Shown one piece after another: positions 1 to 64,000 of a stretch of DNA of 64,000 nt. Source of the stretch: Pseudocoprococcus catus (lineage in GTDB: Bacteria > Bacillota > Clostridia > Lachnospirales > Lachnospiraceae); assembly GCF_902381825.1 (NCBI RefSeq), contig NZ_LR698973.1, positions 1,795,584 through 1,859,583 on the forward strand. The letters run 5' to 3'. The notes under the pieces were generated by a model. That model saw only the letters and a list, made by a program, of their open reading frames with translations, did no database searches and was not told the DNA's origin. The translations under genes were made by a program, and so were the position numbers. Every line of letters starts with the position of its first letter. Positions within the stretch are counted from its first letter, which is position 1.

Positions 1-10
1 GAGATTATGA

Positions 11-247
11 ATGATGAAAGAACAGATTATTGAGATTTTAGAGGATATCCAGCCGGAGGCAGATTATGAGACATGTCAGACATTAATTGATGACCATATT
101 CTGACATCTTTGGATGTTTTATCATTGGTGGCTGAACTGGAAGATGAATTTGATGTAACAATTCCTACAGTTGAGATTATTCCATCCAATTTTAATTCAG
201 TGGATGCAATTGCGGCAATGGTTGAAAGACTTCAGGAAGAGGGCTAG
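11..247 (+). CDS. Acyl/D-alanyl carrier protein (DltC-like)
   Basis: A 78-residue acyl-carrier-type protein, the usual size for DltC. Ser33, in the short motif LTSLDVL at the start of the second helix, is the expected phosphopantetheine attachment site; the usual Asp before that Ser is Thr here. The rest (acidic helix, then IPTVEIIPSNF) matches carrier proteins that serve MBOAT acyltransferases. It lies 2 nt upstream of the MBOAT gene and is followed by an SGNH protein, a dlt-like order, so it probably carries an acyl or D-alanyl group for a cell-surface polymer. The activating ligase (DltA type) would lie left of the window and cannot be seen. ATG codons at 11 and 14 are both possible starts; the ribosome site is cut off or inside the previous gene. 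Confidence 0.8.
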   Translation: MMKEQIIEILEDIQPEADYETCQTLIDDHILTSLDVLSLVAELEDEFDVTIPTVEIIPSNFNSVDAIAAMVERLQEEG

Positions 248-249
248 AA

Positions 250-1842
250 ATGAAGTCCTACGTTGCACCGTTATATCTGTTGGTATTTCTTCCGGCAGTT
301 GTATTTTTATATAATATTGTCCCTAAGAAACTGCGTCCGGTGGTATTGCTTCTGGCAAGTTACCTGTTCTTCTGGAGTATCAGCGGCAAATTGATTTTGT
401 TTTTGCTTATTTCTACATTTTCAATCCATCATTTTGGGTTGTGGCTGTCAAGCCTTCAGGAAGAACGTAATCGGATTCTTGCCGAAACAGAGCGCCCTAA
501 AAGAAAGGCTGTGAAAGCTGAATATATACGTCGTCAGAGATGGGTTATTTTCCTGGCTGTCTGCATACATATAGGAACGCTGCTTGTGCTGAAGTACACG
601 GCCTTTTTCGGTCAGAATTTGAATTCGTTGCTGGCATTGGCAGGGGTTGACTGGACATGGAAGATCCCTAAAATGGTGATGCCGATCGGTATTTCTTTTT
701 ACACCATGCAGGCGATGTCCTATATTCTGGATGTTTACAGGGAAACGCTGAAGCCGGATAAGAATATCGGACGGCTGGCGCTTTATATGGCTTTCTTTCC
801 GTCCATGATGGAGGGCCCGATCTGCAGATATAATGATGATGCGGTAAGCTTATGGGAAGGCAGAAGAAGCAGTGTTCAGAATCTTGTCTTTGGTGCTGAA
901 CGTATTTTGTATGGTGTCATGAAGAAAATGGTCATTGCAGACCGATTGAACATTATGATCAAGACACTGTATTCCGGTTATGCGGATTATGATGGCGGCA
1001 TGATGGTTGTGGCTGCTATTGCTTATACCTGTCAGCTTTATATGGAATTTTCGGGAACCATGGATGTGGTTATCGGAAGTGCGGAACTCTTTGGTATCGT
1101 TCTTCCGGAGAATTTTAAACGTCCGTTTTTTTCAAAGAGTATTTCGGAATTCTGGACACGCTGGCACATTACATTGGGTACATGGTTCAGAGATTATATT
1201 TTCTACCCGATTTCTATGTCAAAGCCTATGAAACGTCTTACATCAAAGGCAAGGAAGAAAATCGGTAATCATTTCGGACCATTGATTGCCGGTTCTATTG
1301 CACTTTTTGTTGTTTGGCTGTTCAATGGATTATGGCATGGTGCTGGATGGCATTACATTTGTTTCGGCATGTATCACTTTGTACTGATCGCTTCTGCCAA
1401 TGCGGTTGAACCTTATACTAAGAAGCTCCTTGAGAAGCTGCATATTCGCCGCGAAGAAGGTGGCTATAAGTGTTTCAGAATCGTAAGAACCGCATTGCTT
1501 GTATGTATTGGTGAGCTGATATTCAGAGCCGGCAGTCTCAGGATTGCCATGCGTATGCTGAAAAAGATGTTCACAGATTTCAACTTCAGATCCTTTACAG
1601 ACGGTACGCTGCTGAATCTTGGTATGGACAAGTATGATTTCCTGATTGTGGCGGTTTCGGTATTGATTGTGTTGGTGATCAGCATTGCCAACGAAAGAGA
1701 AATCTGCATTCGTCAGAAACTGGCAGAGAAAAAGGTTGTTGTTCGATGGGCTGTTGTCTACGGACTTATTTTATTCTGTATTATATTTGGTGCGTATGGT
1801 ATGAATTATACACCGGTCGATCCGATTTATGCAGGATTTTAG
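250..1842 (+). CDS. MBOAT O-acyltransferase (DltB/AlgI family)
   Basis: A 530-residue polytopic membrane protein of the MBOAT family. Family marks include PIGISFYTMQ (about residue 150), the stretch around FWTRWHITLGTWFRDYIF (about 300) and NGLWHGAGWH with the invariant catalytic His at residue 363. Hydrophobic segments run from the N terminus to the C-terminal end. DltB and AlgI enzymes move an acyl or D-alanyl group across the membrane onto a wall polymer; the carrier protein directly upstream and the SGNH protein 12 nt downstream support that role. At 530 residues it is longer than classic DltB (about 400) and closer to AlgI-like members, so the acyl group and acceptor are unknown. Start ATG 250 follows the carrier gene by 2 nt. 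Confidence 0.88.
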   Translation: MKSYVAPLYLLVFLPAVVFLYNIVPKKLRPVVLLLASYLFFWSISGKLILFLLISTFSIHHFGLWLSSLQEERNRILAETERPKRKAVKAEYIRRQRWVIFLAVCIHIGTLLVLKYTAFFGQNLNSLLALAGVDWTWKIPKMVMPIGISFYTMQAMSYILDVYRETLKPDKNIGRLALYMAFFPSMMEGPICRYNDDAVSLWEGRRSSVQNLVFGAERILYGVMKKMVIADRLNIMIKTLYSGYADYDGGMMVVAAIAYTCQLYMEFSGTMDVVIGSAELFGIVLPENFKRPFFSKSISEFWTRWHITLGTWFRDYIFYPISMSKPMKRLTSKARKKIGNHFGPLIAGSIALFVVWLFNGLWHGAGWHYICFGMYHFVLIASANAVEPYTKKLLEKLHIRREEGGYKCFRIVRTALLVCIGELIFRAGSLRIAMRMLKKMFTDFNFRSFTDGTLLNLGMDKYDFLIVAVSVLIVLVISIANEREICIRQKLAEKKVVVRWAVVYGLILFCIIFGAYGMNYTPVDPIYAGF

Positions 1843-1854
1843 GAGGGACAGCAG

Positions 1855-2841
1855 ATGAAGAGATATTTAAAGACAGCTTTGCGTTTTATTCTGTTCTGTG
1901 TGATCTTTATGGTCATTCTGATGCTTTTGTCCAAGGTGTTTGTGCCGAAGGATAATCAGAAATCGACAGGAATGGAAGCGGTACAGAGTAATGGTATTCT
2001 TGGGGAACCGGACAACACGATGGATTATCTGGTAGTGGGAGACAGCGAGACCTACAGTTCGATCACACCGATGGAGATCTGGCGTCAATACGGCTATGCA
2101 GGTTATGTCTGCGGAACCGGCGGCCAGCATCTTTATGATACAGAGCGTTTTCTGGCCCAGGCTCTGAAAAAGCAGTCCCCGAAGTATGTCATTCTTGAAA
2201 CGAATGCCCTGTATCGGAAGATTGCCTATGAAAAGGTTCTTAAGTCCCAGCTGGAAAAGTATTTTCAGATTTTCAGGTATCATGATCGCTGGAAGAGTCT
2301 GACGCTCAATGATTTTACTGGATCCGTCAACTATACATGGACCAATGACTACAAGGGTTACCGGTATGAGAACAAAGTGGCAACTGCGGCTTTGAAAGAC
2401 TATATGAAGCAGACAGATCAGAAAGCAAAGATCTCGGCCATCAACCAATATTATGTTGAGCAGATGATCAAATTGTGCAGGAAAAATAATGTTGAGCTGA
2501 TATTGGTCAGCACACCGAGCATTAAGAACTGGAATTATGCCAAACACAATGGCATACAGGCCTTGGCTGATCAATATGGACTGGAATATTATGATCTGAA
2601 TCTGATGCCGGATCAGGTGAAGATAGACTGGAAGAAGGATACTCGTGATAAAGGCGACCATTTGAATCATACAGGTGCCGTGCAGGTCAGTGACTGGTTG
2701 GGCGCTTTCTTCCACAGTAAAAATACACTGACGGATCACCGTCAGGAGACGGCATACAGTCAATGGAATGATGCATTGGGAAGATATGATCAGCAAATTG
2801 CTGATGGAACAGCATATGAGATATCCCATTGCAAGAAATAA
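1855..2841 (+). CDS. Membrane-anchored SGNH/DltD-like protein
   Basis: A 328-residue protein with one N-terminal membrane segment (about residues 8-27), then an extracytoplasmic SGNH-like domain. The nucleophile motif is GDSETY (Ser64) and the C-terminal Asp-His pair lies in DHLNHTGA (Asp268 to His272), the block I and block V positions of SGNH hydrolases. Such proteins accompany MBOAT acyltransferases (DltD, AlgX/AlgJ, PatB types) and take part in transfer to or release from the surface polymer. The gene follows the MBOAT by 12 nt with a strong AGGAGGGA ribosome site. It is more divergent than textbook DltD, so the exact reaction is not assigned. Confidence 0.75.
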   Translation: MKRYLKTALRFILFCVIFMVILMLLSKVFVPKDNQKSTGMEAVQSNGILGEPDNTMDYLVVGDSETYSSITPMEIWRQYGYAGYVCGTGGQHLYDTERFLAQALKKQSPKYVILETNALYRKIAYEKVLKSQLEKYFQIFRYHDRWKSLTLNDFTGSVNYTWTNDYKGYRYENKVATAALKDYMKQTDQKAKISAINQYYVEQMIKLCRKNNVELILVSTPSIKNWNYAKHNGIQALADQYGLEYYDLNLMPDQVKIDWKKDTRDKGDHLNHTGAVQVSDWLGAFFHSKNTLTDHRQETAYSQWNDALGRYDQQIADGTAYEISHCKK

Positions 2842-2894
2842 CAGTTGGGGGGCAGGCTGTTTGCCGGATAGGACTGTGAAAGGAACTACACATT

Positions 2895-3599
2895 ATGGGG
2901 TATAATATATTACTTGTGGCGGATGACAGAGAAACAAAGGAATTGCTTATGCTGCATTTGAACAGCAATGGGTTTACGGTTGATATTGCAGAAAATGAGG
3001 AGATGTTTAATGTCTGTTTCGGGCATCAGAAGGCGAATTTGATTCTGATTGATATGATGATGAAAAGTCTCAACATATATGAATTGATCAGAGTGATCCG
3101 CTTGAAGAGTAATCTGCCGATCATATTGATCGCAGATAAAGAGAATGATGCCAATCGTATTCTGGGATTGAATCTTGGGGCAGATGCCTGTGTGATAAAT
3201 CCGTACAATCCTCTGGAGGTTATAGCAGAGGTGCAGGCTATGTTAAGGCGCTACTATGAACTTGGATGTGGCGGCAGAATACCCGGAGAAACGATGGTAT
3301 TGCGCGTGGGGGAACTGGTGTTGGATACGGAGGCTTTTGTGTTGAGAAAAAACGGCAATGTGCTTTCTCTGACATCAGCGGAATTGAAAATCCTTGCGAA
3401 ACTCATGCGTTCTCCGAAACGGGTTTTTACAAAAACACAGTTGTGTGAATGCATCAATGGCAGATATTATGAAAATGATGACCGGACAATGATGGTTCAT
3501 ATTTCCAATATCCGTGCTAAGATCGAGGATGACCCGGCCAACCCGAAGTATATCAAAACCGTCCGCGGATTGGGATACAAAATCGACAGTGATGATTAA
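2895..3599 (+). CDS. OmpR-type response regulator with degenerate receiver
   Basis: A 234-residue two-domain regulator. Receiver domain residues 4-118: the acidic pair Asp10/Asp11 and phospho-acceptor Asp53 are present, but the conserved Thr/Ser is Ala80, the switch Lys is Asn102 (VINPYNP instead of the usual KPF-type motif), and the Pro and Gly after Asp53 are replaced (DMMMKSLNI). Winged-helix DNA-binding domain about residues 135-232, ending in the typical YIKTVRGLGYKI. No histidine kinase lies next to it. DNA binding is likely; control by phosphorylation is doubtful. It sits between the acylation cluster and the ylxM promoter. Start ATG 2895 follows a GAAAGGA-like site. Confidence 0.9.
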   Translation: MGYNILLVADDRETKELLMLHLNSNGFTVDIAENEEMFNVCFGHQKANLILIDMMMKSLNIYELIRVIRLKSNLPIILIADKENDANRILGLNLGADACVINPYNPLEVIAEVQAMLRRYYELGCGGRIPGETMVLRVGELVLDTEAFVLRKNGNVLSLTSAELKILAKLMRSPKRVFTKTQLCECINGRYYENDDRTMMVHISNIRAKIEDDPANPKYIKTVRGLGYKIDSDD

Positions 3600-3635
3600 T
3601 CATAGAAGAATTGCATTAATTTTCAAAAAAAACTG

Positions 3636-3665
3636 TTGACAAATAGAGGGTATCTGCGATACAAT
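3636..3665 (+). promoter_or_regulatory. Sigma-A-type promoter of the ylxM-ffh operon
   Basis: A consensus -35 TTGACA at 3636-3641, an 18-bp spacer and TACAAT at 3660-3665. Initiation would fall at about 3672, inside the perfect palindrome annotated next. It drives ylxM and ffh, probably reading on into rpsP. Confidence 0.8.
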
Positions 3666-3666
3666 A

Positions 3667-3698
3667 CCACCTGTAAAGTAAAAATACTTTACAGGTGG
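3667..3698. promoter_or_regulatory. Perfect 14-bp inverted repeat over the start site and RBS
   Basis: Arms 3667-3680 and 3685-3698 are exact reverse complements separated by AAAA. The left arm begins 2 nt after the -10 box and the right arm contains the AGGTGG ribosome-binding sequence of ylxM (ATG 3708). As DNA it could be an operator placed at +1; as RNA starting near 3672 it would fold into a 5' hairpin that hides the ribosome site. Which applies cannot be decided from sequence. Confidence 0.75.
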
Positions 3699-3707
3699 TG
3701 CTGTTTT

Positions 3708-4067
3708 ATGGAGAAATTTATTGAAGAAGCGTTGCTTTATGATTTTTATGGAGAGCTGTTGACAGAACATCAGAAGCTGATCTATGAGGATTTTGTTTTG
3801 AATGATCTGTCCCTGAGTGAAATCGCGGAAGATCGTGAGATCAGCAGGCAGGGCGTGTATGACATTGTCAGACGCTGCAGGAAACAGCTTCAGGGATATG
3901 AAGCGAAGCTTCATCTTGTTGCGAAATTTATTCATACGAAGGAACGCGTCGCAGAGATCAATCATTATGCGAACGAGATTCTTGAGCATCAGGAGGATCA
4001 TCAGAGGATGATAGAGTGTATTAACAGGATTGAGATGCTGTCCAATACAATCGTAGAAGAATTGTAG
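3708..4067 (+). CDS. ylxM: YlxM/p13-like HTH protein upstream of ffh
   Basis: A 119-residue protein with a sigma-70 region 4-like helix-turn-helix (LSLSEIAEDREISRQGVYDI, about residues 33-52) followed by a helical tail. This matches YlxM, the small protein encoded before ffh in Firmicutes and thought to modulate the SRP pathway (established for the family; the mechanism is poorly defined). ATG 3708 is preferred because it begins MEKFIEEALL as in homologues and lies 9 nt after AGGTGG; the same frame is open further upstream but that part overlaps the promoter. It is 16 nt upstream of ffh and in the same operon. Its HTH makes it a candidate binder of the palindrome at its own start. Confidence 0.88.
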   Translation: MEKFIEEALLYDFYGELLTEHQKLIYEDFVLNDLSLSEIAEDREISRQGVYDIVRRCRKQLQGYEAKLHLVAKFIHTKERVAEINHYANEILEHQEDHQRMIECINRIEMLSNTIVEEL

Positions 4068-4083
4068 AACCGGAGGCGAAGCT

Positions 4084-5427
4084 ATGGCATTTGAAAGTTT
4101 ATCGGACAAATTGCAGAATGTATTTAAAAACTTAAGAAGCAAAGGCCGTTTAACAGAAGCAGATGTGAAAGCGTCACTGAAGGAAGTTAAAATGGCGCTT
4201 CTTGAAGCGGATGTTAACTTTAAGGTTGTGAAGCAATTTATTAACTCCGTGACAGAGCGGGCAGTTGGTCAGGATGTGATGAACAGTCTGACACCTGGAC
4301 AGATGGTCATTAAGATTGTCAATGAAGAGATGGTTGCTCTCATGGGCAGTGAGACTACAGAGATCAAGCTGAACAACAGCAACGAACTGACAGTCATTAT
4401 GATGGCTGGTCTACAGGGTGCAGGTAAGACGACCACTTCTGCGAAGATTGCAGGCAAGCTGAAAGCAAAGGGACGCAAGCCTCTGCTGGTAGCCTGTGAT
4501 GTATACAGACCGGCAGCCATCAAACAGCTGCAGGTGAACGGTGAGAAGCAGGGTGTGCCTGTTTTCTCCATGGGAGATCATCAGAATCCCGTTGATATTG
4601 CGAAGGCAGCCATTGAGCATGCGAAGAACAATGATCTGAATGTGGTGATTCTCGATACAGCTGGTCGACTTCATGTGGATGAGACCATGATGGAAGAGTT
4701 GGCGAATATTCAGAAGGCTATCAAGGTAGACCAGACAATATTTGTTGTGGATGCCATGACAGGTCAGGACGCAGTCAATGTTGCGAAGTCTTTTAATGAA
4801 CAGATTGAGCTGGATGGTGTGATTCTGACGAAGATGGACGGCGATACCCGAGGCGGTGCGGCATTATCTATCCGAGCAGTGACAGGCAAGCCGATTCTGT
4901 ATGTTGGTATGGGTGAGAAACTCTCTGATCTTGAGCAGTTCTATCCGGATCGTATGGCATCAAGAATCCTTGGTATGGGTGATATCCTGACATTGATCGA
5001 CAAGGCTCAGAGCCAGATTGATGAGGATAAGGCCAGAGAGCTGAATCAGAAGATCAAGAAGGCGACATTTGGTTATGATGATCTGTTGGAATCACTGAAT
5101 CAGGTGAAGAATATGGGCGGCATTGCAGATATGCTTTCCATGCTTCCGGGTGTAGGCAGTCAGCTGAAGAATGTTGAGGTTGATGACAGTCAGTTCAGCC
5201 GGATTGAAGCAATTATTCTTTCCATGACACCGCAGGAACGTGCGAATCCGGATTTGATCAATCCGAGCCGCAAGAAGCGGATTGCACAGGGTGCAGGCGT
5301 GGATATCAGTGAAGTGAACAAGTTGGCCAAGATGCTTGAACAGATGAAGAAGATGATGAAGCAGTTTGGTGGAAGCTTACCTAAGGCAGGCAAAAGAGGA
5401 AAATTCAAATTTCCTTTTAGTATATAA
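4084..5427 (+). CDS. ffh: Signal recognition particle protein Ffh
   Basis: A 447-residue SRP54 GTPase of normal length. The N domain (1-85) contains the ALLEADVNFKVVKQF helix; the G domain has the P-loop GLQGAGKTTT (about residues 108-117), DTAGRLHVD and TKMDGDTRGGAAL; the methionine-rich M domain occupies about 300-447 with its RNA-binding helix near the C terminus. It binds 4.5S/SRP RNA and signal peptides and delivers ribosome-nascent chains to FtsY at the membrane. It is the second gene of the ylxM-ffh operon and 26 nt upstream of rpsP, the usual Firmicutes order. SRP RNA and ftsY are not in the window. Confidence 0.99.
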   Translation: MAFESLSDKLQNVFKNLRSKGRLTEADVKASLKEVKMALLEADVNFKVVKQFINSVTERAVGQDVMNSLTPGQMVIKIVNEEMVALMGSETTEIKLNNSNELTVIMMAGLQGAGKTTTSAKIAGKLKAKGRKPLLVACDVYRPAAIKQLQVNGEKQGVPVFSMGDHQNPVDIAKAAIEHAKNNDLNVVILDTAGRLHVDETMMEELANIQKAIKVDQTIFVVDAMTGQDAVNVAKSFNEQIELDGVILTKMDGDTRGGAALSIRAVTGKPILYVGMGEKLSDLEQFYPDRMASRILGMGDILTLIDKAQSQIDEDKARELNQKIKKATFGYDDLLESLNQVKNMGGIADMLSMLPGVGSQLKNVEVDDSQFSRIEAIILSMTPQERANPDLINPSRKKRIAQGAGVDISEVNKLAKMLEQMKKMMKQFGGSLPKAGKRGKFKFPFSI

Positions 5428-5453
5428 TTAATTTTTTCAGGAGGTGAAAGAAC

Positions 5454-5699
5454 ATGGCAGTTAAAATCAGATTAAGAAGAATGGGTCAGAAGAAGGCTCC
5501 TTTTTATAGAATCATCGTAGCAGATTCCAGATCCCCAAGAGATGGTAAATTCATCGAAGAGATCGGTTACTACAATCCAAACGTTGAACCAAGTGATGTA
5601 AAGGTTAACGAAGAGCTCGCTCAGAAATGGTTATCTACAGGCGCTCAGCCAACAGAAATCGTTAGCAGACTTTTCAAGAACGCTGGCATCATTAAATAA
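5454..5699 (+). CDS. rpsP: 30S ribosomal protein S16
   Basis: An 81-residue protein with the S16 signature from the start ([19 protein letters not shown], then ADSRSPRDG and IGYYNP). It assembles early into the 5' domain of the 30S subunit. A strong AGGAGGTG site lies 8 nt before the ATG. Codon use is highly biased (AGA, AAC, TTC), as expected for strong expression. It is followed by khpA, rimM and trmD, the conserved ribosome-biogenesis order. Confidence 0.99.
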
Positions 5700-5724
5700 T
5701 TGATTTACAGTGGGGGAATCTGTA

Positions 5725-5955
5725 ATGAAAGAATTAGTAGAAGTTATTGCTACTTCACTCGTAGATCACCCGGAAGAAGTTGTCGTTACAGAAACTGTAA
5801 CTGACAAGTCTATCGTCTTAGAGCTCAAAGTGGCTCCTGATGATATGGGAAAGGTTATTGGCAAGCAGGGACGTATCGCGAAAGCAATCCGTACCGTTGT
5901 CAAATCTGCAGCGTCTAAGGATGATAAGAAAGTCATTGTAGAAATATTGCAGTAG
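5725..5955 (+). CDS. khpA: KH-domain RNA-binding protein KhpA
   Basis: A 76-residue single KH domain with the GxxG loop GKQG in DDMGKVIGKQGRIAKAIR. The KhpA/YlqC family pairs with KhpB (Jag) and binds RNA; in streptococci the pair affects cell elongation. ATG 5725 is preferred over the in-frame GTG at 5710: a GGGGGA ribosome site lies about 8 nt before 5725, and MKELVE is the usual family start. It lies between rpsP and rimM, its standard place. A hairpin with a T-run follows immediately. Confidence 0.93.
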   Translation: MKELVEVIATSLVDHPEEVVVTETVTDKSIVLELKVAPDDMGKVIGKQGRIAKAIRTVVKSAASKDDKKVIVEILQ

Positions 5956-5964
5956 AAACTGGGA

Positions 5965-6020
5965 GCTGTCGCGGTTGTTCTGGAAAGGTTTTGGCCTTTC
6001 GGAATATGCGGCGGCTTTTT
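5965..6020 (+). terminator. Intrinsic terminator/attenuator between khpA and rimM
   Basis: Outer stem GCTGTCGC (5965-5972) pairs with GCGGCGGC (6008-6015) through two G-U pairs, an inner stem TTCTGGAAAGG pairs with CCTTTCGGAA, and TTTTT follows at 6016-6020. It probably reduces or ends transcription between the highly expressed rpsP-khpA pair and rimM-trmD. Confidence 0.7.
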
Positions 6021-6102
6021 GTGTCATAGATGATTTAATTGAGATATCACATGGAATGATTTGTGGGAATTTCCCGGTTTTATATATAAAGGAAGGAAAA
6101 CG

Positions 6103-6612
6103 ATGGAAAAATATTTGCGCGTAGGTGTTATTTCGTCTTCTCACGGTGTGAGAGGAGAAGCCAAGGTATTTCCTACAACAGATGATGTACAGCGTTTTAA
6201 GAAGCTGAAGACCTGTATCCTCGATACAGGCAGAGAATATAAGGAGCTTCATATAGAAAGTGTCAAGTTCTTCAAACAGATGGTCATTTTAAAGTTCAAA
6301 GAGATAGCATCCATTGATGAAGTGATGCAGTATAAGGGCAAGGATCTTCTTGTTACCAGAGATCAGGCAGTAAAGTTGGAAGAGAATGAATATTTCATCT
6401 GTGATCTGATCGGACTGAAGGTTGTGACAGATGAAGGTGAAGATTTTGGCGTTCTGACAGATGTGATTCAGACAGGGGCCAATGATGTGTATGCGGTGAA
6501 ATGCCCAAATGGCAAAGAAGTACTGCTGCCGGTCATTGATGAATGCATCCTGGATGTGGATCTTGAGAGGCAGCAGGTAACAGCTCATATCATGCCTGGA
6601 CTTGTTGACTGA
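6103..6612 (+). CDS. rimM: 16S rRNA processing protein RimM
   Basis: A 169-residue protein. The N-terminal RimM domain begins KYLRVGVISSSHGVRGEAKV and carries the GxRGEVKV-type motif; the C-terminal PRC-barrel has the segment with YFICDLIGLKV and the later VLLPVIDECILDVD. RimM binds S19 and assists maturation of the 30S head. ATG 6103 is chosen because it follows GGAAGGAAAAC and begins at the conserved domain edge; a TTG in frame at 6061 would add 14 unrelated residues. It is 12 nt before trmD. Confidence 0.97.
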   Translation: MEKYLRVGVISSSHGVRGEAKVFPTTDDVQRFKKLKTCILDTGREYKELHIESVKFFKQMVILKFKEIASIDEVMQYKGKDLLVTRDQAVKLEENEYFICDLIGLKVVTDEGEDFGVLTDVIQTGANDVYAVKCPNGKEVLLPVIDECILDVDLERQQVTAHIMPGLVD

Positions 6613-6624
6613 TAGGAGAGAAGT

Positions 6625-7380
6625 ATGGATTTTCATGTAATGACATTATTTCCGGATATGATTATGCAGGGACTTTCTGACAGTGTGATCGGCCGTGCCG
6701 TCAGAAAAGGGACCATCGGCCTGCATACAGTGAATATCCGTGATTATTCTCTGGATAAGCATAAACATGTGGATGATTATCCTTATGGCGGAGGCGCAGG
6801 TATGGTGATGCAGCCGGAGCCGATTTATGCCTGCTATCAGGATATCGTCGGCAAGATGGATAAAAAGCCCCGTGTGATCTATATGACGCCTCAGGGCAGA
6901 GTTTTCAGCCAGGAAATTGCTGAAGAATTGTCAAAGGAGGAATCTCTGATTTTTCTTTGCGGTCATTATGAGGGCATTGATGAGCGTGTGCTGGATGAGA
7001 TTGTCACAGACCATCTTTCTATTGGCGATTATGTTCTGACCGGTGGCGAACTGCCGGCCATGGTGATGATCGATACCATTGCCCGACTGGTACCGGGGGT
7101 ACTCAACAACAGTGAATCTGCGGAGTATGACTCTTTCCAGGATGGTCTTCTGGAATATCCCCAGTATACAAGGCCGGAGATCTGGCATGACAAGCAGGTA
7201 CCGGAAGTCCTTTTGTCCGGGCATCATGGCAATATTGAGAAGTGGCGCAGACAGCAGTCTTTGAAGCGAACCTTTGAGAGAAGGCCGGAACTGCTGGAAC
7301 AGGAGGAAGTACAGGAGGCTTTGACGAAGAAGGACAGAGAATATCTGTCAGAGCTGGAAAATTCTGATGATACATTGTGA
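6625..7380 (+). CDS. trmD: tRNA (guanine-37-N1)-methyltransferase
   Basis: A 251-residue SPOUT methyltransferase that makes m1G37 in tRNAs reading CNN-type codons and prevents frameshifts. Visible marks are the N-terminal MTLFPDMI, RDYSLDKHKHVDDYPYGGG, the trefoil-knot SAM site CGHYEGIDERV and GDYVLTGGELPAM, and the catalytic Asp region near DSFQDGLLEYPQYTRP. It is the standard partner of rimM. After it come 217 nt holding a new promoter and the L19 leader. Confidence 0.99.
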   Translation: MDFHVMTLFPDMIMQGLSDSVIGRAVRKGTIGLHTVNIRDYSLDKHKHVDDYPYGGGAGMVMQPEPIYACYQDIVGKMDKKPRVIYMTPQGRVFSQEIAEELSKEESLIFLCGHYEGIDERVLDEIVTDHLSIGDYVLTGGELPAMVMIDTIARLVPGVLNNSESAEYDSFQDGLLEYPQYTRPEIWHDKQVPEVLLSGHHGNIEKWRRQQSLKRTFERRPELLEQEEVQEALTKKDREYLSELENSDDTL

Positions 7381-7417
7381 AAATTTTGAAGGAATCAAAG
7401 AAAATCGTCAAAATGAC

Positions 7418-7446
7418 TTGCATTTCAGTGAATCCTATGATAAAAT
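7418..7446 (+). promoter_or_regulatory. Promoter of rplS
   Basis: TTGCAT at 7418-7423, a 17-bp spacer and TAAAAT at 7441-7446 give a good sigma-A promoter. Initiation near 7453 would produce a leader of about 145 nt before rplS. Confidence 0.7.
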
Positions 7447-7452
7447 GTAATG

Positions 7453-7590
7453 CGCTGGTGCGTAAGCGTATCACTGCAGTTGCTCTTTAGCTGATGTACG
7501 AGTGATATTTGGCACCGGCGGTAATTGTAAGAAATGGATGGTCCTCTGCTGCAGGAGAATGCATTAAGAACATCTGGATATTATAAGGAG
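7453..7590 (+). ncRNA. Structured leader upstream of rplS (L19-leader-like)
   Basis: The region between the promoter and the rplS ribosome site is not coding. CTGGTGC near 7455 can pair with GCACCGG near 7515, enclosing smaller stems (for example around TATCACTG and GAGTGATA). Firmicutes rplS genes are known to carry L19 leaders that bind the protein for feedback control; placement and length fit, but the consensus could not be checked here. Confidence 0.5.
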
Positions 7591-7597
7591 GTTCATT

Positions 7598-7945
7598 ATG
7601 AACGATATTATTAAAAGCATTGAAGAAGCTCAGTTAAAATCTGATATTACACCATTTTCTGTTGGCGATACAGTTAAAGTATATGCTAAAGTAAAAGAAG
7701 GCAACAGAGAAAGAACACAGGTTTTCGAAGGAACTGTTATTAAGAGACAGAACGGCAGCAACCGTGAGACATTTACAGTTAGAAAGAGCTCTAACGGTAT
7801 CGGCGTTGAGAAGACATGGCCGCTTCATTCCCCAATCGTTGAGAAGATTGAAGTTACAAGACGTGGTAAAGTAAGACGTGCGAAACTGTTCTACTTAAGA
7901 GACAGAGTTGGTAAGAAAGCTAAAGTTAAAGAATTGGTTAAATAA
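7598..7945 (+). CDS. rplS: 50S ribosomal protein L19
   Basis: A 115-residue L19. Conserved segments are [44 protein letters not shown] and the basic C-terminal [15 protein letters not shown]. It sits at the 30S-50S interface of the large subunit. The start is fixed by a consensus AAGGAGG site 7-8 nt upstream. It is transcribed from its own promoter and ends in a strong terminator at 7971-8006, so it is probably a single-gene unit between trmD and lepB. Confidence 0.99.
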
Positions 7946-7970
7946 TCAGTAAACACAGAAGTAAGATAAT

Positions 7971-8006
7971 TGGGACAAATACATATGTACTTGTCCCATT
8001 TTCTTT
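7971..8006 (+). terminator. Rho-independent terminator after rplS
   Basis: TGGGACAA (7971-7978) pairs with TTGTCCCA (7991-7998); the inner ATACATATGTAC is itself nearly palindromic, so the hairpin is almost continuous. TTTTCTTT follows. Confidence 0.85.
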
Positions 8007-8020
8007 AGTGAGGGCGGTAA

Positions 8021-8602
8021 ATGAGAAAAGTTCCATTATCAAAGAAGCAAAAGCGTGCAGAGAAGATTAAGAAGACATTGATCCATGTCGGTATCTGGCT
8101 TCTTGGGCTGCTGATAGTTATTGCACTTGGTGTTTTTGCGGTGCGTGGTTTTGGTATTAAGACAGTGATCATTGATCAGTCGATGAACCCGACACTGCAG
8201 AATGAAGATGTTGTATTGCTGAATAAGCTCTCTTATAAGATAGGTTCACCGAAGCGGATGGATGTTGTTGCTGTCAGAATCGGTGCATCCGAGAACAGTC
8301 CGACCTATGTGCGGAGAATTATCGGTCTTCCGGGGGAGACTGTACAGATCAAAGACGGCAAGGTGTATATTGATGACACTGAACTGGAACTGACATTTAA
8401 TGATGCGGCCATAGAGAATGCCGGTGTCGCCGAGAAGGGTGAGCCCCTTGGGGACAATGAGTATTTTGTTTTATGTGATGATTATAATAATAACCGGGAT
8501 GACAGCCGATTAGACAGTATAGGAACTATTGATTCGGATCAGATTCTCGGAAAGGTATGGCTGATTCGTTCACCACTGTCACGCCTTGGTCTGGTACATT
8601 AA
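8021..8602 (+). CDS. lepB: Type I signal peptidase with Arg at the catalytic Lys position
   Basis: A 193-residue SipS/LepB-type protein with a basic N terminus, one membrane segment (about residues 20-41) and an extracytoplasmic S26 domain. The nucleophile Ser54 is in DQSMNPTL. The segment that carries the general-base Lys in this family (YVKRIIGLPG in Bacillus SipS) reads YVRRIIGLPG here, so Arg98 replaces the catalytic Lys; codons CGG AGA are unambiguous. The box normally GDN reads CDDYNNNRDDSR. It lies in the conserved rplS-lepB-rbgA neighbourhood. It could be inactive, or use an altered mechanism; another signal peptidase elsewhere would then be needed. Start ATG 8021 follows AGGGCGG. Confidence 0.9.
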   Translation: MRKVPLSKKQKRAEKIKKTLIHVGIWLLGLLIVIALGVFAVRGFGIKTVIIDQSMNPTLQNEDVVLLNKLSYKIGSPKRMDVVAVRIGASENSPTYVRRIIGLPGETVQIKDGKVYIDDTELELTFNDAAIENAGVAEKGEPLGDNEYFVLCDDYNNNRDDSRLDSIGTIDSDQILGKVWLIRSPLSRLGLVH

Positions 8603-8647
8603 ACACAGGACATTATTGAAATTGAACAGTTAAGAACAGGAGAATTT

Positions 8648-9505
8648 ATGAATATACAGTGGTATCCGGGACATATGACGAAAGCACGTCGTATGATGCA
8701 GGAAGATATTAAGCTTATTGATATTGTGATTGAACTGGTGGATGCAAGACTGCCTCTGGCCAGCAAGAATCCTGATATTGATGATCTGGCGAAGGGGAAG
8801 GCAAGGCTGATCCTTCTGAATAAATCAGATATGGCCGATCCGAAGTACACAAAGCTTTGGGAGAGCTATTTCAAGGCAAAAGGATTTTTTGTACTTCAGA
8901 TCAACGCACGTACCGGTGCCGGTATGAAAGCTGTTACCGGTGTTGTTAATGAGGCGTGCAAAGAGAAGATTGAACGTGACCGCAGACGAGGCATTAAGAA
9001 TCGCCCGATCAGAGCGATGATCGTGGGTATTCCGAATGTAGGAAAGTCCACGTTTATCAACAGCTATGCGGGCAAAGCCTGCACAAAGACCGGCAACAAA
9101 CCGGGTGTAACAAAGGGCAAACAGTGGATCAAGCTGAACAAGAATGTTGAACTTTTGGATACGCCGGGAATTTTGTGGCCGAAGTTCGAAGATCAGGCAG
9201 TAGGACAGAAGCTTGCTATTTCCGGATCGATCAAGGATGATATCCTTAATATTACAGAACTTGCCATGAAGCTGGCAGATTATATGAGTAAGAATTATCC
9301 GGGAACGATGGCTTCTCGTTATGGTATTGAAGAGAGTGACGACAGTGTGAAGGTACTGGCGGATATTGCCATTGCCAAATGTTGTTTGATGAAAGGCGGA
9401 GAGCCGAATATCGACAAGGCAGCTTCCATGTTGATTGATGATTTCAGAAGTCTCAGACTTGGAAAGGTGACACTGGAACAGCCGCCTCAGTCAGAAGAGG
9501 AATGA
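8648..9505 (+). CDS. rbgA: Ribosome biogenesis GTPase RbgA (YlqF)
   Basis: A 285-residue circularly permuted GTPase. N-terminal family mark IQWYPGHMTKARR; then permuted motifs: G4 LNKSDMAD (about residue 57), G1 GIPNVGKST (about 130) and G3 DTPG (about 173), followed by the C-terminal RNA-binding domain. RbgA is needed for late assembly of the 50S subunit. Its place beside rplS, lepB and rnhB is the normal Firmicutes order. Start ATG 8648 follows an AGGAGA site. Confidence 0.98.
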   Translation: MNIQWYPGHMTKARRMMQEDIKLIDIVIELVDARLPLASKNPDIDDLAKGKARLILLNKSDMADPKYTKLWESYFKAKGFFVLQINARTGAGMKAVTGVVNEACKEKIERDRRRGIKNRPIRAMIVGIPNVGKSTFINSYAGKACTKTGNKPGVTKGKQWIKLNKNVELLDTPGILWPKFEDQAVGQKLAISGSIKDDILNITELAMKLADYMSKNYPGTMASRYGIEESDDSVKVLADIAIAKCCLMKGGEPNIDKAASMLIDDFRSLRLGKVTLEQPPQSEEE

Positions 9506-9511
9506 TAGAAA

Positions 9512-10273
9512 TTGATTCAGGAAAAGATTGAGATAATCAGAGATAAGTTCAAGAATGCATCAATAGAAACACTGCCGGAATTGATGACAACTTATCGAGA
9601 AGATGGTCGAATTGGTGTCGGCAAGATTCTGGAAAGGGCACAGAAGAAGCTGGATGCGTACAACAAAGAACTTGATCGTGTGCAGAAGATGCTTTCTTAT
9701 GAAAGACAGTATGGAGAATGCGGTGTTATCTGCGGCATTGATGAAGCCGGACGGGGGCCTTTAGCCGGTCCTGTTGTTGCAGCGGCTGTTATTTTGGATA
9801 TAAACTGTCCGATTCTTTATGTCAATGATTCTAAGAAGCTTTCAGAGAAGAATCGGGAAGAATTGTACGATGAGATTATGGAGAAGGCTGTCAGTGTGGG
9901 TGTAGGCATTGCGTCACCGGAGACGATTGATGAGATTAATATTCTTCAGGCAGATTATGTGGCCATGCGGGAGGCTGTGAGTCAGTTGACACCGAAGCCG
10001 GAAGTATTCCTAAATGATGCGGTGACCATTCCGGGCATTGAGGGCAGACAGGTGCCGATTATCAAGGGTGATGCCAAGAGCCTTTCTATTGCAGCGGCCA
10101 GTATCATTGCAAAGGTGACAAGGGACCGTATGATGCGTGAGTATGACAAACTGTTTCCTGAGTATGATTTTGCAAAGAATAAAGGATATGGAACAGCGGA
10201 GCATGTGGCGGCACTAAAGACATTTGGACCAACGCCGATTCACAGAAGAAGTTTTATATCCAATTTCATTTAG
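9512..10273 (+). CDS. rnhB: Ribonuclease HII
   Basis: A 253-residue RNase HII with a helical N-terminal extension of about 70 residues, as in Bacillus RnhB, then the catalytic domain with GIDEAGRGPLAGPVV (first Asp-Glu pair), a second acidic site near VNDSKKLSEKNR and the late motif GYGTAEHVAAL. It cuts RNA-DNA hybrids and single ribonucleotides in DNA. The start is TTG 9512, six nt after rbgA, chosen because the next ATG would remove the family's N-terminal helices; the ribosome site GAGGAA is rather distant. Confidence 0.97.
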   Translation: MIQEKIEIIRDKFKNASIETLPELMTTYREDGRIGVGKILERAQKKLDAYNKELDRVQKMLSYERQYGECGVICGIDEAGRGPLAGPVVAAAVILDINCPILYVNDSKKLSEKNREELYDEIMEKAVSVGVGIASPETIDEINILQADYVAMREAVSQLTPKPEVFLNDAVTIPGIEGRQVPIIKGDAKSLSIAAASIIAKVTRDRMMREYDKLFPEYDFAKNKGYGTAEHVAALKTFGPTPIHRRSFISNFI

Positions 10274-10286
10274 TGGGGGACGGTGT

Positions 10287-10652
10287 ATGAACCATGTCGA
10301 GAAAGGCCATTATTATGAGCAGGAGGCTGCAGATTACCTAATATCCTGTGGCTATCGGATTTTGGAAACGAATTACCGATGCCGTCATGCAGAGATTGAC
10401 CTGATCGCCATGGATGGCGACTATCTTGTTTTTGTGGAAGTCAAATACAGACAGTCTGACAGGGTTCAGTCACCCTCTGAAGCAGTTGATGGGAAGAAGC
10501 AGCGACAGATCAGTCTGGCTGCAGATCAATATTTGCTGAAGCATAAGGTGAGTGAGGAACAGCTTTGCCGGTTTGATGTAGTTGCTTTTTTGAAGGAACG
10601 GCCGATTTTATATAAGAATGCATTTGAGTATCAGGGAGCGAAAGGATGGTAG
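10287..10652 (+). CDS. yraN: YraN family endonuclease-like protein
   Basis: A 121-residue UPF0102 protein with a PD-(D/E)xK-like core: the segment from HAEIDLIAMDGDYLVF to VEVKYR gives the E/D...D...ExK arrangement. The function is not established; a DNA repair or processing role is assumed from the fold. ATG 10287 follows GGGGGACGG and begins at the usual NHVEKGHYYEQEAADYL helix; the frame is open further upstream but overlaps rnhB. It overlaps pgeF by 7 nt and is cotranscribed with rnhB. Confidence 0.9.
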   Translation: MNHVEKGHYYEQEAADYLISCGYRILETNYRCRHAEIDLIAMDGDYLVFVEVKYRQSDRVQSPSEAVDGKKQRQISLAADQYLLKHKVSEEQLCRFDVVAFLKERPILYKNAFEYQGAKGW

Positions 10653-11497
10653 CAGTGACAGGAAGCGGAACAACAGAATTAAAAGAGAAAAATCACGTGC
10701 CGTATATACAGTTTAAGAATTTGTCTGCCACAGGCATTGTGAAGCATGGTTTTTCAACGAGAAAAGGCGGTGTGAGTACCGGTATTTTTTCGTCGATGAA
10801 TCTGAATTTCAAGCGCGGAGATGATCCGGATGCCGTGTTGGAGAATTATCGCAGAATGGCTGCTGCTCTGAATATGCGTGTGGAGGATATGGTTTTATCT
10901 GATCAGACGCATACAACCAATGTCCGTGTCATCACAGAGGAGGACAGGGGCAAAGGCATTTTGAGACCGCAGGATTACAGTGATGTGGATGGCATGATCA
11001 CCAATGTTCCGGGAATTGTTCTTGTGACATCATATGCGGATTGTGTGCCCCTTTATTTTGTTGATCCGGTTAGAAAAGCCATCGGTCTGTCTCATTCAGG
11101 CTGGAAGGGAACGGTTGGTCATATCGGACAGAAGACCGTTGAGAAGATGCATGAGGTCTATGGCTCTGAGCCGAAGGATATCGTTGCAGCCATTGGCCCT
11201 TCTATCTGCCAGAGCTGTTATGAGGTCAGCGATGATGTGGCGGAGGCTTTCAGAGCCAATTTTACAGCCGATGAGGCAGCAGATATTTTGCTTGATAAAG
11301 GCAATGGCAAGTATCAGCTGGATTTGTGGAAAGCCAATTGGTATGTACTGACAGATGCAGGCATTCTTCCTGAACATTTGTCTGTGACAGATCTCTGCAC
11401 AGCTTGTCATCCGAACCTTTTGTGGTCCCATCGAAAGACAAATGGGCAAAGAGGCGGTTTATCTGCGTTTCTGTCCCTGATCGATACGTCTGTTTAG
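10646..11497 (+). CDS. pgeF: PgeF/YfiH laccase-domain protein
   Basis: A 283-residue protein of the YfiH/PgeF (CNF1-like, multicopper-oxidase-annotated) family. Metal and Cys-His marks are SDQTHTTNVRVI, TSYADCVPLYFVDP, GLSHSGWKGTVGHIG and the Cys-containing IGPSICQSCYEV. Members act as purine nucleoside phosphorylase-like or peptidoglycan-editing proteins that remove misincorporated residues from UDP-MurNAc precursors. It overlaps the end of yraN by 7 nt. Confidence 0.93.
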   Translation: MVAVTGSGTTELKEKNHVPYIQFKNLSATGIVKHGFSTRKGGVSTGIFSSMNLNFKRGDDPDAVLENYRRMAAALNMRVEDMVLSDQTHTTNVRVITEEDRGKGILRPQDYSDVDGMITNVPGIVLVTSYADCVPLYFVDPVRKAIGLSHSGWKGTVGHIGQKTVEKMHEVYGSEPKDIVAAIGPSICQSCYEVSDDVAEAFRANFTADEAADILLDKGNGKYQLDLWKANWYVLTDAGILPEHLSVTDLCTACHPNLLWSHRKTNGQRGGLSAFLSLIDTSV

Positions 11498-11516
11498 AAA
11501 ACGGAGTAGAAGAATT

Positions 11517-12851
11517 ATGAAGAAACATTTACATGTGATCCAGTCAATTGTTCCCGGTAGTATTGCAGAGGAAATGGAGCTGCAGCCCGGTGATACAGTC
11601 CTTGCTATCAATGGCCAGGATATCGAGGATGTGTTTGACTATCATTATCTGGTCAATGATGAATATATTGAAATGCTGATCCGCACGGCTGATGGAACGG
11701 AAGAAGTGCTGGAGATTGAGAAGGATTACGAGGAAGATATCGGTATCGTATTCGAGTCCAGTCTGATGGACGATTATCGCTCCTGCAGCAATAATTGTAT
11801 TTTCTGCTTTATCGATCAGCTTCCGAAGGGCATGCGTGAGACGATGTATTTCAAGGATGATGATTCCAGACTATCCTTCCTTCAGGGCAATTATATTACT
11901 ATGACGAACATGAAGGACGAGGCGTTGGAGCGTATCATTCGATACAAGCTGGAACCCATCAATGTTTCAGTGCATACAACCAATCCGGAACTGCGGTGTA
12001 TGATGCTGCACAACCGTTTTGCGGGCAAGATCATGGAGCAGCTTCAGAAACTTTATGAGGGCGGTATTATCATGAATGGTCAGATCGTTCTCTGCAAGAA
12101 CGTCAACGATGGTGAAGAACTGGAGAGAAGTATTCGTGACCTGTCCGGCTTTATCCCGAACATTGAGAGCGTTTCTGTGGTACCGGTAGGCCTTTCTGAC
12201 CACAGAGAGGGTCTTTATCCGTTGGAACCTTTTAACAGGGAGGACGCCAGAGAAGTTATTGCCTGCATTGAGAAATGGCAGAAGAAGCTGTATGAGGAGT
12301 ATGGTACACACTTTATCCATGCTTCGGATGAATGGTATCTTCTGGCGGGATATGAGATGCCGGAGGAAGAACGCTATGACGGTTATCTTCAGCTGGAAAA
12401 TGGCGTTGGTATGATCCGGCTTCTGACGGAGGAGTTTCATGAGGGCCTGAAAGAAGCTGTTACAGACAGCAAAAAGCGCCATGTGACGATTGCAACAGGA
12501 CATTCTGCTGTGGGAACCATTCGAAAACTGGCAGAAGAGCTTTGTGGGAAGTTCCCTAATGTGACCGTAGATGTCTATGAAATTGTGAATCATTTTTTTG
12601 GAGAACAGATAACGGTTTCAGGGCTGATGACAGGAACAGATCTGAAGGAACAGCTTCAGGGCAAAGATCTCGGTGAGACGCTGCTGCTTCCGGTCAATAT
12701 TCTTCGAAGTGGTGAGGATGTGCAGATACTTTTGGATGATATAACGATTCCTGAACTTGAAAATACTTTACAAATTCCGATTTCGATTGTACAATCAAAC
12801 GGACAGGACCTGGTAGATAAAATTCTGGGAAGAGGTGAGATAGATGAGTAA
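11517..12851 (+). CDS. DUF512 PDZ/radical-SAM-like protein
   Basis: A 444-residue protein. The N-terminal PDZ-like domain ([18 protein letters not shown], about residues 10-60) is followed by a Cys cluster C-SNN-C-IF-C (about residues 93-100) of the CX3CX2C radical-SAM type, then the DUF512 region with [13 protein letters not shown] and [13 protein letters not shown]. This family sits just before der in many Clostridia; the molecular function is unknown. It overlaps der by 8 nt, so the two are translationally coupled. Confidence 0.9.
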
Positions 12852-14169
12852 ACCAATTGTGGCTATTATAGGTAGGCCGAATGTAGGTAAATCAACTTTA
12901 TTCAATGCCCTGGCAGGACAGCAGATTTCTATTGTCAAGGATACGCCGGGAGTAACAAGAGACCGAATTTATGCAGATGTAAACTGGCTGAATACACAGT
13001 TTACAATGATTGATACAGGTGGTATTGAACCATCTACCAATGATCTGATCTTGAAGAGCATGCGTGAGCAGGCTGAGATCGCCATTGAGACAGCGGATGT
13101 GATCATCTTTCTGACGGATGTGCGTCAGGGGGTTGTAGATGCGGATTTTCAGGTTGCCAATATGATCCGTCGTTCAGGCAAGCCGGTTGTTCTCGTTGTC
13201 AACAAGGTGGATAATTTCAAGACCATGATGGCGGATGTCTATGAATTCTATAATTTAGGACTGGGAGATCCGATGCCGATCAGCGGCAATTCCAAGCTTG
13301 GACTGGGCGATATGCTGGACGAAGTCATCAAGCATTTTAAACCGGGTACAGCAGAAGAAGAGGCAGATGAACGTCCGCATGTTGCCATTGTGGGTAAGCC
13401 GAACGTAGGCAAGTCATCCCTGATCAACAAACTGACAGGTGAGAATCGTGTTATTGTCAGCAATATTGCCGGTACAACACGTGATGCCATCGATACGGTG
13501 ATCAAGCACAACGGCAAGGAATATGTTTTCATCGATACAGCAGGTTTGCGTCGTAAGAGCAAGATCAAGGAGGATATTGAACGTTATAGTATTATCCGTA
13601 CGGTTTCGGCGGTGGAGCGTGCCAATGTGGTGGTTCTGATGATTGATGCCAAGGAAGGTGTGACAGAACAGGATGCCAAGATCGCAGGTATTGCCCATGA
13701 GCGCGGCAAGGGTATGATCATTGCAGTGAACAAGTGGGATGCCATCGAGAAAGATGACAAGACCATGAACAAGTTTACCAAGGATGTCAGAGAGAAGCTG
13801 GCATTTATGCCATATGCAGAGATGCTGTTTATCTCGGCAGAGACAGGTCAGAGACTGCCGAAGCTTTTTGATACCATCGATGCGGTTATTGAGAATCATG
13901 CAATGCGTGTCGGTACAGGTGTCCTCAATGAGATACTCAGTGAGGCTGTTGCCATGAAACAGCCGCCATCAGATAAGGGCAGACGTCTGCGTCTTTACTA
14001 TATTACACAGGTATCTGTCAAGCCGCCGACATTTGTCATCTTTATCAACGATAAAGAACTGACACATTTCTCTTATACCCGTTATATCGAGAATCAGATT
14101 CGTGAAACCTTCGGATTCCGCGGTACGCCGCTTCACTTTATCTATCGTGAAAGAAAGGATAAGGGTTAA
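12844..14169 (+). CDS. der: Ribosome assembly GTPase Der (EngA)
   Basis: A 441-residue tandem GTPase. First G domain: GRPNVGKST near residue 9 and DTGGIEP near 57; second G domain: GKPNVGKSS near residue 183 and [10 protein letters not shown] near 225, with [10 protein letters not shown]-terminal KH-like domain ending [17 protein letters not shown]. Der acts in 50S assembly. Both P-loops and switch motifs are intact. It overlaps the DUF512 gene and is 2 nt from plsY, the common Clostridia order. Confidence 0.99.
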
Positions 14170-14171
14170 AA

Positions 14172-14792
14172 ATGGCAATTAAAGTCATTATCTGTCTGGT
14201 ACTGGGTTATATTTTCGGATGTTTTCAGACAGGCTATTTCTATGGCAAATTATTCAAGGGAATTGATGTCCGCAATTACGGCAGCGGCAATGCCGGAACA
14301 ACCAATACCCTTCGAACCCTGGGCAAGCCGGCCGGCTATATTGTCTTTCTTGGGGATGCCCTGAAGGCAGTATTTGCCGTTTGGATTGTGAGATATCTGC
14401 TGTTCCCGGGACTTGGTGATGTGACGAAGATTCTGGAGACTGTCACGGCTCTTGGCGTTGTTCTCGGGCACAATTATCCCTTTTATATGCATTTTAAGGG
14501 CGGCAAAGGCATTGCGGCAACCGGTGGTTTCATGTTCGCACTGGATGTGCGCATCGCCCTGATCGCTGCGATTGTATTTGCGGTTGTATTCTTTACAACA
14601 CGATATGTCTCCGTGGGTTCTTTGACCATTACGGCACTGTTTCCGATTCTGATGCTGATCTTTTATCCTGGACAGTGGGTGGTGTTTGGACTCAGTCTGA
14701 TATTCACGGCACTGGCCTGGTGGCGGCATCGGGCGAATATTAAGCGGCTGATGAATGGAACAGAGAATAAATTTGAGAAAAAGAAAAAATAA
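14172..14792 (+). CDS. plsY: Glycerol-3-phosphate acyltransferase PlsY
   Basis: A 206-residue membrane acyltransferase with about five transmembrane helices and the three PlsY motifs: SGNAGTTNTLRTLG (about residues 37-50), GHNYPFYMHFKGGKGIAATGG (about 98-118) and a late segment before the lysine-rich tail. It moves the acyl group of acyl-phosphate to glycerol-3-phosphate, the first step of phospholipid synthesis. It is the last gene of the rnhB-to-plsY run; the structured element starts 5 nt after its stop. Confidence 0.97.
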   Translation: MAIKVIICLVLGYIFGCFQTGYFYGKLFKGIDVRNYGSGNAGTTNTLRTLGKPAGYIVFLGDALKAVFAVWIVRYLLFPGLGDVTKILETVTALGVVLGHNYPFYMHFKGGKGIAATGGFMFALDVRIALIAAIVFAVVFFTTRYVSVGSLTITALFPILMLIFYPGQWVVFGLSLIFTALAWWRHRANIKRLMNGTENKFEKKKK

Positions 14793-14797
14793 AAAGA

Positions 14798-15043
14798 GGC
14801 GTGCAGTCCTAAATTATCAATAATAGGATGACAAATGAGAAATTCAACACAGGCACACTTGCGTTTTCTAACACTGGCAGCAGTATATAAGGTCCTAAAG
14901 GACAGGACCGAAGTACTGGTGCTGAAGGTCCGGTGGACTTTCGTTAGCACCGACCGGAGTGGAACGGAGAAGGTGTTAGAAGCACCTGTGTATGAATATT
15001 CTCATTTGTCATCCTATTTATTTGAAGTAGATGGCTGCACGCC
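14798..15043. ncRNA. Unidentified 246-nt long-dyad element, probably structured RNA
   Basis: Nested exact complements span the region: 14798-14806 with 15035-15043 (9 bp), 14822-14841 with 14999-15018 (20 bp), 14847-14853 with 14985-14991 (7 bp) and 14866-14874 with 14973-14981 (9 bp). The central 100 nt holds further stems, for example GGTGCT (14919-14924) with AGCACC (14946-14951) and GGTCC (14891-14895) with GGACC (14905-14909). No convincing protein is encoded. The architecture of a long interrupted rod with a branched tip recalls 6S-like or other large ncRNAs, or the folded terminator region of plsY; none of the RNA families I know could be matched. Confidence 0.55.
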
Positions 15044-15218
15044 ATTGATAATTCTGAGAAATATCAGAACTATACGATAAGGAAAAGTGTTGAACACGGA
15101 TTCGTTTTGTAGGTTGAGGGTTTTGCAATTTTTTACTTAAGGAATCAGATGGAATAGAAGGGTATATGATATTGTCAAATTATGGCGTTTTATGTCGGCT
15201 TTTAGAGAAAGTAATTAA

Positions 15219-15247
15219 TTGCGAATCCACGAAATTCAGCATATAAT
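15219..15247 (+). promoter_or_regulatory. Promoter of the GNAT toxin-antitoxin-like pair
   Basis: TTGCGA at 15219-15224, a 17-bp spacer and TATAAT at 15242-15247, 54 nt before the first gene. The 175 nt between the dyad element and this promoter are AT-rich and show no other feature. Confidence 0.65.
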
Positions 15248-15300
15248 ATAAGTATTAGTAGATTGGAAATGATTTTTGAGTAATATTATGGGGGAAGGTT

Positions 15301-15483
15301 ATGGCGACGAATACATTTGATAGAAGAATTTTAATTAGTGATTCAGAGTCATTGGAGCGGTTGGCAAGAGTTATGGCGGACAATACTCCGAAGAAGCCGA
15401 TTTCAGAACATCCTTTTTCTAGTGATGAGAGAAAGCGAGGAGAAGAGTTATTAAAACGGTGTCCATTGCGCTCTCATCATTGA
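15301..15483 (+). CDS. Small antitoxin-like protein
   Basis: A 60-residue hydrophilic protein (SDSESLERLARVMADN, then a basic, proline-containing tail). I do not recognise a named family. The role is inferred from position: a small gene in the correct order directly before a GNAT toxin-like gene with a 25-nt overlap. Start ATG 15301 follows GGGGGAAGG at a good distance. Its low GC and codon use (ATA, TTA, AAT) resemble the next gene and differ from the surrounding core genes. Confidence 0.6.
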   Translation: MATNTFDRRILISDSESLERLARVMADNTPKKPISEHPFSSDERKRGEELLKRCPLRSHH

Positions 15484-16061
15484 TTGAAGCAACAAAGGAA
15501 GATGAAGGGCTGTTGAGGCAGATTTTATCTTCCTTTTCCTGTAATAAAGATGAGGATATAGAAAATTTTTTACATAGTAGAGCAGTTGAGTTTGAGAGTT
15601 TGTCAAAAGCAAGAACCTATTTAATTTGTGACGAGAATCAATTAATGGAAACAAATTTTTGCTTAGATCAAATAGTCATATATGGTTACATATCAATTGC
15701 GTTGAAAATATTATCTGTTCCATATGATGTGTCTAATCGAAAGCGGAAAGAGATTGATGGATTAAGTGCTAAGATACATGGAGAGCAGATTAAGGATTTT
15801 TCCTGCTATCTTATTGGGCAATTATCAAAGAATTCAAGTGTACAAAATAATGACATTTCAGGTGCAGAATTGCTGCAGGCTGCGTATGATGTTATTATGG
15901 CTGCTGTTGATGCTGTAGGTGGAAGATATGTAATGATTGAATGTCATGAAAAAGAAAAGTTGATGCAATTTTATGCAGTGAATGGTTTTGAAGAAATATC
16001 GCATATAGCAGATGGAAAATGTCCAATGGTACAAATGATTAGAAAAATTGCAAATGCATGA
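15459..16061 (+). CDS. GNAT-family acetyltransferase, putative toxin
   Basis: A 200-residue protein with a GNAT-like core. The N-terminal part DEDIENFLHSRAVEFE...KARTYLICDE and the C-terminal part from YVMIECHEKEKLMQFYAVNGFEEI, preceded by SGAELLQAAYDVIMAAVDAVGG, match TacT-like GNAT toxins that acetylate aminoacyl-tRNA. The acetyl-CoA loop motif is not canonical, with IGQLSKNSS where a Q/RxxGxG/A loop is expected. Start GTG 15459 is inside the upstream gene, so coupled translation is likely. AT-rich codon use suggests acquisition. It could also be a non-toxic acetyltransferase. Confidence 0.65.
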   Translation: MSIALSSLIEATKEDEGLLRQILSSFSCNKDEDIENFLHSRAVEFESLSKARTYLICDENQLMETNFCLDQIVIYGYISIALKILSVPYDVSNRKRKEIDGLSAKIHGEQIKDFSCYLIGQLSKNSSVQNNDISGAELLQAAYDVIMAAVDAVGGRYVMIECHEKEKLMQFYAVNGFEEISHIADGKCPMVQMIRKIANA

Positions 16062-16178
16062 CAGAAAATTATGACGTTTCTCATAAATTTTCTGATAATG
16101 ATTGCTGACTGAGAGATGCCATGTTATACTTAATATATATTAATGCAGTCATGATTGGTGTTTGAAAGGAGGCAGTTT

Positions 16179-16685
16179 ATGAGAGATTTTCTGGTTTCGG
16201 GAACGATGCCGTTTATTTTGGTGATGTCAGTGTATTTTCTGGTAAGGTTTGTGATGTATCTTCTGCCTTCGAAGTCAAAGGGAACATTTCTTTTCAAGGC
16301 TCAGTGGCATTTTAAGAAGCCATGGCTGATTGTGCCGACTGTTGTTTTGGTTGTCGTTTATACAGGTTTTGGCCTTTGGTTTAGCGCGGATAAGATAGCG
16401 GACAGTGGATTAGAACGAATCTTGCAGTGGTGTCTGTTGTGCCTGCCGATTCTTTGGGTGGTACTGATGTTTTTGCCGGAGAAAATCTATACAAACGGTG
16501 TTTCGGATATCACACATTTCGATATGTGGCGTGAAATTGCAAGGGTTGAGCCGATCGGGGAGAATGCTTATAAGATTGTTCAGCGAAGTGGTGTAAAATA
16601 TAAACTGTATCTGCATGAAGGCGATAGACTGCCTGTCAATTTGGCAACACCAGATGATATAGGGACGGAAGCTTTTAAACATTAG
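16179..16685 (+). CDS. Hypothetical membrane protein
   Basis: A 168-residue protein, not assigned to a family. Three hydrophobic segments (about residues 6-30, 50-72 and 84-105) are followed by a cytoplasmic or extracellular C-terminal domain of about 60 residues rich in charged residues. ATG 16179 is chosen over an upstream start at 16155 because AAAGGAGGC lies 7 nt before it. A TATATATTAAT-rich stretch near 16125-16142 may hold its promoter. It lies between the GNAT pair and spoIVA; no functional link is evident. Confidence 0.6.
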   Translation: MRDFLVSGTMPFILVMSVYFLVRFVMYLLPSKSKGTFLFKAQWHFKKPWLIVPTVVLVVVYTGFGLWFSADKIADSGLERILQWCLLCLPILWVVLMFLPEKIYTNGVSDITHFDMWREIARVEPIGENAYKIVQRSGVKYKLYLHEGDRLPVNLATPDDIGTEAFKH

Positions 16686-16832
16686 AATTTATAGAAGAAT
16701 ATGTTCCTTAAATTGTCTGCTGCTCAGGAGAGAAAGTATTCTCTGATAGAGATAATTCATACGTCTAAGAGTTATACCTCTTTCATATAGTATATGGAAT
16801 GATTGTAATATACTTATGGAAGGGGTATTTTT

Positions 16833-18308
16833 ATGGATGAATTGCGTGTATATAGAGATATTCAGATGCGAACGGGCGGCGAGATCTATATTGGCGTTGT
16901 AGGGCCTGTACGTACAGGAAAATCCACTTTTATCAAACGTTTTATGGATCTGATGGTGCTTCCGGGAATTGATAATGTTCATGAACGGGAACAGGCCAGG
17001 GATGAACTGCCTCAGAGTGCGGCAGGGCGGACGATTATGACGACGGAACCGAAGTTTATTCCGAAAGAAGCGGTTTCGGTTCATATTTCCGATGATATCC
17101 AGGTGAAGATACGACTGATCGACTGTGTTGGCTTTATGGTGGATGGGGCGTCGGGGCATATGGAGGATGATAAGGACCGGATGGTTAAGACGCCGTGGTA
17201 TGAGGATCCGATTCCTTTTACAAAGGCGGCGCATATCGGCACTCAGAAAGTAATCCGGGATCATTCTACTATCGGGCTTGTGATTACAACGGACGGCAGT
17301 TTCGGTGAGATTGCCGGGGAAAGTTTTGCGGCGGCAGAGGAGATGGCTGTAGGTGAACTAAAACAAATTGGCAAGCCATTTATTGTTGTGGTGAATACAA
17401 TCCGGCCTTATGCTATGGAAACTCAGGAATTGTGCCGCAGGAAGGAAGAAAAATACGATATCAAATGTTTGCCGTTTAACTGCGATCAGCTGAAGCAGGA
17501 AGATATCCAGAAGATTATGGCAACGATGCTTTTGGAGTTTCCGGTATCTCAAATAGATTTTTATACACCGAAATGGTTTGATCTTTTGCCGGAGGAGGGG
17601 GAAGTCAAGACGGCAGTGGCAGATACAGCCAGAGAATATCTGATGAATGTTCGCCATCTGAAGGATGTGCGTCCGATGCAGGAGAAGCTGACCTGCCCAT
17701 ACATAAAGAAATGTTTTATTGAAACGGTGAGTATGAGCGACGGGAAAGTCATCTTTCATCTTGAGATCGATCAGAAATATTATTATGAGCTGCTGTCAGA
17801 GTGGATGGGAATGCCGGTGAAGGGAGACTATGCTTTTTACAGGATTCTTCGCCAATTGTCGGAAAATCAGACAGCATATTCAGCGGTATCTCAGGCGGTG
17901 GAATCTGCCAGAGCCAAAGGATATGGCGTGGTGGCACCGGAGAAAGCTGAGGTGCTTCTGGAGCCTCCGGTGCTCATTAAACATGGCAATCGTTATGGTT
18001 TTAAGATTAAGGCAAAGGCACCTTCGATTCACATGATCAAAGCCGGAATTGAGACGGAGATCGCGCCGATTGTGGGTGATCAGGCCCAGGCAGAAGAATT
18101 GATCACCTCCATGAACAATAGTCAGGAACAGGATCCGAAAGCCATCTGGGATACATTGATTTTCGGCAAAACTGTGGGACAGCTGGTGGAGGAAGGCATT
18201 CAGACGAAGGTTACCCGGATGTCGGAGAATAGTCAGGTTAAGATGCAGGAGGCCATTCAGAAGATTGTCAACGACGGCAATGGCAGTGTGATTTTTATTA
18301 TTATATAG
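16833..18308 (+). CDS. spoIVA: Stage IV sporulation protein A
   Basis: A 491-residue SpoIVA, the ATPase that polymerises on the forespore surface and forms the base of the spore coat. Walker A is GPVRTGKST (about residues 24-32), followed by the family's ARDELPQSAAGRTIMTTEP and LIDCVGFMVDGA; the C-terminal coat-anchoring region is complete. It is transcribed alone, with a strong terminator about 70 nt downstream. In Bacillus it is controlled by sigma-E; the upstream region has CATATAGT-like sequence but no clear sigma-E promoter could be fixed. It shows that the organism is from an endospore-forming lineage. Confidence 0.98.
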   Translation: MDELRVYRDIQMRTGGEIYIGVVGPVRTGKSTFIKRFMDLMVLPGIDNVHEREQARDELPQSAAGRTIMTTEPKFIPKEAVSVHISDDIQVKIRLIDCVGFMVDGASGHMEDDKDRMVKTPWYEDPIPFTKAAHIGTQKVIRDHSTIGLVITTDGSFGEIAGESFAAAEEMAVGELKQIGKPFIVVVNTIRPYAMETQELCRRKEEKYDIKCLPFNCDQLKQEDIQKIMATMLLEFPVSQIDFYTPKWFDLLPEEGEVKTAVADTAREYLMNVRHLKDVRPMQEKLTCPYIKKCFIETVSMSDGKVIFHLEIDQKYYYELLSEWMGMPVKGDYAFYRILRQLSENQTAYSAVSQAVESARAKGYGVVAPEKAEVLLEPPVLIKHGNRYGFKIKAKAPSIHMIKAGIETEIAPIVGDQAQAEELITSMNNSQEQDPKAIWDTLIFGKTVGQLVEEGIQTKVTRMSENSQVKMQEAIQKIVNDGNGSVIFIII

Positions 18309-18373
18309 CAGATTGCCGAGCTGTTTGGTCTGCGGATGGCTGTAAGGCTGTGCAGATAATTAAGATCAAAGTC

Positions 18374-18421
18374 AAAAATGTCGAAAATCGCAGAAAGGCA
18401 GGTGGTTTTCGACATTTTTTT
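18374..18421 (+). terminator. Rho-independent terminator after spoIVA
   Basis: Perfect 14-bp arms AAAAATGTCGAAAA (18374-18387) and TTTTCGACATTTTT (18406-18419) with an 18-nt loop, running into a T-tract. The A/T-flanked stem could act in both directions. Confidence 0.9.
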
Positions 18422-18426
18422 GCGTA

Positions 18427-18454
18427 TTGCTGAATGAGAGATAGATGGTATAAT
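18427..18454 (+). promoter_or_regulatory. Promoter upstream of the VanZ-like gene
   Basis: TTGCTG at 18427-18432, a 16-bp spacer and TATAAT at 18449-18454. A small hairpin (TTGTGCA/TGCACAA near 18510-18535) lies in the roughly 115-nt leader. Confidence 0.6.
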
Positions 18455-18574
18455 AGAGAGAAGCGACAAATTCATAGAAAAAGTTGCTGAAATATATTCA
18501 AAGAGAGAATTTGTGCAGCAGGCTGTTGCACAAAATGGAAATAAATATAGATACTAAAAAAGGAAACTAAAACA

Positions 18575-19036
18575 ATGCATACGAATCAAAATCACAAAAC
18601 AACCTACAGAATCATCACAGTTCTCCTTCTCATCCTCTGGGTTGTCTTCATTTTCAGCAATTCCATGGACAATGCGGATGCTTCCACGTTAAAGAGCGGT
18701 GCGGTGCTGGCATTGCTTAGACGTATTCTTGGCAGTGAAGGGGCGGCCCTTACGGAGTTTATCGTCCGCAAGACAGCCCATTTCACGGAGTTTGCCATTG
18801 AAGGCGTGCTGCTGTTTTTGGTGGTGAAGGGTTATACCACGCGGCCGCTGCGGTTTCTCGGGTGGCCCCTGCTGGCCGGTTTGATGACAGCTCTTACAGA
18901 TGAGACAATCCAGCTTTTTTCACTGGGACGATCTTCTCAGGTGACAGATGTATGGATTGATTTTGTCGGAGTGGTGACGGGAACTTTACTGGCCTTTCTG
19001 GTGCAGGCTATTGTCCGCCGATGCAAAAAATCGTGA
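18575..19036 (+). CDS. VanZ-like membrane protein
   Basis: A 153-residue VanZ-family protein with about four membrane helices. Family marks are WVVFIFSNSM after helix 1, the RKTAHFTEFAIEG helix and TDETIQLFSLGRSSQVTDVWIDFVG. Members are named after teicoplanin-resistance VanZ, but most chromosomal copies have no proven role. It is transcribed from its own promoter and closed by a terminator at 19045-19070. No vancomycin-resistance genes accompany it. Confidence 0.9.
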   Translation: MHTNQNHKTTYRIITVLLLILWVVFIFSNSMDNADASTLKSGAVLALLRRILGSEGAALTEFIVRKTAHFTEFAIEGVLLFLVVKGYTTRPLRFLGWPLLAGLMTALTDETIQLFSLGRSSQVTDVWIDFVGVVTGTLLAFLVQAIVRRCKKS

Positions 19037-19044
19037 GATTTGCA

Positions 19045-19070
19045 CGGCGGGCTTTTTTTGCCGCCGTTTT
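19045..19070 (+). terminator. Intrinsic terminator after the VanZ-like gene
   Basis: CGGCGG (19045-19050) pairs with CCGCCG (19061-19066) around a T-rich loop, then TTTT. The next 165 nt before rnhA hold no gene I can support. Confidence 0.75.
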
Positions 19071-19235
19071 TATGTTAAAATGAGCGGTAGTAAATCTGTC
19101 GGGATAAGACTGACAGGAAAATGGATGCAAGCGAAGGGATTGCTAAAAGAAACGCTTAATAGAAGGTGTTATCGATGTACTAGATACAGGCAATCAAAAG
19201 GACTTAAAACTTAATAATAAAGGAGAACATAAAAT

Positions 19236-19712
19236 ATGAACGTGACGATTTATACAGATGGTGCAGCCAGAGGCAACCCGGGACCCGGTGGATACGGGGC
19301 TGTTCTTGAATATATTGATCCAAAGAATCAGCTGCATGTGAAGGAGTTATCGGCGGGATACCGCAGAACGACCAATAACCGGATGGAGCTTCTTGGCGTG
19401 ATCATAGCCCTGGAGGCATTGAACCGCCCGTGCAATGTGACCCTTTACTCGGATTCCAAGTATGTGGTGGATGCTTTTAACCAGCACTGGGTAGATGGCT
19501 GGGTGAGAAAGGGATGGAAGCGGGGCAAAAACGAGCCGGTAAAGAACGTGGATCTCTGGAAGCGGCTTCTTCAGGCAAAGGCACCCCATGCAGTAAAATT
19601 TGTCTGGGTGAAAGGCCATGCAGGTCATCCGCAGAATGAGCGCTGTGATGAACTGGCGACTTATGCAGCAGACAACGGTCCGCTTTTGGAGGATACAGGT
19701 GCCGAGTTGTAG
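19236..19712 (+). CDS. rnhA: Ribonuclease HI
   Basis: A 158-residue RNase HI with all four catalytic acids visible: Asp in [15 protein letters not shown] (about residue 7), Glu in [10 protein letters not shown] (about 50), Asp in [12 protein letters not shown] (about 72), and the late Asp in NERCDELAT, together with the KGHAGHP loop. It degrades the RNA strand of RNA-DNA hybrids. Length and motifs match the E. coli enzyme. ATG 19236 follows AAAGGAGAA. Confidence 0.98.
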
Positions 19713-19856
19713 GCGGCCGGATTAGGATATTTTCGGAAAATTTTTTTGATAAAAGAAAATGATAAAAGCAAAGTGGCTAATAGGAGTCAAAAAAATTAGA
19801 GATTACAATAGCAGATGAGTAAAATGATAAGATAGAAAGTGAACTGGAGGAATACA

Positions 19857-21260
19857 ATGATACAATTTCCGGAGAAGTTTCAGGAAAGAATGCAGCAGAT
19901 GCTTGGTGATGAAGAATATGCGGAATTTTTGAAGAGCTATGATCTGCCTTTCCATAACGGATTAAGAATTAATACATGGAAAACAAAACCCCAGGAGCTG
20001 CTTCAGCGGATGGGCGTGGATTTGAAGCAGGTACCTTGGAATGAGACAGGATTTTATCTTGAGAATAAGAAGCAATTTTCAAAACATCCTTATTATCAGG
20101 GAGGTCTTTACTATATTCAGGAGGCCAGCGCCATGCTGCCGGCAAAGCTTGTGAATGCACAGCCTGGGGAGAAGATTCTGGATATGTGTGCGGCACCGGG
20201 AGGCAAAAGTACGGCCATCGGTGCAGCCTTAAAGGGAGAGGGCCTGCTGATATCCAACGATATCAGCAAATCCAGAGCCAAGGCACTTCTGCGCAATCTG
20301 GAGGGCTTTGGCATTATCAACAGTATTGTTGTCAGTGAGTATCCGGAGAAATTATCCAGATATTTCCCGGAATTCTTTGATAAAGTATTGATTGATGCAC
20401 CGTGTTCCGGTGAAGGCATGTTCCACAAGGAACCTTCTATGACTGAGAGCTGGCTGAGAATGGGACCGGAGGAATACCATAAGCTTCAGATGGAGATTCT
20501 GACCTATGGTGCCAAAATGGTCCGTCCGGGCGGCAAATTAATATATTCAACATGTACTTTTTCACCGGAAGAGGATGAGGGCAGCATTGCGTGGTTTTTG
20601 CAGGAACATCCGGATTTCCATCTGGTGGAAGTAGACGATGATAAGGATTTATGCGGCTGTCATTGTATTGATCATGGTCATCCGGAATGGGCAGACGGCA
20701 ATCCTGAACTGACAAAGACAAGGCGTCTCTGGCCGCATCATCTGGAGGGTGAGGGCCATTTTGCAGCTGTGCTTTGCCGTGATAAGGACAGTGTACCGTC
20801 AGGCGGCAGGGTAACTTTGGCAGCTGTTCCAAAACTGCCTGCAGAGATGGAAAGCTTTTTCCAGTTCCTGGACACAGAGGGTATCCATTATCCTTTTGAC
20901 AAGAAACGTCTGCTTGTACAGAACGGCTATGTGCAGTATATTCCGGAGGGAATGCCGGAGCTGAAGGGACTGCATATTATGCGAAGCGGATGTTTTTTAG
21001 GAGAACTCAAGAAGAAGCGTTTTGAACCAAGCGGTGCCTTTGCCAGGGGCCTGACACCGGATGTCTGCGACAAAGTGATCGCTTATCCGGGAGACAGCGA
21101 AGAAGTGGTGCGCTATTTGAAATGCGAGACACTGCAGGTGGATCCGAATCTGAAGAACGGCTGGTATCTGATCTGCGTGGATGAATTTGCCCTGGGCTGG
21201 GGTAAAGTTTCAAATGGTACGTTGAAAAACAAATACCCATCTGGCTGGCGTCTTGTTTAA
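19857..21260 (+). CDS. rRNA cytosine-C5 methyltransferase (RsmF/NSUN type)
   Basis: A 467-residue RNA m5C methyltransferase. The SAM site is MCAAPGGKSTAIGAAL (about residues 107-122), motif IV DAPCSGEGMFHKE carries one catalytic Cys, and motif VI YSTCTFSPEEDEG carries the other. The C-terminal PUA-like region ends FALGWGKVSNGTLKNKYPSG as in RsmF/YebU. ATG 19857 is used because CTGGAGGAA precedes it; the in-frame GTG at 19839 lacks a ribosome site. The 3' intercistronic region contains a hairpin (21270-21277 with 21323-21330). Confidence 0.95.
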   Translation: MIQFPEKFQERMQQMLGDEEYAEFLKSYDLPFHNGLRINTWKTKPQELLQRMGVDLKQVPWNETGFYLENKKQFSKHPYYQGGLYYIQEASAMLPAKLVNAQPGEKILDMCAAPGGKSTAIGAALKGEGLLISNDISKSRAKALLRNLEGFGIINSIVVSEYPEKLSRYFPEFFDKVLIDAPCSGEGMFHKEPSMTESWLRMGPEEYHKLQMEILTYGAKMVRPGGKLIYSTCTFSPEEDEGSIAWFLQEHPDFHLVEVDDDKDLCGCHCIDHGHPEWADGNPELTKTRRLWPHHLEGEGHFAAVLCRDKDSVPSGGRVTLAAVPKLPAEMESFFQFLDTEGIHYPFDKKRLLVQNGYVQYIPEGMPELKGLHIMRSGCFLGELKKKRFEPSGAFARGLTPDVCDKVIAYPGDSEEVVRYLKCETLQVDPNLKNGWYLICVDEFALGWGKVSNGTLKNKYPSGWRLV

Positions 21261-21355
21261 GATGTACTTATGCGGAAAGTTTTGAATTAGATAAGCAGCC
21301 CGGAAGTTTTTATGAAGCTGGGTTCCGCATCGGAAGAGCAGCTTAGGAGGTATAT

Positions 21356-22108
21356 ATGAAGACAAGTTTCAGATTGGACAAGTACCTGGCGGATATGTCT
21401 GTGGGGACCCGAAGTGAAGTGAAGAATCTGATCAAAAAAGGACTGGTGACGGTGAATGGCGAAGTCATCAGAAAGCCTGAATATAAAGTAGACATTGAAA
21501 AGGATGATCTGGTATGCCGGGGAGAGCCTGTTGCTTATCAGACGCTGGTTTATTATATGCTTAACAAGCCGGCGGGGGTTATTTCAGCCACCAATGATCC
21601 AAAGCAGAAGACAGTGCTAGATCTGATCACGGATAAGTCCAGAAAGGATTTGTTCCCGGTGGGGCGTCTGGATAAGGATACCGAAGGTCTCTTATTGATC
21701 ACCAATGACGGAGATCTGGCCCATCAGCTTTTGTCACCTAAAAAGCATGTGGATAAGGTTTACCGTGCGAGGATTGAAGGGCAGGTAACAGCGGAAGATG
21801 CAGCGTTATTTGCCAAAGGGCTGGGAATTGATGATGAAGACGGTGCCTGGAGGGCGATGCCTGCCAAATTGAATATTTTATCTTCCGGGCCTGAATCGGA
21901 GATTGAGATTACCATTCGTGAAGGCAAATTTCATCAGATTAAGAGGATGTTTGAGGCTGTAGACAAGAAAGTGGTCTATTTGAAGCGACTGTCCATGGGA
22001 AGTCTGAGACTGGATGAGACATTGGCTCTGGGTGAATATCGAGAGTTGACAGAAGATGAAGTGCAGGCATTAAAAGAATCGAAAGGACATACGAATGATG
22101 AAGAATGA
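21356..22108 (+). CDS. RsuA/RluB-family pseudouridine synthase
   Basis: A 250-residue enzyme. The N-terminal S4-like RNA-binding domain (FRLDKYLADMSVGTRSEVKNLI) is followed by the catalytic domain with GRLDKDTEGLLLITNDGDLAHQLLSPKKH, where the Asp in RLD is the catalytic residue, and the late IREGKFHQIKRMFEA. It turns specific rRNA uridines into pseudouridine; the size and motif favour the RsuA 16S enzyme. It follows an AGGAGG site and overlaps the HAD gene by 14 nt. Confidence 0.94.
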   Translation: MKTSFRLDKYLADMSVGTRSEVKNLIKKGLVTVNGEVIRKPEYKVDIEKDDLVCRGEPVAYQTLVYYMLNKPAGVISATNDPKQKTVLDLITDKSRKDLFPVGRLDKDTEGLLLITNDGDLAHQLLSPKKHVDKVYRARIEGQVTAEDAALFAKGLGIDDEDGAWRAMPAKLNILSSGPESEIEITIREGKFHQIKRMFEAVDKKVVYLKRLSMGSLRLDETLALGEYRELTEDEVQALKESKGHTNDEE

Positions 22109-22787
22109 TATAGAGAGACTCCTGGGGGGAAAAGAAGCCATTATTTTTGATGTGGATGGTACATTGATTGATTCCATGGGAGTCTGGGAAGAAGTGGATA
22201 GAATTTATCTGACAAGACACGGCAAACCGATGTCAGAGGATTTGCAGCGCAAACTGGCGGGGCTCAGTATTTTGCAGGCTGCTGATTATTTCAGAAATGT
22301 GATTGGTATTGATGACCCGCCGGAAAAAATGCTGGCGGAATGGAATGAACTGGCTTTTGAGCAGTACAGACATGAAATCCAGATGAAGCCGGGAGCTGCA
22401 AAGTGGCTGGCACTCATTGAAGAGAAAGGATTGCCCATGGCAGTTGCAACCAGCAATACAAGGAAGCTTGCCATGACAGCCCTGCATGCTCATGATATTG
22501 AACATTATTTTAAGGTGATCATGACAGGGGAAGATGTGGTAAAAGGCAAGCCGGATCCTTTTGTTTATCAGGAAGCAGCAAGACGACTGGGTGTGAATCC
22601 TGCAAACTGTCTTGTATTTGAGGATATTCCGGAGGGCATCCAGGCGGGACTTTCTGCAGGCATGACCGTATGCGCCGTACAGGATGATTTTTCCGATTAC
22701 CAGATAGACGAGAAGAAAAAACTGTCTCATTATTACATCAATTCCTTTGAGAATATTTTTGATAATAAAGTAGAGGTTCTGGCATGA
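22095..22787 (+). CDS. HAD-superfamily phosphatase
   Basis: A 230-residue HAD subfamily IA hydrolase of the beta-phosphoglucomutase/phosphatase type. Motif [12 protein letters not shown] (about residues 17-27), motif II ATSNTRK (about 120), motif III KGKPDPF (about 153) and motif [14 protein letters not shown] (about 176) are all present, with a helical cap between I and II. The substrate cannot be inferred. It overlaps the upstream synthase by 14 nt and the downstream YgiQ gene by the ATGA arrangement. Confidence 0.9.
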
Positions 22788-24784
22788 TAAGAGAATTTCT
22801 TCCAATCAGCCGGGATGACATGAAAAAGCGCGGCTGGGATGAGCTGGATTTTGTCTATGTGATCGGCGATGCCTATGTGGATCATCCTTCTTTCGGGCCA
22901 GCTATTATCAGCCGTGTGCTGGAGGCCCATGGCTATAAAGTGGGCATTATTTCACAGCCGGACTGGAAAAATGACCAGTCGGTGATGACACTTGGTGTGC
23001 CGAGACTGGGATTTCTTGTCAGTGCCGGCAATATGGATTCCATGGTGAATCATTATACGGTTTCAAAGAAAAGGCGTCATCAGGACGCCTTTACACCGGG
23101 GGGCGTTTACGGCAAAAGACCGGACTATGCAGCGGTTGTTTATGGTAATATGATCCGCCGGGCCTGCCCGGATAAACCGATCATTGTGGGCGGTATTGAA
23201 GCCAGCCTTCGAAGGCTGGGGCACTATGACTACTGGTCCAATAAAATCCGAAGATCCCTGCTTATTGAGTCATCGGCAGATCTGCTGTTGTACGGCATGG
23301 GTGAACGCTCTATTGTGGAGGTAGCCGATGCACTGGATGGCGGCATTGAAGCCTCGGATATCACATGGATTGCCGGATCTGTTTTTAAGAGTAAAAAGGC
23401 CGAAGATTTTGGTGAAGAAGCTATTATGCTTCCGACATTTGATGAGATTGCATCAGATAAACGCAAATATGCCGAAAGCTTTTATATCCAGTATCAGAAT
23501 ACGGATCCATTTTCCGGCAAGCGAATGATTGAAAAATACGGGGCCCGTATGTATGTGATCCAGAATCCGCCAGCCAAACCTTTAAGTGAGCAGGAAATGG
23601 ACGATGTCTATGACCTGCCTTATATGAGAGATTATCATCCGTCTTATAAAGCGCTTGGCGGCGTACCGGCCATTGAAGAGATCAAATTCAGTCTGGTGAG
23701 CAACCGGGGCTGCTTCGGCGGCTGCAGTTTCTGTGCCCTGACTTTCCATCAGGGAAGAATCATACAGACCAGAAGTCATGAATCCATTGTAAAAGAAGCA
23801 GCAGCTTTGACGAAACGCAAAGATTTTAAGGGCTATATCCATGATGTGGGCGGACCAACGGCTAATTTCAGACATCCGGCCTGCAGACATCAGTTAAAAC
23901 GCGGTGCCTGCCCGAATAAGCAGTGCCTGTTCCCGAAACCGTGTTCCCAGATGCAGGCAGATCACAAAGATTATGTGGCACTTCTTCGCAAGCTCCGGGC
24001 ACTTCCGGGAATTAAGAAGGTTTTTATCCGCTCTGGTATTCGTTTTGATTATCTGTTGGCGGATAAGGATAAAACATTCCTAAAAGAATTGTGTCAGTAT
24101 CATATCAGCGGTCAGCTGAAAGTGGCGCCGGAACATGTCAGCGATGCTGTTTTGGATAAGATGGGAAAGCCCCATCACGAAGTGTATGTTGATTTTACAA
24201 AGCAGTACAAGAAGATGAATGAGCGTCTTGGTATGGATCAGTATCTGGTGCCGTATCTTATGTCCTCCCATCCGGGTTCAGAATTAAAGGATGCCATTAC
24301 ACTGGCAGAATATATCCGGGATCTGGGGTATATGCCGGAACAGGTGCAGGACTTCTATCCGACACCGTCCACTTTATCGACCTGTATGTACTATACAGGG
24401 CTTGATCCACGGACCATGACACCGGTTTACGTGCCGAAGGATCCTCATGAGAAAGATATGCAGCGAGCTCTGATCCAGTATCGGGATCCGAAGAATTATC
24501 AGTTAGTAAAAGAGGCGCTGATCAAGGCGGGAAGAGAAGATTTAATCGGTTTTGACAGTCGTTGTCTGATACCGCCTAGACCGATGCAGCACGGATACGG
24601 CAAAGCACCGGCACAGAACCGCAATGTAAGAACAAACAATGCAAAGAACAATAGCTCACGAAATGGCAAGTTCAGCAGCAGGAACAATAGCAGGAAGCGC
24701 ACAACTGAAAATATATCAAGAAACACATCTACTAATAGAAAGAAGGGGTCACAGAGTGAAAAGGCTCATCGTCGGCACGAATGA
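22784..24784 (+). CDS. YgiQ-family radical SAM protein
   Basis: A 666-residue YgiQ protein (UPF0313). The radical-SAM cluster motif is GCFGGCSFC (about residues 308-316, CX3CX2C), followed by the extra Cys region [14 protein letters not shown]. The last 60-70 residues form a low-complexity tail rich in Asn, Ser, Arg and Lys (NNARNNSSRNG-like), which probably binds RNA or is disordered. The reaction is unknown. It begins at the ATGA overlap with the HAD gene, and its end overlaps the RluA-type gene by 29 nt. Confidence 0.92.
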
Positions 24785-25751
24785 AAGCGGCCAGCGACTG
24801 GATAAATATCTGGGGAAAACCCTCAGTGAAGCACCGAAAAGTTTTATTTACAAGATGCTTCGAAAGAAAAACATTACATTAAATGACAAAAAGGCAGACG
24901 GCAGCGAAAAGTTGAATGTTGGGGATACAGTCACATTCTGGCTGTCTGACGAAACTTTTGATAAATTTAAAGGTGTCGTAGAGAATATGTCGGCAAAACG
25001 ATTGCCGAAACCAGAGATTATTTATGAAGATAATCAGATTATTATTATGAACAAGGCACCGGGGGTGCTGTCCCAGAAAGCGGCACCGGAGGATGTGTCC
25101 ATCAATGAAATGATGATCGGGTGGCTCTTGGAGAGCGGACAGCTCACGAAAGAGATGCTTCAGACCTTTCATCCGTCGGTCTGCAATCGACTGGACCGCA
25201 ACACAAGCGGACTGATCACCGGAGGCAAGACACTGGCAGCTTTGCAGTTCCTGTCAGAGGGCTTTCGTGATCGTACCATTCACAAATACTATTTCTGTAT
25301 TGTCGCAGGGAAAGTTACTGAGAAGGTCAGACTTCATGGATATCTGCACAAAGATGAGGCTTCCAATCAGGTAACCATCACAAAAGAAGCCAGACATCAG
25401 GCGGATTATATTGAAACGGAATATGAACCCCTGGCAGAGGGAAAAAACTGTACACTGCTGAAGGTTTTTCTGATTACAGGCCGGACTCATCAGATCCGTG
25501 CCCATCTGGCAAGCGTTGGACATCCGATCATTGGTGATTATAAATATGGCAGCCCGGAGATGAATATGGCTTTTAAAAAGGAATACGGTATCAAACGTCA
25601 GCTGCTGCATGCGGCTATCCTTAAAATGCCGAAATGTCAGCCACCTTTTGATAATTTGTCCGGGAAAATATTTACCGCACCGCTTCCTAAGGATTTTGTA
25701 CGGGTGATGATGGGAGAGGGAATCTGCTTTAAGAAGGAGTGGATGTCCTGA
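24756..25751 (+). CDS. RluA-family pseudouridine synthase
   Basis: A 331-residue enzyme. The N-terminal S4 domain ([24 protein letters not shown]) is followed by the catalytic domain with [17 protein letters not shown] (catalytic Asp in RLD) and [20 protein letters not shown]. It is of RluC/RluD type; the target uridine is not predictable. The start is GTG 24756 ([12 protein letters not shown]), chosen because AAGGGG lies 8 nt before it; the frame is open further upstream but those codons belong to the low-complexity tail of YgiQ. Its stop overlaps the recU start codon (TGATG). Confidence 0.94.
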
Positions 25752-26284
25752 TGGCAACCTGGAATTCCAGAGGACTTCGAGGTTCTCTCCTTGAAGAGCT
25801 GATCAACCGAACCAATGAAAAATACAGAGAACAGCATCTGGCATTGATCCAGAAGATTCCGACGCCAATCACGCCGGTGAGAATGGATCAGGAAACAAGA
25901 AGGATTACCCTGGCTTATTTTGAACATCGTAGTACGGTGGATTATATCGGTGCAGTACAAGGTATTCCGGTCTGCTTTGATGCCAAGGAATGCCGGACGT
26001 CCAATTTTCCGATACAGAATATCCATGAGCATCAGGTGGTGTTTATGCGGGATTTTGAGGCTCAGGGCGGTGTGGCTTTTCTGATTTTATATTTTACGTC
26101 AGCAGACAGATATTTTTATCTGCCATATGAACAACTGGCTGTCTTCTGGAACCGATCAAAAACCGGTCATGCCAAGCATTTTAAAATAGAAGAACTGGAT
26201 ACGCAATATGAACTGACTTGTAATGGATGTTATATTCATTATCTGGAGGCCATTCAGAAAGATCTTGATACACGTGAGTTCTAA
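25751..26284 (+). CDS. recU: Holliday junction resolvase RecU
   Basis: A 177-residue RecU. Marks from the start are ATWNSRGLRGSLLEELIN, KIPTPITPV, the catalytic region STVDYIGAVQGIPVCFDAKE (D...E-x-K type nuclease) and NIHEHQVVFM. It cuts four-way junctions in Firmicutes recombination. ATG 25751 gives the usual N terminus; GTG 25739 would add four residues. It is the last gene of the rsuA-HAD-ygiQ-rluA-recU run and not beside ponA as in Bacillus. Confidence 0.97.
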   Translation: MATWNSRGLRGSLLEELINRTNEKYREQHLALIQKIPTPITPVRMDQETRRITLAYFEHRSTVDYIGAVQGIPVCFDAKECRTSNFPIQNIHEHQVVFMRDFEAQGGVAFLILYFTSADRYFYLPYEQLAVFWNRSKTGHAKHFKIEELDTQYELTCNGCYIHYLEAIQKDLDTREF

Positions 26285-26335
26285 ATTTGGGGGAGAGAAA
26301 ATGACCCTGAATTGGGACAGGCCAAATGACATCAC

Positions 26336-26364
26336 TTGACAATTGTGGAAAGGTATATTATAAT
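26336..26364 (+). promoter_or_regulatory. Promoter of the histidine operon
   Basis: Perfect TTGACA (26336-26341), 17-bp spacer, perfect TATAAT (26359-26364). The leader to hisZ is only about 50 nt and shows no T-box or attenuator, so control would have to act on initiation. Confidence 0.85.
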
Positions 26365-26421
26365 TAGTTTCACGTATTATCAAATTAGCAGACTAAAGCG
26401 TTTGCGGTAAAGGAGCCTATT

Positions 26422-27672
26422 ATGGATAGTTTATTACATACTCCGGAAGGTGTCAGAGACATTTATAATGAAGAATGCAGCAAGAAGAATGCATTGTCAG
26501 CCAAACTTGACAGAATTCTGAAGCTGTATGGCTATAAGGATATACAGACACCGACATTTGAGTTTTTTGATATTTTCAACAGAGAAAGAGGATCTGTGCC
26601 GTCACGCAATATGTACAAGTTCATAGACAGAGACGGTTCTACACTGGTTCTGAGACCGGATATCACACCGTCTATTGCGAGAGCTGTGGCCAAGTATTTT
26701 AAGGAAGAGACGATTCCTCTTCGTTTTTCTTACTGTGGCAATACATTCATCAACAATTCAAGCTTGCAGGGCAAGATGAAGGAGACGACCCAGTTGGGTG
26801 CCGAGCTGATCGGAGACCGTGACATTGAAGGGGATGCAGAAGTGGTAGCCCTGGCTATTCATCTGCTGCTTGAATCAGGTCTGACGGATTTTCAGCTGGA
26901 TATCGGCCATGTAGGACTCTTTAAGGCGTTGGTGGCAGAAGCCGGGATGGATGAAGAGACAGTCAGTCAGCTGAGGGTACTGATCGAGAGCAAGAACTAT
27001 TTTGGTGTGGAAGCCTTAGTTGAGAAATTGACGTTGTCTGATGAGACTGCAAAGCTTCTTTTGAAACTGCCGGAACTTTTCGGTTCAGGAGATATTATCG
27101 CTGAAGCCCGAAGCATGACGTGCAATGCTGAGGCACTCAAAGCGTTGGATGAGATTGAAAAACTGTGTCAGCTGATTGCGGAATATGGTTTTGAAAAATA
27201 TATTACTATTGATTTAGGTATGCTGACAGAGTATGATTATTATACAGGGATGATTTTCAGGGGATATACATATGGAACCGGTGATGCGGTTGTCAAGGGT
27301 GGACGTTATGACCATCTGATCGGTCAGTTCGGCAAGGATGCAGCCAGTGTGGGTTTTGCCGTCGTGCTGGATGAGTTGATGCTGGCACTTTCCAGACAGA
27401 AGATTGATATTCCGACAAATGAAGAAGCAACGATGGTGCTTTATGAACCGGAGTATCGCAGTACAGCCATCCGCACTGCCAATGCACTGAGAAATATTAA
27501 TCAGGCAGTCAGTATGATGAAGAAAGAGACAGATAGGTCTCTGGATGACTATAAGGCCTACAGCAGACGCTATCATATTGATCATATTTTATATGTTGAC
27601 CAAGATAAGGAACTGACGAAAATAGACATATCTGATGATTCGGTCCGGAAGATGACGGTTCCTGAATTTTAG
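26422..27672 (+). CDS. hisZ: ATP phosphoribosyltransferase regulatory subunit HisZ
   Basis: A 416-residue class II aminoacyl-tRNA-synthetase-like protein. Motif 2-like [13 protein letters not shown] and the later [22 protein letters not shown] resemble HisRS, but with the HisZ N terminus [11 protein letters not shown]. HisZ is the regulatory subunit needed by short-form HisG. First gene of the operon; hisG follows after 28 nt. It is longer than typical HisZ (about 390) by a short C-terminal tail but shorter than a full HisRS. Confidence 0.95.
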
Positions 27673-27700
27673 AGACAGAGGAAATGGAGGAAGATATAAG

Positions 27701-28336
27701 ATGAAGTATTTGACATTTGCTCTGGCTAAAGGCCGTCTGGCAAAGAAATCGCTGGCATTATTTGAGCAGATCGGGATTTCAATGGATGAGATGAAGGATC
27801 CCGATACAAGAAAACTGATTTTTGTGAATGAAGATTTGAAGATCAAGATGTTCCTTGCCAAGGCATCGGATGTACCGACTTATGTGGAATATGGTGCAGC
27901 AGATATTGGTGTGGTGGGCAAAGATACATTGTTGGAAGAAGGACGCCGTTTGTACGAGGTGCTGGATCTGGGATTCGGTAAGTGCAGAATGTGTGTCTGT
28001 GGTCCGAAGTCAGCGGCCGAGTATCTTCAGCATCAGGAGCTGATCCGTGTGGCATCCAAGTATCCGGGTATTGCGAAGGATTACTTTTACAACAAGAAAC
28101 ATCAGACCGTAGAGATCATCAAACTCCACGGCTCTGTGGAACTGGCACCGATTGTTGGGCTGTCTGAAGTGATTGTGGATATTGTGGAGACGGGAACAAC
28201 CCTGAAGGAGAACGGACTGGAAGTGCTTGAGGAAATCTGCCCGCTTTCAGCAAGAGTTGTTGTGAATCAGGTCAGTATGAAGATGGAGAATGAGCGGATT
28301 ATGAAGCTCATCAGAGATATTAAAACGGTCATCTAG
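27701..28336 (+). CDS. hisG: ATP phosphoribosyltransferase, short form
   Basis: A 211-residue HisG of the short (HisGS) type without the C-terminal ACT-like regulatory domain, which fits the presence of hisZ. Start [19 protein letters not shown]-binding loop [16 protein letters not shown] near residues 160-175. It joins ATP and PRPP in the first step of histidine synthesis. ATG 27701 follows GGAGGAAG. Confidence 0.98.
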
Positions 28337-28400
28337 AACGGATTGAGAGCCGAATAGAGGAAGGTTGTATGGAGCAAACATCAGTGGGAGGCATAGAACA

Positions 28401-29696
28401 ATGAAGATTACAAAAGTGACAGAAGATGCAGTGGCAACATTGCTGGATGATTTATTAAAGCGAAGCCCGAATAACTATACAGGTTATGCAGATAAGGTAC
28501 AGGCAATTATTGATGATGTGAGAGAACGCGGAGACGAAGCACTTTTTGAGATGACGAAGCGGTTTGATGGTGCCGATTTAAATGTCGACAATATCCGTGT
28601 GACACAGGCAGAGATTGACGAGGCATATACCCTTGTGGATGCATCATTGATTGAAGTTATCCGCAAAGCCATGACCAATATCCGTGTTTACCATGAGAAG
28701 CAGCGTCAGTACGGATGGTTTGATACGACACCGGATGGAACGATTCTCGGACAGAAGGTGACACCACTTCAGAGTACAGGTGTTTATGTTCCGGGAGGCA
28801 AGGCTGCTTATCCGTCTTCTGTTCTGATGAATGTGATTCCTGCCAAGGTAGCAGGTGTTGAGAAGATTGTCATGGTGACGCCTCCGGGCAAAGACGGCAA
28901 AGTGAATCCGGGTACTTTGGTGGCAGCCAATGAAGCCGGCGCTGATGAGATTTACAAAGTGGGCGGTGCACAGGCGATTGCAGCACTGGCTTTTGGTACA
29001 GCTTCTGTTCCTAAGGTAGACAAGATCGTGGGACCGGGCAATATTTACGTGGCGCTGGCCAAGAAAGCTGTTTACGGCTATGTCAGCATTGATTCTATTG
29101 CGGGACCAAGCGAGATTCTCGTGATCGCTGATGAGACAGCTAATCCGAGATATGTGGCTGCAGATCTTTTGTCACAGGCTGAGCATGATGAACTGGCTTC
29201 CGCTATTCTTGTGACAACCAGTGAGAAGCTGGCAGGGGAAGTGCAGAAAGAGATTGAAGGCTTTACACAGGTGCTTTCCAGAAAAGCCATTATTGAGAAG
29301 TCTCTGGAGAATTACGGACATATCCTGATTGCCTCATCCATTGATGAAGCAGTGGAAATCGCCAATGCGATTGCCTCAGAGCATCTGGAAATCGTCACAG
29401 CCAATCCTTTCGAAGTCATGACTAAGATCCGCAATGCCGGAGCGATTTTTATTGGTGAGAACAGTTCCGAACCTTTGGGTGATTATTTTGCAGGACCGAA
29501 CCACATCCTGCCGACAAACGGCACAGCCAAGTTCTTCTCACCTCTGAGTGTGGATGATTTTGTGAAGAAATCCAGCATCATTTACTATTCCAGAGAAGCA
29601 TTGGCCGCAAAGAAAAATGATATTATTCAGTTTGCCAAGGCTGAATCACTGACAGCACATGCCAATTCCATAGCTGTACGTTTTGAGGATAAATAG
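28401..29696 (+). CDS. hisD: Histidinol dehydrogenase
   Basis: A 431-residue HisD. Marks are GVYVPGGKAAYPSSVLMN (about residues 120-137), KVDKIVGPGNIYVALAK, the zinc and catalytic region LLSQAEHDELASA, EHLEI, and the late AGAIFIG...GDYFAGPNHILPT segment. It oxidises histidinol to histidine, the last two steps. ATG 28401 follows GGGAGG; the frame opens 12 codons earlier with TTG but without a ribosome site. The stop is directly followed by the hisB ATG. Confidence 0.98.
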   Translation: MKITKVTEDAVATLLDDLLKRSPNNYTGYADKVQAIIDDVRERGDEALFEMTKRFDGADLNVDNIRVTQAEIDEAYTLVDASLIEVIRKAMTNIRVYHEKQRQYGWFDTTPDGTILGQKVTPLQSTGVYVPGGKAAYPSSVLMNVIPAKVAGVEKIVMVTPPGKDGKVNPGTLVAANEAGADEIYKVGGAQAIAALAFGTASVPKVDKIVGPGNIYVALAKKAVYGYVSIDSIAGPSEILVIADETANPRYVAADLLSQAEHDELASAILVTTSEKLAGEVQKEIEGFTQVLSRKAIIEKSLENYGHILIASSIDEAVEIANAIASEHLEIVTANPFEVMTKIRNAGAIFIGENSSEPLGDYFAGPNHILPTNGTAKFFSPLSVDDFVKKSSIIYYSREALAAKKNDIIQFAKAESLTAHANSIAVRFEDK

Positions 29697-30284
29697 ATGG
29701 ATAGAACAGCATCAATTTCAAGAACAACATCTGAAACAGATATAGCAGTGACATTGAATCTGGATGGCTCCGGTCGTTCGGATATTGATACAGGCATTGG
29801 TTTTTTTGACCATATGCTTCGAAGTTTTGCCAAACACGGGTTTTTTGATCTGACAGTCCATGTGAAGGGCGATCTGGAAGTGGATTGCCATCACACCATT
29901 GAGGACACAGGGATTGTGCTTGGCGAGGCTATCAAGAAAGCACTGGATGATAAAAAAGGAATCCGCAGATATGGTTCTTTTGCGCTGCCGATGGATGAGA
30001 CACTTGTTTTAGCAGCTCTGGATCTGTCAGGGCGTCCTTACCTGTGTTTTGATGCTGGCTTTACTGTTGATAAGGTCGGAGAATTTGACACAGAGATGGT
30101 CAGAGAGTTTTTCTATGCAATTTCATACAGCAGCGGCATGAATCTTCATATTCGTCAGCTGGCAGGGCAGAATAACCATCATATCATCGAAGCTATTTTC
30201 AAATCTTTTGCAAAAGCACTGGATGAGGCAGTAGGATATGATTCCAGAATTACAGATGTTTTGTCTACAAAAGGAACATTATAG
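29697..30284 (+). CDS. hisB: Imidazoleglycerol-phosphate dehydratase
   Basis: A 195-residue monofunctional HisB of normal length. The metal-binding His motifs FFDHMLRSFAKHG, DCHHTIEDTGI and NNHHIIEAIFKSFAKAL are intact. It removes water from imidazole glycerol phosphate. It starts immediately after the hisD stop. A 68-nt gap with a strong hairpin separates it from the HisA-like gene. Confidence 0.98.
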   Translation: MDRTASISRTTSETDIAVTLNLDGSGRSDIDTGIGFFDHMLRSFAKHGFFDLTVHVKGDLEVDCHHTIEDTGIVLGEAIKKALDDKKGIRRYGSFALPMDETLVLAALDLSGRPYLCFDAGFTVDKVGEFDTEMVREFFYAISYSSGMNLHIRQLAGQNNHHIIEAIFKSFAKALDEAVGYDSRITDVLSTKGTL

Positions 30285-30300
30285 CAGATGAGGCGGCCTC

Positions 30301-30335
30301 ACCTGCTGTGTACTGCACAGATGTGTGCAGCAGGT
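30301..30335 (+). other. Intercistronic hairpin between hisB and hisA
   Basis: ACCTGCTG (30301-30308) pairs exactly with CAGCAGGT (30328-30335), with further pairing inside (TGCACA with TGTGTGCA). There is no T-run, so it is more likely an mRNA processing or stability element than a terminator. Confidence 0.55.
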
Positions 30336-30358
30336 CAGAATAAGAGAGGAGTGTGGCA

Positions 30359-31093
30359 GTGCGTATATATCCGGCAATTCATATTTCAGGTGGCAGATGC
30401 ATCAATGAGCTGCCTGACGGGATAACAAGGGGCCGTATACTGACGTCTCAACCGTTGGAAATGGCCAGAAGGTGGCAGGATCAGGGAGCGGAATGTCTCC
30501 ATGTTGTCGATCTGGACGGTGCGGATTCCGGTACTTCCGTGAATGGAACAGTGATCCGTGAAATCCTGGAGAATGTCCATATTCCTGTGCAGGTCGGTGG
30601 CGGTATCCGTTCTATCAAGGATATTGACCAGTATATGAATATAGGTGTACATCGTGTTGTCATCGGAACTCAGGCAATTGAGAATCCGGTTTTAATAAAG
30701 GAAGCTGTCCATCTGTTCGGCAGTGATAAGATTCTGGTATCTATTGATGCGAAAGATGGGCTGATTGCCACTGAAGGACGAAAGAAATTCAGTCATTATA
30801 ACGCAACGACAGTGGCTTCCAACATGAAGGCAATGGGAATAGAATCCGTTATTTATACGGATATTCTCAGAAGAGGACTTTATAATGGTGCCGGTATCAT
30901 GCAGGCACGGGAGATTGCACAGAAACTGCATATGAAGGTGATCTACAGCGGCGGAATTGTTACCCTTAAAGACATCGAGGCATTCACAGATATGCCGATG
31001 GAGGGAATCATTATCGGAAGAGCGCTGTATGAATCCCGATTAAAGCTGTCCGAAGCAATCGAAGTGTGCAGATGGCATGAACGTTCAATTTGA
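30359..31093 (+). CDS. HisA-like protein with altered active site
   Basis: A 244-residue TIM barrel clearly of the HisA family (VVDLDGADSGTSVN, PVQVGGGIRS, ILVSIDAKDG, SGGI, IIGRALYE). The catalytic Asp at the first strand (PAIDI in HisA) is His8 here (PAIHISGGRC), the following VRLxQG is replaced by INELPDG, the GW after TxEG is lost (TEGRKK), and the SRDG loop reads LRRG. Asp130 and Thr167 remain. HisA normally isomerises ProFAR; activity here is doubtful. The start is GTG 30359, 7 nt after GGAG; the GTG at 30353 is too near the ribosome site. hisH and hisF are missing next to it. Confidence 0.85.
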   Translation: MRIYPAIHISGGRCINELPDGITRGRILTSQPLEMARRWQDQGAECLHVVDLDGADSGTSVNGTVIREILENVHIPVQVGGGIRSIKDIDQYMNIGVHRVVIGTQAIENPVLIKEAVHLFGSDKILVSIDAKDGLIATEGRKKFSHYNATTVASNMKAMGIESVIYTDILRRGLYNGAGIMQAREIAQKLHMKVIYSGGIVTLKDIEAFTDMPMEGIIIGRALYESRLKLSEAIEVCRWHERSI

Positions 31094-31110
31094 GTCGAGG
31101 AGAATAGATT

Positions 31111-32340
31111 ATGGAAGTTAAGAGTATATATCCGATTATCAATTTCAGTGATGAGGATGAGATTGCTGTTCAGTATGAACGTCTCGGTGCAGACGGTGTG
31201 ATTATCATCAGTCCGGATTTTTCTGATGAGGCAATGCTGATCAAGAAAATCAGGAATATCTGTGAAAAGTCGGACTGCCGGTTATATATCTGGCAGCCAT
31301 ACAGAAGACTTGAGGATATTAAGAAAGTGCTTTATGCAGGGGCAGCAGGTGCCTGGATCGAGGCAACAGAGCAGACACTGATCAGAGAAGCAGCAGATCG
31401 TTTTGGCGCTGACAGAGTGGGAATGGTGATCAGTGAACCGAAGCTGGCAGCGGATGAATTCAAGTTGGCGAAAGAACTGAATCTGACCAATATTTTTGTG
31501 ACGGGTACCATTGAGAAGCTGCCGGAGACAGTAGGCGATCAGAAAGTGATCGCAACCTGCCGTTATGAGAACAAGGAAGGCCAGAAACAATTGCTGGCAG
31601 ATGCCAATGTCAGTGCGATTGCCCTGATTTATGAGAATGAAACAGCGGCGTTGCCGAATATTCATACCATGAAGGCAGCCCTTGAGACAGACAGTGTGAA
31701 GTTTAATCTTTTCAGAAGCAGTCTGCCGTTTTCCTCATTCAAGTTAAACGAAAATGGCCTGATCCCTGTGATTGTACAGGATTTCAGAACAGCTGAGATT
31801 CTCATGATGGCCTATATGAATGAGGAAGCCTATGAGCAGACATTGCGTGAAGGTATGATGACCTACTGGAGCCGCAGCCGCCAGGAGTTATGGCGTAAGG
31901 GGGATACAAGCGGTCATTATCAGTATGTGAAATCATTGAACATTGACTGTGATCGGGACACGATTCTTGCCAAAGTCGAACAGATCGGTGCGGCCTGTCA
32001 TACAGGTCATCGCAGCTGTTTCTACACTAATCTTGCCAGCAAGGCCTATGACGGACGCAACCCGATGACTGTTTTTGATGATGTTATGGCAACGATTCTT
32101 GAGCGCAAGGAAAATCCAAAGGAAGGTTCCTATACGAATTATCTTTTTGATCAGGGTATTGACAAGATTCTCAAGAAGGTCGGAGAAGAGGCAGCTGAGA
32201 TTATCATTGCAGCCAAGAATCCGGATTCCGATGAAGTGAAATATGAAATCTGTGATTTTCTGTATCATATGATGGTTTTAATGGCTGAAAGAGAAGTTTC
32301 ATGGAAAGATATCACAAAAGAACTGGCGGAGCGCCATTAA
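31111..32340 (+). CDS. hisIE: HisF-like domain fused to HisI-HisE
   Basis: A 409-residue three-part protein. Residues 1-200 are a shortened HisF-like half ([37 protein letters not shown]) lacking the catalytic Asp of strand 1 (YPIINFSD instead of CLDV) and the second catalytic Asp. Residues about 207-310 are phosphoribosyl-AMP cyclohydrolase with zinc cysteines 280, 296 and 303 ([11 protein letters not shown]). Residues about 322-409 are phosphoribosyl-ATP pyrophosphatase ([17 protein letters not shown]). The HisI and HisE parts look active; the barrel part looks like a non-catalytic remnant. Last gene of the operon, 17 nt after the HisA-like gene. Confidence 0.92.
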
Positions 32341-32393
32341 ATGTGTTATAATATTTTTATGTATTGAATTTAGAACACAGGAGGCGGATCGTT

Positions 32394-32522
32394 ATGCTTA
32401 CAGCATTTGCAACATATCTTGGCAAATTCGTATTCTTTATTGCAGTCGCAGCAGCTGGCTTTACAGCAGGCAAGAAGTTTAAAGCGTCAAAAAAGGCGAA
32501 AAATAGCGCGACAGCAGAATAA
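32394..32522 (+). CDS. Small 42-aa membrane peptide
   Basis: A 42-residue open frame with an excellent AGGAGGCGG site, its own TATAAT-like box (32347-32352), an N-terminal hydrophobic helix (LGKFVFFIAVAAAGFTAG) and a basic tail (KKFKASKKAKN). I know no function. The strong ribosome site, the composition and the position between hisIE and the alaS promoter support it as real. The -35 of its promoter is weak, so it may also be read from the his operon. Confidence 0.65.
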   Translation: MLTAFATYLGKFVFFIAVAAAGFTAGKKFKASKKAKNSATAE

Positions 32523-32527
32523 TCAAA

Positions 32528-32556
32528 TTGACAAAGGCGGTATTTGATTTTATAAT
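32528..32556 (+). promoter_or_regulatory. Promoter of alaS
   Basis: Perfect TTGACA (32528-32533), 17-bp spacer, perfect TATAAT (32551-32556). Initiation near 32563 gives a leader of about 170 nt. Confidence 0.85.
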
Positions 32557-32560
32557 AAGA

Positions 32561-32590
32561 AACTGGTAGGTTTTGCTTACCAGTTTTCTT
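32561..32590 (+). promoter_or_regulatory. Hairpin plus T-run at the 5' end of the alaS leader
   Basis: AACTGGTA (32561-32568) pairs with TACCAGTT (32578-32585), then TTCTT. It would terminate transcripts arriving from the small peptide gene, or form the 5' end of alaS mRNA. The rest of the leader has stems such as CTGC/GCAG and GGC/GCC and an AGGGTG sequence near 32702, but not a full T-box. Confidence 0.6.
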
Positions 32591-32733
32591 GTGTTATAGG
32601 TATTTAAGCATGGCTTGAATTTGAATCTGCAACGCAGAAAGCAGAATTTATACTGCAGTGGCGTTTTAGCCATTACAATGAAAAGAAAGAGCGGTTTCTT
32701 TAGGGTGCCGCTATAAACAGGAGGAATAAAGAT

Positions 32734-35376
32734 ATGGAAAGACCGTATAGTCTTAACGAATTGAGGAAGATGTTTCTGGAGTTCTTTGAGAGCAAGGGCC
32801 ATCTGGCAATGAAGAGCTTCTCGCTGATTCCTCATAATGATAACAGTTTACTGCTGATCAACTCAGGTATGGCACCATTGAAGCCATATTTCACAGGCGC
32901 AGAGATTCCTCCGCGTCGTCGTGTAACTACATGCCAGAAGTGTATCCGTACAGGTGACCTGGAGAATGTTGGTAAGACAGCAAGACATGGTACATTCTTT
33001 GAAATGTTGGGCAACTTCTCATTTGGTGATTATTTCAAGCATGAAGCTATTGCATGGTCATGGGAATTTCTGACACAGGTTGTCGGACTTGATCCTGACC
33101 GTCTGTATCCGTCTATTTATCAGGATGACGATGAGGCATTTGATATCTGGAACAAGGAAATCGGTATTGCTCCGGAGCGTATCTTCCGTTTTGGCAAGGA
33201 AGATAACTTCTGGGAACATGGTGCAGGTCCTTGCGGTCCATGTTCAGAAATCTACTATGACCGTGGTGAGAAGTATGGCTGCGGTAAACCGGGCTGTACG
33301 GTTGGCTGTGATTGTGACCGTTATATGGAAGTATGGAACAACGTATTTTCACAGTTTAACAATGACGGACATAATCATTATACAGATCTTATCCAGAAGA
33401 ATATTGATACAGGTATGGGTCTTGAACGTCTGGCTGTTGTTGTCCAGGATGTGGATTCTATTTTTGATGTGGATACAATTCAGGCACTGCGCAACAAAGT
33501 CTGCGATCTGGCAGGTGTGAAGTATCTTGAGAAGCATGAAACAGATGTTTCTATCCGTATCATTACAGACCATATCCGTTCAGCAACATTTATGATCTCT
33601 GATGGTATTATGCCATCCAATGAAGGCCGTGGCTACGTGCTCCGTCGTTTGATCAGACGTGCGGCAAGACATGGAAGACTTCTTGGTATTGAAGGCAAGT
33701 TCCTTGCAAAACTCAGTGCAACAGTCATTGAGACATCCAAGGACGGTTATCCGGAACTGGAAGAGAAGAAGGAATTTATCTTTAATGTACTGACACAGGA
33801 AGAAGATAAATTCAACAAGACTATCGATCAGGGTCTCAGTATTCTGAATGAGATGGAAGAGAAACTGTCAGCTGAAGACAAGAAGGTACTTGACGGTGCA
33901 GATGCATTCAAGCTTTATGATACTTATGGTTTTCCAATGGATCTGACAAAGGAGATCCTTGAGGAAAAGGGTTATGATATTGATGAAGAAGGCTTTACTG
34001 TATGTATGCAGGAGCAGCGTCAGAAAGCAAGAGATGCCCGTAAGGTATCCAACTACATGGGTAAGGATGCCACTGTTTATGATGAAATCGATCCTTCAGT
34101 GACAAGCGTGTTTGTAGGTTATGAGAAGACAGAGTGTGAATCCCCAATTACTGTTTTGACAACAGAGACAGAATTGACAGATGCCCTGACAGACGGTCAG
34201 ACAGGTACGATCTTTACACAAGAGACACCTTTCTATGCGACAAGCGGTGGTCAGATGGCAGATACAGGTGTGATCACAGGTCCTGAAGGTACATTTGAGG
34301 TTAAGGATGTCGTTAAACTTCTGGGCGGCAAGATTGGCCATATCGGTGTTGTAACAAGCGGTATGTTCAAGAAGGGCGATGTTGTGAAGCTTGCCATCAA
34401 CAAAGAGAAGCGAAGCGACACAGCCAAGAACCACAGTGCAACTCATTTGCTGCAGAAGGCACTGAGAATTGTCCTCGGTTCCCATGTAGAGCAGGCAGGT
34501 TCCTTTAACAATCAGGACAAACTGCGTTTTGACTTTACACATTTCTCAGCACTGACACAGGAAGAACTGGACAGAGTTGAAGATATCGTGAACGAAGAAA
34601 TCGCCAAGGGTCTTCCTGTTCTGACAAAGGTTATGAACATTGAAGATGCCAAGAAGACAGGTGCTATGGCACTTTTTGGTGAGAAATACAGTGATGATGT
34701 CCGTGTTGTATCCATGGGTGACTTCTCCAAAGAGCTTTGCGGCGGTACACACACAGATAATACAGCTTCTATTGCTGCCTTCAAGATCATTTCCGAGACA
34801 GGTGTCGCAGCAGGTGTACGTCGTATTGAAGCCCTGACAGGCAACGGCGTATTTAAGTATTATAAGGAAGTTGAAAAGAAACTTCATGAAGCTGCCAAGA
34901 CTGCAAAATGTGATCCTGCTCAGCTTGTAAAACGTATTGAGGGTCTGCATGAAGAAATCAAGACATTAACAGCGGAGAATAATCAGCTGAAGAATAAGAT
35001 GGCGAAGGATGCCATGGGCGATGTCATGAATCAGGTGAAGGATGTGAATGGTGTTTCCTTCCTGCCTGTACATGTCAAAGATATTGATATGCAGGAACTG
35101 ATGAATCTGGGCGATCAGCTGAAGGCTAAACTTGGTGACGGTGTTATTCTTCTGGCATCTGAAAACGGCGGCAAAGTAAGCCTTCTTGCTATGGCAACAG
35201 ACGGTGCCATGAAGAAGGGCGCACATGCCGGCAATCTGATCAAAGCAGTGGCTAAGCTTGTCGGCGGCGGCGGCGGTGGCCGTCCGAATATGGCTCAGGC
35301 AGGCGGCAAGAATCCTGCCGGTATTAATCAGGCACTGGAGGCTGGTGCAGAAGAACTTGCAAAACAGCTTCATTAA
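32734..35376 (+). CDS. alaS: Alanyl-tRNA synthetase
   Basis: An 880-residue AlaRS with the full domain set: class II catalytic core from the start (LRKMFLEFFESKGH, MAPLKPYFTG, HGTFFEMLGNFSFGDYFK), an anticodon-independent tRNA-recognition region, the editing domain with zinc ligands NHSATHLLQ and CGGTHTDNTA (about residues 568 and 669), and the C-terminal oligomerisation region ending in the Gly-rich GGGGGGRPNMAQAGG. It charges tRNA-Ala and hydrolyses mischarged Ser. Codon use is strongly biased, as for an abundant protein. Confidence 0.99.
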   Translation: MERPYSLNELRKMFLEFFESKGHLAMKSFSLIPHNDNSLLLINSGMAPLKPYFTGAEIPPRRRVTTCQKCIRTGDLENVGKTARHGTFFEMLGNFSFGDYFKHEAIAWSWEFLTQVVGLDPDRLYPSIYQDDDEAFDIWNKEIGIAPERIFRFGKEDNFWEHGAGPCGPCSEIYYDRGEKYGCGKPGCTVGCDCDRYMEVWNNVFSQFNNDGHNHYTDLIQKNIDTGMGLERLAVVVQDVDSIFDVDTIQALRNKVCDLAGVKYLEKHETDVSIRIITDHIRSATFMISDGIMPSNEGRGYVLRRLIRRAARHGRLLGIEGKFLAKLSATVIETSKDGYPELEEKKEFIFNVLTQEEDKFNKTIDQGLSILNEMEEKLSAEDKKVLDGADAFKLYDTYGFPMDLTKEILEEKGYDIDEEGFTVCMQEQRQKARDARKVSNYMGKDATVYDEIDPSVTSVFVGYEKTECESPITVLTTETELTDALTDGQTGTIFTQETPFYATSGGQMADTGVITGPEGTFEVKDVVKLLGGKIGHIGVVTSGMFKKGDVVKLAINKEKRSDTAKNHSATHLLQKALRIVLGSHVEQAGSFNNQDKLRFDFTHFSALTQEELDRVEDIVNEEIAKGLPVLTKVMNIEDAKKTGAMALFGEKYSDDVRVVSMGDFSKELCGGTHTDNTASIAAFKIISETGVAAGVRRIEALTGNGVFKYYKEVEKKLHEAAKTAKCDPAQLVKRIEGLHEEIKTLTAENNQLKNKMAKDAMGDVMNQVKDVNGVSFLPVHVKDIDMQELMNLGDQLKAKLGDGVILLASENGGKVSLLAMATDGAMKKGAHAGNLIKAVAKLVGGGGGGRPNMAQAGGKNPAGINQALEAGAEELAKQLH

Positions 35377-35382
35377 TGGCCT

Positions 35383-36735
35383 ATGAAAGAAGTTAAGAAA
35401 TTACTTGTTGTTCTTGTAGCGGCAGTGTTTTTTATCGGACTTTTCGTTCTCTGTGATAAATATTCAGAGAACGTGAAGGCTGATTATGCGTCACAGATCA
35501 ACCCATCGATTGTGAATCAGGGAAGCAGCGGTACAGGCAGTAAGGGGCAGACAGTGGATGCTGGCCAGCTGTCTGTGGAGAAAATGGTTCAGAATATGGT
35601 GACAAAGGATTATTCAGCGTCAGTGACTCTTGCAGCAGCAGGAGATATTCTCTGTCAGCAGTCTGTACTTGAGAAGGCCTATAACAGTGATTCGGAAAAA
35701 TTCGATTTTTCGGATGATTTTCAGTATGTGAAGGACTTATTCCTGACATCCGATTATGCGGTTGCCACGCTGAAAACAACACTGGCTGGCAAGTATAACG
35801 GCAGTTCTGATGAATATTATGGTTATACCACAGAGGACAGCAATTACAATTCTCCGGAGGTGCTGGCGGATAATTTGAAGTCTGCCGGAATTTCTCTGGT
35901 GAACATTGCAACGAATCATGCACTGGATAGTGATGCCGCAGGCCTTGTTTCAACTATTGGCTATCTTGATCAGGCTGGTCTGGTGCATGTGGGTGCCGCA
36001 GCGACTGCTGACGGCAGTACAGATTATACACAGAATGTCGGCGGCGTTAACATAGGTTTTATTGGATATACCAATTCCTCCAATGGTTATTCGTTGGATT
36101 CTGATGCAGAATGTGTGCTGAATACATTGAATGATTATGATGCGCAGTCTATAGAGACATTATGTAATCGTGTATCCGCAATGAAAGATGAGACGGATCT
36201 TGTGGTTGTGATGCTGAATTTCGGAAGTGTCGAATCAGACAGCATTGAATCAGATCAGCAGGCACTGGCTCAGAAGCTCTGTGATGCCGGTGCAGACCTG
36301 ATTCTTGGTACAGGTTCAAGAGTGATGAAGCCTGTGGAGAAGCTTTCTTCTGAAGATGAGACGGGTCAAAGCACAAGAAGTTGTCTGGTGCTTTATGGTA
36401 TGGGGGCACTCCTTTCCGGAGAGACATATGCTTCCAGCGAGAAGGATACAGATATCAGTGCAGTTTTTGATTTTAACATCGCTCGGAATGATTTTGGGGA
36501 AACGGCGATTCAGAGTTTTACTGTAACACCTGTTTATCTCAACTGGTATAATGACGCGATTCAGCCGATACCTGTCTGCGAAGCCAAGGATACGGATAAA
36601 TATACAGAAATGCTGGATGACAATGCCATGGATAGAATCAACAGTGCTTATGAAGGAACGATTACCCATCTGTTGGATGGCAGCGGTCTGACAAGTACCT
36701 ACGAGAATTATGCCTATCATGTCAGCTTACAGTAA
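35383..36735 (+). CDS. CapA-family extracytoplasmic protein
   Basis: A 450-residue protein: an N-terminal membrane anchor (KLLVVLVAAVFFIGLFVLC), a Ser/Gly-rich linker, then a PGA_cap-type metallophosphoesterase-like domain. Visible marks are AAAGDILCQQ (about residue 90), a region with SLVNIATNHALD (about 168) and LVVVMLNFGS (about 276), where related proteins have HWG. The His of the HWG motif is not obvious, so catalysis may be reduced. CapA homologues help in poly-gamma-glutamate capsule formation, but no other cap genes are present. It lies 6 nt after alaS and ends at a terminator. Confidence 0.85.
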   Translation: MKEVKKLLVVLVAAVFFIGLFVLCDKYSENVKADYASQINPSIVNQGSSGTGSKGQTVDAGQLSVEKMVQNMVTKDYSASVTLAAAGDILCQQSVLEKAYNSDSEKFDFSDDFQYVKDLFLTSDYAVATLKTTLAGKYNGSSDEYYGYTTEDSNYNSPEVLADNLKSAGISLVNIATNHALDSDAAGLVSTIGYLDQAGLVHVGAAATADGSTDYTQNVGGVNIGFIGYTNSSNGYSLDSDAECVLNTLNDYDAQSIETLCNRVSAMKDETDLVVVMLNFGSVESDSIESDQQALAQKLCDAGADLILGTGSRVMKPVEKLSSEDETGQSTRSCLVLYGMGALLSGETYASSEKDTDISAVFDFNIARNDFGETAIQSFTVTPVYLNWYNDAIQPIPVCEAKDTDKYTEMLDDNAMDRINSAYEGTITHLLDGSGLTSTYENYAYHVSLQ

Positions 36736-36780
36736 GTATATCTGTTAGTTTTGAGCAATTGAATTTGAATAACACTTTAA

Positions 36781-36829
36781 AGATGCAATAGAAGAAGACG
36801 ATGAAGTCTTTGGATATTGCATCTTTTTG
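36781..36829 (+). terminator. Rho-independent terminator after the CapA-like gene
   Basis: AGATGCAATA (36781-36790) and TATTGCATCT (36815-36824) form a perfect 10-bp stem, followed by TTTT. Confidence 0.85.
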
Positions 36830-37132
36830 CGTTTAGGTGCGCAATCGTGTGAAAAGCTTTTGATTTTCTATATATTGACAATCAATTAACATCATTGTAT
36901 TGATTTATATTCAATTTGTATCATTATAAATTTAAATTTGTTATTTTAAAAACGAAATATTAAGAATTTAAATGGAAAATAATAACAAAAAATTTTTATA
37001 AACTAAAAAATTTTGTTAAAAACGAGTTGCAATTTGTTTAAAATATGATAAAATGAAAGTATAGTTTTTGACATATTATGAAAATTGACGAAATAACCAT
37101 CAATAGAGCAACAGGAAAGTTGAGGATTAAGG
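36830..37132 (+). promoter_or_regulatory. AT-rich intergenic region with xdh promoter
   Basis: About 300 nt of very AT-rich, non-coding sequence with repeated AAATTT/AAAATTTT tracts. A promoter is visible at TTGCAA (37027-37032), 16-bp spacer, TAAAAT (37049-37054), leaving an 80-nt leader. The A/T tracts upstream could act as an UP element or bind a nucleoid protein. No gene is seen. Confidence 0.6.
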
Positions 37133-39715
37133 ATGTATAGTTTCTTTGTAAATGGATGTCAGGTTTCGACATCAAAAAAACAATCTCTTTTGCGCTTCCT
37201 GCGGGATGAAATGCACCTGACGTCTGTCAAGGACGGATGCAGTCAGGGGGCCTGCGGTGCATGTACGGTGCTTATTGACGGAGAGACCTGTAAGGCCTGT
37301 GTGCTGCAGACAGATCGACTGGAGGGACGATCAATCATCACTGTAGATGGTCTCAGTAAATGGGAATCAGAGGTTTACACGTATGCTTACGGTGAGGCCG
37401 GAGCTGTTCAGTGCGGTTTCTGTATTCCGGGTATGGTCATGTGTACCAAGGGACTTCTGGACCGCAATCCGGATCCGACGGAAGAGGAGATTAAATATGC
37501 GCTTCGCAATAACTATTGCCGCTGTACAGGCTATGTGAAGATTATTGCAGCTGTAAAGTTGGCGGCAAAGATCATGCGTGCCGGTAAGATTCCGGCGGCA
37601 GGTGCGGATGACTGGCTGCTTGGTTCAAGGGTACACAGACTGGACGTGGAGGAGAAGGTGCTGGGTTACGGCAAATATCCGGATGATTACTATCTGGATG
37701 GCATGTGTTATGGTACGGCGCTCAGAAGTAAGTATCCGAGAGCAAGAGTTTTGTCGATTGATACAACAGCGGCGAAGGCTCTGCCGGGGGTTATTGATGT
37801 TTTTACGGCAGCAGATATCCCAGGAGAGAATAAGATCGGCCATTTGAAGCACGATCAGTATACAATGATCCCGGTAGGCGGATTGACGCATTATCTGGGA
37901 GATGCCATTGCACTTGTGGCGGCGGAGGATATGGAGACGGCAGAGAAGGCAAAGAAGCTCATTAAGGTTGAATATGAGGTACTGCCGGCTGTACATAATA
38001 TTCAGGAAGCGGCTGCGGAAGGTGCACCTCTTGTATTCGATGAAGAGACAACCAATGTTCAGGCTTATAAACATGTCAGCAGAGGCAATGCAGATGAAGC
38101 CATCAGTAAGGCGGCGCATGTGATTTCTCATCATTTTGAGACACCATGGACGGAACATGCTTTTCTGGAACCGGAATGTGCAGTGGCTTATATTGATGAT
38201 GACGGGGATGTCATGATCATTTCCACAGACCAGTCTGCTTATTGCACATTGCATGAAAGCAGTCTGATGCTTGGCACAGACAAGGTGAAGTGCCAGAATG
38301 CCCTTGTGGGCGGTGGCTTTGGAGGCAAGGAAGATATGACAGTTCAGCATCTTGCTGCATTGATTACTTATCTGACAAGACGTCCGGTCAAAGTCCGTCT
38401 GACAAGAGCAGAATCTCTGCTGATCCATCCGAAACGTCATCATTTTGAGATGGATTTTACCATGGGTTGTGATGAAGAAGGCCATATTATGGGAGTCAAG
38501 GCGAAAGTGGCTTCTGATACAGGTGCTTTTGCATCCCTTGGCGGGCCGGTACTGGAACGTGCCTGTACCCATGCAGCAGGTCCATACGCCTATGAGAATT
38601 TTGAGATCGAGGGAAGAGCTTATTATACCAATAATCCGCCGGCGGGCGCCTTCAGAGGCTTTGGTGTGACTCAGACGTGCTTTGCCACAGAGACACTGCT
38701 GAATATGATGGCAGATGAGATTGGTATTACACCTTGGGAGATCCGTTACCGCAATGCCATTCGTCCGGGAGGTGTTCTTCCGAATGGGCAGATCGTAGAT
38801 GAATCCACAGGTCTTGTAGAGACACTGGAGGCTGTGAAGGAAGAATATGAAGCCGCGCTGGCTGCGGGCAAACCGGTGGGTATCGCCTGTGCGATGAAGA
38901 ATGCCGGTGTCGGTGTTGGTATTCCTGACTGGGGCCGTGTGAAGCTGATTGTTGAGGAGGATGCAAAGCTTCATATTTATTCCGGAGCCTCCTGTATCGG
39001 TCAGGGACTTGGAACAGTGCTTGTGCAGATGACTGTGACGAATACAGATCTTACGAGAGATGATATTGTTTATGAGCGAAGCAATACATGGATCGCACCG
39101 GATTCAGGAACGACATCCGGTTCAAGACAGACTATGATCACCGGTGAAGCCTGCAGGAGAGCCTGTGAGAAGCTCATGGAAGCAAAGGGCAGCGATAAGT
39201 CATTAAAGGATTTGATCGGTCAGGAATTCTATGGGGATTATCTTGCAAAGACAGATCCGCTGGGGGCAGATGTGCCGAATCCTGTTTCACATGTGGCCTA
39301 TGGTTATGCTACGCAGGTTTGCATTCTTAATGAGAAGACAGGCAAGATCGATCGGATGATTGCAGCCCATGATGTGGGCAAGGCTGTCAATCCATTGTCC
39401 TGTGAAGGACAGATTGAAGGCGGTGTGGTGATGTCCATCGGTTATGCGGTGCGTGAAAAATACCCGATTGATGAGAACTGCAAGCCGATTGAAAAATATG
39501 GATCCATTGGCCTTTTTAGAGCCCATGAGATACCGAAGATCGATGCCATTGTCATTGATAAGCCGGGGTTAAATGTTGCCTGCGGTGCTATCGGTATCGG
39601 TGAGATCACATCCATACCGACTGCGCCGGCTATCACAGATGCGTATTACCGTTATGACGGCAGCAGACGTTATGTTCTGCCGATTGACAATACCCCTTAT
39701 GAGAGGAAGGAATAA
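37133..39715 (+). CDS. Fused 2Fe-2S/molybdopterin xanthine-dehydrogenase-like enzyme
   Basis: An 860-residue single-chain hydroxylase. The N-terminal plant-type [2Fe-2S] site uses Cys36, 41, 44 and 56; the second [2Fe-2S] uses Cys94, 97, 129 and 131 (QCGFC...CRC). From about residue 165 comes the molybdopterin domain ([33 protein letters not shown], late [13 protein letters not shown] with the expected active Glu). There is no FAD domain. This build matches the selenium-dependent xanthine dehydrogenase family of Clostridia (inference). The polyferredoxin 2 nt downstream may replace the FAD subunit as electron acceptor. Mo-cofactor genes are not in the window. Confidence 0.88.
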
Positions 39716-39717
39716 AT

Positions 39718-40197
39718 ATGGCTGTTAAGAAGAAATTTCCTTATCGTTCAGCATTGGTGGCCTGTAATGGAGGATGTCATGTACAGGAAGGACAGAGCTG
39801 TGAAAATGGCTGTATCGGCTGCGGCATATGTGTGTCAGTCTGTCCGTTCCAGGCGATTGTCATCAATGAAAATGGTGTGGCACAAGTAGATGAAGCAAAA
39901 TGTGTTGCCTGTGGCAAATGCGTGCGTGAATGTCCGAAACAGGTGATCCATATCCATGAATGTGCCAATTATATTGTGGTTCGTTGTTCTAACCGACAGA
40001 ATGGCAAAGAAGCCAGACAGGTCTGTTCGGTCAGCTGTATCGGCTGCGGTATCTGTGAGAAGACATGTACGGCAGGTGCTGTCAAAGTAACGGATAATTG
40101 TGCGGTCATTGATGAAGCTGTCTGTCTCAGCTGTGGCATGTGCGTGGTTAAGTGTCCGCGTCACGTTCTGACAGATTTAAGAGGAATTATCTGTTAG
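39718..40197 (+). CDS. RnfB-like polyferredoxin
   Basis: A 159-residue iron-sulfur protein with four CX2CX2CX3C motifs ([44 protein letters not shown]), enough for up to four [4Fe-4S] clusters, and an additional N-terminal Cys set ([17 protein letters not shown]) as in RnfB. There is no membrane segment. It probably accepts electrons from, or gives them to, the dehydrogenase encoded 2 nt upstream. Length and Cys spacing are regular. Confidence 0.9.
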
Positions 40198-40304
40198 AAT
40201 CGCATAGTGGGCGGCAAAAGCACAGATGAAGAGCATATGATGAGGTTTGTTGGTCGGTGTCGGCGCTGTCCATGAAAAAAGACGGATAGAGTGATAAAAA
40301 ATAG

Positions 40305-40332
40305 TTGACGAATTAAAAATTTATGGTATAAT
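40305..40332 (+). promoter_or_regulatory. Promoter and leader hairpin of rpsU
   Basis: TTGACG (40305-40310), 16-bp spacer, TATAAT (40327-40332). In the leader CAGTTGT (40358-40364) pairs with ACAACTG (40378-40384) just before GGAGGGAGG, so the ribosome site may be partly controlled. Confidence 0.65.
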
Positions 40333-40405
40333 GCTTTTAGTGCTATGAATATACCCACAGTTGTATCAGCACAATACACAACTGGAGGGAGGTAAGGTGT
40401 GAGCT

Positions 40406-40582
40406 ATGTCGAATGTAATCGTTAAAGAAAACGAAACTTTAGATAGTGCTTTACGCAGATTTAAAAGAAACTGCGCTAAAGCCGGTATCCAGCAGGAAAT
40501 TCGCAAAAGAGAGCATTACGAAAAACCAAGCGTAAGACGTAAGAAGAAATCAGAGGCAGCTAGAAAACGTAAGTATAAATAA
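40406..40582 (+). CDS. rpsU: 30S ribosomal protein S21
   Basis: A 58-residue S21: it starts [20 protein letters not shown] and ends in the basic [19 protein letters not shown] typical of the family. It binds the 3' end of 16S rRNA and affects initiation. Strong GGAGGGAGG site upstream. It is a single-gene unit with its own promoter and terminator (40616-40652). Confidence 0.98.
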
Positions 40583-40615
40583 GCTGTAGTTCTCGTATTG
40601 CAGTATGAAAGAATC

Positions 40616-40652
40616 AAAGGGTTGTTTCCGTTTAGGAAGCAACCCTTTTTTC
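40616..40652 (+). terminator. Rho-independent terminator after rpsU
   Basis: 14-bp stem (40616-40629 with 40635-40648, one G-U pair) with a 5-nt loop, followed by TTTTC. It is among the strongest terminators in the window. Confidence 0.92.
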
Positions 40653-40730
40653 GTAAAAGTTCTGCAGATATGGCACGTGTACATCGTTTTCGAAGGGATT
40701 GTAACCGACAATGAATTAAGAGGGAAAGTT

Positions 40731-41690
40731 ATGGAAAGAGCATTTGCTATGTTGGCTGAACTTTTGCAGCAGGAGCAGTTTGAGCTGCTTATATCGGAAG
40801 AGGATCAGACGGATCACAGTGTAGAGACAGATATTCGCCTTGTCTATTTGATGAATGATGCAGTGGAAAGTTTTCTTGTTTTTAAAGAAGCGAAAATGAC
40901 TGGTAAGTATCTGAGAGACTATGAGGGTATGCTGGACGCGACACTCAGCAAAGAGGAAGAAACTTATATTCTGACTGTATGGCAGGATGATCAGGCACTG
41001 ACAATCTTTTTTAAGCAGTTGGAACTGGAAGTTCATCTTTATGAATATGGCGAGGTTGCGCATTTCTGGGTACCGGGATATGAATATCTGCGTCTTTTGG
41101 AGTATCAGATTGCCATTTTGCGGGACAAATATGATTACCTTGGAGAAAATTACTGCACGGATATTGAAAAGAAACTGGCTCAGTTGGCGGATTTTCCGCC
41201 TTTAAATGATACATGTTATCCTGCGGTGCCGGAGAAATATCTGGTACCGAGAGTCAATGGGTGGAGGCCAACAAAGGCGGCAATTGATGTGATGATTGAA
41301 TTGGCTGGAGAAGTCAATGATCGAAGCATGATCAGAAATTTGAAACTATACAGGATGTGTCATGGAAGGTGGATGACACGAAAGATTGCCGGAATGCTGT
41401 GTCAGACAATACATCAGCAGTTGATTGTTCTAATTTCCGAAAAAATGCAGGAGGGAACCAGACATTACTCAAAACGTATTTTTGATGAAAAAATTGAAGA
41501 TGAGTTTAATCGTCGATTAAAAAAGGCAGTGAAGCGTCAGCAGAAATTGATTGCTAGCGGTATCAGAGCCCTGGTGTACCGGGAAGAACCATTTACGACA
41601 GCAAAGGACAGTCTGGAATTTCATGTTTACCTTATGATTGATGAAAAGTGCAGAAAAAACAGGAAGGTTCGAATTGAAGAAGTAAAATAA
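40731..41690 (+). CDS. DUF3878-like hypothetical protein
   Basis: A 319-residue cytoplasmic protein without membrane segments or recognisable catalytic motifs; its overall look (acidic N-terminal half, EYGEVAHFWVPGYEYLRLLEYQIAILRDKY, then a basic helical C terminus) resembles the DUF3878 family common in Lachnospiraceae. ATG 40731 is chosen because GAGGGAAAG precedes it; the frame continues upstream only through the rpsU terminator. The gene is intact, and its stop lies 1-2 nt before the 9-bp repeat that bounds the mobile-element scar. No function is known. Confidence 0.75.
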   Translation: MERAFAMLAELLQQEQFELLISEEDQTDHSVETDIRLVYLMNDAVESFLVFKEAKMTGKYLRDYEGMLDATLSKEEETYILTVWQDDQALTIFFKQLELEVHLYEYGEVAHFWVPGYEYLRLLEYQIAILRDKYDYLGENYCTDIEKKLAQLADFPPLNDTCYPAVPEKYLVPRVNGWRPTKAAIDVMIELAGEVNDRSMIRNLKLYRMCHGRWMTRKIAGMLCQTIHQQLIVLISEKMQEGTRHYSKRIFDEKIEDEFNRRLKKAVKRQQKLIASGIRALVYREEPFTTAKDSLEFHVYLMIDEKCRKNRKVRIEEVK

Positions 41691-41691
41691 C

Positions 41692-41700
41692 GGCTGTCTA
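41692..41700. repeat. 9-bp direct repeat, left copy
   Basis: GGCTGTCTA at 41692-41700 recurs in the same orientation at 44104-44112. The two copies bound the sigma fragment and the GntR/ABC cassette, so they may mark the junctions of an inserted segment. Confidence 0.5.
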
Positions 41701-41944
41701 AAAGTATCGTCTGCCCCTGGGCAGAGAACAGATAAGTTTCGCCATAGTCCGGCACTTGGAAATACTCGTCTGTGGTGCTTAGCGGGACAAACTTTTCTTC
41801 GGTCAAATATTCAAGGGAGATTTCCCGCTTCCACCTTGCCGCCAGCATACGGGCAGCGTCAAAGGACGCATGACGAATAACAATCTGGCAATAGGTATCA
41901 TGGGTATAGCGGATATGTTCTTGATAGGCTTCCTGTTCGGTCAT
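41692..41944 (-). pseudogene. Truncated ICE-type sigma-70-like protein
   Basis: On the minus strand from ATG 41944, about 84 residues (EAYQEHIRYTHDTYCQIVIR, AARWKREISLEYL, TTDEYFQVPDYGETYLFSAQ) match the N-terminal half of the small sigma-like regulators carried by Clostridia integrative conjugative elements (recalled from memory). The DNA-binding C-terminal half is missing: after the LLDS residues the frame runs into sequence antisense to the DUF3878 gene. The break is at or next to the 9-bp repeat. This shows that an ICE once stood here. Confidence 0.75.
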
Positions 41945-42114
41945 GGAAACTCCCCCTTTCTTCGATTATGGGAAAGGGCGGCAGCACTTTTTGCTGTCGC
42001 CCCTTGATTCCCCACCAGCAAGGACAGACGGGGCTGTCAACGGTGGGCGCAGCACATTCACTTGCCGTTGACTGGCTCGGCTGGGTTTGCTATTTTTGAA
42101 TGGTAATTGCAGAT
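41945..42114. mobile_element. GC-rich non-coding remnant of a conjugative element
   Basis: About 170 nt between the sigma fragment and the ABC permease. It is clearly more GC-rich than the cassette to its right and contains the leader-like sequence usually found before the sigma-like gene in ICEs, including its minus-strand ribosome site GAAAGGGGGAG. No coding potential is seen. Confidence 0.55.
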
Positions 42115-42747
42115 TTAATTCTTGCGACTATATCCAATGGTGCTTATTATGAGGGAAATTCCAAAAATCAAAATTGCCGCTATCCCTGTGATTAGCACAT
42201 ATGAATGAACAGAATTTACCATAGCAGCCATTCCCGGCCCATCTTCAAAATATTTTACAAAGTAAAACATTGGAATTACCACAATCAATCCCATAGTTTG
42301 CGCAGAACGAAAACCAAACCAATAAGTTAATGGCAAGCAAATTCCTGTCCATAATAATGGGATAATAATTGCTGCTGCAATCGAAAATAACCAGATAAGC
42401 ATATCAAAGTTTTGAAAAATTATGCTGGATAAACTATTGAACGCAATGCTTCCCAAAATGCTGATTGCAACAGTATATATTACGGAAACATATTTACTTG
42501 CAACAACAGTAAAATTGCTTATCGGCATAGCTAATTGATATTTTTTCCAGCTTGCCTTTTCATCACTTGCGAAACTCATAATATTTTGCATACCGATTGT
42601 CATGGCAAACATAACGGAAGTAAATAAGCCGGCATAAATTCCAGCATTGAAAAGAAGCAGAACAATAGCTGCTGCTGCAATCAGAATAAGTTTCTTATCA
42701 ATACTCTTGAAGAAAATGGATATGTCTTTATATATCAATCCTCGCAT
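42115..42747 (-). CDS. ABC-2 type permease (cassette 1)
   Basis: A 210-residue protein with six predicted membrane helices, of the short ABC-2 permease type that partners YtrA-regulated ATPases. It overlaps the ATPase gene by 13 nt, and the last gene ends in an arrangement GntR-ATPase-permease all on the minus strand. The substrate is unknown; related modules respond to envelope stress or cell-wall antibiotics. AT-rich codon use (ATA, TTA, AAA) differs from the flanking core genes and supports acquisition. Confidence 0.85.
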   Translation of the reverse strand: MRGLIYKDISIFFKSIDKKLILIAAAAIVLLLFNAGIYAGLFTSVMFAMTIGMQNIMSFASDEKASWKKYQLAMPISNFTVVASKYVSVIYTVAISILGSIAFNSLSSIIFQNFDMLIWLFSIAAAIIIPLLWTGICLPLTYWFGFRSAQTMGLIVVIPMFYFVKYFEDGPGMAAMVNSVHSYVLITGIAAILIFGISLIISTIGYSRKN

Positions 42748-43598
42748 GATGTACCTCCTTTAACATAGAAAAGCATAATATCTTCTAATGTGGCATTATC
42801 CACAATGATGTTTTTGTATTTTCGTTTGAATGCTTCCTTGTCATGAACAAGACACTCCACGCTCATATTTGTAGTTCGGTGTATGATATAATCATCAGAG
42901 GAAAGCTGTGCAAATTTTTCTTTTCCGCACTTTGCCACGCCATAATTATAAACAAGATCATCTTTCTGTTCCTCGAAAATGATTTTTCCCTGATGAATTA
43001 AAATCACATAGTCTGCAATTTTTTGTATGTCCGAAGTAATATGCGACGAAAAGAAGATAGAGCAATCTTCATCTTGGATAAATTCCCAAAATAGGTCTAA
43101 TACTTCATCACGCACAACGGGGTCAAGACCTGTTGTTGCTTCGTCCAAAATCAACAGTTTAGGTCTATGTGCCATAGCACAAATGATAGACAACTTCATT
43201 TTCATGCCTTTAGAAAATGTGCCAATCGTTTTCTTGGTCGGGATTTTGAATTTTTTCAAGTATTGTGAAAAAAGGTTACTATCCCATGTCTTATAAACTC
43301 CTTTCAAGATTTTTTCAATATCTGCGGCTGTAAACACATCATGAAAATTACATTCATCAAAAACGACGCCAATATTTTCTTTGACAGTTGGAATTGTATG
43401 GTCTATTCCAAAGACTTGTATCTGTCCGCTATCTTTGCTTAGTTCATTTAATATCAGATTGATAGTAGTGCTTTTTCCTGCACCATTCTCGCCAATAAAA
43501 CCTACAATCCTGCCTTTAGGGACTTTGAACGAAACATTGTCCAAAGAAAAATCCTCGAATTGCTTGCATAAATTCTGCACCAAAATGTTGTTATCCAT
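42735..43598 (-). CDS. ABC transporter ATPase (cassette 1)
   Basis: A 287-residue ATPase. Walker A GENGAGKST, Q-loop region GVVFDECNFHD, signature TFSKGMKMKL (non-standard in place of LSGGQ but usual in this subfamily), Walker B LLILDEATTGLDP and switch His in SSHITSDI. ATG 43598 is preferred over GTG 43607 because the AGAGGTG ribosome site overlaps the latter. It is of YtrB/CcmA-like type and energises the permease encoded 13 nt inside its end. Confidence 0.93.
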   Translation of the reverse strand: MDNNILVQNLCKQFEDFSLDNVSFKVPKGRIVGFIGENGAGKSTTINLILNELSKDSGQIQVFGIDHTIPTVKENIGVVFDECNFHDVFTAADIEKILKGVYKTWDSNLFSQYLKKFKIPTKKTIGTFSKGMKMKLSIICAMAHRPKLLILDEATTGLDPVVRDEVLDLFWEFIQDEDCSIFFSSHITSDIQKIADYVILIHQGKIIFEEQKDDLVYNYGVAKCGKEKFAQLSSDDYIIHRTTNMSVECLVHDKEAFKRKYKNIIVDNATLEDIMLFYVKGGTSCED

Positions 43599-43613
43599 GC
43601 CTGTCACCTCTCG

Positions 43614-43985
43614 TTATTCCTCGTAAAATAGTTTTAGAATATTCGTCATTTGCTCAAGACTAATGCCATGTGCTCGACCAATTTCTGCGACCTTTTGTAA
43701 AAGTTCTTCAGCAATTCGTAACTGTTCCTCTTGAATAAATTCCCTATTCTGTGATGCTACAAAACTGCCTTTTCCAGATACAGTTTCTATAAATCCATCT
43801 CTCGTTAAATCTTCATATGCTCTCTGAACGGTAATAACACTGATATGTAAATCTTTTGCTAAAGCTCTCATAGAAGGGAGGGCTTCGCCAGCAGATAATG
43901 TGCCGTCCATAATAAAACTTTTTACTTGCATACAGATTTGTTCGTAAATAGGCTTATCACTGCTATTACTTATGATAATCTCCAC
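43614..43985 (-). CDS. GntR-family regulator, YtrA type (cassette 1)
   Basis: A 123-residue short GntR regulator. Winged-helix with PIYEQICMQVKSFIMDGTL, LPSMRALAKDLHIS and the AYEDLTRDGFIETVSGKGSFV wing, followed by a short dimerisation tail, as in YtrA. It probably represses its own operon through the dyad at 44022-44040, which covers the start site of the minus-strand promoter. Confidence 0.93.
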   Translation of the reverse strand: MEIIISNSSDKPIYEQICMQVKSFIMDGTLSAGEALPSMRALAKDLHISVITVQRAYEDLTRDGFIETVSGKGSFVASQNREFIQEEQLRIAEELLQKVAEIGRAHGISLEQMTNILKLFYEE

Positions 43986-44003
43986 TTGCTCACCTCACCA
44001 TGC

Positions 44004-44069
44004 GTACTTATCGTAATAAGCGTACTTATTCGATAAGTACAATATAGGCGATTTGTGTGAACCTGTCAA
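44004..44069 (-). promoter_or_regulatory. Promoter and operator of GntR/ABC cassette 1
   Basis: Minus-strand promoter: TTGACA (44069-44064), 17-bp spacer, TATATT (44046-44041). Directly downstream is the perfect dyad GTACTTAT-TCG-ATAAGTAC (44022-44040), with a second weaker CTTAT...ATAAG pair (44007-44020). This placement over +1 is that of an autorepressor site for the GntR protein. Confidence 0.75.
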
Positions 44070-44101
44070 GAGAAAAGATGTAAATACATTCGGAAAAGTG
44101 A

Positions 44102-44850
44102 GTGGCTGTCTATCAAATTCTTGTGTGTTACTTTACCGCACATGAGCATTTATACATGGATTATAAGAATGACATTTCATTTTTGATAGACAGCACATTG
44201 AATTTATATGAGCATCAGCCAACGTGGAATCCGAATATGCCGCTTCGTGGATTGGGATATTTTGCGCGATTATATGAAGACTATGTCCGATTGAATGAAC
44301 TGAATATTTATTCTGAGGCGCGTCTTAAACTGCCAAAACCTCAGTATTTTGTCTTTTACAATGGCACAAAGGCTGAACCTGACAGACAAATTCTAAAATT
44401 AAGCGATTCATTTAATCGCTTCATGATTATGCCATTTTTGTGGATACGGTCAGAAGATATATTGATCAGGGGTACATAACCAGACGAGCTGTTGAAGAGT
44501 GCATTGCTAATGATATTCTCAGAGAATTTTTAGTTCGCAACAAAACAGGAGTGATGAGAATGCTGTTTGGTAAAGAAGATTGGGAACGTTATAAGCAACG
44601 GGAAATGAAAGTGTTGGCTGAAGAAACAGTGCGGCGGGTCACCAAAGAGACAGAGAAGCGAGTACGTAAGACATTAGAGCAGCAAATGGCAGAAGAAATT
44701 GAACGCAGAGTTCAGCTGGAACTGGAGCGCAGGACAACAATAAATATTATATGTGATTCTCTTGAGAAACTTGGAGAAGTGCCGGAAGATCTTAGAAGAA
44801 TACTAGGAGAGCAGAAGAATTCAGTGATACTCAGGAATAAGAGCGAATGA
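44102..44850 (+). pseudogene. Broken Rpn/PD-(D/E)XK transposase-like gene
   Basis: Two fragments in different frames. Fragment 1 (44102-44479) encodes a middle part (MDYKNDISFLIDSTLNLYEH, TWNPNMPLRGLGYFARLYED, KPQYFVFYNG); fragment 2 (44440-44850) encodes the C-terminal part (YAIFVDTVRRYIDQGYITRR...DILREFL and a coiled tail). In intact members a longer stretch lies between the KLSDSF-like motif and FVDTVRRYIDQG, so an internal deletion with frameshift has occurred near 44420-44440, and the N terminus is also cut off at the scar border. The family is the PDDEXK_2/Rpn recombination-promoting nuclease group (from memory). Confidence 0.7.
44104..44112. repeat. 9-bp direct repeat, right copy
   Basis: GGCTGTCTA, same as at 41692-41700. 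Sequence overlapping this copy (GCTGTCTATCAAA, 44105-44117) also has an exact 13-bp inverted partner at 44182-44194 inside the Rpn fragment. Confidence 0.5.
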
Positions 44851-45016
44851 TGTTTAGCTTTAGCCTGAGTTCGGTTTTTTGTATGGAAAAAGTGGAATAC
44901 CTAAAAGGATTGCTGATAACAGAAACACTTGCCAGAAAAATGATTGAATTTGAATAACAATGGTATGTTTAACAGCTGCGTGCATAAACTGATGTGAGGA
45001 GAATGTGGAGGCGGCA

Positions 45017-45352
45017 ATGGTGAAACAGCATAAGCGGTTTGTTCAAAATCAGGTTCAGACACATTTTTCTCAAAAAGAGAAGAAAAAGTATCCTTTATGG
45101 AAGATTGCCATGGCAACTTTTTTACAAGTGCCGGATGAGACTTTGGCGACCTTGCCGGTTTTTTATGGTGTTGGCAGACATCGGCTTCGGGTGGAAAATT
45201 ATTCCTCTATACAAATTTATCAGGAGGAAAAGATTGTACTGCATTGTCCGAAAATGTCTGTGACGATTGTCGGAAAAGCGCTTCAGATTATCTGTTTGAA
45301 TGAGGATGAGGTGATGATAGAGGGCTGCATAGAGCATATAGAATATCGCTGA
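45017..45352 (+). CDS. yqfC: Sporulation protein YqfC
   Basis: A 111-residue YabP/YqfC-family protein (RHRLRVENYSSIQIYQEEKIVL, then VTIVGKALQI). Together with yqfD it is a conserved sigma-E sporulation pair in Firmicutes. ATG 45017 follows GGAGG by 5 nt; the GTG at 45005 overlaps that ribosome site. yqfD follows after 57 nt. The 166 nt before it, after the Rpn fragment, show no clear feature. Confidence 0.88.
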   Translation: MVKQHKRFVQNQVQTHFSQKEKKKYPLWKIAMATFLQVPDETLATLPVFYGVGRHRLRVENYSSIQIYQEEKIVLHCPKMSVTIVGKALQIICLNEDEVMIEGCIEHIEYR

Positions 45353-45409
45353 AAAAACAGTATAAAGTAAGGATATTGATGATGACAGCAAATATAAAGG
45401 AGGCGCATC

Positions 45410-46717
45410 ATGTCCGTCGTGTCAAATCAGGTGCGGTGTCTTGTGACAGGTGAAGAAACCCTGCGTTTTGTGAATCTCTGTCGGAATAACGGCATTGAGT
45501 TGCGACATTTGGTTCGGAGAGAAAATGCCATACAGATGGAAATAGATGCAGAGAATTTTAAAAAGCTGAGACCATTGGTTCGGAAAACACATGTTAAAAT
45601 ACATATTCTGAATCGGCATGGGCCGGCTTTTTTCTTTTACAGACATAAGCGGCGATGGTGGTTTTTGTTGGGGATGACGGTTTTTGCCGGCATGATCTAT
45701 ATGTTGTCTCTCTTTGTCTGGCAAATTGATATTGACGGTAACCGCAAATATACGGATGCCTTGATTTTACAGGCATTGGCGCAGATGGATGTGAAGACCG
45801 GATGCCGAAAATCAGAGATTGATCTTCCGGAAATTGAAGAAGAATTAAGGATTATGTACAATGAAATTACCTGGGTGTCGGCCAGTATTGCGGGAACAAA
45901 ACTGCAGATTGAACTGAGGGAAGGTGATTTGAAAATATCCGGAAGTTCAGGAGGCGGGCAGACAGGAAATGTGAAGCGTGTTGAGAATCGAGAGAATAAC
46001 CCCAAAACGCAGAATGGTGAAAGTGAGACTGATTTACCGGCAAATTTGGTGGCAGATGAAGATGCGATTATTACCAATCTGGTGGTACGGCGGGGGACAG
46101 TTGCAGTCCGCTATGGTGATGAAGTCAAAAAGGGTGATGTACTGATTGAAGGAAAAGTGTATATTTATAATGAAGATGAAACACTGAAAAAAGTGGATTA
46201 TTTGACCGCGGAAGGAGATGTTTTCGGGAAATATCAAGAATTATATGAGAAACATTATCAGCGAAAACATGAAGTGCGCAGCTATACGGGGAAAAATTAT
46301 CGAGAACTTGGGGTGGCAATAGTCGGAAAGAGCTTTTGCCTGCCTGTATGGGAGAACATTTTAAAAAAGCAATTGGAGGAGAATACTTTAAGTGAAGTAT
46401 GGTCCTGGAAGAAGCAGTTCAGGCTGACACCGACTTTTTATTTGCCTTTTGCACTGGAGTATACGGAGTATGTTCCTTATGAAAATGTTGTGGAAGAGTA
46501 TACCGATGAGGTCATCAAAAAGATGGCGGAAGAGGAATTGCAGAAGTATTTGAATGAATTGGAGAAAAAAGGGGTTCAAATTATCTCGAATAGTGTTACA
46601 ATATCACTAGATGCTGACGGAGGTCATGTTAAGGGAACACTGATTCTGGATGGGCCGATTGGAAAAGAAGTGCCCATCAGCAGTGAGCATATGGCATCGA
46701 CGCGGCATAATGAATAG
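45410..46717 (+). CDS. yqfD: Sporulation protein YqfD
   Basis: A 435-residue YqfD: a cytoplasmic N-terminal part, one membrane segment (about residues 85-105, WWFLLGMTVFAGMIYMLSLFVW), then a long forespore- or exterior-facing domain with WQIDIDGNRKYT, a charged linker and the C-terminal VEEYTDEVIKKMAEEELQKYL. It is required for efficient sporulation in Bacillus; the molecular role is unknown. It lies in the standard yqfC-yqfD-phoH-ybeY order. Confidence 0.93.
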   Translation: MSVVSNQVRCLVTGEETLRFVNLCRNNGIELRHLVRRENAIQMEIDAENFKKLRPLVRKTHVKIHILNRHGPAFFFYRHKRRWWFLLGMTVFAGMIYMLSLFVWQIDIDGNRKYTDALILQALAQMDVKTGCRKSEIDLPEIEEELRIMYNEITWVSASIAGTKLQIELREGDLKISGSSGGGQTGNVKRVENRENNPKTQNGESETDLPANLVADEDAIITNLVVRRGTVAVRYGDEVKKGDVLIEGKVYIYNEDETLKKVDYLTAEGDVFGKYQELYEKHYQRKHEVRSYTGKNYRELGVAIVGKSFCLPVWENILKKQLEENTLSEVWSWKKQFRLTPTFYLPFALEYTEYVPYENVVEEYTDEVIKKMAEEELQKYLNELEKKGVQIISNSVTISLDADGGHVKGTLILDGPIGKEVPISSEHMASTRHNE

Positions 46718-46737
46718 ATGGAGGATTATGCGACAGG

Positions 46738-47796
46738 ATGAGTATTACTGAAGAAATCATTGATATCCCTGCGGAACATATCAGAAATGTATTTGGCGAA
46801 TTTGATCATTATATCAAAAATATCGAACGGGCTTTGAATGTGACCATTATCGCCAGAGGCGGCAGCCTGAAGATTATTGGTGAAGCTGCAAAAACAAAGC
46901 GGGCAGTGAATGTACTGAATCAATTGATTCAATTATCTGTCAACGGAGAGGTTATTACAGATCAGAATGTTAATTATACGCTGGCACTGAGTATGGAAGA
47001 TAAACAGGAGAAAGTGACGGAGCTTTACGATGAACTGATCTGCCATACCATTGGCGGACGGCCGATCAAGCCGAAGACGCATGGACAGAAGAATTATATT
47101 CGCAATATCCGTGAGAAAATGATTGTATTCGGTGTAGGTCCCGCCGGCACGGGCAAGACATATCTTGCCATGGCTATGGCTATTACGGCCTTTAGGAATA
47201 ATGAAGTCAATCGAATCATTTTGACAAGACCGGCTATTGAGGCAGGTGAGAAACTCGGTTTTTTGCCGGGAGATTTGCAGAGTAAGATCGATCCTTACTT
47301 GAGACCTTTATATGATGCGCTGTATGAGATCATGGGAGCAGAAAGTTTCCAGAAGAACATGGAAAAGGGATTAATTGAGGTGGCGCCTCTTGCTTATATG
47401 AGAGGGCGTACCCTTGATAATTCGTTTATTGTTTTGGATGAGGCGCAGAATACAACACCGGCTCAGATGAAGATGTTCCTGACCCGTATCGGTTTTGGCT
47501 CCAAGGTTATTGTGACAGGTGATTTAAGCCAGAAAGATCTGCCAACAGGGCAGCAGTCTGGACTGGATGTGGCACTGAAAGTGTTAGGCGGCATTAATGA
47601 TATTGGGATTTGTATGCTTTCCAGCCAGGATGTTGTGAGACATCCGCTGGTACAGAAGATTGTCAAGGCTTATGATGATTATGAAGCGAAGCAGAAGCAT
47701 TTGTCAAAAGACGGTCTGAAGAAAGATGAAGCAGCCGGGGCTAGAACAAAGCGATCATCAGTACGCAGAAAGATAAGCGAACGAGGAGATAAATAG
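46738..47796 (+). CDS. phoH: PhoH-like ATPase
   Basis: A 352-residue PhoH family protein. An N-terminal KH-like region is followed by the P-loop GPAGTGKTYLAMAMA (about residues 138-152), LTRPAIEAGEKLGFLPGD and the Walker B FIVLDEAQNTTPAQM, then the TGDLSQ motif. It is linked to RNA metabolism with YbeY. It follows yqfD by 20 nt and precedes ybeY by 9 nt. ATG 46738 is used; the GGAGG lies 13 nt upstream. Confidence 0.97.
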   Translation: MSITEEIIDIPAEHIRNVFGEFDHYIKNIERALNVTIIARGGSLKIIGEAAKTKRAVNVLNQLIQLSVNGEVITDQNVNYTLALSMEDKQEKVTELYDELICHTIGGRPIKPKTHGQKNYIRNIREKMIVFGVGPAGTGKTYLAMAMAITAFRNNEVNRIILTRPAIEAGEKLGFLPGDLQSKIDPYLRPLYDALYEIMGAESFQKNMEKGLIEVAPLAYMRGRTLDNSFIVLDEAQNTTPAQMKMFLTRIGFGSKVIVTGDLSQKDLPTGQQSGLDVALKVLGGINDIGICMLSSQDVVRHPLVQKIVKAYDDYEAKQKHLSKDGLKKDEAAGARTKRSSVRRKISERGDK

Positions 47797-47805
47797 GAGG
47801 AGTTT

Positions 47806-48306
47806 ATGACAGTAAATATTGATTATGAAGCAGATAAGAAGCTTGATTTTGACTATGAGAAGATTATCAGGGAGGTCATCAATGGTGCCCTTGATTTTGA
47901 AGAATGTCCCTATGAAACAGAAGTAAATGTGGTTTTGACAACGAATGATGAAATTGCAATGATTAACAGAGACTACAGAGATCTGTTCAAACCGACAGAT
48001 GTGTTGTCATTTCCTATGATTGACTATGTACGGCCGGGTGATTTTTCGGTATTGGAGGAGGGATTGACAGAAGATTTCTTCAACCCGGAGAGTGGTGAAC
48101 TGATATTGGGGGATATTATTTTGTCTGTGGACAAGATTATTGAGCAGGCTGCAAGTTATGGCCATTCCCAGCAGAGGGAATTGGGCTTTCTTGTGGCTCA
48201 TAGTATGCTGCATTTGTTCGGATATGACCATATGCAGGATGAAGAGCGGGAAGTGATGGAGGAGAAGCAGAGAGACATTTTGAATATGCTGAATCTGAAG
48301 CGTTAG
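47806..48306 (+). CDS. ybeY: Endoribonuclease YbeY
   Basis: A 166-residue YbeY. The zinc site HSMLHLFGYDH (HX3HX5H) is intact near residue 132, with the family's RDLFKPTDVLSFPM and LGDIILSVD before it. It acts in 16S rRNA 3' end maturation and quality control. It is translationally near phoH, its regular partner. Confidence 0.98.
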   Translation: MTVNIDYEADKKLDFDYEKIIREVINGALDFEECPYETEVNVVLTTNDEIAMINRDYRDLFKPTDVLSFPMIDYVRPGDFSVLEEGLTEDFFNPESGELILGDIILSVDKIIEQAASYGHSQQRELGFLVAHSMLHLFGYDHMQDEEREVMEEKQRDILNMLNLKR

Positions 48307-48389
48307 TGTATGATCAGCTGGAAAACTCAGAGATTGGTTTTGGGGATAGATAACATGTGTTTGGCTTGAATACAGTGGGGGATTTGACT

Positions 48390-49481
48390 ATGAAAAAGAA
48401 GAAATATGGTATGACAGTCGTTTGCATGACAATTGGAATCATGATGATTGCAGTATCTTGTGGTGGAAAGAAGCAAGAATCAACAGATACAGAAGTTCAG
48501 ACGGCAGTAGTTGTTGAAACTCAGGCTATGAATGCAACAGAAGCTGTCAAAGAAACGGAATCGGCATTGCCTGCCGGTGAAATGTACAGTTATTTGACTG
48601 GTGAACCTGTCAGTGAGACAATCGGAAAGCAGCGTCCGTATGCGATTATGATCAATAACATTGATGTTTCGCTTCCGCAATCCGGTGTCAGTCAAGCTGA
48701 GATGATTTATGAAGCACAGGTGGAAAGCGGTATTACTAGGCTGATGGCAGTTTTTCAGGATGTGGATAACATTGAGAAAATCGGTTCTATTCGTAGTGCC
48801 AGACACTACTATATCGATTTTGCCAATGATAATGATGCCATTTATGTACATTATGGACAATCAAAGTATGCGCTTTCACGTATTGAGGATGATAATATTA
48901 TGACCATTCATGGTTTGTCTGGCTATGAATCGAAAGTTTTCTATCGCTCATCCGACAGAAAGGCACCCCATAATGTCTATACGACAGGCAAAATGCTGGC
49001 AGAGGGACTTGAAGTCACAGGCCTTACCAGAGATTATCCGGCGGGATATACACCGCGACTGCAGTTCAATCATGTCGATACGGAGCTGAAAGATGGAATA
49101 AATGCACAAAAAGTGAATATTCCATTTGACTCGGAGCCATATTTCACATATAATACTGAGGATGGTCTTTACTATCGTTATCAATATGGTGAAGCACATA
49201 TCGACCGGGAGAATGATCAGCAACTTACATTTAAGAATATTATTGTTCAATATGTAAACGAGAAGTCTATTAGTAATCAGGATCACCAGGATATGACGTT
49301 GAATGGTTCTGGCAAGGGACTGTATATTACAGATGGCAAAGCTGAAGAGATTACATGGAAACGAAATGATAATGCAGATAAGACGAAATACTATGATGCA
49401 TCAGGCAATGAGATTTCCTTGAATCCTGGAAAAACATTCTTCGAGGTCGTATCAGACAGTAAAACTGTCACTTTAGAATGA
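48390..49481 (+). CDS. DUF3048 lipoprotein (YerB-like)
   Basis: A 363-residue secreted lipoprotein: a basic start, hydrophobic core and lipobox VSCG (Cys about residue 24), then a Thr/Glu-rich linker and the DUF3048 domain (RPYAIMINNID, QAEMIYEAQVESGITRLMAVFQD, IGSIRSARHYY, the HNVYTTGKML motif). The function is unknown. ATG 48390 is chosen because it gives the signal peptide; an in-frame start at 48357 would place residues before it that do not fit. It is the first gene after ybeY. Confidence 0.9.
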   Translation: MKKKKYGMTVVCMTIGIMMIAVSCGGKKQESTDTEVQTAVVVETQAMNATEAVKETESALPAGEMYSYLTGEPVSETIGKQRPYAIMINNIDVSLPQSGVSQAEMIYEAQVESGITRLMAVFQDVDNIEKIGSIRSARHYYIDFANDNDAIYVHYGQSKYALSRIEDDNIMTIHGLSGYESKVFYRSSDRKAPHNVYTTGKMLAEGLEVTGLTRDYPAGYTPRLQFNHVDTELKDGINAQKVNIPFDSEPYFTYNTEDGLYYRYQYGEAHIDRENDQQLTFKNIIVQYVNEKSISNQDHQDMTLNGSGKGLYITDGKAEEITWKRNDNADKTKYYDASGNEISLNPGKTFFEVVSDSKTVTLE

Positions 49482-49501
49482 TATAGACAAGAGGTGTATG
49501 A

Positions 49502-51130
49502 ATGGGAAGCTCTTCCAAAAGCAAAAACAAAGGCGGCGATATCATTGTGCAGGGGTCGATCCTGGCCGCTGCACAGATCATTGTCCGCCTGATTGGGCTG
49601 TTCTACCGTATTCCGCTCCAGCGAATTGCAGGAGATGTTGCGATGGGGTATTACGGCTATGCATATGATATTTATATGTTACTGCTGCTTGTTTCGTCCA
49701 ATGGTGTGCCGCTGGCAGTCAGCAAGCTGGTGTCAAAGACGCATGCCAAACGGGATTATACCAATGAACACAGAATTATGGTCAGTGCCCTTTTGTGGAC
49801 ACTGGTTGTGGGATCTGTGATCGGCCTTGGTACATTTATCTTTGCGAAACAGATTACAAGTGCTGTATTTGGCCCTGAGATGATTGGGGTGGTGCCGGCA
49901 CTCAGAGTTCTGGCACCGACAATTTTCCTCTGTTGTGTCATGAGTACTTTCAGAGGTTATTTTCAGGGAATCGGCAGCATGATGCCTACAGCCATTTCAC
50001 AGATTTTTGAACAGATTTTTAATGCAGTTGTCAGTGTAGCAGCCGCCGCAATCCTTGTATCCCAGGGACCTGCATGGGCCGCCATGGGCGGTACCCTCGG
50101 TACCTGTATCGGTGCACTTGCAAGCACGATTTTCCTGATTATTATATATATGTTGTATCGTCCACGGCTTATGCATCGTGTACACAAGGATAAACTGCAT
50201 CAGCCGGAATCCTATAAGAATATTTATAAAGTGTTAACACTGACGATGGCACCGGTTGTTTTGAGTTCTGTTATTTATCAGGTGAGCGGCATCATTGATT
50301 CTTCTTTATATAGTAATATTTTAGCTAAACTTGGCTATGATGCAGAACTGATTTCATCTTTATATGGCGTCTACAGCAGCAAGTATAAGATGCTTGTGAA
50401 TGTACCGATGGCGATGGCAACAGCACTTGGATTGGCCGTTGTCCCGGGTATTTCATCAGCCATGTTAAGAGGGGACAGAGAAGAAATTCATAGCAAAATA
50501 GAGACAACAGTTAAATTCTGTATGATCATTGCAATTCCGGCCTGTGTAGGTTTATCCGTGCTTGGCGGACCGATCATGCAGCTGCTGTTTAATGATTCAT
50601 CTGCGCTGACAAGACATTTGATTACGATCGGTACACCGTATCTGTTGTTTTATTCTTTGTCGACGGTAACGATCGGTGCACTTCAGGGAATTGACAAAAT
50701 GAACACACCGATTGTGAATTCAGGTATTGCTCTGGCGATTCATACGGTATTTATTGTAATTCTGCTGAGATTCTGTGATATGAATATTTACGCAATTTTA
50801 TATAGTAATATTCTATTTGGTTTCCTGATGTGTATTTTTAATCAGGTTGCTTTAAGACGTTATATCGGTTATGAACAGGAAGCAAAACAGACATTTCTGA
50901 TACCTGCAGCTGCATCGGCGGTGATGGGCGTAGCTACATTTATTGTTTATAAGGGTGTTTATTTTGTTTTACATATCAATGCAATTGCAACATTGCTGGC
51001 AATCATTGTCGCAGTGGTTGTTTATGCAGTGGCATTGCTGAAGTTCCATGGTCTGACGGAGGAAGAATTATATTCTTTCCCGAAGGGAACAACACTGAGT
51101 GTGTATTTAAAACGTTTTCATTTGATATAA
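49502..51130 (+). CDS. MurJ/SpoVB-type flippase
   Basis: A 542-residue polytopic protein with about 14 helices of the MVF/polysaccharide-transport superfamily. Marks are a start with GSILAAAQIIVRLIGLFYRIPL, GDVAMGYYGYAYDIYML and VPLAVSKLVSK, as in SpoVB and YtgP. Members flip lipid-linked peptidoglycan or spore-cortex precursors. Which of these is served cannot be told from sequence. It is cotranscribed with the two flavoproteins downstream (10-nt gap). Confidence 0.9.
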   Translation: MGSSSKSKNKGGDIIVQGSILAAAQIIVRLIGLFYRIPLQRIAGDVAMGYYGYAYDIYMLLLLVSSNGVPLAVSKLVSKTHAKRDYTNEHRIMVSALLWTLVVGSVIGLGTFIFAKQITSAVFGPEMIGVVPALRVLAPTIFLCCVMSTFRGYFQGIGSMMPTAISQIFEQIFNAVVSVAAAAILVSQGPAWAAMGGTLGTCIGALASTIFLIIIYMLYRPRLMHRVHKDKLHQPESYKNIYKVLTLTMAPVVLSSVIYQVSGIIDSSLYSNILAKLGYDAELISSLYGVYSSKYKMLVNVPMAMATALGLAVVPGISSAMLRGDREEIHSKIETTVKFCMIIAIPACVGLSVLGGPIMQLLFNDSSALTRHLITIGTPYLLFYSLSTVTIGALQGIDKMNTPIVNSGIALAIHTVFIVILLRFCDMNIYAILYSNILFGFLMCIFNQVALRRYIGYEQEAKQTFLIPAAASAVMGVATFIVYKGVYFVLHINAIATLLAIIVAVVVYAVALLKFHGLTEEELYSFPKGTTLSVYLKRFHLI

Positions 51131-51140
51131 GGAGCCTTGT

Positions 51141-52409
51141 ATGATTTACGATGTATGTATCATCGGAGGAGGCGCTTCCGGACTGGCTGCAGCGATTGCA
51201 GCCGGGAGGGAAGGAGCCTCAGTTTTAGTTATTGAAAGAATGGATAAAACCGGCAAGAAGATTCTGGCAACGGGCAATGGCAAGTGTAATCTGACCAATC
51301 AGGCCATTCGAAGGGGCTGTATTTCCTCCGGTGTTTACAGATCCGGGCAGGAGGTGTTTCCGCTTCATGTACTGGAGAATTTTGATGCCGGTGATACACT
51401 GGCTTTTTTTGAATCCATGGGGCTTTATACAAAAGCGCGAGATGGTTATGTATACCCGATGTCTGAACAGGCCGCATCGGTCCGGGATATATTGTGCTGG
51501 GAACTGGCAGAGCAGAAAGCCGATGTGGTAACCGGACAGGAAGTAAAGAAGATCAGAGTTGGCGGCAAAGGTTTGTCGAAGGGCGGTTTTACCGTTTATT
51601 CGGTAGACAATGTTTATCAATGCAGAAAACTGATCATGGCCTGTGGCGGCGCATCTGCATCCAAACTTGGCAGCAACGGTTCCGGATACAGACTGGCAGA
51701 GTGTCTTGGACATCATGTGTCTGCACCGGTGCCTGCATTATGTGCGCTTCATTGTAAGGAGAAATATTTTAAAGAACTGGCGGGAATTCGTCTTCAGGGC
51801 AGGGTAAGACTTCTTACAGACGGCAAAGTGGCTGCGGAGGACAGCGGTGAAATCCAATTGACTGCGTATGGTATTTCAGGGATTCCGGTGTTTCAGGTGA
51901 GCCGTTACGCCGCGAAAGCTTTGCAAATGAAAAAAACAGTGACAGCGGTACTTGATTTGATGCCAGCTGTCAGCGACAAAGGACTTCGTGCCAGACTGAT
52001 GTGGCAGATGCATGCCAGTCCGAAGTGGACAATGCGGATGGTGCTTTCGGGAATGATGAATAGTAAGCTGGCAGCCTGTCTGTTAAAATGCGCTGGCATA
52101 GACGGCGGACAGCCATGCTGCAAAGTAGATGATCGTGCACTGGAGCGTTTGATTGCACTGGTGAAACATCACGAAGTGCATATTAACGCGACAAACGATT
52201 TTGAACAGTCCCAGGCAACAGCCGGAGGGGTTGATACAAGAGAAATAGAAGAGAAGAATATGGCATCAAAAATTGTCAGAGGACTTTATTTTACCGGAGA
52301 ATTATTGGATGTTGATGGCATCTGCGGAGGATACAATCTGCAGTGGGCCTGGGCAACCGGTATTCTTGCAGGTTCAGATGCCGGAAGGAGCTGCCGTGTT
52401 AAAGGTTAA
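51141..52409 (+). CDS. HI0933/YhiN-type flavoprotein
   Basis: A 422-residue FAD-dependent oxidoreductase. N-terminal dinucleotide-binding IIGGGASGLAAAIAAGREGASVLVIE; then KTGKKILATGNGKCNLTN, typical of the HI0933 (BaiN/YhiN) family; late ATAGGVDTREIEE and GLYFTGELLDVDGICGGYNLQWAW. Some relatives reduce unsaturated bile acids or tetrapyrroles, but the substrate is not known here. Its end overlaps the next flavoprotein by 14 nt. Confidence 0.93.
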   Translation: MIYDVCIIGGGASGLAAAIAAGREGASVLVIERMDKTGKKILATGNGKCNLTNQAIRRGCISSGVYRSGQEVFPLHVLENFDAGDTLAFFESMGLYTKARDGYVYPMSEQAASVRDILCWELAEQKADVVTGQEVKKIRVGGKGLSKGGFTVYSVDNVYQCRKLIMACGGASASKLGSNGSGYRLAECLGHHVSAPVPALCALHCKEKYFKELAGIRLQGRVRLLTDGKVAAEDSGEIQLTAYGISGIPVFQVSRYAAKALQMKKTVTAVLDLMPAVSDKGLRARLMWQMHASPKWTMRMVLSGMMNSKLAACLLKCAGIDGGQPCCKVDDRALERLIALVKHHEVHINATNDFEQSQATAGGVDTREIEEKNMASKIVRGLYFTGELLDVDGICGGYNLQWAWATGILAGSDAGRSCRVKG

Positions 52410-54018
52410 TCAGATTAAACTGCCTCTGAACCATTCAAAAAAACAATTAAAAGAGGCGATTGTGCATAAATTGCGTATCAGACCGGAGGAGATGATAGAT
52501 TACCGGATTCTCAAACAATCAATCGATGCGAGAAAATCCGGAAAAGGCGGGCATGCCGGGGAAGTTCTTTATCAGTATTCCGTGGCAGTGACATTAGCAA
52601 ATGAAAAGCAGTATCTGAAAAAGCATCATGCCAATAAAGATATACTGCCTTATACACCGGTCATCTATCAGATGCCGGAAAAGGCAGCGGACAAGCCAGC
52701 AAAGCCTCCGGTAATCATCGGCAGCGGACCGGCCGGCCTGTTCTGTGGACTCATGCTGGCCAGACAAGGGTATGATCCGATTATTCTGGAGCGGGGAAGT
52801 GAAGTGCACACCCGTATGGAGAAGGTGAATGCCTTCTGGGCAGGCGGTAAGCTTGATAAGGAGTGCAATGTACAGTTTGGTGAGGGCGGTGCCGGTACTT
52901 TTTCAGATGGCAAGCTCAATACGCTTGTCAAGGATCCTTTTGGACGACAGAGAAAGGTTATGGAGACTTTTGTAGAGGCGGGAGCACCGGAAGATATCTT
53001 ATATGTGCAGAAGCCGCATGTGGGGACAGATCTGCTTGTAGGGATTGTTGAAAGACTTCGCAATGAGATACTTTCTCTGGGCGGTCAGGTGCACTTTGAT
53101 TCAAAAGTGACAGATTTTGTGATAGATGCTCAGAATCATATTAGAGGGGTTATTGTCAATGGTCGTGAGAAAATTGAAGCTGACCAGGTTGTTCTGGCAG
53201 TGGGACATAGTGCCAGGGATACCTTTGAGAAACTTTTGGAGAGAAAGATTACCATGGAGCCAAAGCCGTTTGCTGTCGGTGTGCGCGTGGAGCATCCGCA
53301 GTCAATGATTAATGCATCCCAGTATGGCAGCGTAGCAGACCAGCTTCCGGCAGCCAGTTACAAATTAACTTACCGGACGGGTAAGGGACGCCAGGTGTAT
53401 ACATTCTGTATGTGTCCCGGCGGCTACGTGGTGAATGCTTCTTCAGAAGAAGGCATGTGTGCGGTGAATGGTATGAGCAACCGTGGACGTGACGGTGCCA
53501 ATGCCAACAGTGCGGTGATCGTGGGCGTTTCACCGGAGGATTTCGGCAGTTCGGATATTCTTGCCGGGATGGCTTTTCAGCGGAAATGGGAGAAACTGGC
53601 TTATACAGAAGGTCAAGGACTTGTGCCGGTGCAGCTTTTCGATGATTTCAAAGAGAAAAAAGTCTCAGAGCGTTTTGGAGCGGTGAAGCCCGAACATAAA
53701 GGCGGTTATCATTTCGGAAATTTATGGCATTGCCTGCCGACGTTTGTCTGTGAAAGTCTGGTAGAAGGCATTGATGCTTTTGGCAGAAAGATCAAAGGTT
53801 ATGACAGACCCGATGCTATTCTTTCAGGTGTTGAAACGCGAACATCTTCACCGGTGCGAATACCGAGAGATGAACATTTTGAAAGCAACGTGGGGGGTCT
53901 TTACCCATGCGGTGAGGGAGCCGGTTATGCAGGCGGCATTACAAGTGCTGCTATGGATGGCCTGCGTGTAGCGGAAGCTGTAGCAGCGGCTTATGCCACT
54001 GTTGAACAGGCAAAGTAG
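52396..54018 (+). CDS. FAD-dependent dehydrogenase (Clostridial FixC-like)
   Basis: A 540-residue flavoprotein. An N-terminal ferredoxin-like region (LKVNQIKLPLNHSKKQLKEA) is followed by the FAD motif VIIGSGPAGLFCGLMLARQG (about residue 112), GEGGAGTFSDGKLNT and late VGGLYPCGEGAGYAGGITSAA. Such proteins are often encoded beside HI0933-type flavoproteins. The start is GTG 52396 because GGAAGGAG lies 5 nt before it; codons further upstream belong to the previous gene. Confidence 0.9.
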   Translation: MLKVNQIKLPLNHSKKQLKEAIVHKLRIRPEEMIDYRILKQSIDARKSGKGGHAGEVLYQYSVAVTLANEKQYLKKHHANKDILPYTPVIYQMPEKAADKPAKPPVIIGSGPAGLFCGLMLARQGYDPIILERGSEVHTRMEKVNAFWAGGKLDKECNVQFGEGGAGTFSDGKLNTLVKDPFGRQRKVMETFVEAGAPEDILYVQKPHVGTDLLVGIVERLRNEILSLGGQVHFDSKVTDFVIDAQNHIRGVIVNGREKIEADQVVLAVGHSARDTFEKLLERKITMEPKPFAVGVRVEHPQSMINASQYGSVADQLPAASYKLTYRTGKGRQVYTFCMCPGGYVVNASSEEGMCAVNGMSNRGRDGANANSAVIVGVSPEDFGSSDILAGMAFQRKWEKLAYTEGQGLVPVQLFDDFKEKKVSERFGAVKPEHKGGYHFGNLWHCLPTFVCESLVEGIDAFGRKIKGYDRPDAILSGVETRTSSPVRIPRDEHFESNVGGLYPCGEGAGYAGGITSAAMDGLRVAEAVAAAYATVEQAK

Positions 54019-54084
54019 AAATGTTTGTCAGAAACAGAGAAATAATTGTCTGGGGACAATGACAGAGAGAGAATGGAGGCAGAC

Positions 54085-54984
54085 ATGCTGATTACGAATA
54101 AACATTACAGACAGAATCTGAAAAACAAAAAGAGAATTGTCATTAAAGTGGGATCGTCCTCGCTTGTGCACCCGGAAACCGGAGAGACAGATCTGCTGAA
54201 ACTGGAGCAGTTGGTGCGAGTCCTGTGTGATCTGCGCAATCAGGGCAAGGATGTGGTACTTGTTTCATCCGGTGCCATTGGTGTAGGGAGAAAAGCCCTT
54301 GGTTTAAACGAGCGTCCGAAGGAACTGGCTCAGAAACAGGCCTGTGCTTCAGTGGGTCAGGGAATGCTGATGATGATTTATCAGAAGCTTTTTAATGAAT
54401 ACAGCCATGTGGCTTCCCAGATTCTTATGACGAAACATACTATTGTCAGAGAAAAGAGCCTGCACAATGCCAGAAATACATTCAATGAGCTGCTGAAAAT
54501 GGGTGTGATTCCGATTGTCAATGAGAATGACACCGTTTCAACGGATGAGATTGAGATTGGTGACAACGATACCCTGTCAGCGGTGGTGGCGGCGATTACC
54601 AGCGCAGATTTGCTGATTTTGTTGTCGGATATTGATGGCTTGTATACAGATGATCCGTCTCAGAATAAGGATGCGCTTTTTATTGAATGTGTGACGGATA
54701 TTGATGATTCTCTTTACGAGATTGCCAAAGGAGCCGGCAGCGATTACGGTACCGGCGGCATGAAAACAAAAATTGACGCGGCACGTATTGCCAATGATGC
54801 AGGATGTGATATGATTATAGCAAACGGCAAAGATTTTCATGTCATTGACGACATTATGAAAGGACAGGAGAAGGGTACTTTATTCCTAGCTCATAAGAGT
54901 GAGAAGTTTAACATTCTGGATTATATAGAACCTGAAAAAATCATCAACGGAGGAGAAGAAGAAATTCATGATTACAGATGCTGA
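54085..54984 (+). CDS. proB: Glutamate 5-kinase, no PUA domain
   Basis: A 299-residue ProB made of the amino-acid kinase domain only: RIVIKVGSSSL, LVSSGAIGVGRKAL, IPIVNENDTVS, LLSDIDGLYTDDP and GTGGMKTKIDAARIA. The C-terminal PUA domain of the E. coli enzyme (367 residues) is absent; such short forms exist in other Firmicutes. It starts proline synthesis by phosphorylating glutamate. ATG 54085 follows ATGGAGGC. It overlaps the DUF896 gene by 17 nt and forms an operon with proA three genes later. Confidence 0.97.
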   Translation: MLITNKHYRQNLKNKKRIVIKVGSSSLVHPETGETDLLKLEQLVRVLCDLRNQGKDVVLVSSGAIGVGRKALGLNERPKELAQKQACASVGQGMLMMIYQKLFNEYSHVASQILMTKHTIVREKSLHNARNTFNELLKMGVIPIVNENDTVSTDEIEIGDNDTLSAVVAAITSADLLILLSDIDGLYTDDPSQNKDALFIECVTDIDDSLYEIAKGAGSDYGTGGMKTKIDAARIANDAGCDMIIANGKDFHVIDDIMKGQEKGTLFLAHKSEKFNILDYIEPEKIINGGEEEIHDYRC

Positions 54985-55210
54985 TATTAAAAGAATTAAT
55001 GAATTATACCATAAAAGTAAAAGTGAAGGGCTGACACCGGATGAAAAGCAGGAACAGGTGAAATTAAGAGAGGCTTATATCGAATCTGTCCGTGCCAATA
55101 TGAGAAGTCAGCTGAACAATATTGATGTAAAAAGACCGGATGGAAGTATTGTATCCTTGAAGGAGCAGGCAGCACAGAATCTGGCTAAGAAGAAAAAACA
55201 TGCCAACTGA
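54968..55210 (+). CDS. DUF896 (YnzC-like) small protein
   Basis: An 80-residue helical, charged protein with the DUF896 pattern IKRINELYHKSKSEGLTPDEK and LREAYIESVRANMRSQLNNI. In Bacillus YnzC is in an SOS-linked operon and has no proven function. Here it is embedded between proB (17-nt overlap) and 5-formyl-THF cyclo-ligase (11-nt overlap). Confidence 0.92.
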   Translation: MITDADIKRINELYHKSKSEGLTPDEKQEQVKLREAYIESVRANMRSQLNNIDVKRPDGSIVSLKEQAAQNLAKKKKHAN

Positions 55211-55796
55211 TATCTGTGAAGCAAAGAGAATGCTGCGAAAGGAAATCCTTTCAAAGAGACGGCATCTTGGTGAAGAAATATGTCAGACATTCGGCAGACA
55301 GTTCGCAGAGCGAATCGTCGGTCTGGATGAATATAAAGCGGCAGATACGATTTTATGCTACGCTTCCTGCAAAGGGGAGGCGGACACCTGGAAGCTGATA
55401 GAAAAAGCTTTGGAGGCCGGCAAAAGAGTAGCATTGCCTAGAGTCACAGGCCCGGCAGAAATGCATTTTTATAAAATTACATCTATGAAGGATGTGGCAC
55501 CGGGATATTATGATATTCCTGAACCGCTGGAAAACTGTCAGGAGGAAGTATTTGAAGGGTTTCTGGTTGTTCCCGGGACAGCTTTTGACAGACAGATGCA
55601 CCGGATGGGCTATGGTGGCGGTTTTTATGATGTATGGCTGAAATGTTATGGCAGTCAGGTGACAGCCTGTGGGCTGGCCTATGATTTTCAGTTAAGGAAT
55701 GAAATACCTTTTGAAAGGCATGACAGAATGATGGATATAGTGATAACACCGGATGAGGTGATACGGAAAGGAGATGCGGCAGATGACAACGGTTGA
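55200..55796 (+). CDS. 5-formyltetrahydrofolate cyclo-ligase
   Basis: A 198-residue enzyme. Start with [17 protein letters not shown], middle [14 protein letters not shown], then [26 protein letters not shown] carrying the Gly-rich ATP and substrate site. It converts 5-formyl-THF to 5,10-methenyl-THF. It overlaps DUF896 upstream by 11 nt and the likely proA start downstream by 14 nt, so it is part of the proB-proA operon. Confidence 0.95.
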
Positions 55797-57030
55797 GGAA
55801 CTTGGCAGAAGGGCCAAACAGGCATCAAGACAGATGAACAGAATGGGGACAAAACAGAAGAATCAGATTCTTGCTCTGGCAGCACAGGCGCTGGTGGATG
55901 AGCAGGAAGAGATTTTGAAGGCTAATGCCATGGATATAGAGGCGGCAAGAAAGAAAAATATGCCGGAGCCGATGGTGGATCGCCTGGTTTTATCAGAAAG
56001 CCGCATTGCCGGTATGGCAGAGGGACTGACACAGCTGATTGCCCTGGAAGACCCGATTGGTGAAATCATCAGTTCTACCCTTCGTCCGAATGGTCTTGAA
56101 ATCTGCAAAAAGAGAGTGCCTATCGGCGTCATAGGAATTATTTATGAGTCCAGACCAAATGTGACAGCGGATGCCTTTGGCTTATGTTTTAAGACAAATA
56201 ATACCGTGATTTTAAAGGGTGGCAGTGATGCCATTCATTCTAATATGGCCATTACAAAAATATTGAGAAAAGCTATTGCCGCAGGGGGCGGCTGTGAAGA
56301 TGCCCTTCTGTTGGTGGAAGACACAAGCCGTGAAACAGCAAAAGCCATGATGCGCCTGAACCAGTATATTGATGTACTGATTCCAAGGGGCGGTGCAGGA
56401 TTGATTCGTACCGTTGTGGAGAACAGCACAGTGCCGGTGATTGAAACCGGAACAGGCAATTGTCATGTTTATGTGGATGCTTCTGCGGATATTAACATGG
56501 CGGTAAAGATTATTCTGAATGCAAAGACCCAGAGAACAGGTGTCTGCAATGCCTGTGAATCACTGGTGATTCATAAAGACATTATCGGAGAGGCGCTTCC
56601 GGCTATTGCAAAGGCTCTGAGAGAGAAGCACTGCGAGCTTCGCGGTGATGAGGCAGCCCTTGAAGTGGTGCCGGATATGAAGAAAGCAACAGAGGAAGAC
56701 TGGGGAACTGAATACCTGGATCTGATTGCTTCTGTGCGTACCGTTGCTTCTGTGGATGAAGCCATTGAGCATATCAACCGCTACAATACCGGCCATTCTG
56801 AGGCCATTGTGACAAAAGATTACGCCAATGCGAGAAAATTCCTGGATGAGGTGGATGCTGCAGCGGTTTACGTCAATGCATCAACCCGTTTTACAGATGG
56901 ATTTGAATTTGGTTTTGGTGCCGAAATCGGCATCAGCACACAAAAACTTCATGCCAGAGGGCCGATGGGGTTAAAAGAACTGACCACTACCAAGTATGTG
57001 ATTTATGGAGATGGCCAGATTCGGGAATAA
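55783..57030 (+). CDS. proA: Gamma-glutamyl phosphate reductase
   Basis: A 415-residue aldehyde-dehydrogenase-fold ProA. Marks are [21 protein letters not shown] (about residues 105-125), [11 protein letters not shown], the catalytic Cys in [10 protein letters not shown] (about residue 255) and the late [29 protein letters not shown]. It reduces glutamyl phosphate in proline synthesis. ATG 55783 is preferred since AAAGGAG lies 11 nt before it and only 2 nt before the alternative 55774. Confidence 0.98.
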
Positions 57031-57069
57031 ATATCTCAATCTTTGATTGGGATAAACTGGAGGATATGA

Positions 57070-58515
57070 ATGAGCATTAATGATTATACAAAAGCAGAGG
57101 GTGTGTCACAGCTGCCTTCTGATGAAACTGAGAAACAGCTGTTTATCATCGAGCAGTTACATGAACAGATGCAGGCGGATTATGCCAGAACAGGGAAGAA
57201 AAAGACCTATCATGTGGTGACTTTCGGCTGTCAGATGAATGCCAGGGACTCAGAGAAACTGGCGGGCATTCTGGAACGCATCGGTTATGCAGAAACAGAT
57301 ACGGAGGATGCGGATTTTGTCATTTACAATACCTGTACGGTACGTGAAAATGCCAATCTTCGTGTTTACGGCCGCTTGGGACAGATGAAGCGTACTAAGC
57401 AGCGCCATCCGGATATGCTGATCGCATTGTGCGGCTGCATGATGCAGGAGCCCCTTGTTGTTGACAAGATTCGTAAATCTTACCGTCATGTGGATATTAT
57501 TTTCGGTACACACAATATCTTTAAATTGGCAGAGCTGATTCAGACACGTTTGAATACCGGCAAAATGGTGGTAGATATCTGGAAAGATACCAATCAGATT
57601 GTGGAGGATCTGCCGAATGAACGCAAGTACTCTTTCAAAACAGGTGTCAATATCATGTTTGGCTGCAACAATTTCTGCAGTTATTGTATTGTCCCTTATG
57701 TGCGTGGTCGTGAGAGAAGCCGTGAACCGAAGGATATTATCCGTGAGATTGAGCGTGATGTAGCAGATGGCGTGAAGGAAGTTATGCTCCTTGGACAGAA
57801 TGTCAATTCCTACGGTAAGAATCTGGAAAACCCAATCAGCTTTGCCAAGTTGCTTCAGGAAATCGAGAAGATTGAAGGACTGGAACGTATTCGTTTTATG
57901 ACTTCTCATCCGAAGGATTTGTCTGATGAACTGATTGCTGTTATGGGGCAGTCAAAGAAAATCTGCCGTCATCTTCATCTGCCGCTGCAGTCAGGCAGCA
58001 GTCGTATTCTGAAGTTGATGAACCGTAAATATACCAAAGAATCATATCTTGACCTGGTGGACCGCATCCGTAAAGGCTGCCCGGATATTTCTTTGACAAC
58101 AGATATTATTGTGGGCTTTCCGGGAGAAACAGAAGAGGATTTCTTAGAGACCATGGATGTGGTGGAGAAAGTTGGATTTGACAGTGCCTTTACTTTCATT
58201 TATTCTAAAAGAACAGGCACCCCGGCGGCTTCTATGGAGAATCAGGTGCCGGAAGATGTTGTCAAGGATCGTTTTGATCGTCTGTTAAAGCTCGTACAGC
58301 AGAAGGCCTCTGAAGCTTCTGCACGTTTTACTGGCTCCGTACAGAAAGTGCTGGTGGAAGATGTGAATGAGCATGACGAAACCATGGTAACAGGCCGTAT
58401 GAGCAATAATCTGCTGGTACATTTCAAAGGAACACCGGATTTGATCGGTCAGATAGTGGATGTTCATCTGGAAGAGTGCAAAGGTTTTTATTATATCGGT
58501 AATTTGTCAGAATAA
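57070..58515 (+). CDS. miaB: tRNA methylthiotransferase MiaB
   Basis: A 481-residue MiaB. N-terminal UPF0004 domain with Cys in TFGCQMNARDSEKLAG, NTCTVREN and ALCGCMM; radical-SAM motif GCNNFCSYCIVPYVRGRERSR (CX3CX2C); C-terminal TRAM domain. It adds the methylthio group to i6A37 of tRNA. The extra N-terminal 60 residues are usual for Clostridia MiaB. It is followed by a promoter and hairpin region, then glnN. Confidence 0.98.
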   Translation: MSINDYTKAEGVSQLPSDETEKQLFIIEQLHEQMQADYARTGKKKTYHVVTFGCQMNARDSEKLAGILERIGYAETDTEDADFVIYNTCTVRENANLRVYGRLGQMKRTKQRHPDMLIALCGCMMQEPLVVDKIRKSYRHVDIIFGTHNIFKLAELIQTRLNTGKMVVDIWKDTNQIVEDLPNERKYSFKTGVNIMFGCNNFCSYCIVPYVRGRERSREPKDIIREIERDVADGVKEVMLLGQNVNSYGKNLENPISFAKLLQEIEKIEGLERIRFMTSHPKDLSDELIAVMGQSKKICRHLHLPLQSGSSRILKLMNRKYTKESYLDLVDRIRKGCPDISLTTDIIVGFPGETEEDFLETMDVVEKVGFDSAFTFIYSKRTGTPAASMENQVPEDVVKDRFDRLLKLVQQKASEASARFTGSVQKVLVEDVNEHDETMVTGRMSNNLLVHFKGTPDLIGQIVDVHLEECKGFYYIGNLSE

Positions 58516-58586
58516 TAAACAAAATCGTGAAAAAAGAAAAATAATTGGTGGTTTTTTACAAAAGATAAAATTATCATAAAAAATAG

Positions 58587-58676
58587 TTGTATTTTCCAGA
58601 TTTTGTGATATGATGAATGAGAAGTTAAGTTTGAAGAGCAAAGGCGTTCTCATTTATTTGAGGACGCCTTTTTACT
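58587..58676 (+). promoter_or_regulatory. Promoter and leader hairpin/attenuator of glnN
   Basis: TTGTAT (58587-58592), 16-bp spacer, TATGAT (58609-58614). About 20 nt after the predicted start a stem AAAGGCGT...ACGCCTTT (58640-58647 with 58664-58671) with an inner CTCA/TGAG is followed by TTTTTA. It can end miaB transcription or attenuate glnN. A second region to the ATG (58677-58786) shows no strong fold. Confidence 0.65.
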
Positions 58677-58786
58677 TTACCGGGGTTCAGGTGCCATTTT
58701 TAGCACAGCGGTTAGTCAGAAGTGAGAGATGACGAATACCGTATAGCTCCGGAACAAGCAAATAATATTGAAATGAGGTAGGAACT

Positions 58787-60898
58787 ATGTCAGTAAAAAT
58801 CAATGTATCAGAGATTTTTGCATCTAACGTATTTGATGATGCGACAATGAAACAGCGTTTACCAAAGAAGATTTATGCTGAATTCAAGAATACGCTTCTT
58901 GAAGGCAAGGACCTTGAACCACATGTGGCTGAGATTATCGCCCATGAGATGAAAGAGTGGGCCATTGAAAAAGGTGCCACACATTATACACACTGGTTCC
59001 AGCCTTTGACCAATATTACGGCTGAGAAGCATGATGCGTTCATTAATCCGCAGAAAGACGGCTCTATTCTTCTTTCTTTCTCAGGAAAAGAGCTGATCAA
59101 GGGTGAACCGGATGGTTCTTCATTCCCTTCAGGTGGTATCCGTGCAACATGTGAAGCAAGGGGTTATACAGCATGGGATTGTACATCACCGGCTTTCATT
59201 CATGAAGCTCCGGACAGCACACCGGTTCTTTATATTCCGACTATTTTCTGTTCTTACACAGGTGAAGCACTGGATAAGAAGACACCGCTTCTTCGTTCCA
59301 TGGAAGCACTGAGCACACAGGCTATGCGTATTATCAAACTCTTTGGTGATACAACAGCAACAAAGGTTGTAACAAGTGTCGGACCTGAACAGGAATACTT
59401 CCTTGTAGACAAGGATACATATGACAAACGTAAAGACTTGATCTTCACAGGCCGTACATTATTCGGCGCACCTGCTCCTAAGGGTCAGGAACTGGATGAT
59501 CATTACTTTGGTACAATCAAAGAGAGAGTCCTTGCTTATATGACAGAGTTAAATGAAGAACTCTGGAAATTGGGTATTACAGCAAAGACACAGCATAATG
59601 AAGTTGCACCTGCTCAGCATGAACTGGCACCGATTTATGATACAACCAATATTGCCACAGACCACAATCAGCTGATTATGGAAATTATGAAGAAAGTTGC
59701 ACTTCGCCATAATCTTGTATGCCTGTTACATGAGAAACCATTTGCAGGTATCAATGGTTCCGGTAAACACAATAACTGGTCTATGAGCACAGATACAGGC
59801 AAGAATCTGTTGGAGCCTGGTGATACACCACATTCCAACAAGCAGTTCCTTCTTGTATTGGCATCTATCCTGAAAGCTGTTGATGATTATGCACCGTTGC
59901 TTCGTATGTCCGCAGCAACTCCTGGCAATGACCACAGACTTGGTGCTAATGAAGCACCTCCAGCAATCATCTCCGTATTCCTTGGCGATCAGCTGGAAGA
60001 TGTATTAAGCCAGTTATGTGAAAAAGGCGAAGCTACAAGAAGTCTGGAAGGCAGCCAGCTTGAAACAGGTGTATCCACTGTACCAAGATTCAGCAAAGAT
60101 GCCACAGACCGCAACAGAACATCACCATTTGCATTTACAGGCAATAAATTCGAATTCCGTATGGTAGGTTCTTCTGCGTCCATCGCAGACCCTAACATTG
60201 TATTAAATACAATTGTTGCAGAGACATTATGTCAGGCAGCAGATATTCTTGAAAAGGCCGATGATTTTGAACTGGCTCTCCATGATCTGATCAAGGACTG
60301 GGTAACTGACCATATCCGTATCATCTTTAATGGTGATGGTTATTCAGATGCATGGGTAGAGGAAGCTGCCCGCCGTGGCCTTCCAAACATCAAGAATACA
60401 GTAGATGCTACATCTGTACTGGCAGATCCAGAAGTCATCAAACTTTTCGAGAAACATGGCGTATTCTCAGCAGTAGAGCTTGCAGCCCGTGAAGAAGTTG
60501 GTTACGAGAACTATTCTAAGGCTATCAATATCGAAGCAAGAACCATGATTGATATGGTTAAGAAAGAAATCATTCCTGCTGTCATGGAATATACAACAAC
60601 TGTTGCAAAATCTGTTGCAGCTGTCAAGGCTGTTGGCGCAGATGCTTCTGTACAGGAAAAGGTTCTGAAAGAAATTACAACAGAGCTGTCCAAACTGGAT
60701 GCATCTGTTGTTAAACTGGAAGCAGCAACAGATGCTTCTGTTAAGATTGAAGATCCTAAGGCTCAGGCTATTGCATACAGAGACGATGTATTCGCTCAGT
60801 TTGTAGAAGTACGTGAACCGGCTGATAAACTGGAAACACTGGTTGATGAGAAAGCTTGGCCATTCCCAACATATGCAGAACTGCTGTTCAACGTCTAA
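58787..60898 (+). CDS. glnN: Type III glutamine synthetase
   Basis: A 703-residue GSIII. Marks are [63 protein letters not shown] and [12 protein letters not shown], i.e. the glutamate and ATP sites of the GSIII family, which is about 700 residues long and unrelated in length to GSI. It fixes ammonia onto glutamate. Very biased codon use shows high expression. It is followed by the 147-nt nested hairpin element. Confidence 0.98.
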
Positions 60899-60907
60899 AA
60901 AAGAGAC

Positions 60908-61054
60908 GGAGCATTCGCGCTAAGTAGTTAGTAAAGTGCGGTTTTAGATTATCGATAAAAGGATTCCCTATGATCTGTTCAGCACAGGTGCATAGGGAAT
61001 CCTTTTTTGAAGTTTATAGACCGCACTTTGAAAAATATATGAGCGCGAACACTC
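60908..61054. other. 147-nt nested inverted-repeat element after glnN
   Basis: Three nested exact stems: TTCGCGCT 60914-60921 with 61042-61049, AAAGTGCGGT 60933-60942 with 61020-61029, and a 16-bp stem 60957-60972 with 60991-61006 followed by TT. The ends extend to GGAG...CTCC (60908/61054). The inner stem plus T-run can act as terminator of glnN; the outer symmetry is larger than a terminator needs, so a small non-autonomous mobile element or a structured RNA is possible. Confidence 0.6.
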
Positions 61055-61155
61055 CTGATAGAGATAAGATTTCTTAAGGCTTTTTGGGAGGGAAGTCATT
61101 TGGACTACAATAAATGATAGTATGGGCAGATGTAATGAAATATGCTCTTATAAAT

Positions 61156-61536
61156 TTACAAGCCAAACCTGGCTATTACAAAAAAGACAGCGGCAATGAT
61201 GAATGATACAACAATTCGCAGCATGGAATAGCTGTATAATTTTTCCGGAGTGAATTTGTCATAACGCACGGTTACTGTGGAGCCGATTTGTGAGGACATA
61301 GGCACTTGTATGCGGTTATGGGACTGATAGATTCTGCCCTTTACTTTGTAGGAAACAACCGCCCATTTTGAATTGCGAAACTTTGATGTTTCAGGACCTG
61401 GTGTTTTAATGGATATAATGGTTCCGACGGTTTGCGCCGTTTTGTTGTAATTCAAAAGAAATTGAAGAATATTGAACAGGCAAAAGCACAGGGCGGCTGC
61501 GCTAATCATATAGAGAAAAATTTTTTCGTTATTCAT
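61156..61536 (-). CDS. DUF3592 membrane protein
   Basis: A 126-residue protein: an N-terminal hydrophobic helix (FLYMISAAALCFCLFNILQFLL), a DUF3592-like beta-rich middle (TVGTIISI, WAVVSYKVKGRIYQ, VTVRYD) and a C-terminal helix. Function unknown. It is the last gene of the minus-strand GntR/ABC cassette 2 unit, 15 nt after the permease, so it may belong functionally with that transporter. Confidence 0.75.
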   Translation of the reverse strand: MNNEKIFLYMISAAALCFCLFNILQFLLNYNKTAQTVGTIISIKTPGPETSKFRNSKWAVVSYKVKGRIYQSHNRIQVPMSSQIGSTVTVRYDKFTPEKLYSYSMLRIVVSFIIAAVFFVIARFGL

Positions 61537-61551
61537 ATTTAAAACCCTCTT

Positions 61552-62202
61552 TCATGCTAAATCAGTTTTGCTATAAAATTTTATGGACAAAGCAGCAGAT
61601 ACTGCCAGAATCATACAGGAAAGCAACAAGACACTTCCGCAAATAAGGATTGGGGAAAATTCGGAAAGAAAGTTCAGGTTGAAATTTTCCATTTTCATGA
61701 GCTGAGGCAGGAGGAAAGGCGAAGCTATGATGACAACTGTAAAGGAAAATTTGGTTTTCTCGTAACCAAGCTTATACTGTATTGGAAGATAGATACTGAT
61801 CAATACAGAGGTGACTAAAAACATCAGGAAGAACATGGCTGCATTCATAGTGTCTAAACCGGGGATAATCAAAGCTTCAATGGTATAGATGGTGCAGCAG
61901 ACCACATAAACGGCAATACAGAAAATGTACAGGGACAATACCATCATTTTTCGTGAAAAAGTTGCTGCGCATAGCAGAGAGGCTACCTTTGGAAATTGAT
62001 ATTCTTTTAAAGAGATATATTGCAGCAGGATTAAAACGCAGAAAATGACAGACAGCATGAAGCCCAGAATCCCGGCATATTCAGGGACACGCCAGAGCAT
62101 AAAAGGCGGGATAAGTACCGCAGCAGCCAGCATAATCAGTACATACTTTTTGATAATCAGGATATCTTTCTTTAATAAATACCATAGCATCATTTTCCAC
62201 AA
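61552..62202 (-). CDS. ABC permease (cassette 2)
   Basis: A 216-residue ABC-2-type permease with six hydrophobic segments. It is the positional equivalent of the cassette-1 permease (210 residues) and shares the same 13-nt overlap with its ATPase gene. Substrate unknown. Confidence 0.82.
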   Translation of the reverse strand: MWKMMLWYLLKKDILIIKKYVLIMLAAAVLIPPFMLWRVPEYAGILGFMLSVIFCVLILLQYISLKEYQFPKVASLLCAATFSRKMMVLSLYIFCIAVYVVCCTIYTIEALIIPGLDTMNAAMFFLMFLVTSVLISIYLPIQYKLGYEKTKFSFTVVIIASPFLLPQLMKMENFNLNFLSEFSPILICGSVLLLSCMILAVSAALSIKFYSKTDLA

Positions 62203-63050
62203 CCTCCTAAATTGGCCAGCATAATATCTTCAATGGTGGGGCGTTCTGTGATGGCATCCGGAAGATACGACTGTACTCTGGCAGCATGTCTGGTGACGCC
62301 GGTAAAACCAAATGCAGTTTCTGTGATGTTTAAAAATAGCTGGCGTATATTCTCAGTTAATAATTTTTTATCACCTTTGATGATTCTGTAATTGTCAAGG
62401 AGAAAATCCTTCTCTTCCTGAAAGACGATGCGGCCATTGTGAATCATAATTAGCATATCAGCGATTTTGTCAAGGTCCGAAGTGATGTGGGTTGAGAAAA
62501 GTACACCTTTGCCGCCGTTTTCCATATAATCATTCAGAACATTCAAGAGCTGGCTTCTGCTTAGAGGGTCCAGTCCGCTGGTGGGTTCATCCATAATCAG
62601 AAGTTCAGCATTGTGAGAAAGGGCCAGAGTAAGGGCGTATTTCATCTTCATTCCTTTGGAAAGGGTATTGATTTTCCTTTTAGGGTCAAGGGAAAACATA
62701 TCCATATAGTGTTTAAAATCCTGTTCAGACCAGTCGGTATAGGCAGATGCGAGAATACTTTTCATCTCGGCCATAGACAATTCTTCATAAAAACAGCCGC
62801 CATCCAATACGACGCCGATGCGATTTTTAATCTGTTGTTCATTTTTATCCATATCAAGGCCAAAAAACTGAATATTGCCGGAATCCTTTTTCGCCAGGTC
62901 AAGAATTGTGCGCAGGGTAGTAGTCTTTCCAGCACCGTTAATTCCGATAAAACCGGTGATGCAGCCCTCCGATAAAGAAAATGAGACGTCTGTCAGAGAA
63001 AAATTTTTATACGATTTGTTTAAATTCTTTACTCTCAAAATATCTTTCAT
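62190..63050 (-). CDS. ABC transporter ATPase (cassette 2)
   Basis: A 286-residue ATPase. Walker A GINGAGKTT, Q-loop region GVVLDGGCFYEE, signature TLSKGMKMKY, Walker B LLIMDEPTSGLDP and switch STHITSDLDKIADM. It is very similar in layout to the cassette-1 ATPase (same SKGMKMK signature and same C-terminal PTIEDIMLA-like end). It begins 2 nt after the GntR gene and overlaps the permease by 13 nt. Confidence 0.93.
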   Translation of the reverse strand: MKDILRVKNLNKSYKNFSLTDVSFSLSEGCITGFIGINGAGKTTTLRTILDLAKKDSGNIQFFGLDMDKNEQQIKNRIGVVLDGGCFYEELSMAEMKSILASAYTDWSEQDFKHYMDMFSLDPKRKINTLSKGMKMKYALTLALSHNAELLIMDEPTSGLDPLSRSQLLNVLNDYMENGGKGVLFSTHITSDLDKIADMLIMIHNGRIVFQEEKDFLLDNYRIIKGDKKLLTENIRQLFLNITETAFGFTGVTRHAARVQSYLPDAITERPTIEDIMLANLGGCGK

Positions 63051-63052
63051 TG

Positions 63053-63427
63053 TTAATCCTCCTCGTAAAGAATATCCATCATGGCATTCAGTTCTTCTTT
63101 AGTAATTTTCAGTGATTTTGCAGTTTGTATCATATCGAGCATTTTCTGCTCTACAAGACGCCGTTTGGAATCCCGCAGTAATTCAAGATTGCCGGCAGAT
63201 ACAAAGGTGCCGATGCCGACCTGACTTGTAATAAACCCTTCCTGTTCCAGTTCCTCGTAAACCCGGCGAATGGTCAAAACGCTGACTTTCAGGTCATTGG
63301 CAAATGCACGGATAGAAGGAAGTGCATCACCCTCCACTAATTCTTCCTTTAAAATAGCGTCTTTAATCTGGTCTTTGATTTGCTGGTACAAAGGGCTGTC
63401 AGAAGTATTTGAAATAAGAATCTTCAA
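63053..63427 (-). CDS. GntR-family regulator, YtrA type (cassette 2)
   Basis: A 124-residue short GntR regulator parallel to the cassette-1 protein: MKILISNTSDSPLYQQIKDQ, DALPSIRAFANDLKVS, LTIRRVYEELEQEGFIT and GTFVSAGN, with a short C-terminal helix. It is expected to repress its own operon through the dyad at 63454-63490. Confidence 0.93.
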   Translation of the reverse strand: MKILISNTSDSPLYQQIKDQIKDAILKEELVEGDALPSIRAFANDLKVSVLTIRRVYEELEQEGFITSQVGIGTFVSAGNLELLRDSKRRLVEQKMLDMIQTAKSLKITKEELNAMMDILYEED

Positions 63428-63453
63428 GTTTGCTCTTCATCCTTTCTACTAGT

Positions 63454-63501
63454 GTGCTGTTTACATATACACATTATAAACATTAAGCACATAAATGTCA
63501 A
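63454..63501 (-). promoter_or_regulatory. Promoter and operator of GntR/ABC cassette 2
   Basis: Minus-strand TTGACA (63501-63496), 17-bp spacer, TATAAT (63478-63473), both perfect. A dyad with GTGCT...AGCAC (63454-63458/63486-63490) and TGTTTA...TAAACA (63458-63463/63477-63482) covers the -10 box, as expected for an autorepressor site. The half-sites differ from those of cassette 1. Confidence 0.78.
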
Positions 63502-63680
63502 TAGGAGTGTGGAAATTCAGTATTAGGTGTATTATAATGGGAGTATAAACTTTGCACAGGAATTGGGATGCGGAATGTGTTGAATGTGTTTATAGTCTGC
63601 GAAGCAGACTGGATGCCGCGCCAGGGTATGCAAGGGAGTCTTGAAAAAATTACAGATAGAGAAGGACAGGAATTAAAAGT

Positions 63681-64000
63681 ATGGGAATAAAATATACGTC
63701 ATTGACAAAAAAAGCCATGATGATTTGCTTTGAGACACATAAAAATCAAAAAGATAAAAGCGGCATGCCCTATGTTTTTCATCCATTTCATCTGGCAGAA
63801 CAGATGGAAACAGAGGATGAAATCTGTACAGCGCTGCTGCATGATGTGGCAGAGGATTCAGACTGTACAATAGAAGATTTGAAAAAGGAAGGCTTTTCAG
63901 CGGACACGATAGAAGCCTTGCGGCTGTTGACCCATGAAAAATCTGTACCATATATGGATTACATTGCAGCACTTAAAGGAAATCCGATTGCCAGAAAGGT
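63681..64000 (+). CDS. HD-domain (RelA/SpoT-like) hydrolase, 3' end cut
   Basis: The first 106 residues of a protein that runs off the window. HD motifs are visible: a first His region (THKNQKDKSGMPYVFHPFHLAEQM), the HD pair in LLHDVAEDSDCTIEDL and LTHEKSVPYMDYI. This matches the hydrolase domain of SpoT/MESH-like (p)ppGpp hydrolases and of small guanosine pyrophosphohydrolases. The synthetase part, if any, would lie outside. Preceded by a GGACAGG site. The upstream 180 nt (63502-63680) contain a small hairpin (AGTCTGC GAA GCAGACT). Confidence 0.82.
   Translation, partial: MGIKYTSLTKKAMMICFETHKNQKDKSGMPYVFHPFHLAEQMETEDEICTALLHDVAEDSDCTIEDLKKEGFSADTIEALRLLTHEKSVPYMDYIAALKGNPIARK

Follow-up and report, generated by a model that had tools for sequence, protein, structure and literature searches.

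The interval at positions 14798-15043 of the window (the whole stretch of 64,000 nucleotides analyzed here) is, with a probability of about 0.75, an aged hybrid copy of a dispersed, non-coding, MITE-like mobile DNA hairpin of the Lachnospiraceae. The initial annotation had offered two interpretations, a mobile hairpin element and a structured, 6S-like RNA; the former held up and the latter did not. In the mechanism that we propose, the hairpin would act as DNA, either as a single strand or as a cruciform, and would be moved by a transposase acting in trans at the element ends. Between transpositions, each arm would be copied again from the other by template switching during replication. Selection on hairpin integrity may act together with this arm-templated copying or in its place, with the stems drifting far more in sequence than in pairing. 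The hairpin family is recently mobile in some members of one gut-bacterial family. It is apparently undescribed and unnamed as far as we searched: no paper on it was found among the titles and abstract openings listed from the open literature. The 3161 candidates of PMC8040213 may include this hairpin family.

Fold and surroundings of the window element

The four nested exact arms (9, 20, 7, and 9 bp) described in the initial annotation were all present at 14798-15043 when verified letter by letter, and these element coordinates were correct. The 7-bp arm pairs 14847-14853 with 14985-14991; the other three pairings are given in Table 1. Folding of 14780-15060 as RNA gave -118 kcal/mol (z -12.3), and none of 200 shuffled sequences folded as well. 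The opposite strand gave -112.3 kcal/mol, with a z of -12.3. Among exact inverted repeats in the window whose arms lie no more than 300 nt apart, the 20-bp one of the element was the longest; when the window was resampled 20 times with a first-order Markov model, such repeats reached at most 15 bp. Two ORFs cross the element, one of 81 aa (14835-15080, + strand) and one of 95 aa (14663-14950, - strand), and both were taken for chance.

The fold also reproduced the branched tip that had been proposed, with two hairpins, one spanning about 14880-14919 and the other 14918-14951. The tip plan of the family consists of a 17-nt mini-hairpin, helix P2, a GGC/GCC-type helix, P3, P4, and a TAAANNACA-type loop. 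A covariance model of this tip, R1, built from 13 tips of Coprococcus catus VPIC661 (G001), the nearest genome in the comparison set, gave a sole significant match on the window, at 14849-14933 (54.7 bits, E 5.9e-15). The mini-hairpin of the window copy has lost its TGCC half, the inverted ends are 9 bp only, and no target duplication was seen on this copy. It is an aged hybrid, the tip of which carries module B as a second, inserted hairpin. Outer ends similar to those of the window copy were also found on another C. catus copy, L019.

Table 1. Features of the element and its surroundings, in window positions
Feature	Positions	Strand	Basis or remark
Left outer arm GGCGTGCAG, element end (9 bp)	14798..14806	+	Exact pairing with 15035-15043
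Left inner arm, 20 bp, copy-specific sequence	14822..14841	+	
Conserved tip of the family, broken up here by the second hairpin	14849..14988	+	Covariance model R1
Tip helix P2, 5' half (9 bp; 3' half 14973-14981)	14866..14874	+	
Apical hairpin P3/P4 with TAAANNACA-type family loop	14880..14919	+	Fold, family alignment
Inserted hairpin module B, tail CGACCGGAGTGGAACGGAG	14918..14972	+	
Right inner arm, exact complement of 14822-14841	14999..15018	+	
Right outer arm CTGCACGCC	15035..15043	+	
Orphan right arm, 46 nt	15089..15134	+	89% identical to the L011 right arm (blastn E 5e-14)
Reduced second copy with 10-bp outer ends and 16-bp arms, tip down to TTCAGCACAGGTG	60933..61029	+	

In other genomes of the family, hairpins like module B are found by themselves, apart from the remainder of the element. 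Module B with a GACCGGAGNGGAACGGAG-type tail was observed as a separate repeat at L002, L012, L017, and other loci in G003, and also in G007, G030, G051, and G056, among others. In the C. catus copy L024, module B has the opposite orientation. Other extra hairpins are present in the tips of the G226 copies L147, L148, L159, L161, and L162.

The gene upstream of the element is plsY, as had been annotated (NCBIfam TIGR00023, 163.8 bits, above the cut-off), and the window copy begins 6 nt behind it. The "GNAT pair" assigned downstream was not confirmed: neither ORF had a Pfam match at E 0.1, and the larger one had no NCBIfam match. These two ORFs (60 and 200 aa, window 15301-16061) overlap, and most of the 200-aa ORF is absent from C. 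catus VPIC661, with window 15475-16059 unaligned. The identity between the window and VPIC661 was mostly 89 to 98%, with stretches of 74 to 86%. VPIC661 also carries an element directly behind plsY (L011), with arms different from those of the window copy. The right arm of L011 matched the orphan arm in the window (Table 1), the left partner of which is missing; this match was found by blastn, the global alignment leaving both sequences unopposed. The plsY locus may have had two adjacent elements with lineage-specific partial loss, or one element may have replaced the other. Apart from placing a stable hairpin in the 3' part of the plsY message, the window copy probably serves this gene in no dedicated way.

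A second, reduced copy is located behind a 703-aa ORF (60933-61029), with the outer ends AAAGTGCGGT/ACCGCACTTT, and is found at the same place and nearly identical in VPIC661. R1 gave no match there, and this copy was assigned to the family because of the shared plan and the short tip remnant. Tip-deleted copies were found in G226 too (L141 and L152). Elsewhere in the window, synteny with contig C11 of VPIC661 is broken at 41690-44883: window 41691-44415 (about 2.7 kb) corresponds to about 150 bases in VPIC661, which has about 7.6 kb extra at window 44837-44883.

Distribution and mobility of the family

The initial annotation had proposed a search for copies in related genomes, with many copies per genome pointing to a repeat element, and this was the result obtained. 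A DNA search of 98 relatives, with at most seven candidates scored per genome, matched parts of the element in 10, including at least 7 places in VPIC661. In a species-level collection, the exact tip pattern was found in 14 stretches, all from C. catus VPIC661. When R1 (an 89-nt tip) was applied, all 17 scored candidates in this genome matched, so that it has at least 17 copies. At E 0.001, 78 of 299 sampled genomes of the family were matched by R1. At E 1e-6, matches were found in 19 of 295 genomes of the order sample and 5 of 245 of the class sample, both of which include genomes of family f1 and were filtered strictly, with weak relatives lost. Every match fell in f1, which we take to be Lachnospiraceae. 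No element match was found in plasmid and phage collections, and the exact tip pattern was not found in viral contigs. At L007 (G009), inverted copies at 896-982 and 1484-1570 lie about 500 bp apart, their tips being identical but for two compensated pairs in the apical stem. At L107 (G308:C2:87500-91000), a unit of about 950 bp forms two to three tandem repeats, with elements in both orientations around similar ORFs of 172 to 176 aa; an Rpn-type nuclease was considered for this ORF and dropped, as it had no Pfam match.

The claim of a mobile hairpin element was supported by the many copies per genome, by inverted ends and target duplications on recent copies in relatives, and by sister species that lack the element behind the gene in question. 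Copies in G226 and G132, which represent two other genera, are alike within each genome (mean tip scores of 0.97 and 0.96, respectively). The recent ones are about 208 to 210 bp long, non-coding, and MITE-like, with inverted ends of the TAGGTAATTGCGAAACTC/GAGTTTCGCAATTACCTA type and of the AGGTAATTGCGAAACTC type. In G226, the end pattern gave 64 + 68 matches, versus 5 + 9 for the reversed pattern. Exact direct repeats of 10 to 14 bp flank 6 of the 10 scored G226 copies (L126, L128, L129, L131, L132, and L133, the repeat of L131 being shifted by four bases from the usual left end) and 3 of the 11 scored G132 copies (L115, L120, and L121). Repeats with one or two mismatches were found at L125, L127, and L130 in G226 and at L117 and L122 in G132, and the remaining scored copies showed no convincing target duplication. 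As a control, mispaired ends gave direct-repeat scores of 7 or less.

For one G226 copy, we examined the corresponding site in other species of the genus. The downstream gene was matched in 21 of the 25 other genomes, and 19 of these were used. The tip motif was found in none of these 19 sister species within 360 nt upstream of the downstream gene. The end of the upstream gene was kept in 7 of the 19; in 6 of these, 19 to 96 nt of intergenic DNA carried no element ends, and the seventh locus (L248) had one end-like match. The sister species are about 80% identical, at which level an exact empty site cannot be aligned.

As candidate for the mobilizer, DDE_Tnp_1 (PF01609), the sole transposase family searched in G226 and G132, gave no match in either genome and was dropped. 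Among the ORFs flanking 33 loci, no family was shared between genomes except in a few pairs. At the 30 of 61 G226 places examined, we saw no long element with true ends. Two pairs of far-apart ends in G226 (L149 and L150) were rejected as long elements; their right ends had 5 mismatches in 16, equal to the background, and we regard them as truncated copies.

Pairing in tips and arms and the alternative explanations

The pairing of the tip was examined in two alignments. Alignment A1 holds 13 C. catus copies whose tips are uninterrupted, and leaves out L001, one L024 copy (interrupted by module B), L041 (right half missing), and four further VPIC661 copies. In A1, 98.9% of the cells pair, 15 of the 27 pairs change on both sides, and the covariation score was 0.569, versus 0.193 in shuffled alignments (0/500 as high). 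The second alignment, fitted to the model structure, holds 95 matches from many genera (81 distinct). Here, 94.5% of the cells pair, and the score was 0.655 versus 0.189 when shuffled (0/500), with a maximum of 0.108 in slid controls. The covarying copies for which a search of related genomes had been suggested were found, with changes on both sides at 23 of the 24 tip pairs.

These changes were made almost without wobble pairs. The 95 rows contain 2117 Watson-Crick pairs and 16 G-U pairs (of 2133 standard pairs), together with 17 A-C and 95 other cells, most of the latter sitting at two P2 pairs. The 13 C. catus rows alone gave 345 Watson-Crick, 2 G-U, 1 A-C, and 3 other cells. A reduced set of 36 rows from outside C. 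catus, which omits 38 near-duplicate loci, the 13 C. catus rows, and 8 partial or weak rows including the window copy, and in which L107 is still represented three times and L108 and L007 twice each, gave 783, 5, 8, and 50, respectively. For 21 6S RNAs of relatives, counted on the fold of their own alignment, the values were 742, 152, 11, and 39. The G-U share was therefore 0.6 to 0.8% in the tip versus 17% in 6S RNA, the one RNA family that served as the yardstick. Since G-U and A-C are equally rare in the tip, neither strand is favored, and the near-pure Watson-Crick pairing argues for pairing at the DNA level.

Within each C. catus copy the outer arms are complementary, although from one copy to the next they are unrelated in sequence. 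The longest exact complementary arm run within a copy had a median of 19.5 (range, 9 to 27) in 16 C. catus-type copies including that of the window, versus a median of 6 and a maximum of 10 between copies (240 comparisons). In G226, G132, and G204, the arms are common to the copies, and G328 shows both cases. We also compared nine orthologous pairs of copies, eight between G245 and G357 and one between G516 and G548. In the tips, 269 of 287 pairs were unchanged, 7 were broken, and 4 were G-T. In the arms, 187 of 245 pairs were unchanged (28 more were gapped), 31 were broken, and 13 were G-T. Compensating changes numbered 14 in the arms (shuffled mean of 6.3, maximum of 13) and 7 in the tip (shuffled mean of 1.7, maximum of 7). 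The clearest compensation was seen in the arms of L208/L214, with 9 compensated, 2 G-T, no broken, and 11 gapped pairs. One-sided changes are common in these orthologous pairs, and pairing is therefore imperfectly kept in place.

The tip identity was 96 to 100% in seven of the nine orthologous pairs and 0.78 and 0.89 in the other two. The adjacent intergenic DNA diverges at several orthologous loci; the flanks were 94 to 100% identical at L082, L203, and L205, and at L203/L217 the tip (78%) had changed more than the flanks (98 to 100%). The conservation of the tip in place suggests that the element may serve the site and is not purely parasitic, and because most tips are so conserved, there is room for a host function. 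It would also fit stems that are complementary by selection alone, for a DNA-level site function such as protein binding or a cruciform, without arm-templated copying. We consider this the foremost alternative, though a doubtful one: arms are broken at some orthologous loci, against what selection on pairing would predict, C. catus arms drift to unrelated sequence between copies, and G-U or A-C intermediates are nearly absent from the changes at tip pairs. Template switching is reported to make and keep perfect hairpins (PMC8794818). It is from this published mechanism, together with the lack of G-U in the paired changes, that we infer maintenance of the arms by template switching.

A role as RNA was considered in two forms. 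In the first, the element would act in cis from either side, as a bidirectional terminator or a stabilizer of mRNA 3' ends. If folding were needed on both strands, G-U pairs would be forbidden, so the equal rarity of G-U and A-C agrees with such a role, as does the position of the window copy right behind plsY. A scan of 14700-15320 gave no terminator-like site, meaning a GC-rich stem and short loop with a T run directly behind, a result limited to loops of 3 to 8 nt that cannot judge a large hairpin. We regard this role as unlikely, because it leaves the tip conservation across genera, the target duplications, and the recent dispersal unexplained.

The second form, a functional class of structured ncRNA (6S-like or new) with many paralogues, appears improbable. 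Features that would suit an RNA are the branching of the tip, its conserved loops, the covariation at 23 of 24 pairs, and the tips largely kept in place between sister species; against it stands the G-U share given above. A search of the Rfam covariance models, which had been suggested for this interval, found no family that reached its gathering score, either in the window or on the element at 20 further loci. STnc410 (E 0.85) and SpF66 (E 0.54) were taken as chance, and so was MIR7127, which was below the gathering score and lay on a near-perfect hairpin. The proposal of a 6S-like RNA was abandoned, as there was no Rfam match, G-U pairs are lacking, and the 6S gene of VPIC661 lies elsewhere, at C64:100911. 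A TwoAYGGAY RNA (72.8 bits) at L066 1979-2140 is a real neighbor of an element copy and not the element itself. Promoter-like sites at the window copy were not in excess of those in shuffled sequences (3 versus 2.2). The orientation of 41 elements to the neighboring ORFs was mixed, with 15 ++, 11 --, 9 +-, 4 -+, and 2 undetermined, as judged by simple ORF calling (in 9 of the 41 the overlap with an ORF exceeds 40 nt, in most cases probably by chance). In the arms of C. catus copies, G-T mismatches (16) outnumber A-C (5), as might be expected of an RNA. In 23 copies from other genomes, there were 14 G-T and 25 A-C. The G-T and A-C counts were 15/17 in G226, 3/8 in G132, 3/5 in G204, and 0/7 in G328, and strand bias as a sign of RNA was rejected, there being no consistent bias across genomes.

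That the arms are pre-existing palindromes of the target, the tip alone being inserted, is very improbable: copy-specific C. catus arms and the YPAL targets of Yersinia, which are reported to span or adjoin dyad symmetry (PMC2229807), fit this model, but in G226, G132, and G204 the arms move together with the element, the target duplications lie outside the arms in G226 and G132, and exact palindromes as long as the 20-bp arm were absent from the 20 resampled windows. This joint movement in the three genomes also weakened another explanation, in which each insertion would produce the arms afresh by inverted copying of the target.

The mobile DNA hairpin, our preferred reading, brings to light a widespread repeat family in a major group of gut bacteria. 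It also offers a natural system for studying how hairpins keep pairing as their sequence changes: copies are numerous within a genome, orthologues of them exist in sister species, and wobble intermediates from one copy to another are few. The strong covariation found here is probably not due to RNA, which is a warning for RNA discovery based on covariation; the G-U fraction is a cheap test to distinguish RNA from DNA covariation. More tentatively, the family may represent a mobile class recognized by its DNA shape, with a branched single-stranded or cruciform tip, sequence-specific loops, sequence-free helices, a recombinase acting in trans, duplications of 10 to 14 bp, and template-switched stems. 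If so, copies in one genome would share structure and not stem sequence.

Comparison with known systems

The rod-like form and the size of the element are similar to those of 6S RNA (RF00013), of which it gave no match. There is a close likeness to bacterial MITEs such as QMITE2 of Coxiella and Correia/NEMIS, which are described in PMC10969869 and PMC2229807 as short, non-coding, and intergenic, with inverted ends, target duplications, and a predicted stable stem-loop transcript. The family shares with MITEs its short length, lack of coding capacity, multiple copies, terminal inverted repeats, and target duplications. It differs from them in that a branched internal tip, and not the ends only, is conserved across genera with covariation, in that the stems are free in sequence, and in that no source insertion sequence is known. 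YPAL/RU-2 of Yersinia is palindromic and mobile, about 168 bp long, with internal inverted repeats, no TA termini, and target duplications of variable length, reported as 3 to 26 bp (PMC2229807). Insertion of YPAL at dyads is a choice of target, whereas the arms in G226 and G132 belong to the element.

REP/BIME and RAYT systems consist of dispersed extragenic hairpins, and module B resembles them as a small hairpin with a conserved tail. The Y1 transposase was matched in five of the seven genomes tested for its genome-wide presence; unlike in REP/RAYT systems, the other two (G003 and G056) had no match though module B is present there. Integron attC sites are likewise folded, with a conserved structure and a variable stem sequence. 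They occur in cassette arrays, whereas the family described here is dispersed, with target duplications.
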